Shown here: positions 1 through 35,922 of the stretch, piece by piece | Position numbering within the stretch: the first letter of the stretch is position 1 | Layout: the number at the start of each line of letters is the position of its first letter | DNA from: Parcubacteria group bacterium GW2011_GWC2_48_17 | GTDB lineage: Bacteria; Patescibacteriota; Minisyncoccia; Phycocordibacterales; UBA10002 | Length of the DNA: 35,922 bases | Direction of reading: 5' to 3' | Assembly: GCA_001003605.1 (NCBI GenBank) | Contig: LCPL01000008.1 | Coordinates: 1-35,922, forward strand | The notes under the pieces: model-generated | Database searches by the model: none | The model's input: the letters and a program-made list of their open reading frames with translations, nothing else | Told to the model about the DNA's origin: nothing | Made by a program: the position numbers and the translations under genes

Positions 1-39
1 TAAAGTGGCAACAGGAGCGAGAACCAAAAGGCTAACCAT

Positions 40-45
40 TATCAT
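40..45 (+). promoter_or_regulatory. Possible -10 box for pseI
   Basis: TATCAT would place a transcript start near base 52 and give a roughly 50-base leader containing the 72-90 hairpin. There is no convincing -35, so this is a weak call. Confidence 0.25.
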
Positions 46-71
46 TCATGCCTTCTAGGCTGGTGTTCATG

Positions 72-90
72 CCACCGCCTTTGGCGGTGG
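72..90. repeat. Perfect hairpin in the pseI leader
   Basis: CCACCGCC, a TTT loop and GGCGGTGG form an 8-bp perfect GC-rich stem 12 bases before the pseI ATG. It is in frame with pseI (it would encode PPPLAVVV if the upstream ATG at 69 or 48 were used). No T-tract follows, so it does not look like a plain terminator. It could be a small palindromic repeat or an RNA structure in the leader. Confidence 0.6.
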
Positions 91-101
91 TCGTTGACTG
101 T

Positions 102-1199
102 ATGCATATCGGCAACAAGAAAATCGGTCCAGGATATCCCTGCTTTATCGTTGCGGAACTTTCAGGCAACCACCGAGGGAGTTTTGAAGAGGCGGTACGC
201 TTGGTAAAGGCGGCCAAAGAAGCAGGCGCGGACGCGGTCAAACTTCAGACCTATACGGAAGATACCATGACACTCAATTCGGATAGGGAGTGGTTTATCG
301 TTGAGGGAAAGGATAATCCGGAAATCTGGAAGCACCGCACGCTCTACGACCTCTATACGAAAGGGAAGACCCCGTGGGAGTGGCAGCCCAAACTAAAAGC
401 ATTGGCGGATGAACTCGGTATCATTTTGTTTTCCTCTCCCTTCGATGAAACGGCGGTAGATTTTTTGGAGAAGATGCGGGTACCATGCTATAAAATTTCG
501 GCGTACGAAGCCACCGATTTTGTACTGCTCCGCAAAATCGCGCAAACAAGGAAGCCGGTCATCATCTCGTTCGGGTATTCTTCGGAAGAAGAAATACAGT
601 TCGCCCTCCATACTCTTAAGGGGTTCGGCGCAAAGGACATTGTCGCGCTCCACTGCGTCACCGGCTATTCGGATTCGCCTCGCCTCGCGGATATGCATCT
701 CTCAAATATTGAGGATTTGCGAAAACGATTCGGGGTGGTTGCCGGTTTTTCGGACAACAATGCCGGCATAGAGATTCCGCTAATGGCGGTTGCCTCCGGA
801 GCGAGTGTCATTGAAAAGCATTTTATTTTGAACAGGAGTAAAGGGGGCCAAGACGCAAAATTTTCTTTGGAGCCGCGGGAACTAAAAGAACTCATTTCCC
901 GAATCCGCGCGCTAGAGACCGGCACTGAAATCGTTTCCGTTCCGAAGGATGCTCTTGGCACTCCGCACTATGGACCGACAAACGAGCTTGAAGCGTACAA
1001 CAAACGCTGGCGTCGTTCGCTGTTTTCAGGCGCGGACATCAAAAAAGGGGAAGTGTTCACCGAAAGAAATGTGCGTGATGTGCGGCCAGCCTTTGGACTC
1101 GAAACCAAATACTATGACGAGGTAATCGGGAAGCGAGCGACCTGCGATATTTCTTTCGCCACCCCGCTTTCGTGGGAAATGATAGAATTAACAGAATAA
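102..1199 (+). CDS. pseI: Pseudaminic acid synthase (PseI/NeuB family)
   Basis: The product condenses phosphoenolpyruvate with a hexosamine-derived sugar to make a nonulosonic acid for surface glycans in the cytoplasm. The 365-residue protein has the NeuB TIM barrel (GNHRGSFEEAVRLVKAAKEAGADAVKLQTYT near the N terminus is seen in part; later KISAYE, GFSDN and IEKHF), and a C-terminal SAF/antifreeze-like domain (RRSLFSGADIKKGEVFTE). The segment LYDLYTKGKTPWEW and the spacing to FSSPFDETAVDFL resemble PseI more than sialic acid synthase. The track starts at 48, but the family start is MHIGNKKIGPG at 102; the bases between encode a proline/valine stretch from a perfect hairpin. No Shine-Dalgarno is visible. 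The exact nonulosonate product cannot be told from sequence alone. Confidence 0.85.
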   Translation: MHIGNKKIGPGYPCFIVAELSGNHRGSFEEAVRLVKAAKEAGADAVKLQTYTEDTMTLNSDREWFIVEGKDNPEIWKHRTLYDLYTKGKTPWEWQPKLKALADELGIILFSSPFDETAVDFLEKMRVPCYKISAYEATDFVLLRKIAQTRKPVIISFGYSSEEEIQFALHTLKGFGAKDIVALHCVTGYSDSPRLADMHLSNIEDLRKRFGVVAGFSDNNAGIEIPLMAVASGASVIEKHFILNRSKGGQDAKFSLEPRELKELISRIRALETGTEIVSVPKDALGTPHYGPTNELEAYNKRWRRSLFSGADIKKGEVFTERNVRDVRPAFGLETKYYDEVIGKRATCDISFATPLSWEMIELTE

Positions 1200-1205
1200 C
1201 CGAAG

Positions 1206-1298
1206 ACTGATGACTAAATGACTGAATGACGAAAGAATAAAAGACGAGAGTTTCTCTTGTGATTCAGTTATTCAGTGATATGTTATGAGTCATTCAGT
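1206..1298. repeat. Word-like inverted repeat (ACTGAATGAC family)
   Basis: The gap between pseI and the next gene holds arms ACTGAATGAC (1221-1230) and GTCATTCAGT (1289-1298), a perfect 10-bp inverted pair. Each arm also contains further variants of the same word (ACTGATGAC, ATTCAGTTATTCAGT). The right arm runs up to the following gene start. Confidence 0.75.
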
Positions 1299-1309
1299 TG
1301 TCCCACGGT

Positions 1310-2881
1310 ATGCTTACTAAACTTTCCTGGTTGCTTATCACCATTGCCGTCGTATACGCGGCAGTTATTCAAGTTATCTTTCCGAGGTATATAGTTGATG
1401 ACGCGTACATCAGTTTTCGTTATGCCGAGAATCTGGCACTGCGCGGAGAGTTAAACTGGAATGTCGGGGAAGACCCGGTTGAAGGATACACGGGGGTCGC
1501 GTACCATGTGCTCCTCGCGGGTTTTATCAAAGCTGGGATTTCTCCGATTTCGGCGAGCCGCTTTATCGGTATCTTTTCTTTTTGGCTAGGGTTTCTAATG
1601 TTGTATTTAATCGCGCGGCGCCTCGAACTTGCGCCACTCTTCACGGGCAGTCTCGTGCTTTTGTACGCCACGACGCCGGTTCTTTTCACGCACGTTTTTA
1701 GCGGAATGGAGACAATGCTGTTTGTCGCGTTTGTGCTCGCTTCGCTCCTTGTCGCCTTGAGTAAAAGAGACGGCGTACTCTCCCTCCTGCTTCTTCTCAC
1801 CAGTTTGGTACGACCTGAGGGCGTAGCGCTTTCCGCCTTCCTATTCATCGCGGTAGGAATAGCGAGATATCGCGAAAACAGAGAAGCCTTCAATCGCTTT
1901 TTCAAGAACTTTCTCCTTATATACTTCCTGCCCGCGGCGGCTTATTTCGCCTGGAGGTTTTTCTATTACGGACAGCTTCTCCCCAATACCTTTTACGCGA
2001 AATCGGGGCTCGGATTTCACGCCCCTACTCTTGTAGACATCGCGCGTTTTATTCGCCGATATTTCGCCGTGCCTCTTCTTGGCCTGCTCCTTCTCTTTGG
2101 AGTAGAAACCGACACGCTCTTTAAGACGCTTCGAGAGTGGATTCGGGAGCGGACGGCTGTTTTTTATGTCGCGGCCGGAGCGCTTTTCTGCACCGCGCTT
2201 GCTTTCGTTCTCGCCAATTCCCATTTAATCGCCAATTTCGGACATCGTTTGTATACCCCATTTCTCCCGTTCGTCTGGCTCCTCCTCGCGTTTGGGTGGA
2301 AACTTGGATTTTCCTCTCTTCAAGAAACCAAAGAAGCAAAGCCGGTTCGTTATACATTCGCCGTTTCCGTTTTTCTTATTCTTGTTCTTTACCAATCTCT
2401 TTTTCAGATGGTGAAGATTCGGGAGGAAATGGAGTTCGCGCGAAAGCAGGTCATTTTGCATGAGGATGAGCATAACGCGATAGGGCGTGAACTCGGCCAA
2501 TTGCTCCCGCCGGAGGAAACGATAATCGTGTACATGGACGCCGGAGCCATTCCGTATTTTTCCAAACTGCGTACGATTGATTTTGGCGATTTGAATGACG
2601 AGCTTTTGGCAAGTCATACGCTCTCTCCCGAGGAGAGGATTGATTACTTCTTCTCTCATAAAGCCGCCGCGGCTGTGATGACTAGCATTGACAAAGAGCG
2701 GATGCAGAATGAAGAGGAAGAAACGCGCATCATAACAGACCCGCGCTTTAAGGACTATGTCCTCTATAAACGTTTCGTGCCGAGCGATGAGAGCATCATC
2801 TATTATGAATTCGTGTATCTGCGGAAAGATGTTTACGCGAAGCTCCTCCGAGAAGGGAAAATACTCGAAAGACTAAATTAG
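1310..2881 (+). CDS. Polytopic membrane glycosyltransferase-like protein (GT-C type)
   Basis: This 523-residue protein has about nine to eleven hydrophobic segments and a soluble C-terminal part of about 130 residues. After the first membrane segment comes DDAYISFRYAENLA followed by VEGYTGVAYH, the signature region of bacterial arabinofuranosyl/mannosyl-transferase-like GT-C enzymes, where the acidic pair in the first periplasmic loop is catalytic. It probably moves a sugar from a lipid carrier to a surface polymer outside the membrane. The track begins at a TTG (1298); the ATG at 1310 is preferred. The stop overlaps the convergent neighbour's stop by 4 bases. Donor and acceptor are unknown; the neighbours suggest cell-surface glycan assembly. 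Confidence 0.65.
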   Translation: MLTKLSWLLITIAVVYAAVIQVIFPRYIVDDAYISFRYAENLALRGELNWNVGEDPVEGYTGVAYHVLLAGFIKAGISPISASRFIGIFSFWLGFLMLYLIARRLELAPLFTGSLVLLYATTPVLFTHVFSGMETMLFVAFVLASLLVALSKRDGVLSLLLLLTSLVRPEGVALSAFLFIAVGIARYRENREAFNRFFKNFLLIYFLPAAAYFAWRFFYYGQLLPNTFYAKSGLGFHAPTLVDIARFIRRYFAVPLLGLLLLFGVETDTLFKTLREWIRERTAVFYVAAGALFCTALAFVLANSHLIANFGHRLYTPFLPFVWLLLAFGWKLGFSSLQETKEAKPVRYTFAVSVFLILVLYQSLFQMVKIREEMEFARKQVILHEDEHNAIGRELGQLLPPEETIIVYMDAGAIPYFSKLRTIDFGDLNDELLASHTLSPEERIDYFFSHKAAAAVMTSIDKERMQNEEEETRIITDPRFKDYVLYKRFVPSDESIIYYEFVYLRKDVYAKLLREGKILERLN

Positions 2882-4023
2882 AGCGGCCTTCGCACCGCGA
2901 TTTTACAGGCATTCTCCCAACACGCAATCGTCTTGCCGGTATATGTGAAGAAGTCTTTTAATTCCTTCGGGCACCACGGCGGTAGGTCTTTCGCGCTTTC
3001 GGTAAGAAAACACGCGAGTTCTTCGACTCGCCCCAAAATATCGTTTTTTTTCGGCTTGAACTTTTTGCGAAGCAAAGTAACAAGCCAGTCGGTAAGGAGA
3101 AGTCCCCAAAACTCGTGGCGAAGGTCGTCAATATAGCTATGAGGATTTCGGCGGTGTTCAACAATCGGTTTGCCAAAAGCAACATGATACTTTGTTCCCC
3201 GTATGAGCGCCTGCAGAAAATAGCCGCCCCAGATGTCTCCATAGCGTTCCAGTTTCCCTCCTGGAACCTGAAAGCCCATCGGCACGCAGAGGTACGCAGG
3301 AATAAGCTCGCGCACCACGCTCGTATTTTGCGTATTTATCGGCGTCCACGTTGTCTGGTCAAGCACCACGCTGTCTTTTCCTTTGAACTTGACCGCTTCC
3401 ACTTTTCCACTTAGCCATGTCGTCGCGTCTATATCCGGCTCTTTGAGCCAGAGTCCTGCGGTAACGCCGATTCGCGCCCCTTTGCGGGCAGGAATCTTTG
3501 AAGGAGCATTTTTCTTGCCACGCAAATTGAATGGATATCCTCGCGGAAAGATATCGCGCGGCGGCAGAAACGAAAGATATTCGCAGATGTTATGAAAACC
3601 GGACGGTTCTTTAATGAGGCGCTTGTTCCACGCGCTTCCGGTACGCGCGTGTCCTCCTATAAAATCATCGTCGGTCGGGAAGTTATCGTCGTCTATCGAA
3701 ATAAGCACTTCGCACCCGTCTTCAAGCGCGGCAAGGAAGCCCAAGTTGCGCCGTGTTTCATTGTCGTATGGAATTCTTGAATAGAACTCGGCATACTTCT
3801 TTCCCCATTCTTCTTGAAAGGGAATATCCATGTACACCGTTTCAAGGCCATGCTCACACATCTTTTCTGCAAGAGAGCGCGCCGATTCAGGAGTCCTTCG
3901 GTCGCCGACAACCCAAACCTTGGTATTCGAAAGATGCCCGTGTCGCTTTATATTCGCGTGGAGCGCTTCCAGGACTTTGGGGTGAAATATGGTTGTGAAG
4001 ACGATATGGTAGGGCTTGCTCAT
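2878..4023 (-). CDS. Reversibly glycosylated polypeptide / UDP-sugar mutase-like protein
   Basis: The 381-residue soluble protein has an N-terminal nucleotide-sugar-binding fold (HIVFTTIFHPKVLEAL, then VWVVGDRRTPES) and the acidic motif ISIDDDN around residue 115, a DXD-type metal/sugar-nucleotide site. Downstream RYGDIWGGYFLQALI resembles the conserved region of the RGP family (GT75, UDP-arabinopyranose mutase-like). It therefore probably acts on a nucleotide sugar in the cytoplasm. It is last in the minus-strand glycan cluster, separated from the Rmd-like gene by a repeat-filled gap of about 215 bases, and is convergent with the GT-C-like gene. The family assignment is from motif memory and is moderate; a generic GT-A enzyme is the alternative. 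Confidence 0.5.
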   Translation of the reverse strand: MSKPYHIVFTTIFHPKVLEALHANIKRHGHLSNTKVWVVGDRRTPESARSLAEKMCEHGLETVYMDIPFQEEWGKKYAEFYSRIPYDNETRRNLGFLAALEDGCEVLISIDDDNFPTDDDFIGGHARTGSAWNKRLIKEPSGFHNICEYLSFLPPRDIFPRGYPFNLRGKKNAPSKIPARKGARIGVTAGLWLKEPDIDATTWLSGKVEAVKFKGKDSVVLDQTTWTPINTQNTSVVRELIPAYLCVPMGFQVPGGKLERYGDIWGGYFLQALIRGTKYHVAFGKPIVEHRRNPHSYIDDLRHEFWGLLLTDWLVTLLRKKFKPKKNDILGRVEELACFLTESAKDLPPWCPKELKDFFTYTGKTIACWENACKIAVRRPL

Positions 4024-4070
4024 ACGGAGGGTTCTAGTGCCGCATTAACTTAATTTTGAACCATTGTTAA

Positions 4071-4195
4071 AGAATAATTTTCAATTTTGCAATTTTCACT
4101 GAATTTCCAATGATACAATTTTAAAGCAACATGCCTTATATTCATTGGAACATTGATTCATTGAGGTTTGATTGTAAATTGAAAATTGCTATTCT
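4071..4195. repeat. Word-like inverted repeat (CAATTTT family)
   Basis: The outer arms are AGAATAATTTTCAATTT (4071-4087) and AAATTGAAAATTGCTATTCT (4176-4195), which are inverted copies apart from a 3-base indel. Inside lie further words such as AATTTCCAATGA and its inverse TCATTGGAA. It fills most of the gap between the Rmd-like and RGP-like genes. Confidence 0.75.
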
Positions 4196-4238
4196 CTCCA
4201 ACTCGTCAAAACTAAGTAACGCGGTACGAGAAATATCT

Positions 4239-5180
4239 TTAAATACGGTTAAGCCAGTCGGCATATACTTCCCGTAATGTCTCCTCGAGTGAATACTCCT
4301 GTTTCCAGCCAAGTTTTTTTATAATGGTATTATCGCCGAGAAGAAGCATTTCGTCCGATGGGCGAAGCAGTTCTTTGTCCTCCATGATTTTGGCGCGGAC
4401 GCCGGAAATCTTCATGAGCATATTGAGCACCTGCTTTCCCGAATAAGCGCTGCCGGTGCAAACGTTTACCGGCTCTCCTGCTTTTCCTTTCTCAAGGAGG
4501 AGGTGCATCGCGCAAACCCCGTCTCGCACGTCTATAAAGTCGCGCGCTGTATCTAGTCTTCCCACGCGGATAACCGGCTTCTGTCTGTCCTTCTTTATGA
4601 GCGCGAGCTCACGGGCGAAGTTTTGTATCATGGTCACGGGCGGGTGTCCCGTGCCGACATGGATGAAAAGGCGAGGCAGGAAGATGGGAAGTTTGTAATT
4701 AATAAAATACTGGTAGCCGAGCGCTTCTACTCCGACCTTGCTGACGCCATAGGGCGTAAGCGGACGAAGCAGACGGAGCTCTTTAATCGGCTGTTCATCC
4801 TTCGGCACAATTCCATACTCGGCGCTGCTACACGCGAGGAGGAGCTTTGCCCTCGGCGCGCGCGCGCGGTAGGCCCGAAGCACATTGAGCGTTCCTAGAT
4901 AATTGGTTTCGTGCGTGAGCGTTTCCATCTTCCAGGATATTCCGTTGAACGCTTGCGCCGCGAAGTGGGCGATTATGTCGGGCTTCACCTTCGTTATCGT
5001 TTCCGCGATGGCGTCAGGGTCAAGAATATCGCAAAAGATAAGATTCTCGTCGCGGATTGCGGCGCGTCTTGCCGCCGCGCTCTCGCGCGCGAGACCGAAA
5101 ACTTCAAATCCGCGCGCACGAGACTCCGCCGCAAACGCGGTTCCAATCATCCCCGTGCTTCCAATCACCAGAATCTTCAT
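4239..5180 (-). CDS. SDR-family GDP-6-deoxy-D-mannose reductase-like (Rmd/GMD family)
   Basis: The 313-residue extended short-chain dehydrogenase has a Rossmann motif at the N terminus (GSTGMIG), ACSSAEYG for the catalytic serine region, YGVSK for the YxxxK pair, and a C-terminal LRPSDEMLLLGDNTIIKKLGW that is typical of the GMD/Rmd branch. It is shorter than usual GDP-mannose 4,6-dehydratases (about 340-370 residues), so the reductase is favoured. It would make GDP-D-rhamnose or a related deoxyhexose. Its ATG overlaps the upstream GT2 stop (ATGA), implying translational coupling within the fcl-GT2-rmd unit. The exact substrate is uncertain. Confidence 0.7.
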   Translation of the reverse strand: MKILVIGSTGMIGTAFAAESRARGFEVFGLARESAAARRAAIRDENLIFCDILDPDAIAETITKVKPDIIAHFAAQAFNGISWKMETLTHETNYLGTLNVLRAYRARAPRAKLLLACSSAEYGIVPKDEQPIKELRLLRPLTPYGVSKVGVEALGYQYFINYKLPIFLPRLFIHVGTGHPPVTMIQNFARELALIKKDRQKPVIRVGRLDTARDFIDVRDGVCAMHLLLEKGKAGEPVNVCTGSAYSGKQVLNMLMKISGVRAKIMEDKELLRPSDEMLLLGDNTIIKKLGWKQEYSLEETLREVYADWLNRI

Positions 5181-5905
5181 ATATGTGGTGGTGGTTTGAT
5201 TAATGTTTCGATTGCCAAGCGTATATAGCGAAAGTTTCTCATAAAGGTGTTTTTGCTCACTCCTTCTTTCCGGCTAATCCAGACCGACGGGACTTCCTCA
5301 AATGTAAATCCCGCCCGCAGGGGCTTTACTGTTGTTTCAATAAATATCTCGTGCAAAGTTCCTTCCCACTGTATTTTCTCCGCCACTTTCTTTTTCAAAA
5401 TCTTAAAGCCGTAAGTAAGGTCTGTGAGTTTTGTCCAATATAGGATACGGAAAACCTTCTGAAATATCCAGTTGAGTACCAGTTTTGTCTTGTCGTAGCC
5501 GATAAAACCTCCTCCACCGCGCCACCTGCTCGCGACGACGCAATCGGCGCCAGTTTCCTCTATCTTCCTAACCATTCGGTCAACCGCTTCCGGCTCTGTT
5601 TCAAGGTCGCCAGACATGAGGGCTATATGCGTTCCACGAGCAAGCGCCATTCCCTCGCGATATGCCCAGCCGACGCCCTTTGGATGTTCCTGTATGTGCA
5701 CACGGCAAAGAGGATATTCTTTCTCAAGGTCTTCGCAGACAGAAAATGATTCTGGAGATGAATGTGGAGAGATGACAAAAAGAATCTCATAAATATATCC
5801 TCGGTTATGACGAAGCAGTCTTTCCACGGTTTCTTTCACGGAGAATGTTTCGGAATACACCGTCACAATAACGCTTAATCGTATATCGGCGAGAGGAATG
5901 TTCAT
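5177..5905 (-). CDS. Glycosyltransferase family 2 (DPM1-like)
   Basis: The 242-residue protein opens with LSVIVTVYSE, the GT-A nucleotide-binding start, and has HPKGVGWAYREGMALARG followed by MSGDLETEPE, where DLE stands for the usual DxD. GGGFIGYDKTK and LTDLTYGFKILKKKV match the dolichyl-phosphate-mannose-synthase-like branch. It lacks C-terminal membrane segments. The track start at 6070 lies inside fcl; the ATG at 5905, ten bases after the fcl stop, is used here. It probably transfers an activated sugar to a lipid carrier or glycan at the inner membrane face. Confidence 0.8.
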   Translation of the reverse strand: MNIPLADIRLSVIVTVYSETFSVKETVERLLRHNRGYIYEILFVISPHSSPESFSVCEDLEKEYPLCRVHIQEHPKGVGWAYREGMALARGTHIALMSGDLETEPEAVDRMVRKIEETGADCVVASRWRGGGGFIGYDKTKLVLNWIFQKVFRILYWTKLTDLTYGFKILKKKVAEKIQWEGTLHEIFIETTVKPLRAGFTFEEVPSVWISRKEGVSKNTFMRNFRYIRLAIETLIKPPPHI

Positions 5906-5915
5906 AGAGAAATGC

Positions 5916-6845
5916 TCATAAATGGGTTTTAATATACCATTCGTACGTTCGCTTGATTCCTTCAGTAAGCGAAATACTATGTCGCCACCCGAGCGAATGG
6001 AGTTTCGTAACGTCAAGGAGCTTTCGAGGCATACCGTCTGGTTTTGACGCGTCCCAGGCGACTCCGCCATTGAAGCCGGTGATTTTCTTTATCAAATCGG
6101 CAAGCGCTCTGATTGAAATATCTTCGCCGGTTCCGACGTTGATAATTTCGCTGTCGTCGTATTTCCGCATAAGAAAGACGCAAGCATCCGCGAGGTCGTC
6201 AACATGCAGAAATTCCCGAAGCGGCGCGCCGGTGCCCCAAAGCGCAACTTCTTTTTTCCGTCCGCGCTTCGCTTCATGAAATTTTCTGATAAGCGCCGGA
6301 AGTACGTGCGAATTTTTAAGGTCGAAATTATCATTCTGTCCGTATAGGTTGGTTGGCATAGCGGAAATAAAATTCGCGCCGTATTCTTTCGCGTACGCCT
6401 GACAGGTCACGATGCCGGCGATTTTTGCCGTCGCGTACGCCCGATTCGTCGGCTCAAGCTCGCCGGAAAGCAGATACTCTTCTTTCATTGGCTGTACCGC
6501 CATGCGCGGATAAATACATGAACTCCCCAGAAACAAAAGTTTTTTAACTCCGTTTCGATACGCCGCCTCAATCACGTTCGTCTGCACGGTGAGATTTTCA
6601 TAAATAAACTCCGCGGGGTACGTCTGATTGGCAAGGATGCCGCCGACCTTGGCGGCCGCGAGGAACACATACTCCGGTTTTTCTTTTTTGAAAAACGCGT
6701 GTACCTTTTGCTGCTCGAGTAGGTCAAGCTCCTTCCGGCTCCTTTCCAGGATGCGAGAAAAACCTTGCGCGCGAAGAGCGCGGGCGATGGCGGAACCCAC
6801 AAGCCCCTTGTGGCCGGCGACATAGATTTTTGCGTCTGTATTCAT
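5916..6845 (-). CDS. fcl: GDP-L-fucose synthase
   Basis: The 309-residue NADPH-dependent epimerase/reductase converts GDP-4-keto-6-deoxymannose to GDP-L-fucose. Family landmarks are all visible: [10 protein letters not shown] at the N terminus, [23 protein letters not shown] (YxxxK), [25 protein letters not shown] and [10 protein letters not shown]. Length matches the family. It is the first gene of the minus-strand unit and has a -10 box (TATGTT) ending 6 bases before its ATG with no Shine-Dalgarno. No clear GDP-mannose 4,6-dehydratase gene lies in the window, so its substrate must come from elsewhere or from the adjacent SDR. Confidence 0.93.
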
Positions 6846-6851
6846 TAGATA

Positions 6852-6857
6852 AACATA
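6852..6857 (-). promoter_or_regulatory. -10 box of fcl (leaderless)
   Basis: On the minus strand TATGTT ends 6 bases before the fcl ATG, so transcription would start at or next to the start codon. No clear -35 is seen. Confidence 0.5.
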
Positions 6858-7088
6858 CCAATATACTAATTATGCGAATGATACGAATTGCTACAAATGC
6901 ATTCGCTACTCACACGTCAAACATTCGCTTGGTGTGGGGGCTTGCCGAGGCTTAATTTGACTCGCCAACGGAAAAATACTCTGCGTCACGGCGTTGGATT
7001 TACTTTCACAATATATACCAGATATTTGGAAAATACCATCTTGTAAAAACACATTACGCGCGAAAGAACATTTTTTGTGACAATAAGT
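6858..7088. other. Divergent intergenic region fcl / CotH-like
   Basis: This region of about 230 bases between divergent genes contains no convincing gene. Its left part repeats words of the type GCGAATGATACGAATT and ATTCGC, like one arm of the word repeats elsewhere. It also holds the promoters of both flanking genes. Confidence 0.5.
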
Positions 7089-7094
7089 TATACT
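7089..7094 (+). promoter_or_regulatory. -10 box of the CotH-like gene (leaderless)
   Basis: TATACT ends 6 bases before the ATG at 7101. That spacing favours this start over the in-frame ATG at 7095 and over the track start at 7077. No Shine-Dalgarno and no good -35 are present. Confidence 0.6.
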
Positions 7095-7100
7095 ATGCGC

Positions 7101-9419
7101 ATGCGGCGCCTCAAAAAGTGGAAAATCCCGATATATGGCCTTTTTGCGCTGGCTTTTCTTGCTTTTGTCTTTGCGATTTCGCGCGACCCGCTTAACGCTG
7201 GAGGGACTAGGTTGCAGACGCTCCTCCTCCAAAACAAGCTCGTGCAGAATCTTATTCCCACCTACCATTCGCTCCGCAAACTACCCGATATCTTATTTTT
7301 TCCGTACGAGTTCAGGAAATCAAACCTGCCGACCTATCATATAATCGTGCAGCCAGTTGAGATGCTTACGCTAAGCCAAAACCTTCCGGATGACCACTTC
7401 GGAGGCCAACTCACCAACGACGAGAGAATCTATGTCAAAGCCCTGTTTCAATCGGGCGACTATTCCGGAGAAGTGAAATTACGATATCGCGGACTTAGCG
7501 CCCACCATTGGAACAGCTTTCAGCGTTCGTTCAAAGTAAAGTTTCCATCCGACCATGTTTTCGGAAACGGCGACGAACTCAATCTAGTCATTCCATATGA
7601 CCGAGGATATTTCGTGGAACCGCTCAATTTTTATCGCGCGAAGAAACTAGGCATCAGCGTGCTTCCAATGGAATTCGTGCGGGTCAATTGGAACGGAGAA
7701 GATATGGGCGTCTATCTCGCGTCACTCAACTGGAGCGATAAGATGCTTGATAGGGAGACGAGTCCTCTTATTGTTTACGGCGCGGATGACGCGCGCGGAG
7801 CCAAGAACGCCGGCAAAACCAATTCCACAAGGTCGTTTGCTCTGGAAACTCCCATTGGCCCTATCTATTTTTCCAACTACACCAGCAGAGAAGCTACCGG
7901 AAATCTCGAGGCTCTTATGACGCTTATCTATACGGCGGACGACGAGGCGTTCAAGAGAGTAATCGGCACGCTCGTTGACCTTCCAAAGTTTTACGCGTGG
8001 AGCGTCGTAACCATCCTCGCTGGAAGCGTACACTTTGACGACACGTTCGGGAATTTGTTCATCATATTCAATCCGACTACTGGGAAATTTGAATTTAGCA
8101 TTTGGGACCCCGGGCTCCGCGCGCTCAAAACCGCCGATGGGCAGTATGAGGACGACCGTATGCGCATCGCGCGCAGAATTTTCAATATCCCAGAGTTTAG
8201 AGCCGAGCGCGACCGCCTTTTGAAATCGTATATCGAAAATGAAGAAAATCTTAAAGACGACCTCGCGTTTTTTGATGGACTCTATGCGAACACAAAAAGC
8301 GACTTCTTTTCGGATAACGCCAAGCTGTATAACAACTTCCAGTTCTTGAGGCAGGTCCGAGCTTTTCGAAAGATTATCGTAAAGAACATGAGCGACGCGG
8401 CTTTGGTATTCTCCTACAGGAAGGAGTATTACGATAAAGCGGAAGACAAGGGAACGGTTAATCTCGAGAAACTCTCGTTTAAGGACTCATTCGCGAAGCT
8501 TGCCGAAGCGGGAAGAGAGATTGATGAATTCGTCGCGCTGCATCCTTCGTTTCAAAAGAGGGGTACCGATGAAATCGCGCTTTCAGCTGGAGCGCACAGT
8601 TTTTCGGAAGACGTCATTATTCCTCCAAACCTTCGGCTCACCATCGAACCGGGTGCGACGCTCTATCTTGACGCTGGTGTGTCGATTATTTCTTACAGCA
8701 AGGTGGTGGCGCGCGGCACCGCTCCAAACCCCATACGGATACAGAGAGCGAATCCGCAAAAACCATGGGGCATTTTCGGCGTGGTGAGCGCCCCCGGAGA
8801 AAGCGTTTGGGAGTATGTCGAGACCGCGGGAGGTTCTGGGAAGATACAAAATGGCATGACTTTTACCGGCATGGTATCTTTCTTCCACTCCAACGTTACA
8901 GTAGGGAACTCAAGTTTTATGGGGGCGGAAGATGATGATTCACTTAATGTTAAATACGGCAAAGCGGTTATCAGAAATTCATTATGGAAAGATAACGCGC
9001 ATGATGGAATCGACCTCGACTCACCGAAACCCGGCTCAGAGGTGGTAGGCAATCGCTTTTTGAACAACGGTATCGGCGGCGGAGAAGGAGGCGACTGCCT
9101 CGACCTTAGCCGGACCAACTCGCTTATCAAACAAAATACAATCGATGGATGCACTGACAAAGGGATAAGCGTTGGAGAACAATCGGCTCCAGTCATAATC
9201 AACAACACTATTGCCAATGTATCCATTGGCATCGCGGTAAAAGACCTTTCCGACGCGCTCATCGCGAACACGACCATCACCAATGCGGATGTTGGAATCT
9301 ACGTCTATCAGAAACATCCAATCTACGGGGGAGCCACCGCCCGCGTTTCAAATACCAGCATGAATGGCGTCAAAGAGGAATATCGCAAGGATTCTCTCTC
9401 AACTATCGAAATCAAATGA
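7101..9419 (+). CDS. CotH-like protein with C-terminal right-handed beta-helix
   Basis: The 772-residue protein has an N-terminal membrane anchor (IPIYGLFALAFLAFVFAI), then a CotH-kinase-like region from about residue 125 (KLRYRGLSAHHW, later EFVRVNWNGEDMGVYLA and IWDPGLRAL near residue 333). From about residue 495 a parallel beta-helix begins, with repeated turns such as NSSFMG, NSLWKDNAHDGIDLD, GNRFLNNGIGG, QNTIDGC and NNTIANVSIGIAV. CotH proteins are atypical secreted kinases or spore-coat factors; the helix part resembles pectate-lyase-like carbohydrate binders. It is followed after 27 bases by the VTC gene and then DUF4956, a recurring bacterial association. It probably acts outside the membrane; kinase activity is not demonstrable here. 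Confidence 0.75.
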   Translation: MRRLKKWKIPIYGLFALAFLAFVFAISRDPLNAGGTRLQTLLLQNKLVQNLIPTYHSLRKLPDILFFPYEFRKSNLPTYHIIVQPVEMLTLSQNLPDDHFGGQLTNDERIYVKALFQSGDYSGEVKLRYRGLSAHHWNSFQRSFKVKFPSDHVFGNGDELNLVIPYDRGYFVEPLNFYRAKKLGISVLPMEFVRVNWNGEDMGVYLASLNWSDKMLDRETSPLIVYGADDARGAKNAGKTNSTRSFALETPIGPIYFSNYTSREATGNLEALMTLIYTADDEAFKRVIGTLVDLPKFYAWSVVTILAGSVHFDDTFGNLFIIFNPTTGKFEFSIWDPGLRALKTADGQYEDDRMRIARRIFNIPEFRAERDRLLKSYIENEENLKDDLAFFDGLYANTKSDFFSDNAKLYNNFQFLRQVRAFRKIIVKNMSDAALVFSYRKEYYDKAEDKGTVNLEKLSFKDSFAKLAEAGREIDEFVALHPSFQKRGTDEIALSAGAHSFSEDVIIPPNLRLTIEPGATLYLDAGVSIISYSKVVARGTAPNPIRIQRANPQKPWGIFGVVSAPGESVWEYVETAGGSGKIQNGMTFTGMVSFFHSNVTVGNSSFMGAEDDDSLNVKYGKAVIRNSLWKDNAHDGIDLDSPKPGSEVVGNRFLNNGIGGGEGGDCLDLSRTNSLIKQNTIDGCTDKGISVGEQSAPVIINNTIANVSIGIAVKDLSDALIANTTITNADVGIYVYQKHPIYGGATARVSNTSMNGVKEEYRKDSLSTIEIK

Positions 9420-9446
9420 AGTAGTTAAGCCCACGGCGTGTATCGT

Positions 9447-10256
9447 ATGCCTATCCATCTCTTCAACACTGATTCAGCGCGTAAACTATTTGCTGGTGTT
9501 AGCCGTGAAAAGTTATTGCCGGGCAAGAAAGTCCGTCATGAATTCAAATATATTCTTACGCCGCATCAGGCAAGGCTCATCGAGGAGTACATTGACCGGC
9601 GGCACCTTTCCACAGATGAGTACGCAAAAGACGGGGAGTACGCCATCACCAGTCTGTATTTCGACACGCCGTGCCTGCGCGATTATTATGAAAAACTCGC
9701 TGGTCTCGAGCGTCGGCAAAAACTTCGCGCGCGCGTCTACGGCAGTGATTTTTTGGACCAAAATCAAAATCATGTGTGGCTCGAGCAAAAGTGCAAGAAG
9801 AATATGACCACATTCAAATATCGCACGCATATTTCTGCGGCGGACTGGAACGCCTTTTGCGGGCCAAACAAAGTCTCCTTTGATATATGCTCGATTTACG
9901 GCGCCCACAAAGACAAAGAGGGCTTTCGCCGGTTCGCTTTCCCGTTCGCGCGGGACTGTTACAAACCGCACGTCGTCGTGCGCTATAAGCGCCGCGCGTT
10001 CGAAGGGGAATTCTTCGCCAATTTTCGCCTTACGCTCGACAGCAAAATAGAAACGGGACGCTGGAATGACTTTGCGCGCGGCACGGAGCTTTTGCCGGTT
10101 GCTCGCGGAAAGGTGGTTATGGAAGTCAAATTCACCGAAGCGATGCCGTGGTGGTTCAGACATTTGCTTGAAAAGTTCAATTTGTCGCGGAAGGTGTTTT
10201 CAAAGTACGTGAACGCGGTTGATACTATTCATCGTGCCAAACCTCTTCCACGATAA
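9447..10256 (+). CDS. VTC-domain polyphosphate polymerase-like protein
   Basis: This 269-residue protein matches the VTC domain known from yeast polyphosphate polymerase Vtc4, a tunnel fold of the triphosphate tunnel type. Visible landmarks are RHEFKYILT, AITSLYFDT, KLRARVYG, VWLEQKCKK, VVVRYKRRAF, FRLTLDSKI and VMEVKFTEAMP; the alternating basic and acidic pairs are those that line the tunnel. There is no membrane segment. The GTG at 9438 is possible, but the ATG at 9447 is preferred. It is co-directional with the CotH-like gene and DUF4956. Whether it makes polyphosphate or another phosphate polymer is unknown. Confidence 0.85.
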   Translation: MPIHLFNTDSARKLFAGVSREKLLPGKKVRHEFKYILTPHQARLIEEYIDRRHLSTDEYAKDGEYAITSLYFDTPCLRDYYEKLAGLERRQKLRARVYGSDFLDQNQNHVWLEQKCKKNMTTFKYRTHISAADWNAFCGPNKVSFDICSIYGAHKDKEGFRRFAFPFARDCYKPHVVVRYKRRAFEGEFFANFRLTLDSKIETGRWNDFARGTELLPVARGKVVMEVKFTEAMPWWFRHLLEKFNLSRKVFSKYVNAVDTIHRAKPLPR

Positions 10257-10268
10257 AACATTATCAGG

Positions 10269-10274
10269 TATACT
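10269..10274 (+). promoter_or_regulatory. -10 box of the DUF4956 gene
   Basis: TATACT ends 12 bases before the ATG at 10287, giving a leader of about 5 bases or less. No Shine-Dalgarno is present. Confidence 0.5.
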
Positions 10275-10286
10275 ATTTCGACGCTT

Positions 10287-10958
10287 ATGGATAACTTTTA
10301 TAATCTCGCTCCAACGGAGTTCAGCGCGGCCGTTATAGCCCAGAATCTAATTTTGGTCTTCTTTCTCGAGCTTGTGATTGTTTATGTTTACAAGAAAACG
10401 CATCAAGGACTCTCATATTCGTCGTCATTCGTTTTCACGTTCGTGCTTGTCGGTGTCGTCGGAGCAGTCGTGATGATGGTTGTTCAGCATAATCTCGCCC
10501 GCGCTTTCGGGCTCCTCGGAGCGTTTTCGCTCATACGTTTTCGGACCATTCTCAAGGAAACGCGCGACATCGCCTTTCTCTTTTTCGCGCTTGCAATAGG
10601 CATCGCGGTCGGCACGAACAACTATGCCATCGCGCTCATTTCAACCGCGCTCATCACGCCGGCCATCTGGCTCTTTTATCATTACGATATCGGACAAATA
10701 CGAAACCGCCTTGGCCACATCCTTACATTCAGCGTGACTGGCACATATAATATAGACGAGGTACGCGCACTACTTAAAGAGCATACGGAGAGCATGGAAC
10801 TTCTGCAGGCGAGGGCGCATGGCGAGCATACGCGGTATGTGTTCGCGATACAACCGAAAGAAACGGCTGAACCGGCAGATATTATCCGAATGCTTCAGGG
10901 GAACAAACATCTCACCGACCTTGAGCTATTAAGCGAAGAGGGTGGAGTTGAATATTAA
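10287..10958 (+). CDS. DUF4956 membrane protein
   Basis: The 223-residue protein has about four hydrophobic segments in its first 140 residues and a soluble C-terminal domain. The conserved DUF4956 core ARAFGLLGAFSLIRFRTILKETRDIAFLFFALAIG is recognisable. The family is repeatedly found next to VTC-domain and CotH genes, as here. By association it may be the membrane partner that handles or exports the product of the VTC protein; this is inference. It has its own promoter 13 bases downstream of the VTC stop. Confidence 0.85.
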   Translation: MDNFYNLAPTEFSAAVIAQNLILVFFLELVIVYVYKKTHQGLSYSSSFVFTFVLVGVVGAVVMMVVQHNLARAFGLLGAFSLIRFRTILKETRDIAFLFFALAIGIAVGTNNYAIALISTALITPAIWLFYHYDIGQIRNRLGHILTFSVTGTYNIDEVRALLKEHTESMELLQARAHGEHTRYVFAIQPKETAEPADIIRMLQGNKHLTDLELLSEEGGVEY

Positions 10959-10965
10959 GAAAAAT

Positions 10966-11139
10966 CACAAAGCACAGTACACAAAAATCCAAACAATGAA
11001 GACAAACTACCCAAAACACAGTTCACAAAAACCCAAAAAGGAAGTCGATAGGGTCAATGTCGACACCTGTGGACGGGATGAGTTTGTGTTTTGTATAGTT
11101 TGTGCTTTGTTTGGATTTTTGTGCAGTTTGTGCTTTGTG
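10966..11139. repeat. Word-like inverted repeat (CACAAAGCACA family)
   Basis: The left arm (10966-10994) begins CACAAAGCACAGTACACAAA; the right arm (11109-11139) is its near-perfect inverse and ends CAGTTTGTGCTTTGTG. The interior repeats related words (CCCAAAACACAGTTCACAAA). The left arm closely resembles the left arm of the repeat at 23146, so these are copies of one family 12 kb apart. Confidence 0.85.
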
Positions 11140-11209
11140 AAGTCTGAGCTTAGGCGGTAGTTTGTATTCTGGGTTTTGTAGTCTGTCTGTTGTGTTCAAA
11201 GTAGCGTGT

Positions 11210-11215
11210 GATACT
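11210..11215 (+). promoter_or_regulatory. -10 box of the O-antigen ligase-like gene
   Basis: GATACT ends 9 bases before the ATG at 11225 and directly abuts the ATG at 11216; the spacing favours 11225 as the start. No Shine-Dalgarno is present. Confidence 0.45.
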
Positions 11216-11224
11216 ATGTCGTCT

Positions 11225-13417
11225 ATGCAAACCATCGATAAAATATTCCTCGGAGTAACGCGCGTTGGTGTTTTTCTCGTGCCGTTCGTGCCTCTTATTG
11301 TTGCATCGCCGCTGTTCTTTCCTTTTATTACTGGAAAGAATTTCGCGTTCCGCATTATCGTTGAGGTGATTTTCGCGTGCTGGCTCATGCTTGCTCTCCG
11401 GGAGCCGTCGTTTCGGCCGAAGCGCTCGCTCTTTCTTTGGAGCGTCGGGGCGTTTCTAGCAGTCGTGTTTCTTGCCGATATCTTTGGGGAGGGTCCATTC
11501 AAGGCATTTTGGAGCAATTTCGAACGCATGGAAGGATTCATCACCCTTCTCCATCTTGGCGCCTACTTTTTGGTCACTGCTTCGGTGCTAAACACAGAGA
11601 AATTGTGGCACCGTTTTTTCGCGACTTCAGTCGGCGTTTCAGCGTTTTTAGGCATTTACGGTATTTTGCAACTCGCTGGGAAAATCGTCATCAATCAGGG
11701 CGGCGCGCGCCTCGACGGCACATTCGGTAACGCGGCATACTTCGCCGGGTACATGTTGTTCCATATCTTTATCACGGTATTCCTTATTTTTCGCCACCGC
11801 ATTTCTCCACCGTTCAAATGGCTTTATGGAGGCGCCATTCTTTTGCAAGTAACCACGCTCTACTATACCGCGACTCGCGGAGCAGGCCTCGGACTCGTCG
11901 GCGGACTTCTACTGGCTCTTTTTCTTGTCGCGATTTTTGAAAAGCAAAATCGGAGGCTCCGCATTTATGTTGGCACGTCGCTCATTGTCCTATTTCTTTT
12001 GGTAGGAGGTCTCTACGCGGCGCGAGAAAGTGCTTTCGTAAAGGGTAATTCAACACTCAATCGTTTCGCTTCTATCTCTTTGGAAAAGGCGGGTCCGCGC
12101 TTCATGGTGTGGGGAATGGCATGGGAGGGTTTCAAAGATAGACCTATTTTAGGCTGGGGGCAAGAAGGATTTAATTACGTATTCAACAAATACTACAACC
12201 CGAATATGTGGAGTCAAGAACAGTGGTTTGATAGGACGCACAACATCTTCTTCGATTGGCTGATTGCGGCGGGATTCTTGGGACTTATCTCGTATCTAGC
12301 TCTCTTTTTCTTTCTGCTCTGGTATTTGTGGAAGGGTAAGATAGACGACGGGACGGCGCCGTTCTCGCTCATGGAAAAGAGCGTGCTCACCGGCCTTTTG
12401 TTCGCCTATTTCATACACAACTTCTTCGTATTCGATAACCTCATAAGTTACATTCTGTTCTTCTCGCTTATCGCGTACATCCACGCGCGATTCGGAAAAG
12501 CAATCCCAGCGCTTCAAGAGTTCAAAGAGCTAAAAAGCGAACAGGTCCAGTATATTTCCGCGTCAATTCTTATCCTGGCGCTTTTGGGAGGCGTGTATTT
12601 TTTGAACATACGCCCGATAGGAGTGGCGCAGGCTCTTATCAAAGGGCTTAAACCTCCGCAAAAGGACATCCACGAAAATCTCGAATTCTATAAACAAGCG
12701 TTCGCGCAGGAAACCATCGGCACTCAAGAGGTGGCCGAACAGGCGATGCAGACCGCCATAACAATAGCTGGCGCCCCACAGATTCCGATGGAAGTGAAAA
12801 CAGAATTTATTGCGTTCGCGACCTCGGCTATGAATCGGGAAATTGAGCGCGCGCCCGAAGACGCGCGACTTAGAATGTTCATGGGAGGATTTTTCAACCG
12901 CTTGGGGAGATTCGATGAAGCACTACCTCATCTTCTAAAAGCTCATGAGCTTTCACCAAATAAACAGACTATCGCGTTCGAACTCGGCAATACTTATCTA
13001 AGTACCGGAAAGATTTCCGAAGCGAAAACGATTCTGAAGGAATCCTTTGAAAAGGCTCCGGAATATGGGGGAGCGCGCCTCGCTTACGCTGTTTCCGCAA
13101 TCTATTCCGGAGAGTTTGACGTTCCCGAAAAGCTCTTTGCTCCGACAACAACAGTAAATATACTCACCGACGAAAGGCTGATAAAGGCGTATTACGATAC
13201 AAAACAATACAAAGTAGTAATCGCGCTCCTCAAGCTTCGCAGTGAAGCCGACCCGAATAACGCCCAAACTCATGTTTCTCTTGCCGCGGCATATCTCGCG
13301 AACAGCAATAGAAATGACGCTATCAGCTCGCTCAAAAAGGCGATTGAACTCAACCCGGAATTCAAAGCGCAGGGCGAATTTTATATCAGCGAGATACGGG
13401 CGGGGAGGAACCCGTAG
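11225..13417 (+). CDS. O-antigen ligase/polymerase-like protein with C-terminal TPRs
   Basis: The 730-residue protein has about twelve hydrophobic segments in residues 1-480 and the Wzy_C/O-antigen ligase signature region (GWGQEGFNYVFNKYY, then RTHNIFFDWLIAAGFLG). The C-terminal roughly 200 residues form tetratricopeptide-like repeats (RLGRFDEALPHLLKAHELSP, YLSTGKISEAKTIL, SNRNDAISSLKKAIELNP). Such proteins join or polymerise lipid-linked glycans at the outer face of the membrane, or act as protein O-oligosaccharyltransferases. It fits with the glycan genes at 1-7 kb, though it is a separate unit with its own promoter. The substrate is unknown. Confidence 0.8.
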   Translation: MQTIDKIFLGVTRVGVFLVPFVPLIVASPLFFPFITGKNFAFRIIVEVIFACWLMLALREPSFRPKRSLFLWSVGAFLAVVFLADIFGEGPFKAFWSNFERMEGFITLLHLGAYFLVTASVLNTEKLWHRFFATSVGVSAFLGIYGILQLAGKIVINQGGARLDGTFGNAAYFAGYMLFHIFITVFLIFRHRISPPFKWLYGGAILLQVTTLYYTATRGAGLGLVGGLLLALFLVAIFEKQNRRLRIYVGTSLIVLFLLVGGLYAARESAFVKGNSTLNRFASISLEKAGPRFMVWGMAWEGFKDRPILGWGQEGFNYVFNKYYNPNMWSQEQWFDRTHNIFFDWLIAAGFLGLISYLALFFFLLWYLWKGKIDDGTAPFSLMEKSVLTGLLFAYFIHNFFVFDNLISYILFFSLIAYIHARFGKAIPALQEFKELKSEQVQYISASILILALLGGVYFLNIRPIGVAQALIKGLKPPQKDIHENLEFYKQAFAQETIGTQEVAEQAMQTAITIAGAPQIPMEVKTEFIAFATSAMNREIERAPEDARLRMFMGGFFNRLGRFDEALPHLLKAHELSPNKQTIAFELGNTYLSTGKISEAKTILKESFEKAPEYGGARLAYAVSAIYSGEFDVPEKLFAPTTTVNILTDERLIKAYYDTKQYKVVIALLKLRSEADPNNAQTHVSLAAAYLANSNRNDAISSLKKAIELNPEFKAQGEFYISEIRAGRNP

Positions 13418-13423
13418 GGGAGA

Positions 13424-13513
13424 GAAGGTAGCTAGTAGCAAGTAGATAGTAGAAAGAATCAAAACCACCATCTTCTACCTTCTACCTTCTACCTTCTACC
13501 TTCTACCTGCTAA
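13424..13513. repeat. Word-like inverted repeat (AGGTAGA family)
   Basis: The left arm reads AGAAGGTAGCTAGTAGCAAG and onward; the right arm has five tandem copies of CTTCTAC followed by CTGCTA. The two sides are inverted relative to each other and share the 7-base word. The right end abuts the EamA-like promoter. Confidence 0.8.
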
Positions 13514-13519
13514 TTCCTG

Positions 13520-13525
13520 TATACT
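13520..13525 (+). promoter_or_regulatory. -10 box of the EamA-like gene (leaderless)
   Basis: TATACT ends exactly 6 bases before the ATG at 13532, with no Shine-Dalgarno. The upstream -35 region is occupied by the CTTCTAC repeats. Confidence 0.6.
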
Positions 13526-13531
13526 TTCTTC

Positions 13532-14383
13532 ATGTTCGGCATTTTTCTGCTCGCCTCCAGTTCGTTTTTTAGCGAAATCGGGGTCTCACTCGGAAAAGAA
13601 GAGGTCGCGCGCAGGAAAGAAAATATCTACACCTACGGATTTTTAAGCCTCTGTTTGAGTACCATTGTCTTTTTTCTTATCGCGCTTCTGCGCGGTCAGT
13701 TTCTTTTTTCGTTGGATTCGCTTCCAACACTTGTTCCACGAATTATTTTGGAGATTCTCCAGGCGTATGTCATTGTAAAAGCGGTTACGACAGCCGACCG
13801 GAGCACTTTTGGATTTCTTCGGGTACTCACCATTCCTCTCCTTCTTCTAGTTGACCTCACTCTCGGGTATTCGCTTTCAATCAATCAAATCATTGGTTCC
13901 GGCATTTTAACGCTAAGTATTTTATTTCTCTTCCTCAATCATGGTCTGCGTTCCAATGGAATCGGACTCGTGCTATTTTCCGCGCTGAATGCCGTTATCA
14001 CCATCTCGCTCTTTAAATACGACATTACCCACTTCAACTCTGTGGAGGTTGAGCAGGGAATCATTCAAATAATCCTCCTTATCTTTTTTGCTCTTATGGC
14101 ATGGAGAGTGAATCGGCAAAATCCGCTTCGCCTACTCGGGAAACCTCTCTTTTTCTTTCAGTCATTATCTCAAGCCATTGCCGGAGTTTTGGTAAGTTTC
14201 GGATATTCTTTCATTCCCGCATCCGTCGCGGCCAGCGTCGAGCGTTCCACAGCCGTTTTCTTTTCGCTCCTTTCGGGTAACCGCTATTTTCACGAAAAGA
14301 AATTCGCCCAAAAACTCTTGGCGTTTCTTCTCTTGGCCATCGGTTTCATGTTCCTCTCTGGATTTCCCTTTCTTCCTAGTTAG
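13532..14383 (+). CDS. EamA/DMT-superfamily permease-like protein
   Basis: The 283-residue protein consists almost entirely of about ten hydrophobic segments arranged as two halves, as in the drug/metabolite transporter superfamily. The second half ends SFGYSFIPASVAASVERSTAVFFSLLSGNRYFHEK, which matches the conserved EamA end (a membrane helix with small residues, then a turn and a last helix). It would export or import a small metabolite; the substrate is not predictable. It stands alone between a repeat and the toxin-antitoxin pair and has a leaderless-type promoter. Confidence 0.65.
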   Translation: MFGIFLLASSSFFSEIGVSLGKEEVARRKENIYTYGFLSLCLSTIVFFLIALLRGQFLFSLDSLPTLVPRIILEILQAYVIVKAVTTADRSTFGFLRVLTIPLLLLVDLTLGYSLSINQIIGSGILTLSILFLFLNHGLRSNGIGLVLFSALNAVITISLFKYDITHFNSVEVEQGIIQIILLIFFALMAWRVNRQNPLRLLGKPLFFFQSLSQAIAGVLVSFGYSFIPASVAASVERSTAVFFSLLSGNRYFHEKKFAQKLLAFLLLAIGFMFLSGFPFLPS

Positions 14384-14422
14384 GGCTGTATACATAAACT
14401 TGAATATTTTATTTCTTGCTGA

Positions 14423-14428
14423 TACACT
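14423..14428 (+). promoter_or_regulatory. -10 box of the toxin-antitoxin operon (leaderless)
   Basis: TACACT ends 6 bases before the antitoxin ATG at 14435, with no Shine-Dalgarno. Confidence 0.5.
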
Positions 14429-14434
14429 GAACAT

Positions 14435-14641
14435 ATGAACAGTCTTACATTCACACTAAAACCCAAACGAAATACCGCGAAGAAAATCGTTGTTGAAATG
14501 GATGCGGATAGATTAGAGCGGCTTGCCGCCAATTTGGGCATGTTTAACCCTGATTTTCTTGCAAGCGTGAAGCGTGCTGAACGCGATTATGAGGTCGGGA
14601 GAGTCCGGAAAATTCACTCCCTGCGTGAACTCATTCGATAG
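14435..14641 (+). CDS. Probable antitoxin of a RelBE/ParDE-like pair
   Basis: The 68-residue protein begins with a short beta-like stretch (SLTFTLKPKRNTAKKIVVEMDADRLERLAANLG), then a helical, charged C-terminal half (ERDYEVGRVRKIHSLRELI). Small size, charged tail and position directly before a RelE-like gene (6-12 bases) fit a type II antitoxin that would bind and neutralise the toxin and repress the operon. No antitoxin superfamily is recognised with certainty. Confidence 0.65.
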   Translation: MNSLTFTLKPKRNTAKKIVVEMDADRLERLAANLGMFNPDFLASVKRAERDYEVGRVRKIHSLRELIR

Positions 14642-14653
14642 CCGCATTTGTCT

Positions 14654-14926
14654 GTGCGCACTCTTCTCGTTTCGGAGGAATTTGAACTTCGGTTCGCAAA
14701 ATTATCGATGTTGATACAGAAGAAGGCGGCAAAACAGCAAACAATCTTTTCTCATAATCCGTTTCATCCATCTCTCAATTCAGAAAAAATCGCACCGAAA
14801 GAAAGGGCGATTTGGACGTTTCGCATTGACCGGAAATATCGTGTGGCGTTCCGCTTCATTGACGGCACGACGGTACTCCTTCTCACCGTCGGCCCGCATG
14901 ATTGGATTTACAAACTCTTTCGGTAA
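14654..14926 (+). CDS. RelE/ParE-superfamily toxin
   Basis: The 90-residue protein has the compact RelE-like layout: an N-terminal helix pair (EEFELRFAKLSMLIQKKAAK), then NPFHPSLNSEKIAPKERAIWTFRIDRKYRVAFRFIDGTTVLLLTVGPHDWIYKLF, in which FRIDRKYRVAFRF and the VGPHDWIY ending are typical of ribosome-dependent or gyrase-directed toxins of this fold. The start is GTG at 14654; the track's TTG at 14648 is an alternative. It follows the antitoxin in the same operon. Whether it is an mRNase or a gyrase inhibitor cannot be told. Confidence 0.75.
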   Translation: MRTLLVSEEFELRFAKLSMLIQKKAAKQQTIFSHNPFHPSLNSEKIAPKERAIWTFRIDRKYRVAFRFIDGTTVLLLTVGPHDWIYKLFR

Positions 14927-14969
14927 AGGTTGAAAACCATGCGATTGCGCGTCGCTACTTTAGCCGGTA

Positions 14970-14998
14970 TTGACATATCTCTATAAATGCGGTAACCT
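14970..14998 (+). promoter_or_regulatory. Sigma70-like promoter of the 15081 gene
   Basis: A perfect -35 TTGACA (14970-14975) is followed after 17 bases by TAACCT (14993-14998). A short inverted repeat, AACCTA-CCGA-TAGGTT, overlaps the -10 and the expected start and could be an operator. Unlike most genes here, this promoter is followed by a leader of about 75 bases. Confidence 0.5.
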
Positions 14999-15070
14999 AC
15001 CGATAGGTTCTTTGACGGTGCGTTTTGGCCGCAGAGAAGTAAACAACTTCCAGAACATCAGATACACGGA

Positions 15071-15074
15071 GAAA
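15071..15074 (+). promoter_or_regulatory. Shine-Dalgarno that fixes the 15081 start
   Basis: GGAG lies a few bases before the ATG at 15081, within ACGGAGAAAGACAATATG. It supports 15081 over the track start at 14970, which sits inside the promoter. Confidence 0.6.
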
Positions 15075-15080
15075 GACAAT

Positions 15081-15965
15081 ATGAACAGCAAAGCAGAGCA
15101 AGATTACTGGACCGCATCGGCCCAGAGCTTCAAGTGGCAGGTCAAAAGCCGGACGGTACAGGTGAGCGACCAAGATATTACAGAGATACCGCTGGGCTTC
15201 CAGCCATTTGGTATTTCGTCACTTGGCGACAGGGTCCTTATCACCGACTACTTCGCGCCGGCGGTGTGCATGAACCGCGTAACAGTAGACGGCAACACGC
15301 TCCGGTTTGAGGTCGCATGGATCCACGGCGCGCAAAACGGTATCACACGATGCCGCGGAGGGTTTCCTGACATGGCCTATCCATCGGGGGCAAACCGCTG
15401 TTGCACTGCGTTTTTCGGGCCCGACTGCAAATCCGTTTGCATCGGACGCTTGGACCGCGAGTTCTTTTTGCTCGTCCCGGAGGACAGCGCGCAGTGGCAC
15501 CTTGCGGCGCGAATTTCCTTGCCGGAGTGCCGCGACTTTCCGTTCATTCACTCCGCCGCTCTTAATCAGCGCCTCAACCTGCTCCTCACGGTAGAATCAG
15601 ACGCCGCAATGAACAAATGGCGCCTTGCACCGTATATGTGGCACGAGGGGTGGGTGACTCATTCGCCCAAGTTTGAGCTTTTGGAACAACATGGTATCCC
15701 GCGATTTCACTACGGCATTGCCTACCTGCGTGGTGAGCCAGTGACGGTCGCGAGCTCTCACTCGGTCCGCGGCCCAAACCGGACGGACCCCGGGATTTAT
15801 ATTGACTGCAAGCTCGTGGTCCCTGGGATCGTCGGTAGCGGCATTTGCATCCTCCCCAACGGCGGTGCGCTCGTCGCGGCCTATGGACAGGAAGAAGAGG
15901 GGGCTCACAAGGGGAACCCGGGCAAACTCATCTACGTCCCTCCTGCACTCCTGCAGTACGAGTGA
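15081..15965 (+). CDS. Orphan protein, possibly beta-propeller-like
   Basis: I do not recognise this 294-residue protein. It has no signal peptide or membrane segment, many aromatic and cysteine residues, and recurring strand-turn segments (GFQPFGISSLGDRVLITDYF, GFPDMAYPSGANRCC, SGICILPNGGALVAAYG) that could form a propeller or beta-sandwich. The start is the ATG at 15081 with a good Shine-Dalgarno (GGAG 8 bases upstream), which is unusual in this window; the track starts earlier. It has a TTGACA promoter and a strong terminator, so it is a self-contained unit. Its coding sequence looks more GC-rich than the neighbours, which may indicate transfer. No function is assigned. Confidence 0.7.
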   Translation: MNSKAEQDYWTASAQSFKWQVKSRTVQVSDQDITEIPLGFQPFGISSLGDRVLITDYFAPAVCMNRVTVDGNTLRFEVAWIHGAQNGITRCRGGFPDMAYPSGANRCCTAFFGPDCKSVCIGRLDREFFLLVPEDSAQWHLAARISLPECRDFPFIHSAALNQRLNLLLTVESDAAMNKWRLAPYMWHEGWVTHSPKFELLEQHGIPRFHYGIAYLRGEPVTVASSHSVRGPNRTDPGIYIDCKLVVPGIVGSGICILPNGGALVAAYGQEEEGAHKGNPGKLIYVPPALLQYE

Positions 15966-15979
15966 CGGTGTAGTTTAGG

Positions 15980-16029
15980 CGCTTGTGCGATTGTCTGTTA
16001 CGACAGCCGATTTGCACAAGCGTTTTTTT
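15980..16029 (+). terminator. Intrinsic terminator after the 15081 gene
   Basis: CGCTTGTGC (15980-15988) pairs with GCACAAGCG (16014-16022), a perfect 9-bp outer stem with a small inner TGTC/GACA stem, followed by a run of seven T. The 3' arm also contains the -35-like TTGCAC of murB, so terminator and next promoter overlap. Confidence 0.85.
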
Positions 16030-16039
16030 GTACTAGTAT
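16012..16039 (+). promoter_or_regulatory. Promoter of murB
   Basis: TTGCAC (16012-16017), a 16-base spacer and TAGTAT (16034-16039) end 9 bases before the murB ATG at 16049. There is no Shine-Dalgarno. Confidence 0.45.
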
Positions 16040-16048
16040 GAGGCCTCA

Positions 16049-17080
16049 ATGCGAATACGCGAATTTGTTTCTCTCAAAAAAATGACGACACTTAAGATTG
16101 GCGGTGTTGCTCGCTATTTTTGTGCCGTGGAAAGGGCGGAGGAACTCTCGGAGGCGCTCGCCTTCGCTCGCGAAAAGAGAATTAACCTTGTCGTGTTTGG
16201 CGGTGGCTCCAATGTGCTCATCGCAGATGAAGATATTGACGCGCTCATTATCAAAATAGATATTAAGGGAATTGGCTGGAAAGAGGATAGTGAAGATGTT
16301 TTAGTAGTTGCCGGCGCCGGAGAGAGTTGGGATGGATTGGTTGCGAAAGCGGTCCGGCGCGAACTCTGGGGTGTTGAAAATCTTTCGGGCATTCCCGGTA
16401 CGGTGGGCGCCGCTCCCATCCAAAACATAGGAGCGTATGGCACGGAGATAAAAGAAACGCTTGCATGGGTGGAAGTCTTTGACACAAGGAGTGGAAAGTT
16501 CCGAACACTGTCAAACAAAGAGTGCAAGTTCGGCTACCGCGACAGCATTTTCAAGCGCCCGAAGGGAAAATCGCTTATCATAACGCGCGTGGCGCTGTGG
16601 CTCAAAAAGAGCGGAACACCCAATCTTGAATATAAAGATTTGAAAGAGAGATTTAGGATTTATGATTTACGATTTAAGAAAAAGAGACTGACTCCGTTGG
16701 ATATACGGAAAACAGTGCTTGAGATTAGAAGCAGAAAATTTCCGGATTTGAGAACACACGGCACTGCCGGCTCGTTTTTCAAAAACCCCATCATTTCACA
16801 GGGGAAATTCAACAAACTCAAGAAGAAATTCCCGGACCTCCCCGGCTTCCCAATCTTTACAAGGTTCAAGATTCCCCTTGCCTGGATTCTTGATAACGTG
16901 TGCGGTCTCAAAGGATTTTGCAAAGGCAACGTAACTTTGTTTGAACGCCAGCCAATCGTCATCGTACAAAATGGTAAGGCGTCCGCGGAAGAAATTAAAT
17001 CGTTTGCTAAAGAGATTTCTGATAAAGTGAAAGCGAAAACCGACATCGACATCGAGTGGGAAATACAGCAGATATGGTAG
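16049..17080 (+). CDS. murB: UDP-N-acetylenolpyruvoylglucosamine reductase
   Basis: This FAD-dependent NADPH reductase makes UDP-N-acetylmuramic acid for peptidoglycan in the cytoplasm. Seen are the substrate/FAD region LKIGGVARYF, VFGGGSNVLIAD, the ENLSGIPGTVGAAPIQNIGAYGTEI core, FGYRDSIF, then GTAGSFFKNP with the catalytic serine, and a C-terminal VQNGKASAEEI. Length is 343 residues. Between LEYKDLKE and LTPLDIRKTVLEIRSRKFPDL lies an extra basic segment (RFRIYDLRFKKK, about residues 199-212) encoded by repeated GATTTA words, the inverse of the repeat found before obgE. The gene is followed by a perfect 17-bp hairpin. Confidence 0.92.
   Translation: MRIREFVSLKKMTTLKIGGVARYFCAVERAEELSEALAFAREKRINLVVFGGGSNVLIADEDIDALIIKIDIKGIGWKEDSEDVLVVAGAGESWDGLVAKAVRRELWGVENLSGIPGTVGAAPIQNIGAYGTEIKETLAWVEVFDTRSGKFRTLSNKECKFGYRDSIFKRPKGKSLIITRVALWLKKSGTPNLEYKDLKERFRIYDLRFKKKRLTPLDIRKTVLEIRSRKFPDLRTHGTAGSFFKNPIISQGKFNKLKKKFPDLPGFPIFTRFKIPLAWILDNVCGLKGFCKGNVTLFERQPIVIVQNGKASAEEIKSFAKEISDKVKAKTDIDIEWEIQQIW
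16649..16678. repeat. Word repeat inserted in frame in murB
   Basis: AGATTTAGGATTTATGATTTACGATTTAAG consists of four variants of GATTTA(T/C)G. Its reverse complement shares AATCATAAATC with the intergenic repeat at 28503-28536. It encodes the extra RFRIYDLRFK segment in a loop position of MurB. Confidence 0.7.
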
Positions 17081-17102
17081 AAATTGTAGGATGCGATGTA
17101 TG

Positions 17103-17140
17103 AGTCGTACTATCATACTTTGTAGTATGATAGTACGACT
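17103..17140. repeat. Perfect 17-bp hairpin after murB
   Basis: AGTCGTACTATCATACT pairs perfectly with AGTATGATAGTACGACT around a TTGT loop. No T-tract follows on either strand (TAACTTCTGG on the right). It may end or protect the murB transcript; it could also be a palindromic element. Confidence 0.75.
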
Positions 17141-17268
17141 TAACTTCTGGTTGGAGCGTGAAGTAAAAACTTTCTGTGAGTCTCCAAGCGATATCTTTAA
17201 CCCTCGACCGTTCCGTTGTCCACAGGTTAGCTGAAAAAACGGTTGTATGCTCGCGTGTGCGTGCGATA

Positions 17269-17460
17269 ATGAATAAGGTCGAACATTTCTATTGCACGCT
17301 AATAAGAGAAAAGAAAGACGGCAGATACGATATTCTCGATTCCGATTGCACGGATTCTTTTCCTAAAAAGATAATGGCAAAGAAAAAGCGAAAGGCAGCG
17401 AAGAAGCGCAAAACGGCAAAGAAGGGGAAAAAGCGCAAAGGCGCTCGCCGCCGCCGATAA
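17269..17460 (+). CDS. Small lysine/arginine-rich basic protein
   Basis: The 63-residue protein has a short N-terminal part (MNKVEHFYCTLIREKKDGRYDILD) and a strongly basic C-terminal tail beginning MAKKKRKAAKKRKTAKKGKK, like histone H1-tail or Hc1-type proteins. The tail alone (ATG at 17374, 28 residues) could be the whole gene. It probably binds nucleic acid through charge. A strong terminator starts immediately after the stop, which supports a real transcript. A TATGCT at 17246 is a possible but poorly spaced -10. The family is unknown. Confidence 0.5.
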   Translation: MNKVEHFYCTLIREKKDGRYDILDSDCTDSFPKKIMAKKKRKAAKKRKTAKKGKKRKGARRRR

Positions 17461-17510
17461 CACAAAACTCCTCTGGCAAAATGTCAGAGGAGTTTTGTGT
17501 TGGTCTTTCT
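17461..17510 (+). terminator. Intrinsic terminator after the basic protein
   Basis: CACAAAACTCCTCTG (17461-17475) pairs perfectly with CAGAGGAGTTTTGTG (17485-17499), a 15-bp stem with a 9-base loop, followed by a T-rich stretch (TTGGTCTTTCT). The A-rich left arm and T-rich right arm could act in both directions. Confidence 0.8.
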
Positions 17511-17540
17511 ACTAACTACATACTACTAACTACTCACTAT
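17507..17540. repeat. Word repeat (ACTAACTAC family)
   Basis: TTCTACTAACTACATACTACTAACTACTCACT repeats the word CTAACTA/ATACTA several times. It lies between the terminator and the secA -10 box, similar in style to the CTTCTAC repeat at 13424. Confidence 0.5.
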
Positions 17541-17547
17541 TTTGTGT

Positions 17548-17553
17548 TAGTAT
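17548..17553 (+). promoter_or_regulatory. -10 box of secA (leaderless)
   Basis: TAGTAT ends 6 bases before the secA ATG at 17560, with no Shine-Dalgarno and no clear -35. Confidence 0.45.
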
Positions 17554-17559
17554 TGCCGC

Positions 17560-20205
17560 ATGTTCGACCGTATCAAGAAACTTTTCGGCGACGATTCGGA
17601 GGCCAAACTAAAGCCGTTATACGCGAATGTCCAAAAGATAAATAGTCTGGAGGCGGGCCTTTTGGGGCTTTCGGGGAACGCGCTTAAGGAGAAAACCACA
17701 GAATTAAAGGCCCGTGTGCAAAAAGGCGAGTCGCTTGACGACATTCTTCCCGAAGCGTTCGCGCTCGTACGTGAAGCAGCCCGCCGTACTTTAGGCGAAA
17801 GGCATTTTGACGTCCAACTTCTCGGCGGTCATGTACTCCATAACCACGGCATCGCCGAGATGCGCACCGGTGAAGGAAAGACGCTCGTCGCAACGCTTCC
17901 TTCATATTTGAACGCACTCGCGGGAAAAGGCGTGCATATCGTTACCGTCAACGATTACCTCTCAAGAAGAGATGCGGTGTGGATGGGGCAGATACACCAC
18001 CTGCTCGGACTCTCGGTGGGGGTTATCAATCACGATTCGTCATTCATATACGACCCTGCTCACAGTTCTGGAAAGGGAGCAGGTGGAATTTCCAATTTCC
18101 AATTTCCAATTTCCAAACAAGGCGAAAATCTCAAATCAGAAAATCCAAACAAAGATAAAGATGACCAATTGGATAAAACAAGAGATGAACTTGGGAGTTT
18201 CCGGGTAGTGCATGAATTCTTGAAACCATGCACACGGCGCGAGGCTTACGCCGCGGACATCACTTATGGCACCAACAATGAATTCGGCTTTGATTATCTT
18301 CGCGACAACCTTGAATATTCTCCGGAGCGCCTGCGCCAGCGCGATTTCAACTACGCCATCGTGGACGAAGTTGATTCTATTCTCATAGACGAGGCGCGAA
18401 CGCCACTCATTATTTCCGCGCCGACGGGGGATTCCGGAGACCTCTACGCCAGGTTCGCGCAAATTGTTCGAGGGTTAGAAAGAGACACGGATTTTACCGT
18501 GGATGAAAAACAGAAAGCTATTCAACTCACTCCAGCGGGTATCGAGAAGGCGGAAAAAGCGCTTGGCGTGGATAATCTTTATACGGAGAAGGGCATTAAA
18601 TACGTACATCACCTTGAGACCGCCGTTCGCGCCAAAGCGCTCTTTCATCTTGATAAGGAATATGTCGTACGAAACGGTGAAATAGTGATTGTAGACGAAT
18701 TCACCGGCCGCATGATGCCAGGACGCCGTTGGAGCGAGGGGTTGCACCAGGCGATTGAAGCGAAGGAAGGTGTGAAAGTCCAGAAAGAATCCCGCACCTT
18801 CGCGTCCATCACATTCCAAAATTATTTCCGAATGTATAAGAAACTCGCAGGGATGACTGGCACGGCCAAGACAAGCTCAGAAGAGTTTTACAAAGTGTAT
18901 GGCTTGGATGTGGTTTCTATTCCGACAAATAAGCCCATCGCGAGAGCCGACAGAAACGACCAGATATTCCAAACGGAGAAAGGGAAGTTCAAGGCTATCG
19001 CGAAAAAGGTCGCGGAACTCAATCAAAGAGAACAACCGGTGCTTATCGGCACGGTTTCAATTGAAAAGAACGAAGTGCTTTCAGAGTATCTCCGCTCGGT
19101 GGGCGTGCCGCATGAGGTTCTAAACGCCAAAAACCACGAGCGCGAAGGGGAAATAATTGCCCAAGCGGGACGGAAAGGAGCAGTGACGGTTGCGACCAAC
19201 ATGGCAGGTCGCGGCGTGGACATCAAACTCGGAGGCAATCCGCAAGTAAAGGAGGATGCGGAAGCGGTAAAATCGGTGGGAGGGCTCTTTGTTCTCGGCA
19301 CTGAGCGGCACGAAGCGCGGCGCATTGATAATCAGCTCCGCGGGCGCTCGGGCAGGCAAGGAGACCCTGGAGAAACGCAGTTTTTCGTATCAATGGAGGA
19401 CACGCTCATGCGCGTGTTTGCCGCCGACACTATCAAGAACATGATGGGGCGTTTTGGCATACCAGAAGATGAGCCGATAGAAAACCGCATCATCACTCGT
19501 TCGCTCGAAACCGCGCAGACAAAGATTGAGGGGTTCAATTTTGACGCAAGGAAACACGTGCTTGAATATGACAATGTGCTAAACCATCAGCGAAGCGTCG
19601 TGTACGAACGCCGAAGAAATATACTCGTTGGTGGCGGGGTGGCGGCTGAGGACTACCTCACACTTATCGGGGCGGGGAATGAGGCATTCCAAAAATCGGT
19701 GGAAGAAAAGAAGAAACAGCTCGGTGACGACTTCTATCCCGCCATTCAACGTCTCATTCTCCAAACAATTGACTTATTTTGGGTTGAGCATCTGGAGGTA
19801 ATGGATTACCTTCGCGGCTCGGTGAACCTTCGCGCCTATGGCCAGCGCGACCCGCTTGTCGAATATAAAAAGGAGGGACTTCAGATGTTCAAAGAAATGG
19901 AGGAAAATATCGTCGCGCAAGTGATGAATATTCTCCCGCGTGTCGGGGGACCAACTCCAGCGCCAGAGCAAATTAAATTACAGGAAGTGCATGAACAAGC
20001 CCAGCTCATCGGCTCGGGCGATGAAGAATCGGACGCGAAGCATCGGGGAAATGTCTCACGGTCCAATGTCCCCACCAACCCCGATGGGTCAAAACTCGGC
20101 AGAAACGACCCCTGTTACTGCGGAGTGGTGAACACAAATACAGGAAAAGTTTATAAGTATAAACAGTGCGGACTGATAAACGCCCCATATCATCGCAGAG
20201 CGTAG
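17560..20205 (+). CDS. secA: Preprotein translocase ATPase SecA
   Basis: The motor that drives proteins through SecYEG. The 881-residue protein shows Walker A MRTGEGKT near residue 101, VNDYLSRRDA, TYGTNNEFGFDYLRDN, Walker B AIVDEVDSILIDEARTPLI near residue 267, the TFASITFQNYFRMYKKLAGMTGTA region, VATNMAGRGVDI, and the arginine fingers in QLRGRSGRQGDPG. Two oddities: residues about 176-206 are an extra hydrophilic segment encoded by AATTTCC and CCAAACAA words, and the helical wing between VVYERRR and LQTIDLFWVEHLEVMDYLR is only about 60 residues, far shorter than in E. coli. The C-terminal zinc-binding motif is atypical (NDPCYCG, then KYKQCG), and an out-of-frame SEC-C-like remnant follows the stop. 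Confidence 0.96.
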   Translation: MFDRIKKLFGDDSEAKLKPLYANVQKINSLEAGLLGLSGNALKEKTTELKARVQKGESLDDILPEAFALVREAARRTLGERHFDVQLLGGHVLHNHGIAEMRTGEGKTLVATLPSYLNALAGKGVHIVTVNDYLSRRDAVWMGQIHHLLGLSVGVINHDSSFIYDPAHSSGKGAGGISNFQFPISKQGENLKSENPNKDKDDQLDKTRDELGSFRVVHEFLKPCTRREAYAADITYGTNNEFGFDYLRDNLEYSPERLRQRDFNYAIVDEVDSILIDEARTPLIISAPTGDSGDLYARFAQIVRGLERDTDFTVDEKQKAIQLTPAGIEKAEKALGVDNLYTEKGIKYVHHLETAVRAKALFHLDKEYVVRNGEIVIVDEFTGRMMPGRRWSEGLHQAIEAKEGVKVQKESRTFASITFQNYFRMYKKLAGMTGTAKTSSEEFYKVYGLDVVSIPTNKPIARADRNDQIFQTEKGKFKAIAKKVAELNQREQPVLIGTVSIEKNEVLSEYLRSVGVPHEVLNAKNHEREGEIIAQAGRKGAVTVATNMAGRGVDIKLGGNPQVKEDAEAVKSVGGLFVLGTERHEARRIDNQLRGRSGRQGDPGETQFFVSMEDTLMRVFAADTIKNMMGRFGIPEDEPIENRIITRSLETAQTKIEGFNFDARKHVLEYDNVLNHQRSVVYERRRNILVGGGVAAEDYLTLIGAGNEAFQKSVEEKKKQLGDDFYPAIQRLILQTIDLFWVEHLEVMDYLRGSVNLRAYGQRDPLVEYKKEGLQMFKEMEENIVAQVMNILPRVGGPTPAPEQIKLQEVHEQAQLIGSGDEESDAKHRGNVSRSNVPTNPDGSKLGRNDPCYCGVVNTNTGKVYKYKQCGLINAPYHRRA
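18087..18176. repeat. Word repeat inserted in frame in secA
   Basis: Four tandem AATTTCC units (18087-18114) are followed by CCAAACAAGG, TCAAATCAG and AATCCAAACAAAG words, then CCAATTGGA. AATTTCCAAT also occurs in the intergenic repeat at 4071-4195 and ATCCAAACAA in that at 10966. The insertion keeps the secA frame and encodes an Asn/Lys/Asp-rich loop. Confidence 0.75.
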
Positions 20206-20234
20206 CGGAGTCCTGTAGTGAACCGCAGTCTTAG

Positions 20235-20291
20235 AGGTTCTACTACTGGGATAGTTCCGGCAAAAAGTTCAAGAAGTGTCATGGGCAATGA
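20235..20291 (+). pseudogene. Out-of-frame SEC-C-like remnant after secA
   Basis: In the frame shifted by two from secA, the sequence reads RFYYWDSSGKKFKKCHGQ and then stops. GKKFKKCHG is the classic second half of the SEC-C zinc motif (CxCGSGKKxKKCxG), and YYWDSS occupies the place of CYCGSS with both cysteines lost. This looks like a decayed former SecA end, 30 bases past the present stop. Confidence 0.6.
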
Positions 20292-20303
20292 GGATAAAAA
20301 AAT

Positions 20304-20600
20304 ATGGAAAACATAGAGCAGAAAATACAAAAGATTGAAGAACGAAATCAGAAAGTTGAAGTTGACAAGGCATGGGAAACAAGCTGGACGAGACGGATAG
20401 TACTGACGATATTTACGTATTTAGCAATCGGAGCGTATATGAGGGCGATTGATATTCCAAATCCATGGTTAAATGCAGTAGTTCCTGCCGTGGCGTTTAT
20501 GCTGTCAACACTGACAATGCCATTTTTCAAAAAAGTATGGTTGAAAAATAATGAAGAATCTTTGCGGAACGGGGAACAAAAATCAGAATCGTCCGTGTGA
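20304..20600 (+). CDS. Small two-helix membrane protein
   Basis: The 98-residue protein has a charged N-terminal helix (KIQKIEERNQKVEVDKAWETSWTRR), two membrane segments (IVLTIFTYLAIGAYM and WLNAVVPAVAFMLSTLTMPFF) and a short charged tail (KKVWLKNNEESLRNG). The WETSWTRR and STLTMPFFKKxWL motifs occur in a widespread uncharacterised family of bacteria and archaea, as I recall it. A Shine-Dalgarno-like GAGGA lies 9 bases before the ATG, unusual here. A perfect hairpin follows 43 bases after the stop. Function is unknown. Confidence 0.75.
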   Translation: MENIEQKIQKIEERNQKVEVDKAWETSWTRRIVLTIFTYLAIGAYMRAIDIPNPWLNAVVPAVAFMLSTLTMPFFKKVWLKNNEESLRNGEQKSESSV

Positions 20601-20643
20601 ATAGAAAACAAATTTTAGGTTTTAGGTTGGGCCTACGTCTAAG

Positions 20644-20675
20644 TCGCTTCACTTTACCCAAGTAAAGTGAAGCGA
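20644..20675 (+). terminator. Perfect 14-bp hairpin, possible terminator
   Basis: TCGCTTCACTTTAC pairs perfectly with GTAAAGTGAAGCGA around a CCAA loop. The downstream bases are ATAAGATAAG, not a T-tract, so termination is plausible but unproven. It separates the small membrane protein from the Maf gene. A short TTTTAGG word repeat precedes it (20612-20630). Confidence 0.5.
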
Positions 20676-20705
20676 ATAAGATAAGGGTGTGAGGAATGCG
20701 CTTGT

Positions 20706-21296
20706 ATGAAAATTATTTTAGGTTCACAATCTGAAAATCGGAAACAGGTGCTAAAAGATGCCGGGTACGCATTTGATGTAATGGTCTCAAACATAGATGA
20801 GAAGGCAATTCGGCATGAAGATTTTTATGAACTTCCGCTTCGTCTTTCTCGCGCGAAGGCCGCCGCGCTCCTCACCAAAATAAAAGAACCAGCGATTCTC
20901 ATCACGGCGGACCAAGTTATAGTATGGAATGGCGAACTTCGGGAAAAACCGCGAACTCTCGCTGAAGCTAGACGATATCTTGAAACATTTAGCAGAAGCG
21001 AATATCCAGCGGAGTGTGTTAACGGTATTACAGTTACGAATACGGGAAGCGGCAAGTCTATTACAGAGCGTGAAGTTTCAAAGGTATTTTTCTCAAAGAT
21101 TCCGCAGGAGAACATTGAGGCATTCCTCGCGAGCGGCGGAGCGTTCAAATACGCCGGGGGGTTCACGCCACAGTCTCCGCTCATCAGGCCGTACCTTCGA
21201 ATTGACGGAACCTTTGAAAGCGTGCTTGGCCTTCCTTTGTCCGTAGTGGAGAAATGTATTAAAGAGTTGTCCGAACAGAGTTTATCTCAACGCTAA
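20706..21296 (+). CDS. maf: Maf-family nucleotide pyrophosphatase
   Basis: The 196-residue protein opens ILGSQSENRKQVL, the Maf family start, and has LITADQVIVW (the acidic residue of the active site), REKPRTLAEARRYLETFS (family LxKP region) and the C-terminal LRIDGTFESVLGLPLSVV, the family GxxxxxVxGLPL motif. Maf proteins hydrolyse non-canonical or canonical nucleoside triphosphates to monophosphates and are linked to cell division and house-cleaning. Variations such as RIDGTFES for the usual GD..N suggest a divergent subfamily. It is followed after 32 bases of word repeat by a NUDIX gene, another house-cleaning type. Confidence 0.85.
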   Translation: MKIILGSQSENRKQVLKDAGYAFDVMVSNIDEKAIRHEDFYELPLRLSRAKAAALLTKIKEPAILITADQVIVWNGELREKPRTLAEARRYLETFSRSEYPAECVNGITVTNTGSGKSITEREVSKVFFSKIPQENIEAFLASGGAFKYAGGFTPQSPLIRPYLRIDGTFESVLGLPLSVVEKCIKELSEQSLSQR

Positions 21297-21324
21297 AAGC
21301 TAGAAGCTAACAGCTATAAGCTAT
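21294..21324. repeat. Word repeat (AGCTAA family) containing a -10 box
   Basis: GCTAAAAGCTAGAAGCTAACAGCTATAAGCTA has five variants of AGCTAxx. It fills the gap between maf and the NUDIX gene, starts at the maf stop, and contains the NUDIX -10 candidate. Confidence 0.75.
21315..21320 (+). promoter_or_regulatory. -10 box of the NUDIX gene inside a repeat
   Basis: TATAAG ends 8 bases before the ATG at 21329. It is made by one variant of the AGCTATA word in the repeat. Confidence 0.4.
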
Positions 21325-21328
21325 CCCC

Positions 21329-21796
21329 ATGCCCCACATCCACGAAAAAATAGATTTTACCGTTGAAGTCTTCATTGTGCATAAAGACAAGGTACTTCTT
21401 CGCATGCATGACAAGTACAAAAAATGGATGAGCGTCGGAGGGCATATTGAACTTCACGAAGACCCGGTAGAGGCGGCGCATCGGGAGGTGAAAGAGGAGG
21501 TTGGGCTCGACATTGAGCTTGTGGGGAATCCAAGGATTTTTGAATCCGTTGACCACGGAAGGGAACTCATACCGCCAGTCGCCCTCAATCGCCACGCTAC
21601 AAATCAACCCGGCCATGAACACATTACATTCGTCTATTTCGCCCGAGCGCAAAGCGATAAAACCGCGGTAACCTATGCGGATGACGCGAGCGAGGAATGC
21701 CGCTGGTGTGCCAAAGAGGAAGTAGAGCAGATGAACCTGTGGCTGAACGTGCGGCACTATGCACTCGCTGCGCTCAATCAACTAAAAGAAGCATGA
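21329..21796 (+). CDS. NUDIX hydrolase
   Basis: The 155-residue protein contains a complete Nudix box, GHIELHEDPVEAAHREVKEEVGLDI (Gx5Ex7REVxEExGL), at about residues 38-60, preceded by WMSVGGH. It hydrolyses a nucleoside diphosphate linked to another group, with the glutamates of REVKEEVG binding magnesium. The substrate is not predictable; ADP-ribose or an oxidised nucleotide would be usual. The C-terminal part (ECRWCAKEEVEQMNLWLN) is typical of mutT-like small NUDIX proteins. It follows maf and may be co-transcribed in part. Confidence 0.9.
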   Translation: MPHIHEKIDFTVEVFIVHKDKVLLRMHDKYKKWMSVGGHIELHEDPVEAAHREVKEEVGLDIELVGNPRIFESVDHGRELIPPVALNRHATNQPGHEHITFVYFARAQSDKTAVTYADDASEECRWCAKEEVEQMNLWLNVRHYALAALNQLKEA

Positions 21797-21799
21797 TGA

Positions 21800-21856
21800 A
21801 TCTATTCTGATGTTCCCTGCCTCGCCGGCAGGCGGGTTGAGAATATCAGAATAGAT
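21800..21856. repeat. Nested palindromic element
   Basis: Outer arms ATCTATTCTGAT (21800-21811) and ATCAGAATAGAT (21845-21856) are perfect inverted copies. Nested inside is CCTGCC-TCGCC-GGCAGG. The inner hairpin closely resembles the one inserted in the MYG1 gene at 27552-27571. It starts 3 bases after the NUDIX stop and could also act as a terminator. Confidence 0.8.
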
Positions 21857-21901
21857 GCGGCATGCTGTAATATTTCGGCGTGGAAAACAGTTTAATAATG
21901 G

Positions 21902-22414
21902 ATGACTGTGAAAAACAAAACGGCGAAGAGAGGAAAAAGAAAAATCGTGGCAGTTTCAGGAGGCTGGGACCCGATTCATATCGGCCATGTCCGCCTCATT
22001 AATGCGGCGAAAAGACTTGGTGACACACTTGTTGTAATTCTCAACAACGACAACTGGCTTATGCAGAAAAAAGGTTTTGTGTTCATGTCCGAGACTGATC
22101 GAAAGGAGATCTTAGAATCACTCGCGGCCGTTGATACAGTTGTGATTACGTCACACAAAAAGAATGACCCCGATAGGAGCGTGTGCCGCGAACTTTTGAA
22201 ACTGCGCCCGCACATTTTTGCGAATGGGGGGGATAGGAATCTCGTGGATTCAAAAAAGAAGTCCTCCTCGCTCAATTCGGAGGCGGTACTGTGCGAAAGA
22301 CTTGGCATCAAGGTGGTGTTCAACGTTGGCAAGGGAGGAAAACTTCGTTCAAGCACAGAGCTTGTGTCTCGCTTCAAAAAAGAATCCAAACACGGTACAA
22401 TCCCTTTCTCATGA
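21902..22414 (+). CDS. Cytidylyltransferase-like nucleotidyltransferase (TagD/HldE-C type)
   Basis: The 170-residue protein has a basic N-terminal tail (MTVKNKTAKRGKRK) and then VAVSGGWDPIHIGHVRLINAAKRLGD, containing the HxGH nucleotide-binding motif, followed by NNDNWLMQKKG and, near the end, KLRSSTELV in place of the usual (I/T)SST.L. Such enzymes make CDP- or ADP-activated glycerol, heptose or related compounds for wall or surface polymers. Its stop overlaps the ATG of the ABC ATPase (ATGA), so the two are translationally coupled; this suggests a surface-polymer precursor gene next to its exporter. Confidence 0.8.
   Translation: MTVKNKTAKRGKRKIVAVSGGWDPIHIGHVRLINAAKRLGDTLVVILNNDNWLMQKKGFVFMSETDRKEILESLAAVDTVVITSHKKNDPDRSVCRELLKLRPHIFANGGDRNLVDSKKKSSSLNSEAVLCERLGIKVVFNVGKGGKLRSSTELVSRFKKESKHGTIPFS
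22396..22401 (+). promoter_or_regulatory. Possible internal -10 box for the ABC ATPase gene
   Basis: TACAAT, inside the end of the nucleotidyltransferase gene, ends 9 bases before the ATG at 22411. It could give a leaderless transcript in addition to coupling. Confidence 0.35.
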
Positions 22415-23139
22415 ATCCCATCATTGAAGTTCAAGATTTGGTAAAGGAGTTCGGGACCGTAAGGGCAGTAGACGGACTTTCATTTTGCGTGGAAGAGGGA
22501 ACAATCACGGGACTTCTCGGTCCAAATGGCGCTGGAAAGACGACGACAATTCAAATGCTTCTTGACCTCATTACTCCTACGGGCGGGACTATCCGCATTA
22601 TGGGAAAGGAATACGCGTTGTCACGCGAAGAGATTTTAAGCCAACTTAACTTTTCTTCGCCGTACGTCTCACTTCCTGGGAATCTCAAGGTCATTGAAAA
22701 CCTTCTTACCTTCGGGCGGCTCTACGGCGTAAAGAACCTCTCGGACAAGATTGAGGAACTTGTCGATTTCTTTGAGATACGCGAGTTTTTGAAGAAGCTC
22801 ACCTACAATCTCTCCACCGGTCAGCTCACGCGCCTCAATCTTACCAAAGCGCTTTTGAATGACCCCAAACTCCTCCTTCTTGACGAACCGACGGCCTCGC
22901 TCGACCCCGACATCGCCGACCGCACACGTATTTTGCTCAAACGTATTCAGAAGGAAAAAGGAGTGACAATCCTATACACATCGCATAACATGGAAGAAGT
23001 GGAAGAAATTTGCGACAGAGTTATCTTCATCCAGCACGGACGTCTCAAAGATGAGGGGACGCCAGCTGAACTTGTGAAGAAATATGGCCGCGAAGACCTG
23101 AACGATGTATTTCTTCACATCGCCAGAGCGGAGAAATAA
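22411..23139 (+). CDS. ABC-2 type transporter ATP-binding protein
   Basis: The 242-residue ATPase has Walker A GPNGAGKTTTI near residue 37, a signature LSTGQLTRLNL (LSTGQ for LSGGQ), Walker B LLLLDEPTASLDPD and the H-loop YTSHNMEEV. It fits the DrrA/CcmA-like group that powers ABC-2 exporters. The track start at 22291 lies in the preceding gene; the ATG at 22411, which overlaps the previous stop, is the family start (MNPIIEVQDLVKEFGTVRAV). The partner permease follows after a repeat of about 130 bases. The cargo (polysaccharide, lipid or drug) is not determined. Confidence 0.92.
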   Translation: MNPIIEVQDLVKEFGTVRAVDGLSFCVEEGTITGLLGPNGAGKTTTIQMLLDLITPTGGTIRIMGKEYALSREEILSQLNFSSPYVSLPGNLKVIENLLTFGRLYGVKNLSDKIEELVDFFEIREFLKKLTYNLSTGQLTRLNLTKALLNDPKLLLLDEPTASLDPDIADRTRILLKRIQKEKGVTILYTSHNMEEVEEICDRVIFIQHGRLKDEGTPAELVKKYGREDLNDVFLHIARAEK

Positions 23140-23145
23140 AATATG

Positions 23146-23259
23146 CACAAAACACAGTACACAAAAACCAAACAAAGCACAAAACAACAAACAAGCCAAA
23201 TGTTTGTGCTTTTCTTTAGTTTGTGATTTTGTTTGGTTTTTTGTGAAGTTTGTGTTTTG
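23146..23259. repeat. Word-like inverted repeat (CACAAAACACA family)
   Basis: The left arm (23146-23173) reads CACAAAACACAGTACACAAA and onward; the right arm (23231-23259) is its near-perfect inverse ending GTTTGTGTTTTG. Additional words GCACAAAAC and GTTTGTGCTTTT form an inner pair. It splits the ABC ATPase and permease genes. The left arm matches that at 10966 in all but a few bases. Confidence 0.85.
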
Positions 23260-23260
23260 T

Positions 23261-23266
23261 TAAGTT
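23261..23266 (+). promoter_or_regulatory. Possible -10 box of the ABC permease gene at the repeat edge
   Basis: TAAGTT ends 7 bases before the ATG at 23274 and continues the word pattern of the repeat (GTTTTGTTAAGTTTATG). It is weak as a -10 but has the spacing seen elsewhere. Confidence 0.3.
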
Positions 23267-23273
23267 TATGTTT

Positions 23274-24065
23274 ATGCGCTGGCATCGAATACAAGCACTA
23301 CTGATTCGTCATCTGTATCTCTACCAGAGAAGTTTTCCGCGCATTATGGACATCGTCTATTGGCCGGTGATGGAACTTTTGGTATGGGGATTTTTGAGCA
23401 TGTATATTGAAAAAATGAATGTCGGCGGATTCAATGCCGTAACGGTTCTACTCGGCGCGGTCATCTTTTGGGATTTTCTCAATCAATCGCAAAAATCGGT
23501 TTCAATATCGTTTCTTGAGGAAATTTGGGAAAAGAACCTTCTCAATATCTTTGTAACCCCGCTCCGCATCTCTGAATTCTTTATTTCAACACTACTCGTT
23601 GGGGCGGTGCGGCTCATTCTTGTCGGCATTATTCTCGCGGTGCTCGCGTACTTCATGTATAGCTTCAATCTCTTCGCGCTCGGCTTCGCGCTCATTCCAT
23701 TCGTCCTCAATCTCTTCCTGTTCGGGTGGGCGCTCGGGCTGTTCGCGAATGCCATCATCTTGCGTTTCGGTACCTCGGCGCAAATTCTTGCGTGGGGCTT
23801 TCTCATTCTGATTCAACCATTTTCGGCCGTGTTTTATCCGGTGTCGGCGTTGCCTTCGTTTCTTCAGCCGATTGCATACCTGCTTCCGTCAACCTATGTA
23901 TTTGAAGGAATGCGTTCGGTGATTGCGACTGGCACGGTTTCGACTGCGCACCTATGGGGCGCGGTCATCGCCAATGTGGCATATCTCCTCTTTATGGTTT
24001 GGTTCTTCTTTAAAATGTTCGCGTATGTGAAGCGGGAAGGGAAGTTGCTTAAACTAGAGGGTTAA
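23274..24065 (+). CDS. ABC-2 type transporter permease
   Basis: The 263-residue protein has six hydrophobic segments with the ABC-2 layout: a basic N-terminal interfacial stretch (MRWHRIQALLIRHLYLYQRSFPRIMD), then VYWPVMELLVWGFL, and late in the protein LIQPFSAVFYPVSALPSFLQPIAYLLPSTYVFEGMR, the conserved ABC-2 membrane motif. It pairs with the ATPase 134 bases upstream to form an exporter. The upstream in-frame ATGs at 23250 and 23268 lie in the repeat; 23274 is preferred. Confidence 0.88.
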   Translation: MRWHRIQALLIRHLYLYQRSFPRIMDIVYWPVMELLVWGFLSMYIEKMNVGGFNAVTVLLGAVIFWDFLNQSQKSVSISFLEEIWEKNLLNIFVTPLRISEFFISTLLVGAVRLILVGIILAVLAYFMYSFNLFALGFALIPFVLNLFLFGWALGLFANAIILRFGTSAQILAWGFLILIQPFSAVFYPVSALPSFLQPIAYLLPSTYVFEGMRSVIATGTVSTAHLWGAVIANVAYLLFMVWFFFKMFAYVKREGKLLKLEG

Positions 24066-24144
24066 CTGGAACTAGTAACAGGTAACTTGTGACTGTAACT
24101 CTGAACATTGTTCCAGTCACCTGTTACAAGTACCAGTTACCGTT
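24063..24144. repeat. Word-like inverted repeat (AACTGGT/AACAGGT family)
   Basis: The left part AACTGGAACTAGTAACAGGT and the right part CACCTGTTACAAGTACCAGTT are inverted variants of the same words. It fills the gap between the permease stop and the next promoter. Confidence 0.8.
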
Positions 24145-24150
24145 AAATGC

Positions 24151-24156
24151 TATACT
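24151..24156 (+). promoter_or_regulatory. -10 box of the bactofilin-like gene (leaderless)
   Basis: TATACT ends exactly 6 bases before the ATG at 24163, with no Shine-Dalgarno. Confidence 0.6.
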
Positions 24157-24162
24157 GCCCCT

Positions 24163-25278
24163 ATGCTCAAGAAATCTCTTATCACCACGATAATCGCATT
24201 CACGCCTCTGTTCGCCTTTGCCGCTTCAATCAATTTCGGCGATTACTTTCTTAAAGGCGCGCAGGACGCCCCTGATGATGTTTATGCGGCTGGAGGGACG
24301 ATTGTATTAGCCGGTAAGGTATTCGGTGACGCCTTTGCGCTTGGGAGGACAATCTTCAGCCAAAGTGAGATTTCAGACGATATCTTTTTTATCGGAGAGG
24401 ATGTGCGGGTGGAAGGGAGGATTGGAGATGACGCCCGCGTCTTGGGAGGCATAGTTACAATAGACGGCACGATTGCCGATGACGTTATAGCGGTTGCTTC
24501 AAAAGTTGTGATAAAACCGACGGCTCTTATCGAAGGGTCTTTGTATGTAGTAGCTGGAGAGGCGGAAATTCACGGCAAGGTCTTAGGTAACGCAAAAGTG
24601 CTATCAAACAAACTTCTTCTTTCTGGGGCGGTAGAAGGCGACCTTGAGCTCTGGGGTGAAGCGGTATTTAAAGAACCGGCGCGCATCACGGGAGACTTTA
24701 TCCACCACACTCGCGGTAAAGCAAAACCCCCCATCAATGTAGTTATTACAGGCGAGGTAATCTTTGGCGAGTGGAAGAGTGACGGCGTTTCTTTTCAAAG
24801 AGCGTTTCTCGGCGGGTTCTTTTCGCTCAAGGCGCTTATGATGCTCGCCCTTGGCTTTTTGCTGTTCTTTCTTGCGCGAGAGCGTACCGAAGAAGTACTC
24901 CTCGAGACTCTTCCGAATTTCTGGATGCGCGTTCTTAGAGGATTTCTGATACTCATCCTTCTCCCGATAGCGATTTCTATCTTTGCGCTATCCGTCATTG
25001 GTATCCCAATCGCGCTTATACTCGGCGCGCTCCTTCTTCTCCTCCTTCTGTTGTCTTGGGTATACGCTGGGTTGCTTCTTGGCGCGTGGAGCGAACAAAT
25101 TTTCTTTAAGCGCTCTGCCTTTCCGCTTTCATATCGTCCTGTGCTTTTGGGAATCGTGTTTCTTTCAATTTTATCCGCGATACCTTTTGTGGGACTTATC
25201 ATCCATGGTATGCTTCTATTAGCCGCGGCAGGCTCGCTCGGGACGGTTTTTTGGAACAAATTGCGCGTGGCTCTATAA
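24163..25278 (+). CDS. Secreted bactofilin-like repeat protein with membrane C terminus
   Basis: The 371-residue protein has a signal peptide or first anchor (KKSLITTIIAFTPLFAFAAS), then about 150 residues of short repeats with strand-turn pattern (GKVFGDAFALG, GRIGDDARVLGGIVTIDG, AEIHGKVLGNAKVLS, GAVEGDLELWGEAVF) like the polymer-forming beta-helix of bactofilins. The C-terminal 150 residues hold about four membrane segments (LMMLALGFLLFFLA, FLILILLPIAISIFAL and others). A polymer-forming domain on the outer side of the membrane could organise the envelope. The following small membrane gene starts 22 bases later and is probably co-transcribed. Confidence 0.7.
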   Translation: MLKKSLITTIIAFTPLFAFAASINFGDYFLKGAQDAPDDVYAAGGTIVLAGKVFGDAFALGRTIFSQSEISDDIFFIGEDVRVEGRIGDDARVLGGIVTIDGTIADDVIAVASKVVIKPTALIEGSLYVVAGEAEIHGKVLGNAKVLSNKLLLSGAVEGDLELWGEAVFKEPARITGDFIHHTRGKAKPPINVVITGEVIFGEWKSDGVSFQRAFLGGFFSLKALMMLALGFLLFFLARERTEEVLLETLPNFWMRVLRGFLILILLPIAISIFALSVIGIPIALILGALLLLLLLLSWVYAGLLLGAWSEQIFFKRSAFPLSYRPVLLGIVFLSILSAIPFVGLIIHGMLLLAAAGSLGTVFWNKLRVAL

Positions 25279-25300
25279 AAGAGAACTCATCTCTTTGCGT

Positions 25301-25702
25301 ATGAGATTTATTAAATTTTTCGACAAATTAGAAGATGAAGTCAGGGGAAAGCTCTCAAGAGCTCCCATTATCTACGGCATTATAGGCGGTACGGCCATCG
25401 TCATGTTTTGGCGAGGTGTTTGGCACACGGCAGATATGCTTGAGCAAAGCGGCGGCATCTTAGGGGTTGTATTTGGCGCTCCGATATCAACGATAATAAG
25501 CGCCATAATCCTTCTCCTCACTGGACTCTTCGTTTCTTTCTTTATAGGAGACCGCATCATTCTTTCCGGCCTTACGCACGAGAAGAAGGTAGAAGAAAAG
25601 ACCGAAAGCGAAGTTCGGGCCGAAGGGGCGCTTCTTTTGAATATGTCCGATAAGCTGAGGCATATTGAAAGAGAAATAGAAGCGATAAAGAGCAAAAAGT
25701 AG
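25301..25702 (+). CDS. Small membrane protein with C-terminal coiled coil
   Basis: The 133-residue protein has an amphipathic N terminus (RFIKFFDKLEDEVRGKLSRAP), two membrane segments (IIYGIIGGTAIVMFWRGVWH and IISAIILLLTGLFVSFFIG) and a charged helical tail (EKKVEEKTESEVRAEGALLLNMSDKLRHIEREIEAIKSKK) likely to form a coiled coil. I recall similar hypothetical proteins from CPR genomes but no name. It probably shares a transcript with the bactofilin-like gene. The track's TTG start (25295) is replaced by the ATG two codons later. Confidence 0.7.
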   Translation: MRFIKFFDKLEDEVRGKLSRAPIIYGIIGGTAIVMFWRGVWHTADMLEQSGGILGVVFGAPISTIISAIILLLTGLFVSFFIGDRIILSGLTHEKKVEEKTESEVRAEGALLLNMSDKLRHIEREIEAIKSKK

Positions 25703-25708
25703 CCAAAC

Positions 25709-25727
25709 ACCAATAACCAAGAAACAA
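25709..25727. repeat. Left inverted arm flanking the four-helix-bundle gene
   Basis: ACCAATAACCAAGAAACAA is matched in inverse by the right arm at 26147-26165 with one mismatch in 19 bases. Related words (CTCCAAACAATG, AGATTCCAAACAGG) run into the first codons of the gene. Confidence 0.85.
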
Positions 25728-25737
25728 GCTCCAAACA

Positions 25738-26115
25738 ATGCTCAATATTCAAGATTCCAAACAGGAGGGCGGACACTCTTTTGACTTGGAAAAACGGACT
25801 ACAGATTTTGCGAAAGCAGTTATCAAGTTGTGCATGAATCTTCCTCGCAATCCGATGAATGATCGCTTAGTCGGGCAGGTAGTGGGCTCTTCCGGTTCTA
25901 TTGGTGCGAATTACAGAGAAGCGAACGACGCGCTGGGTACTAAGGATTTTGTACACAAACTGAAGATTTCTCGAAGGGAAACAAAAGAAACAATTCATTG
26001 GTTAGAACTGATTGCCGTTGCAAATTCAGATGTAGAGAAAGAGATTTCGTTTCTTATTAAAGAATCTGTAGAATTGCGCAACATATTATCCTCAATTATC
26101 AATAAGTGTAAATAA
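25738..26115 (+). CDS. Four-helix-bundle protein (23S rRNA IVS family)
   Basis: The 125-residue protein matches the four-helix-bundle family first found as the ORF in 23S rRNA intervening sequences and related to the retroelement accessory protein Avd. The core FDLEKRTTDFAKAVIKLC, then SSGSIGANYREANDALGTKDFVHKLKISRRETKETIHWLELI, is diagnostic. The first 15 residues (MLNIQDSKQEGGHS) are encoded partly by repeat words. The gene sits inside a pair of inverted repeat arms, as the IVS ORFs do, yet here it is in an intergenic site. Its biochemical role is unknown; nucleic-acid binding is assumed from the family. Confidence 0.9.
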   Translation: MLNIQDSKQEGGHSFDLEKRTTDFAKAVIKLCMNLPRNPMNDRLVGQVVGSSGSIGANYREANDALGTKDFVHKLKISRRETKETIHWLELIAVANSDVEKEISFLIKESVELRNILSSIINKCK

Positions 26116-26146
26116 TTTCTTTTGACTCTTGAGATTTGTTTGGTTA

Positions 26147-26165
26147 TTGTATCTTGGTTATTGGT
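26147..26165. repeat. Right inverted arm flanking the four-helix-bundle gene
   Basis: TTGTATCTTGGTTATTGGT is the inverse of the left arm at 25709-25727 with one mismatch. It is preceded by more words (GAGATTTGTTTGGTTA) and leads directly into the -10 of the AI-2E gene. Confidence 0.85.
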
Positions 26166-26172
26166 TATTCTC

Positions 26173-26178
26173 TATATT
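26173..26178 (+). promoter_or_regulatory. -10 box of the AI-2E family gene (leaderless)
   Basis: TATATT ends 5 bases before the ATG at 26184, with no Shine-Dalgarno. Confidence 0.5.
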
Positions 26179-26183
26179 TTCCC

Positions 26184-27218
26184 ATGCCCGCATCTCGCAA
26201 AGTTGAACTAAGCTTTTTCTTTCTTCTCGTGGCGGCGGCCACCGCGGTGTCTTTTTTCATATTCAAGCCGTATTTCGGCGCGCTGTTTGTCGCTGTGGTG
26301 TTCGCGATTGTTTTTCGGCCCCTTTTTGAGACAGTCCACAAAAGAGTCAAAAGGGAAGGATTGGCCTCGTTCTTGACACTGGCTTTTTTATTTTTCGTGG
26401 TTCTTATTCCGGCTACGCTCTTTGGATTCTTCATTTTTGATGACGCGCGGAATTTATACGAGTCCGCCGGAAACGGCGCTTCAATCCTCTCTCGCTTGGA
26501 TGAGGCCATCCTCCCGTTCAAAGAGTACATACAAAAGATAATTCCCGGCTTTGAAATTAATATCTCCGAGTACGTGGATGCCGCCCTGTCGTTTTTCTTA
26601 AGCAATTTTGGCGGAGTCTTTACGCGGGCTATCGGCATTGTGTTCCAAACCTTTATCATGCTTTTAGCTTTGTTTTATCTTTTTCGCGACGGAGCGAAAT
26701 TCAGGTCTTATATCGTCACGCTTTCACCTCTTACCAATGAGTATGACGAGCGAATTCTAAAACGCATTGAATCCGCCATTTCTTCGGTCGTGAAAGGGAA
26801 ACTATTAATCATACTCTTACAAGGCATTCTCGCTTCTGTCGGTTTTTTCATCTTCGGCGTGCCGAGTCCAGTGCTCTGGGGCGCGATTACGGCCATAGCC
26901 GCGCTCATTCCCGCGGTTGGAGTCGCCATCGTATTTATACCTGCTGTCATATTTCTTTTCATAACGGGCGGTATGTTCTCGGCACTTGGTCTTTTGATAT
27001 TCGGCATGATTATAGGGTCCATAGACAATCTCCTTGGTCCAGTGCTCTTTGAGAAAGGCCTCCTGATGCATCCGCTCTTCATTCTCCTCTCGGTGCTTGG
27101 CGGTATCGTGTTTTTCGGCCCCGTCGGTTTCCTTGCCGGTCCGGTCGCCCTCTCGCTCCTTTTGGCGCTTTTGGATATCTATCCGCTGCTGTTTCAAAAC
27201 AACGATAATAACCAATAA
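26184..27218 (+). CDS. AI-2E family (PerM-like) transporter
   Basis: The 344-residue membrane protein has about seven to eight hydrophobic segments in the AI-2E/PerM layout: two N-terminal helices, a soluble loop (EAILPFKEYIQKIIPGFEINISEYV), then VVKGKLLIILLQGILASVGFFIFGVPSPVLWGAITAIAALIPAVG, a strongly conserved family stretch, and the C-terminal GPVGFLAGPVALSLLLALLDIY. Members have been linked to signal or ion export, but function varies. The track start 26136 lies in the repeat; ATG 26184 is favoured by the -10. The last residues (NNDNNQ) are encoded by the left arm of the next repeat. Confidence 0.85.
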   Translation: MPASRKVELSFFFLLVAAATAVSFFIFKPYFGALFVAVVFAIVFRPLFETVHKRVKREGLASFLTLAFLFFVVLIPATLFGFFIFDDARNLYESAGNGASILSRLDEAILPFKEYIQKIIPGFEINISEYVDAALSFFLSNFGGVFTRAIGIVFQTFIMLLALFYLFRDGAKFRSYIVTLSPLTNEYDERILKRIESAISSVVKGKLLIILLQGILASVGFFIFGVPSPVLWGAITAIAALIPAVGVAIVFIPAVIFLFITGGMFSALGLLIFGMIIGSIDNLLGPVLFEKGLLMHPLFILLSVLGGIVFFGPVGFLAGPVALSLLLALLDIYPLLFQNNDNNQ

Positions 27219-27298
27219 CCAAGATACAATAACCAAAGGACGAGAATTTTCTTGCTCTGCGCTTTGTTTGGTTATTGTTTCTTGTATCTTGGTTATTG
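27207..27298. repeat. Inverted repeat without an ORF, related to the IVS-gene arms
   Basis: Left arm AACCAATAACCAAGATACAA (from 27210) and right arm TTGTATCTTGGTTATTG (27282-27298) enclose about 50 bases with no coding capacity. Both arms resemble the arms around the four-helix-bundle gene (ACCAATAACCAAG core shared). The left arm overlaps the end of the AI-2E gene. Confidence 0.85.
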
Positions 27299-27315
27299 AA
27301 TTTCTACTTTTGTGC

Positions 27316-27321
27316 TATAGT
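27316..27321 (+). promoter_or_regulatory. -10 box of the MYG1-like gene (leaderless)
   Basis: TATAGT ends 7 bases before the ATG at 27329, with no Shine-Dalgarno. Confidence 0.5.
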
Positions 27322-27328
27322 CTTTTGC

Positions 27329-28237
27329 ATGCCTCAAACAATCATCACCCACGACGGCAAGTTCCACGCGGATGATGTTTTCGCCGTAGCGGCTCTTCTT
27401 ATTCTTAATAAGGACGCGAAAGTAGTCCGCACGCGCGATTCGCGTGTGATTCTTGGGGGCGATATAGTCGTTGACGTTGGAGGGGTCTATGACGAACAAA
27501 AGAACCGATTTGACCATCATCAGATAGAGGGTGTTGGAACTAGAAAAAATGGCCTGCCTGTCGCGGCAGGCGTGGCACATGCAGGCATTCCGTATGCCGC
27601 GTTTGGGTTAGTTTGGAAGAAATTCGGCGAGAAACTTTGTGGTGACACATCGGCTCAAAGTCGCGTGGAAGAGATTCTGGTGGTTCCAATTGACGCGAAC
27701 GACAACGGCATTGACCTTTCACTGCCCAAATTTCCGGGGAATTTTTCGTACGAAATTTCCGATGTTGTGCGCTCGTTTACTCCAACGTGGCAGGAAGGGG
27801 AATCTTACCTCGAGAGCAATTTTAATGAGGCGGTGTCTTTTGCGCGGCGGATTATTGAACGTGAGATACAGCGCGCGAAAGCATTTGTGGCTGGAGAGCA
27901 AAAAGTACAAGCCGTGTATAACGAGGCGGCGGACAAGCGGCTTATTATTTTGGACGGAGATTATTCTTGGAAGGATGTTCTCTCGCGATTTCCCGAACCT
28001 CTGTATGTCGTGCATCCGCAAAACGGAACGTGGCGGCTCTACTCTGTCCGCGACAATCCGCATCTTTTCGTAAATCGCAGGGATTTGCCGCAAAGCTGGG
28101 CGGGACTTCGGGACGCGAAACTCGCGAAGATAACTGGCGTTCCAGATTCTGTTTTCTGCCATCGGAATAGGTTTATGGCAGTCGCAAAAAGCAAGAATGG
28201 CGCAATCGCACTTGCGAAACTCGCGCTTGATTTTTAA
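27329..28237 (+). CDS. MYG1/UPF0160 family metal-dependent hydrolase
   Basis: The 302-residue protein begins PQTIITHDGKFHADDVFAVAAL with the metal-binding DGxFHxDD motif, followed by DVGGVYD, then FDHHQ, the DHH-like motif, and later VPIDANDNGIDL. Family members are 3'-5' exonucleases or phosphoesterases of the DHH type. The track start at 27275 is in a repeat; the family start is 27329. Between GTRKN and GIPYAAFGLVWKKFG, which are adjacent in the family as I recall it, there are 11 extra residues (GLPVAAGVAHA) encoded by a GC-rich hairpin like that at 21816-21832. Confidence 0.88.
   Translation: MPQTIITHDGKFHADDVFAVAALLILNKDAKVVRTRDSRVILGGDIVVDVGGVYDEQKNRFDHHQIEGVGTRKNGLPVAAGVAHAGIPYAAFGLVWKKFGEKLCGDTSAQSRVEEILVVPIDANDNGIDLSLPKFPGNFSYEISDVVRSFTPTWQEGESYLESNFNEAVSFARRIIEREIQRAKAFVAGEQKVQAVYNEAADKRLIILDGDYSWKDVLSRFPEPLYVVHPQNGTWRLYSVRDNPHLFVNRRDLPQSWAGLRDAKLAKITGVPDSVFCHRNRFMAVAKSKNGAIALAKLALDF
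27551..27583. repeat. Palindromic hairpin inserted in frame in the MYG1 gene
   Basis: GCCTGCC-TGTCGC-GGCAGGC (27552-27571) is a perfect 7-bp stem within a 33-base extra segment. The core CCTGCCT..CG..GGCAGGCG also forms the inner hairpin of the intergenic element at 21800-21856. Confidence 0.7.
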
Positions 28238-28255
28238 GCGAAAACTTGTTTAAAT
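28227..28255 (+). promoter_or_regulatory. Promoter of the 28272 gene
   Basis: TTGATT (28227-28232), a 17-base spacer and TTAAAT (28250-28255) resemble a sigma70 promoter overlapping the MYG1 stop. The leader then carries a Shine-Dalgarno. Confidence 0.4.
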
Positions 28256-28262
28256 GAAGTTT

Positions 28263-28268
28263 GAGGTG
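28263..28268 (+). promoter_or_regulatory. Shine-Dalgarno of the 28272 gene
   Basis: GAGGTG directly upstream of the ATG at 28272 is one of the few clear ribosome binding sites in the window. Confidence 0.6.
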
Positions 28269-28271
28269 AAC

Positions 28272-28448
28272 ATGAAAAGCACAAGACCAATACCACATGA
28301 TTGTATGTTGCGGGGTCCCTCAATCAGTGGTTTCAGTCCTAAGAGGCTCCCGGCTTGGGCGTGCAAGATCGCTCGGCGCGCGGAGAGACGCGAAAAGGTG
28401 CGAAAATCTTTAAGCACTATCACGCGTTTCTTCAATCCCTTCTCGTAA
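28272..28448 (+). CDS. Small basic orphan protein
   Basis: The 58-residue protein (MKSTRPIPHDCMLRGPSISG, later KRLPAWACKIARRAERREKVRK) is rich in arginine and proline and has no membrane segment. I do not recognise it. Support comes from context: a strong Shine-Dalgarno (GAGGTG) 3 bases before the ATG, a plausible promoter and a textbook terminator 10 bases after the stop. The ATG at 28254 (64 residues) is an alternative, but the Shine-Dalgarno favours 28272. A structured regulatory RNA is another possibility. Confidence 0.5.
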   Translation: MKSTRPIPHDCMLRGPSISGFSPKRLPAWACKIARRAERREKVRKSLSTITRFFNPFS

Positions 28449-28458
28449 GAAGGATCAT

Positions 28459-28500
28459 GCAGTGGCCGCTCCTCGTGACGCGGCCACTGTTTTCTTTTTC
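28459..28500 (+). terminator. Intrinsic terminator
   Basis: CAGTGGCCGC pairs with GCGGCCACTG (10 bp, 10-base loop) and is followed by TTTTCTTTTTC. It ends the small 28272 transcript. Confidence 0.9.
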
Positions 28501-28502
28501 TG

Positions 28503-28536
28503 AATCATAAATCATAAATCTTATTTCATAAATCTC
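28503..28536. repeat. Word repeat (CATAAATC family)
   Basis: AATCATAAATCATAAATCTT and then TTTCATAAATCTC repeat the word ATAAATC. It lies between the terminator and obgE and may contribute the obgE -10 (TAAATC, 8 bases before the ATG). It is the inverse of the murB insertion. Confidence 0.7.
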
Positions 28537-28542
28537 GTTACT

Positions 28543-29514
28543 ATGGCTTTTGTTGACGAAATAACACTACATCTCAAAGCCGGCGCCGGCGGAAACGGCA
28601 TCGTTTCCTGGCTTCATGAAAAAGGCAAAGAATTCATGGGTCCAGCCGGTGGTGACGGCGGGAAAGGAGGAGACGTGTACCTTCGGGCCGTGCGCGATAT
28701 CGGTCGGCTTGCGTCGTATCGATATGGGAATCTTTTTGTGGCTGGCCGCGCCGATAGTGGACAGCGGAAAAGCAGACACGGAAAAAACGGTAAGGACCTA
28801 GAGCTAGAGGTTCCTGTAGGGTCGGTTGTGACGAATAAAGTTACTGGAAGAGTCTATGAATTTCTAAATGAAGGAGAACGCTACATGGTACTGCGCGGCG
28901 GCAGGGGTGGCTTAGGTAACGAGCATTTCAAGAGTTCCCGCAATGTTCGCCCAATGGAATTTACACTGGGGAAGGCGGGGGAAGAGGCGGAGTTTTATGT
29001 GGAGCTTCGGCTTATCGCTGACGCTGGGCTTATTGGGTTTCCAAACGCTGGAAAGTCCTCGCTCCTAAACGAGCTTACCGCGGCGCGAGCAAAAGTTGGA
29101 AGCTACGCGTTCACTACGCTTGAACCGAATCTTGGAGCATTCAGGGGTTTTATTCTAGCTGACATTCCAGGACTTATCGAAGGCGCGGGAGAAGGGAAGG
29201 GGCTCGGGACCAAGTTTTTGCGGCATATTGCGCGTACAAAGCTTCTCCTGCACTGCATCTCACTCGAGGAAAAGAGTTTACTCAGGGCATATAAGACGGT
29301 ACGCGATGAGCTTACGGCTCACGCGCCGGAGCTTGCCAAGAAACAGGAAGTCATCGTACTCACTAAGGCCGATATGAGAGAAGCAAAAGATATCAAAAAA
29401 GCCATAACGGTCATGAAGAAAAAAAGTAAACATGTACGTGTCGTATCGGTCATTGACGATGTACTGCTCAAGAAGTTCAGAGACGCGCTTGTAACTATTC
29501 TCAAAGAATTCTAA
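28543..29514 (+). CDS. obgE: Obg-family GTPase (ribosome assembly/stress)
   Basis: The 323-residue protein begins with the glycine-rich Obg fold (FVDEITLHLKAGAGGNGIVSW, GPAGGDGGKGGDVYL, VLRGGRGGLGNEHFKSS). The GTPase domain has G1 GFPNAGKSS, G3 DIPGLIEGA and G4 LTKAD (for NKxD). It lacks the C-terminal OCT domain of many homologues, so it is a minimal Obg. It binds the large ribosomal subunit in assembly and stress control. The upstream gap holds only a terminator and the CATAAATC repeat. Confidence 0.95.
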   Translation: MAFVDEITLHLKAGAGGNGIVSWLHEKGKEFMGPAGGDGGKGGDVYLRAVRDIGRLASYRYGNLFVAGRADSGQRKSRHGKNGKDLELEVPVGSVVTNKVTGRVYEFLNEGERYMVLRGGRGGLGNEHFKSSRNVRPMEFTLGKAGEEAEFYVELRLIADAGLIGFPNAGKSSLLNELTAARAKVGSYAFTTLEPNLGAFRGFILADIPGLIEGAGEGKGLGTKFLRHIARTKLLLHCISLEEKSLLRAYKTVRDELTAHAPELAKKQEVIVLTKADMREAKDIKKAITVMKKKSKHVRVVSVIDDVLLKKFRDALVTILKEF

Positions 29515-29532
29515 ATCCCCACACGTCAACCC

Positions 29533-29553
29533 GTTCGACATCGGATGTCGGAC
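29533..29553. repeat. REP-like palindrome, left of the RAYT gene
   Basis: CGACATC-G-GATGTCG is the core of a 21-base near-perfect palindrome. The reverse complement of the right copy at 30322-30342 matches it with one difference, so the two are inverted relative to each other. Confidence 0.85.
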
Positions 29554-29563
29554 AAAGATGTGG

Positions 29564-29569
29564 TATGAT
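29564..29569 (+). promoter_or_regulatory. -10 box of the RAYT gene (leaderless)
   Basis: TATGAT ends 7 bases before the ATG at 29577, with no Shine-Dalgarno. Confidence 0.45.
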
Positions 29570-29576
29570 GTTTCGT

Positions 29577-30305
29577 ATGGCGTACCGACGTACCGCATTC
29601 ACCCCAGGTGAGCATTATCATCTCTACAACAGGGGTAACAACAAACAAGAAGTATTTCACAACGAAGGTGACTATATTCGCTTCTTGTTTTACCTGCTGT
29701 ACTATCAATCACCACTTACATTTTCCAGACTGTCCGAGAAAGTCTCCAATTTTAAGCGAAGTGAGGAGTTTGGCACCCCCGTACACGTACACAACAAAAT
29801 TATTTCTAAACGGACAGTTGCGCTAGTAGGGTTTTGTCTCATGCCGAATCACTTTCACCTTGTCGTGCAGGAAACTGAAGGCGGAGGCATTTCTAAATAT
29901 ATGCAGCGCGTGTTAAATGGATATTCAAAGTACGCTAATAAGAAATATCCCGAAAGACACATCGGTCACGTTTTTCAGGGTCCTTTCAAAGCCGTTCACC
30001 AAAAGACGAATGAACAGCTTTTGTACCTTTCCGCGTATGTACACAGGAATCCAAGAGAACTTACCGCGTGGACAGACAAGGAAAGGCAATATCCGTGGTC
30101 AAGTTTCCGAGACCTTTCAGGTCAGAACCGATGGGATACACTACTCTTACACGCCGTCATTTCGAAGCAGTTTAAGGGAGGCAAGGACTATGAAAAATTT
30201 GTTAACACCAGTAGTGCAAAAAGTGAATACAGAAGACTTTTGCTTGATAACGAGATTTTTCTTGAAGCGGGACTGGAGCAGGAGGAAGGCGAGGTTATTG
30301 TGTAA
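29577..30305 (+). CDS. REP-associated tyrosine transposase (RAYT, Y1_Tnp)
   Basis: The 242-residue protein is a single-domain HUH/Y1 nuclease of the IS200-like RAYT branch. It begins GEHYHLYNRGNNKQEVF, contains FCLMPNHFHLVVQ (the HxH metal motif) in mid-protein and GHVFQGPFKAVH, then YLSAYVHRNPRE, the family C-terminal motif; the catalytic tyrosine is expected near YMQRVLNGYSKYANKKY. RAYTs cut and join single-stranded REP palindromes. The gene lies between two inverted REP-like palindromes, the expected arrangement. The start is 29577, four codons inside the track start. Confidence 0.92.
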   Translation: MAYRRTAFTPGEHYHLYNRGNNKQEVFHNEGDYIRFLFYLLYYQSPLTFSRLSEKVSNFKRSEEFGTPVHVHNKIISKRTVALVGFCLMPNHFHLVVQETEGGGISKYMQRVLNGYSKYANKKYPERHIGHVFQGPFKAVHQKTNEQLLYLSAYVHRNPRELTAWTDKERQYPWSSFRDLSGQNRWDTLLLHAVISKQFKGGKDYEKFVNTSSAKSEYRRLLLDNEIFLEAGLEQEEGEVIV

Positions 30306-30321
30306 ATTTAACGCACTTTCT

Positions 30322-30342
30322 GTCCGACATCCGATGTCGGAC
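30322..30342. repeat. REP-like palindrome, right of the RAYT gene
   Basis: A 21-base palindrome with a 10-bp stem and a single central base (core CGACATC-C-GATGTCG). A shorter relative, ATGTCGGACAT, follows immediately. Confidence 0.85.
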
Positions 30343-30396
30343 ACGATGTCGGACATGGGGGCAAAAGGGTATTTATATACGGCAAAAAAAAGAGGG

Positions 30397-31920
30397 TTAC
30401 TTAAGGAGGGAGGTGAACACTTCACGGAGAACTTCTGGATTTGCCGAACCTTTGGTCGCTTTCATGCCTTGACCAACGAGGAACTGCAAAGCGGGCATTT
30501 TGCCGCTTTTATAATCCAGCGCCACTTTCTGATTGGCCGCAATTACCTCTTCTACGACAGCTTTGAGCTCCCTACGGTCACTTTTTTGCAAAAGACCAAG
30601 CTCCGCGGCAAGCTCTTCCGGCTCCCCTCCTTTTTCAAAGAGCATCTGCAGTATGTCCTTGGCTCCGCGTGAAGAAAGCTTTTTATCCGCCACCATGCCA
30701 ATAAGCTTGGCAAACGCAGTCGGAGAAAATGGAAGAGATATACTATCTCCGTCAAAGCCAGCCTTTCTGATAAGTCCAAGTAGGTCGGAAATAATGTAGT
30801 TTGAAGCAAGAAAAAGCTCCGATTTACCCTTTACTGTATTTTCCACGGCCTCAAGAAGCGCGCCAATCGCTCGATTCGCTAGCAGTATCTCGGCATCACC
30901 GGCCTTTATACCAATGTCAATGTAGTGACGTCGCTTCTCCCATGGGAACCTTGGCATTTCTTTTTTTAGTATTTCACTTGCGAATTCAGGCACATCGCGA
31001 ACAACAAGTTTTGAAAGGTCTGGGTCAGGAAAGTAACGATAATCATGGCTCTCCTCCTTTTTACGCTGGACAAATGTCTTTCCAGTATTCTCATCCCATC
31101 CTCTTGTTTCCTGCTCGACTTTTTTCCCAGATTCAATGAGCTCTATGTGACGGCCCATTTCGTAGGCAATCGCTCGTTCAACCGCGCGAAATGAGTTGAG
31201 ATTCTTTACTTCAACCTTTGTGCCAAGTGGCACCGCAGAACTACGCTGACCTGACGCTGAATTACGCAGAATCTTGTTTCCGCGACCGTCTGCGTTAAGT
31301 CTGCGTTTGTCCGCGATCTCCGTTGCTTTCGAAACAGAGATGTTGGCCTCTACGCGCATCTCGCCCTTTTCCATATTAGCGTCCGAGGCTCCAATGTATC
31401 GAAGAAGGAGCTGCAACTCGCGCGCGAAATTAGCGGCTTCCGCCGCACTCTTGATCACCGGCTCGGTGACAAGTTCCATAAGCGGAATTCCCGCGCGGTT
31501 GAAATCCACCAAACTATAATCTCCTTCCTCGTGCAGGGAAGTGGCGGTGTCCTCCTCAAGATGGACGCGGGTAATGGCAACTCCTTGGAGTGATCCGCCA
31601 GAGACAAGCGGAAATTCGTACTGGCTGAGCTGATACCCTTTTGGAATATCGGGGTAGAAATAATTCTTTCGGTCGAACTCGGTGAAGTCGGCAAGTCTAC
31701 CACCAAGCGCAAGACCGACCTTAAGCACATGTCGCACCGCCTCCTTATTCATGACTGGAAGCGTTCCAGGATGTCCCACGCAGATAGGGCAGACGTTAAC
31801 GTTTGGGCGAACCTCGTCCGGGTCATTTTTGGAATCGCAGAACATCTTCGTCCGAGTCCTGAGCTCGGCGTGGATCTCCAAGCCCACTGTCAATATATAT
31901 TCGCTTTGTATTGTGTTCAT
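30397..31920 (-). CDS. gatB: Asp-tRNA(Asn)/Glu-tRNA(Gln) amidotransferase subunit B
   Basis: GatB of the GatCAB complex turns misacylated Glu-tRNA(Gln) or Asp-tRNA(Asn) into the correct species. The 507-residue protein shows VGLEIHAEL, CPICVGHPGTLPVMN, RKNYFYPDIPKGYQ, the kinase domain metal/ATP region HLEEDTATSLH, DFNRAGIPLMELVTEP, and ESHDYRYFPDPDL, followed by the helical and YqeY-like C-terminal domain. Between ANISVS and LGTKVEVKNLNSF there are about 33 extra residues (KATEIADKRRLNADGRGNKI and on) encoded by CGCAGAC-type words. A 25-codon ORF mimicking the GatB start lies 5 bases upstream. gatA and gatC are not in the window. Confidence 0.95.
   Translation of the reverse strand: MNTIQSEYILTVGLEIHAELRTRTKMFCDSKNDPDEVRPNVNVCPICVGHPGTLPVMNKEAVRHVLKVGLALGGRLADFTEFDRKNYFYPDIPKGYQLSQYEFPLVSGGSLQGVAITRVHLEEDTATSLHEEGDYSLVDFNRAGIPLMELVTEPVIKSAAEAANFARELQLLLRYIGASDANMEKGEMRVEANISVSKATEIADKRRLNADGRGNKILRNSASGQRSSAVPLGTKVEVKNLNSFRAVERAIAYEMGRHIELIESGKKVEQETRGWDENTGKTFVQRKKEESHDYRYFPDPDLSKLVVRDVPEFASEILKKEMPRFPWEKRRHYIDIGIKAGDAEILLANRAIGALLEAVENTVKGKSELFLASNYIISDLLGLIRKAGFDGDSISLPFSPTAFAKLIGMVADKKLSSRGAKDILQMLFEKGGEPEELAAELGLLQKSDRRELKAVVEEVIAANQKVALDYKSGKMPALQFLVGQGMKATKGSANPEVLREVFTSLLK
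31231..31330. repeat. Word repeat inserted in frame in gatB
   Basis: Read on the minus strand, ACGCAGAC occurs twice, with the inverse TCTGCGT and variants CAGCGTCAGGTCAGCGT. The pattern is that of the intergenic word repeats and it corresponds to the extra GatB residues. Confidence 0.65.
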
Positions 31921-31925
31921 GTTAA

Positions 31926-32003
31926 CTAAGCACTCGCCACGTTAGAGCGAAGCGATTTTACGGGGTGAATTTCCAGGTCAACGGTCAATATGTATTCGCT
32001 CAT
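31926..32003 (-). pseudogene. gatB 5' stub / leader ORF
   Basis: ATG at 32003 opens a 25-codon frame, MSEYILTVDLEIHP and then unrelated residues to TAG, ending 5 bases before the gatB ATG. The peptide repeats GatB's own SEYILTVGLEIH. In the 12 aligned codons the differences are mostly at third positions (TAC/TAT, ACC/ACA, GTT/GTG, GAA/GAG, ATT/ATC), so both copies evolved under protein-level constraint. It could be the remains of an earlier gatB start or a leader peptide coupled to gatB translation. Confidence 0.65.
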
Positions 32004-32012
32004 GATGAAAAT

Positions 32013-32040
32013 AGTTTACCTAAATGGGCGAGGTTTACAA
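32013..32040 (-). promoter_or_regulatory. Promoter of the gatB leader ORF
   Basis: On the minus strand TTGTAA (32035-32040), a 16-base spacer and TAAACT (32013-32018) end 9 bases before the leader ATG at 32003. No promoter of similar quality lies directly before the present gatB ATG. Confidence 0.5.
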
Positions 32041-32141
32041 GGTGGGGTAGAGTGCGACGAGTATGCAATGTAGTAAACAAAAAAAGAGGGCGTGTTTTAT
32101 CTCGCCACTCCTTTCTTCGTAAACCTAAAAAGCGGCATTGA

Positions 32142-32375
32142 CTAGTCAGATTCATGTGTCACAGCGAGTTTTCTCGGTTCAGCCGGCCTCGGCTTTTTCG
32201 GGATTTGTATTTGCGCGAGAAGATTTTTGAGGTCGTCAACAGAATAAACTCGATAGTTGCTGATTGGGTGCCGCCGCGCCAAAAGTTTCCCAGACTTATC
32301 CCAGTTGCGAAGCGTCAATCGAGACACTCCCAGCATCCTAGCGGCGTCCTTGATAGTGACTAACTCCTCATTCAT
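32142..32375 (-). CDS. MerR/excisionase-like HTH regulator
   Basis: The 77-residue protein opens MNEELVTIKDAARMLGVSRLTLRNWDKSGKLLARRHPISNYRVYSVDDLKNLLAQI, a winged helix-turn-helix of the MerR/excisionase type, followed by a short proline/arginine-rich tail without an effector domain. It should bind DNA as a small regulator or architectural protein. It is divergent from the giant surface-protein gene. It has a leaderless-type promoter in a CTAG-repeated sequence that could be its own operator. Confidence 0.85.
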   Translation of the reverse strand: MNEELVTIKDAARMLGVSRLTLRNWDKSGKLLARRHPISNYRVYSVDDLKNLLAQIQIPKKPRPAEPRKLAVTHESD

Positions 32376-32382
32376 AAACCCT

Positions 32383-32388
32383 AGTATA
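32383..32388 (-). promoter_or_regulatory. -10 box of the MerR-like gene (leaderless)
   Basis: On the minus strand TATACT ends 7 bases before the ATG at 32375. It is bracketed by CTAG-containing half sites (ACTAGGATATACTAGG). Confidence 0.55.
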
Positions 32389-32740
32389 TCCTAGTAAACC
32401 ATGGGAGCAAGTGGGCATTGTTGATAACTGTTTAGCAAGGTTTATAGGTGGCTCGCAAAACTAGAAAATTTCATCTTTTTCCGCACATTTCAATGCGGCC
32501 TGTCAAAAAAATTGGCATAGAAAAAATGTGAAACAAAGCGACGTTGATGGCAATGAGATTCTAAAAGCTCTAAATGAAACGTTGCACGATGCTTTGCAAA
32601 ATGTCAGAAAGGATTCGTAGAATCTCATAAATTTTTCCATTTGTGGCGTTCTCTTGCGGCACTCGCAATAGCATTGTGTAATCAGAAAACCGAAATGAAG
32701 TTCTCCACAAAATTTTGTCGGATATTTTTGCAATAAATCC
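32389..32740. other. AT-rich gap upstream of the giant surface gene
   Basis: About 350 bases between divergent genes hold no convincing gene. The longest plausible small frame is GTG at 32528 to TAG at 32620 (30 codons, VKQSDVDGNEILKALNETLH and on), which looks protein-like but has no promoter or ribosome site. The minus ORF 32503-32733 looks random. The region probably contains regulatory sequence. Confidence 0.4.
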
Positions 32741-32746
32741 TATAAT
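32741..32746 (+). promoter_or_regulatory. -10 box upstream of the giant surface gene
   Basis: TATAAT, a consensus -10, ends 7 bases before the ATG of a 33-codon leader ORF at 32754 and 118 bases before the giant gene. There is no good -35 at the usual distance. Confidence 0.5.
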
Positions 32747-32753
32747 TTACTCC

Positions 32754-32855
32754 ATGATACTTCGACATTCCCAAGGACAGAAAAGTACTTCTCGCCTGTC
32801 CGAGATGCGGTTATTTTTTACTCACTTCTCGGCATTTTTAGAGTCCTGCGTCTGA
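32754..32855 (+). CDS. Possible leaderless leader peptide
   Basis: The frame MILRHSQGQKSTSRLSEMRL and on encodes 33 residues and stops 9 bases before the ATG of the giant gene. Its ATG has the leaderless spacing from TATAAT. It resembles no known protein. The arrangement parallels the leader ORF before gatB; translation of the large gene might depend on it. It may also be chance. Confidence 0.3.
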   Translation: MILRHSQGQKSTSRLSEMRLFFTHFSAFLESCV

Positions 32856-32864
32856 TTTAGCAAT

Positions 32865-35800
32865 ATGGCCTCCGAACTCATTTTCGACAACAAAAAGTTT
32901 CTCCCCTCGAGCGCGGCCTCCAAGGCCTCTGGTTACAGCTCCGACTACATCGGACAGCTATGCCGGAGTGGAAAGCTTGTCTGCCGCAGGGTTGGTAGGG
33001 GATGGTTCGTGGAGGAAGAGTCGCTTTTGTCATACAAGACCCTCGATTTAAATCATAGTCCATCCAAGGCGCGCCGCCTTAATTCTTCCCCTAAAGGCGT
33101 GGAAGAAGGGCGAAGTGAAACGCGGGTAGAAGTGGTTACGAAAGCGGTAGCGGAGCCGATTGTCACTATTCCCACAATTTCTTCGACGAGTGACTCTGAG
33201 ATTCACCCTCTGCCTGCGTTCGGGACTTCTGTGCAGGCGGTGAGTGCTAGTACGCAAAGGGAGGTAGAAGAATCTACAGTCGCCAAAGGAACTGAAGAAT
33301 CAGTCCATGCCACGGAAGATGCTTCTGCTGGTCCTGCGGCAATTCCATTTGAGAGCATTGCTAGCAGGATTCGAGAGAATTTCATTGGCGGAGGCGGAAG
33401 ACTTTTCCGCCACCTGTTTTCTTTGGAATTTACGCAAAGGGCAGTTGCTCTCACGATATCAGTCGCGCTTGTTTTCGGGCCTTACTTTGCTAAGGACACG
33501 CCCACGCTCCGAAAAATTGAAAAATTAGCGGCGGAACATTCCGCTGAGATTGCAGCTCTGGTCGCGGAAGAAATTCGTGGACTCGGCGACATCACTTTCG
33601 CTGACATCAAAAACGCACGGCAGGCTTTGCCCTCAAAAATAACTTCACTCGCTTTAAGAGGTCAGACATTAAGCGAGGTTGCATTTAGAGCAAGTGGACT
33701 CGCGGTGATGGACATTCGATATGTCGCCGAAGAAGACGCGAACCTTTTCGCAGGCGCGGTTCTGCGTGGAGCGAAGGATACGGCAAGAAGCACACACGGC
33801 TTTCTCGCTTCTATTTCAAAAAGCGCGATGGATAGGATGTCCGCCTTCACGGCGCAGCTCGCCAGTCGCTCGGAGAACATTTCGCTCGGAGCGGCGACAC
33901 TCTTTTTGAATACCAAAGACGCGCTCGCTTCGCTTAATCCAATTGACTCGCTCGCGCGCGGCGTGTACAGGAGCGTCAACCGCGGAGTCTTCGCTTTGCG
34001 CGACCCAATTCGGCGCTTTCTCGGAATTGAGGATGAAAACGGCGGTGCGGCGAACACAATTGTAAATCTCTCCACAAGCACTGCGAAGTTTGTGTACACT
34101 CCTCCTTCGTCCAAAGCGGAGCCGTCTTATAAATACATCTATCCCGCTCCTGCCACGACCGAACGTGTAATCGAGAGACAGATTGGCATTTCTCAAGCCG
34201 AAATTGAGCAAAAACTTTCCTCGCTCCGGGCACGCCTCGCCGCGGACATAGCTTCACTTCGCTCCACTACCGCTGGAGTACAAAAGGGTGTCGAATCAAA
34301 CGCCACGTACATAAACAACGTGTACAACACGGTAGCCGGCACCAACAACCTTGACCGCGTAGAGGACCTCACCCTCCTCAACCCCAAGATTTCCTTTGGC
34401 ACTATGACGAGTACCGCCGTTTCTCTTATCAGTGGCACCTTCACTGCGCTTTCGGGCGATTCACTCACGGCAAAATCTATTAACGGAACTACCGGTGCCT
34501 TTACCGGTAATCTTACTGTCGGCGGCAACACCACTATTTCGGGCGACCTTGTGGTGTCCGGTACTTTCTCGCCTGCGACGATCAGCGCTTCTACTTCCAT
34601 TGCCGCTCCGTATTTCACCGCGACTTCAACAACCGCAACTTCCACTTTCGCCGGCGGTTTGGCGGTTCAAACGGATAAGTTCGTTGTTGAGTCGGGTTCG
34701 GGGAATGTTGGACTTGGAACAACCTCTCCACAAGCGCGCCTCGCGCTTTCCGGCTATGCAAGCTCCGCGAACCCGCTCCTCCTCATCTCCACCTCCACTC
34801 CCTCCGCTACCTCCACCGCGCTTATCGTTACGGCGTCAGGAAATCTCGGTCTCTCCACATCCTCTCCGACCTCGCGTCTTGCGATTGAGGCATCCACTCC
34901 CACCGCGGCGTTTCTTCTGAATCAAACGGGAACCGGAAACCTCGTGACGCTTGAAGACAATGGTACGGCAGTCTTTACCGTTATTGACGGCGGGAATGTC
35001 GGCATAGGAACCTCGTCGCCTTTCACAAAACTTTCCGTCGCGGGCGATGCCTACTTTGACGGCACACTTACCGTTTCAAACATTACCGCGACCGGCACCG
35101 CCACTTTTGCCAATCTCGCGCTCACCGGCTCCACCACTCTTCAACACTTTACTTTTGTAAACGCCACCGGCACGAGCGCGACTACCACAAATCTGTTCTC
35201 CACAAATGCCGTCTTTACAGGTGCCACCACTACCTCTTTCTTCACTTCTGTCTTCAACGCGATTTCTTCAATCTTCTCTTCCATTACTGGTGGTTCGGCC
35301 ACTCTTGGTTCACTCACCGCCACCTCTTCCGCCACTCTTTCCTACGCAGGTACCAACATGCTCATTACCACCGATGCCGCGGGGAAACTTATCTCATCAT
35401 CAACGCCTGTGGCTGCCTATTATCTCGCTACATCTTCTGTCGCATCAATCTTGCCATACGCTTCCTCAACGGCTCTCACAGTTTCGGGTACCGGCTACTT
35501 TGGCACCGCAAGCACCACCAACCTTACCGTATCTTCGCTTACGGCAAACCGCATCCCATTTCTCACCACAGCAGGGGTATTTACTGACGATGGCGACCTT
35601 ACCTTTACATCAGGCAATCTCCTTACCGCAACCTATGCGTCCTCCACCTCGCTCACCACCACAGGTTACGCGGCGTTTGCAACGGGAGGAGGCAACGTCG
35701 GGATTGGCACCACCTCTCCCGCAAAGACCTTGAGTGTGCAGGGGGACGCCATTATCTCGGGAACTCTCTCTGTTGGTAACCTCATCGCCACTTCAACGAC

Positions 35801-35922
35801 CATCACTCTTTCAGGCCTCGGCGCCGACATGCTGACCGCGCTCAATAGTTCGGGCAATCTTGTGGCGACTTCAACTCCAACAGCCGCCGCCTACACCGCA
35901 ACCTCTACGACAGCAACCTCCA
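32865..35922 (+). CDS. Giant surface protein: N-terminal HTH, one membrane segment, GNVGIGTTSP-repeat stalk (partial, runs off the window)
   Basis: The frame from ATG 32865 stays open to the window end (at least 1019 residues) and is missing from the ORF track for lack of a stop. Residues 14-58 (ASKASGYSSDYIGQLCRSGK, then RVGRGWFVEEESLLSYK) look like a MerR/excisionase-type HTH with wing. A charged linker follows, then a membrane segment at about 193-209 (AVALTISVALVFGPYFA). Outside come a helical region and an S/T/A/G-rich beta-repeat stalk with tail-fibre-like motifs GNVGLGTTSP, GNVGIGTSSP and GNVGIGTTSP, each followed by a KLSVAGD-like strand. Such stalks in CPR genomes often end in an intramolecular chaperone domain; that end is not visible here. 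Probably an adhesin or host-contact fibre. Confidence 0.85.
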   Translation, partial: MASELIFDNKKFLPSSAASKASGYSSDYIGQLCRSGKLVCRRVGRGWFVEEESLLSYKTLDLNHSPSKARRLNSSPKGVEEGRSETRVEVVTKAVAEPIVTIPTISSTSDSEIHPLPAFGTSVQAVSASTQREVEESTVAKGTEESVHATEDASAGPAAIPFESIASRIRENFIGGGGRLFRHLFSLEFTQRAVALTISVALVFGPYFAKDTPTLRKIEKLAAEHSAEIAALVAEEIRGLGDITFADIKNARQALPSKITSLALRGQTLSEVAFRASGLAVMDIRYVAEEDANLFAGAVLRGAKDTARSTHGFLASISKSAMDRMSAFTAQLASRSENISLGAATLFLNTKDALASLNPIDSLARGVYRSVNRGVFALRDPIRRFLGIEDENGGAANTIVNLSTSTAKFVYTPPSSKAEPSYKYIYPAPATTERVIERQIGISQAEIEQKLSSLRARLAADIASLRSTTAGVQKGVESNATYINNVYNTVAGTNNLDRVEDLTLLNPKISFGTMTSTAVSLISGTFTALSGDSLTAKSINGTTGAFTGNLTVGGNTTISGDLVVSGTFSPATISASTSIAAPYFTATSTTATSTFAGGLAVQTDKFVVESGSGNVGLGTTSPQARLALSGYASSANPLLLISTSTPSATSTALIVTASGNLGLSTSSPTSRLAIEASTPTAAFLLNQTGTGNLVTLEDNGTAVFTVIDGGNVGIGTSSPFTKLSVAGDAYFDGTLTVSNITATGTATFANLALTGSTTLQHFTFVNATGTSATTTNLFSTNAVFTGATTTSFFTSVFNAISSIFSSITGGSATLGSLTATSSATLSYAGTNMLITTDAAGKLISSSTPVAAYYLATSSVASILPYASSTALTVSGTGYFGTASTTNLTVSSLTANRIPFLTTAGVFTDDGDLTFTSGNLLTATYASSTSLTTTGYAAFATGGGNVGIGTTSPAKTLSVQGDAIISGTLSVGNLIATSTTITLSGLGADMLTALNSSGNLVATSTPTAAAYTATSTTATS

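Follow-up and report, generated by a model that had tools for sequence, protein, structure and literature searches.

We identify, at positions 25703-26180 on the forward strand of a 35,922-nucleotide stretch from Parcubacteria group bacterium GW2011_GWC2_48_17 (the window), what is probably one copy of a small mobile element of about 420-520 bp, in which a four-helix-bundle (IVP, or S23) gene sits within inverted arms made of heptanucleotide words and from which ORF-less arrays derive. Our sequence comparisons demonstrate that gene and arms form one unit, which has moved between genomic contexts and is missing at orthologous sites. The link between heptamer repeats and this gene is what the analysis adds to what is known, and the element may explain a class of bacterial repeats, the heptanucleotide repeats, whose origin is unexplained.

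The window element and its relatives across bacteria

The element occupies the entire gap between a gene for a 135-aa membrane protein (stop at 25702) and an AI-2E permease gene (ATG at 26184), outside 23S rRNA. Its limits are set by similarity to an element on contig C29 of a same-genus genome (G002), which ends near both of them, and by the same junction being empty in another (G012). The left arm, of CAA-type 7-nt words, spans 25709-25752 on the forward strand and the right arm 26122-26165 on the reverse strand. Their 19-nt cores, ACCAATAACCAAGAAACAA (25709-25727) and the reverse complement of 26147-26165 (ACCAATAACCAAGATACAA), are identical at 18 of 19 positions, and the extended match of 44 columns reaches a local alignment score of 48, against a median of 18 for mismatched arm pairs among the ten IVP copies of this genome. 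In an RNA fold the arms pair as a closing stem around the ORF, with z only -2.3 over the whole 484 nt. The gene itself (25738-26115, forward strand, 125 aa) matches TIGR02436 (6e-22) and PF05635 (1.4e-15), and its protein exceeds the curated cut-offs of both profiles (77.9 vs 24 bits and 57.8 vs 33.8 bits, respectively). Its first codons are overlapped by the extended left arm, which passes the ATG at 25738. The initial annotation had described a four-helix-bundle ORF enclosed by 19-base arms with one mismatch, the arm words running into the first codons, and both parts of that description hold.

An AF2 model of the window protein (pLDDT 91.5) matches the four-helix-bundle fold of 2RLD (probability 1.00, TM 0.75-0.86) and 2GSC. 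The protein belongs to class B ('ERT..FA') and carries Q47, S54, N58, E61, and E84. Across 135 IVP proteins no substitution occurs at E61 or E84, and conservation reaches 99% at Q47, S54, and N58; these polar residues could be structural or catalytic. We know of no catalytic domain in the IVP protein, and a profile search returned no Y1 family match in it. The viral contigs scanned held no relatives of the window protein.

Ten TIGR02436 genes are present in the window's own genome (G000; a 1.03 Mb assembly, 989 of 1027 kb of which were analysed as regions), and 13 genomes of the same genus hold 0-10 each. The initial annotation had staked its reading beforehand on arms being commoner around such genes than elsewhere, and they are. 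With an inverted-arm score of at least 26 within 250 nt either side of the gene counted as a pass, arms are present at eight of the ten IVP genes of G000 compared with 3.9% of 827 other ORFs of at least 100 aa (odds ratio 99, p = 5.6e-10). Genus-wide they reach this score at 89% of 46 IVP genes; the rate for mismatched pairs of upstream and downstream flanks is 4.9%, and that for random positions 1.7%. Chance or AT-richness as the source of the arms is ruled out by these mismatched-pair, random-position, and gene controls.

A wider sample comprised 80 genome loci and 13 cyanobacterial plasmid loci; those from outside the genus are best hits to one class A query, mainly class A proteins, from species that are not independent. 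Across 12 further groups, ranging from cyanobacteria to Clostridia, 62-100% of IVP loci have arms, compared with 0-9% of control positions (about 2% in well-sampled groups, 0-9% in small ones). The share scoring at least 26 is 0.92 in cyanobacteria, 0.85 in CPR, 0.76 in Bacteroidota, 0.67 in Clostridia, and 0.62 in mixed others; every acidobacterial, alpha-, gamma-, and deltaproteobacterial, Campylobacter, and spirochaete locus passes, with few loci in each, as does the sole archaeal IVP locus with sufficient flank. This distribution rules out an oddity restricted to CPR, and the feature is not the local one that the initial annotation had taken it for. No IVP gene located in rRNA was present among the sampled loci, from which conserved rRNA k-mers were absent. 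The median element span is 458 nt. In every group the flank sequences show autocorrelation peaks at exactly 7, 14, and 21 nt, and DNA 1.1 kb from the IVP genes has none of these.

The arm words are specific to each locus, and their type and strand track the class of the protein. In class A ('WQ') elements 14.6% of sense-strand lag-7 trinucleotides are TAG or CAG; in class B ('ERT', which includes the window gene) 25.4% are TAA or CAA and 0.3% TAG or CAG. The 5' arm favours G in class A (G/(G+C) 0.79) and C in class B (0.27). This variation by locus and class rules out a single fixed terminal sequence of the IS kind. At protein identities of 50-65% the arm score between elements is 18.5, the null level, while that within elements is 37.5. 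Since the match between elements is lost while pairing within them persists, both arms are rewritten together. In one class B subgroup (G002:C30:56287 and 88259, G008:C23:3965, G012:C21:8073) the words (AATTATTCTAATTAACC) look 9-nt rather than 7-nt periodic, and word length may vary with the protein.

Movement of the unit and its ORF-less relatives

Where proteins are 68-92% identical, paired elements have both arms in common although their surroundings in the genome are unrelated. For the window copy and the element on C29 of G002, protein identity is 82%, the arms score 60 and 62, and the context is at the null level. The junction beside the AI-2E gene, occupied by the window element in G000 and empty in G012, is filled in other ways elsewhere: G002 has an IVP element there that is not the one of the window, G008 a hairpin that lacks an ORF and uses the words of G002, and G004 and G007 single arrays of words. 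Cyanobacterial plasmids provide the cleanest insertions. A 423-bp element on Trichormus plasmid C is missing in Nostoc linckia and others, where the flanks are 98% identical, and GTAAT stands at both of its sides and once in the empty site, a 5 bp duplication; the Scytonema copy of this element differs in length by 14 nt, or two words. At an element of Nostoc N6 pNPM1 ATTCTA (6 nt) is duplicated, and a 503-bp insertion in Nostoc ATCC 53789 shares 3 nt with the empty site. Across three Nostoc plasmids the junction at a TraM gene is found full, ORF-less, and empty. Duplication lengths are inconsistent over the four clean junctions, at 5, 6, 3, and 0-1 nt, the last belonging to an ORF-less insertion. 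Insertion is also visible against empty plasmid sites in C. brevissima, PCC 7003, N. edaphicum, Anabaena 90, and Nostoc C052, where diverged junctions hide any duplication; in the Calothrix PCC 7716 comparison the sequences are strongly diverged. Empty sites in relatives, which the initial annotation had suggested looking for, are found both at the G012 junction and on cyanobacterial plasmids.

The gene pairs cas6|cas4, cas10|cmr3, and nrdB|nrdA are split by IVP elements and uninterrupted in relatives. Elements in cas6|cas4 and cas10|cmr3 junctions lie at cyanobacterial plasmid loci L136 (2492-2860), L137 (2498-2857), and L219 (2495-2851). IVP genes have been listed beside CRISPR loci, with a 23S rRNA IVP named in a figure legend (PMC10910872). 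That such genes interrupt cas operons intact in near relatives points to passenger status, and IVP proteins reported as CRISPR-linked may be passengers.

Repeats of the same words also occur in the window without an ORF. At the next gene junction, a hairpin at 27207-27297 (arms 27207-27237 and 27267-27297, 87% complementary; fold z = -6.1) has a 31-nt identity to the reverse complement of the window element's right arm, in agreement with the earlier remark that the ORF-less repeats are of the same word kind. Two arrays match the arms of other resident elements: CTTCTAC x5.9 at 13472-13512 (G000:C1:37056, score 58) and a GCTAAAA-type array at 21292-21323 (G000:C1:43034, score 49). A further array, CTACTAA x4.4, lies at 17509-17539, and hairpins with inverted arms of CAAA-type words lie at 23163-23241 and 10973-11130. 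Within genes, AATTTCC x4.3 occupies 18087-18116 of a secA-like ORF (17560-20205) and GATTTAC 16650-16676 of a murB-like ORF (16049-17080); both are in frame and encode short repeated peptides (ISNFQFPIS, RIYDLRF).

Genome-wide, G000 contains 206 period-7 arrays per Mb, compared with 0-13 at lags of 5, 6, 8-11, and 13. Outside IVP elements there are 199, of which 66 fall within crude ORFs. Arms of the ten resident elements are matched (score at least 30) by 64% of these arrays, compared with 26% for ten-arm sets from sister genomes and 1.5% for shuffled arrays, and an inverted partner lies within 200 nt of roughly one in three (1.5% in the control). Array density tracks IVP copy number over ten genomes (rho 0.73, p 0.016), with zero-IVP genomes still holding about 25 arrays per Mb in samples of 80-120 kb. 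One sister genome, G001 (L056, L247-L250), has 150 period-7 arrays per Mb and one IVP gene whose arms they do not match, which suggests relics of lost elements or another source.

The plasmids supply a direct case. On pNPM1 an IVP gene is split by an exact insertion of 182 bp, a hairpin that has no ORF and is built from the same words (CAGAAGT, CAGAATT, CAGGAGT), while the ATCC 53789 homolog is intact, with near-identical sequence on either side of the insertion site. The inserted sequence (L278 780-962) has further palindromes nested in it (AATTAGTGG..CCACTAATT, CCGCTAAATC..GATTTAGCGG), a pattern that suggests nested insertions. The comparisons of genomes and plasmids demonstrate that ORF-less hairpins share sites with elements of the same words and have inserted elsewhere. 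The initial annotation's view of the short repeats as derivatives of the element is therefore sustained in part: shared words and sites, the 182-bp jump, and word sharing in G000 speak for it, but in five sister genomes the sharing of words with resident arms is not significant overall (p = 0.42; 57 arrays, small samples), G009 and G011 leaning the expected way and G002 not. Given this last result, derivation of the arrays rests mainly on G000 and the plasmid cases; parent elements may have been lost since their copies arose, or some arrays may stem from elsewhere.

Other palindromes in the window and its genome have a different character. A RAYT-like Y1_Tnp gene (29565-30305) lies in 31-nt inverted arms of its own (29524-29554 and 30321-30351, TGTCGGACATC-type), and a second Y1_Tnp copy is found on contig C21. 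The unit at 29524-30351 resembles a standard REP/RAYT unit, distinct from the heptamer elements, and the difference between the flanking palindromes rules out this RAYT as mover of the heptamer repeats. Strong short intergenic hairpins at 17459-17501, 20638-20681, and 21790-21866 lack clear 7-nt words and are possibly terminators or another palindrome family. At G000:C3 21362-22855 an ORF of about 500 aa lies in a very strong inverted repeat (score 181) that is not heptamer-like, probably an ordinary transposon.

A proposed mechanism and its competitors

We propose that a ring of IVP protein, a relative of the DGR Avd subunit, would recognise the class-specific word stem, in the transcript or in single-stranded DNA, and would pass it to an enzyme for integration or copying that is encoded outside the element. 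Arrays without an ORF would be non-autonomous copies, mobilised in trans or remaining after loss of the ORF, and would lengthen and shorten through 7-nt slippage. Mobilisation of ORF-less copies in trans is likely, and the IVP protein is a candidate for the trans-acting role, spreading or processing the repeats, that the initial annotation had suggested for it. A resident reverse transcriptase or Y1 transposase was considered as obligate partner and rejected, as the copy counts of neither track those of IVP. With neither obligatory by count, the activity may be borrowed from mixed sources, supplied by host repair or replication, or hidden within the four-helix bundle itself; functions borrowed from the host seem more probable than a partner dedicated to the element. 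As intermediates, RNA and DNA have roughly equal probability.

An RNA-mediated version of such movement would make the unit a retro-element, in which Avd-like IVP binds the stem RNA together with a reverse transcriptase borrowed from cell, phage, or plasmid, and the cDNA is integrated by target-primed or similar synthesis. We regard this as possible, if rather more apt to be wrong than right. The window protein is a weaker fold match to Avd and to the DGR reverse transcriptase complex (4DWL and 8UB7, the Bordetella phage DGR Avd subunit and its ribonucleoprotein; TM 0.70-0.74), and homology of PF05635 to Avd has already been published (PMC10053308). The word type is strand-fixed in the 5' arm, the RNA fold joins the arms in a closing stem, and target duplications are short, all of which are consistent with an RNA route. 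Against this, the weak z of that fold tells little in its favour, and RVT_1 counts do not follow IVP: G009, about 100% complete with six IVP genes, has none, while G003 and G010, with no IVP gene, have three and two.

The alternative in which DNA is the moving form, arms being extruded from single strands and moved by a resident HUH/RAYT transposase or through replication and repair errors (template switching), with IVP stabilising the hairpins, seems to us unlikely, though not greatly so. It accords with the arms being near-perfect inverted repeats that occur in either direction with respect to the genes beside them, with the co-evolution of the two arms of one copy, and with the presence of a RAYT-like gene in the same window. 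That gene, however, has its own, different palindromic arms, and Y1_Tnp counts do not track IVP (six IVP genes and no Y1_Tnp in G002; one Y1_Tnp each and no IVP gene in G003 and G010).

Heptamer arrays might instead be what moves, or else hot spots of recombination, with the IVP gene a mere passenger caught between two of them. The arrays do outnumber the genes (199 to 10), and one ORF-less array has moved alone. We nonetheless consider this improbable: only 3.9% of the 827 other genes are so bracketed, compared with 80% of IVP genes, the association of arms with IVP holds across bacterial groups, and the word type follows the class of the protein. A host or addiction function (RNA processing, or toxin-like) for a gene that lies near repeats for regulation and does not move would suit the selection suggested by five invariant or nearly invariant residues in 135 proteins, but the empty sites strongly disfavour it, and with copies in unrelated surroundings and a junction that sister species fill with different elements it is hardly credible.

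Returning to the mobile gene-and-arms unit, a broader formulation is quite conceivable, although we lean slightly against it. IVP elements may constitute a separate, bacteria-wide class of transposable element, whose sole gene encodes a 120-aa Avd-like bundle, possibly with its own catalytic site at the conserved Q47, S54, N58, E61, and E84, and whose termini are rewritable heptamers read according to class; they would then be the main source of heptanucleotide repeats, and the 23S rRNA intervening sequences (IVS) would be copies that landed in rRNA.

Comparison with known systems

The element joins two old puzzles, the origin and function of the 23S rRNA IVS and the origin of heptanucleotide repeats, and makes both testable in cyanobacteria. 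Cyanobacterial STRR and small dispersed repeats are reportedly the subject of Mazel 1990 and Elhai 2008. Heptanucleotide repeats are over-represented in bacteria, have received no detailed study, and have no known origin (PMC4692102, PMC4679880). Those described (STRR in cyanobacteria, TAACTGA in Beggiatoaceae, GGGNATC in Xanthomonas and Nostoc) share the 7-nt period of the arms; the cyanobacterial words GGGAACA, TAGGGAG, and GGGAAAA resemble IVP-element words, and the repeats are mostly intergenic and scattered (PMC4679880, PMC4692102). They are generally not found with mobile elements (PMC4692102). In the literature searched, outside which subscription journals largely fell, we found no paper linking an IVP gene to heptamer repeats.

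The 23S rRNA IVS of Leptospira, Coxiella, and Xanthomonas carry the same protein family (PF05635/TIGR02436), with the ORF within a terminal inverted-repeat stem. Excision by RNase III, which leaves the rRNA fragmented, is a further trait of the rRNA IVS. The Coxiella IVS, of 428 nt, has a terminal stem formed by 28 bp inverted repeats and an S23 ORF (PMC4990558), close in size to the 423 nt of the cleanest insertion described here. Decades after the discovery of IVS, what they do and where they come from were still called unclear, transposition being one of the early proposals (PMC4990558). Unlike these IVS, the elements reported here lie between protein genes, are multi-copy and dispersed, have class-specific heptamer arms, and have ORF-less derivatives. 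In outline, the free-living IVS-like element of the initial annotation is borne out, being of the same family and size, with its ORF in a terminal stem outside rRNA, and it recurs and moves.

REPIN and RAYT systems likewise pair short palindromes with a presumed single trans-acting gene, but RAYT is an HUH (Y1) transposase and REPs have a fixed tetranucleotide, whereas IVP has no Y1 domain and its words vary by locus. DGR Avd shares fold and homology with IVP, whose element has neither a template/variable repeat nor a reverse transcriptase. MITEs resemble the ORF-less copies as non-autonomous inverted-repeat elements with short target duplications; the difference is that no transposase-bearing parent is known here, and the parent-like element carries only the IVP gene.
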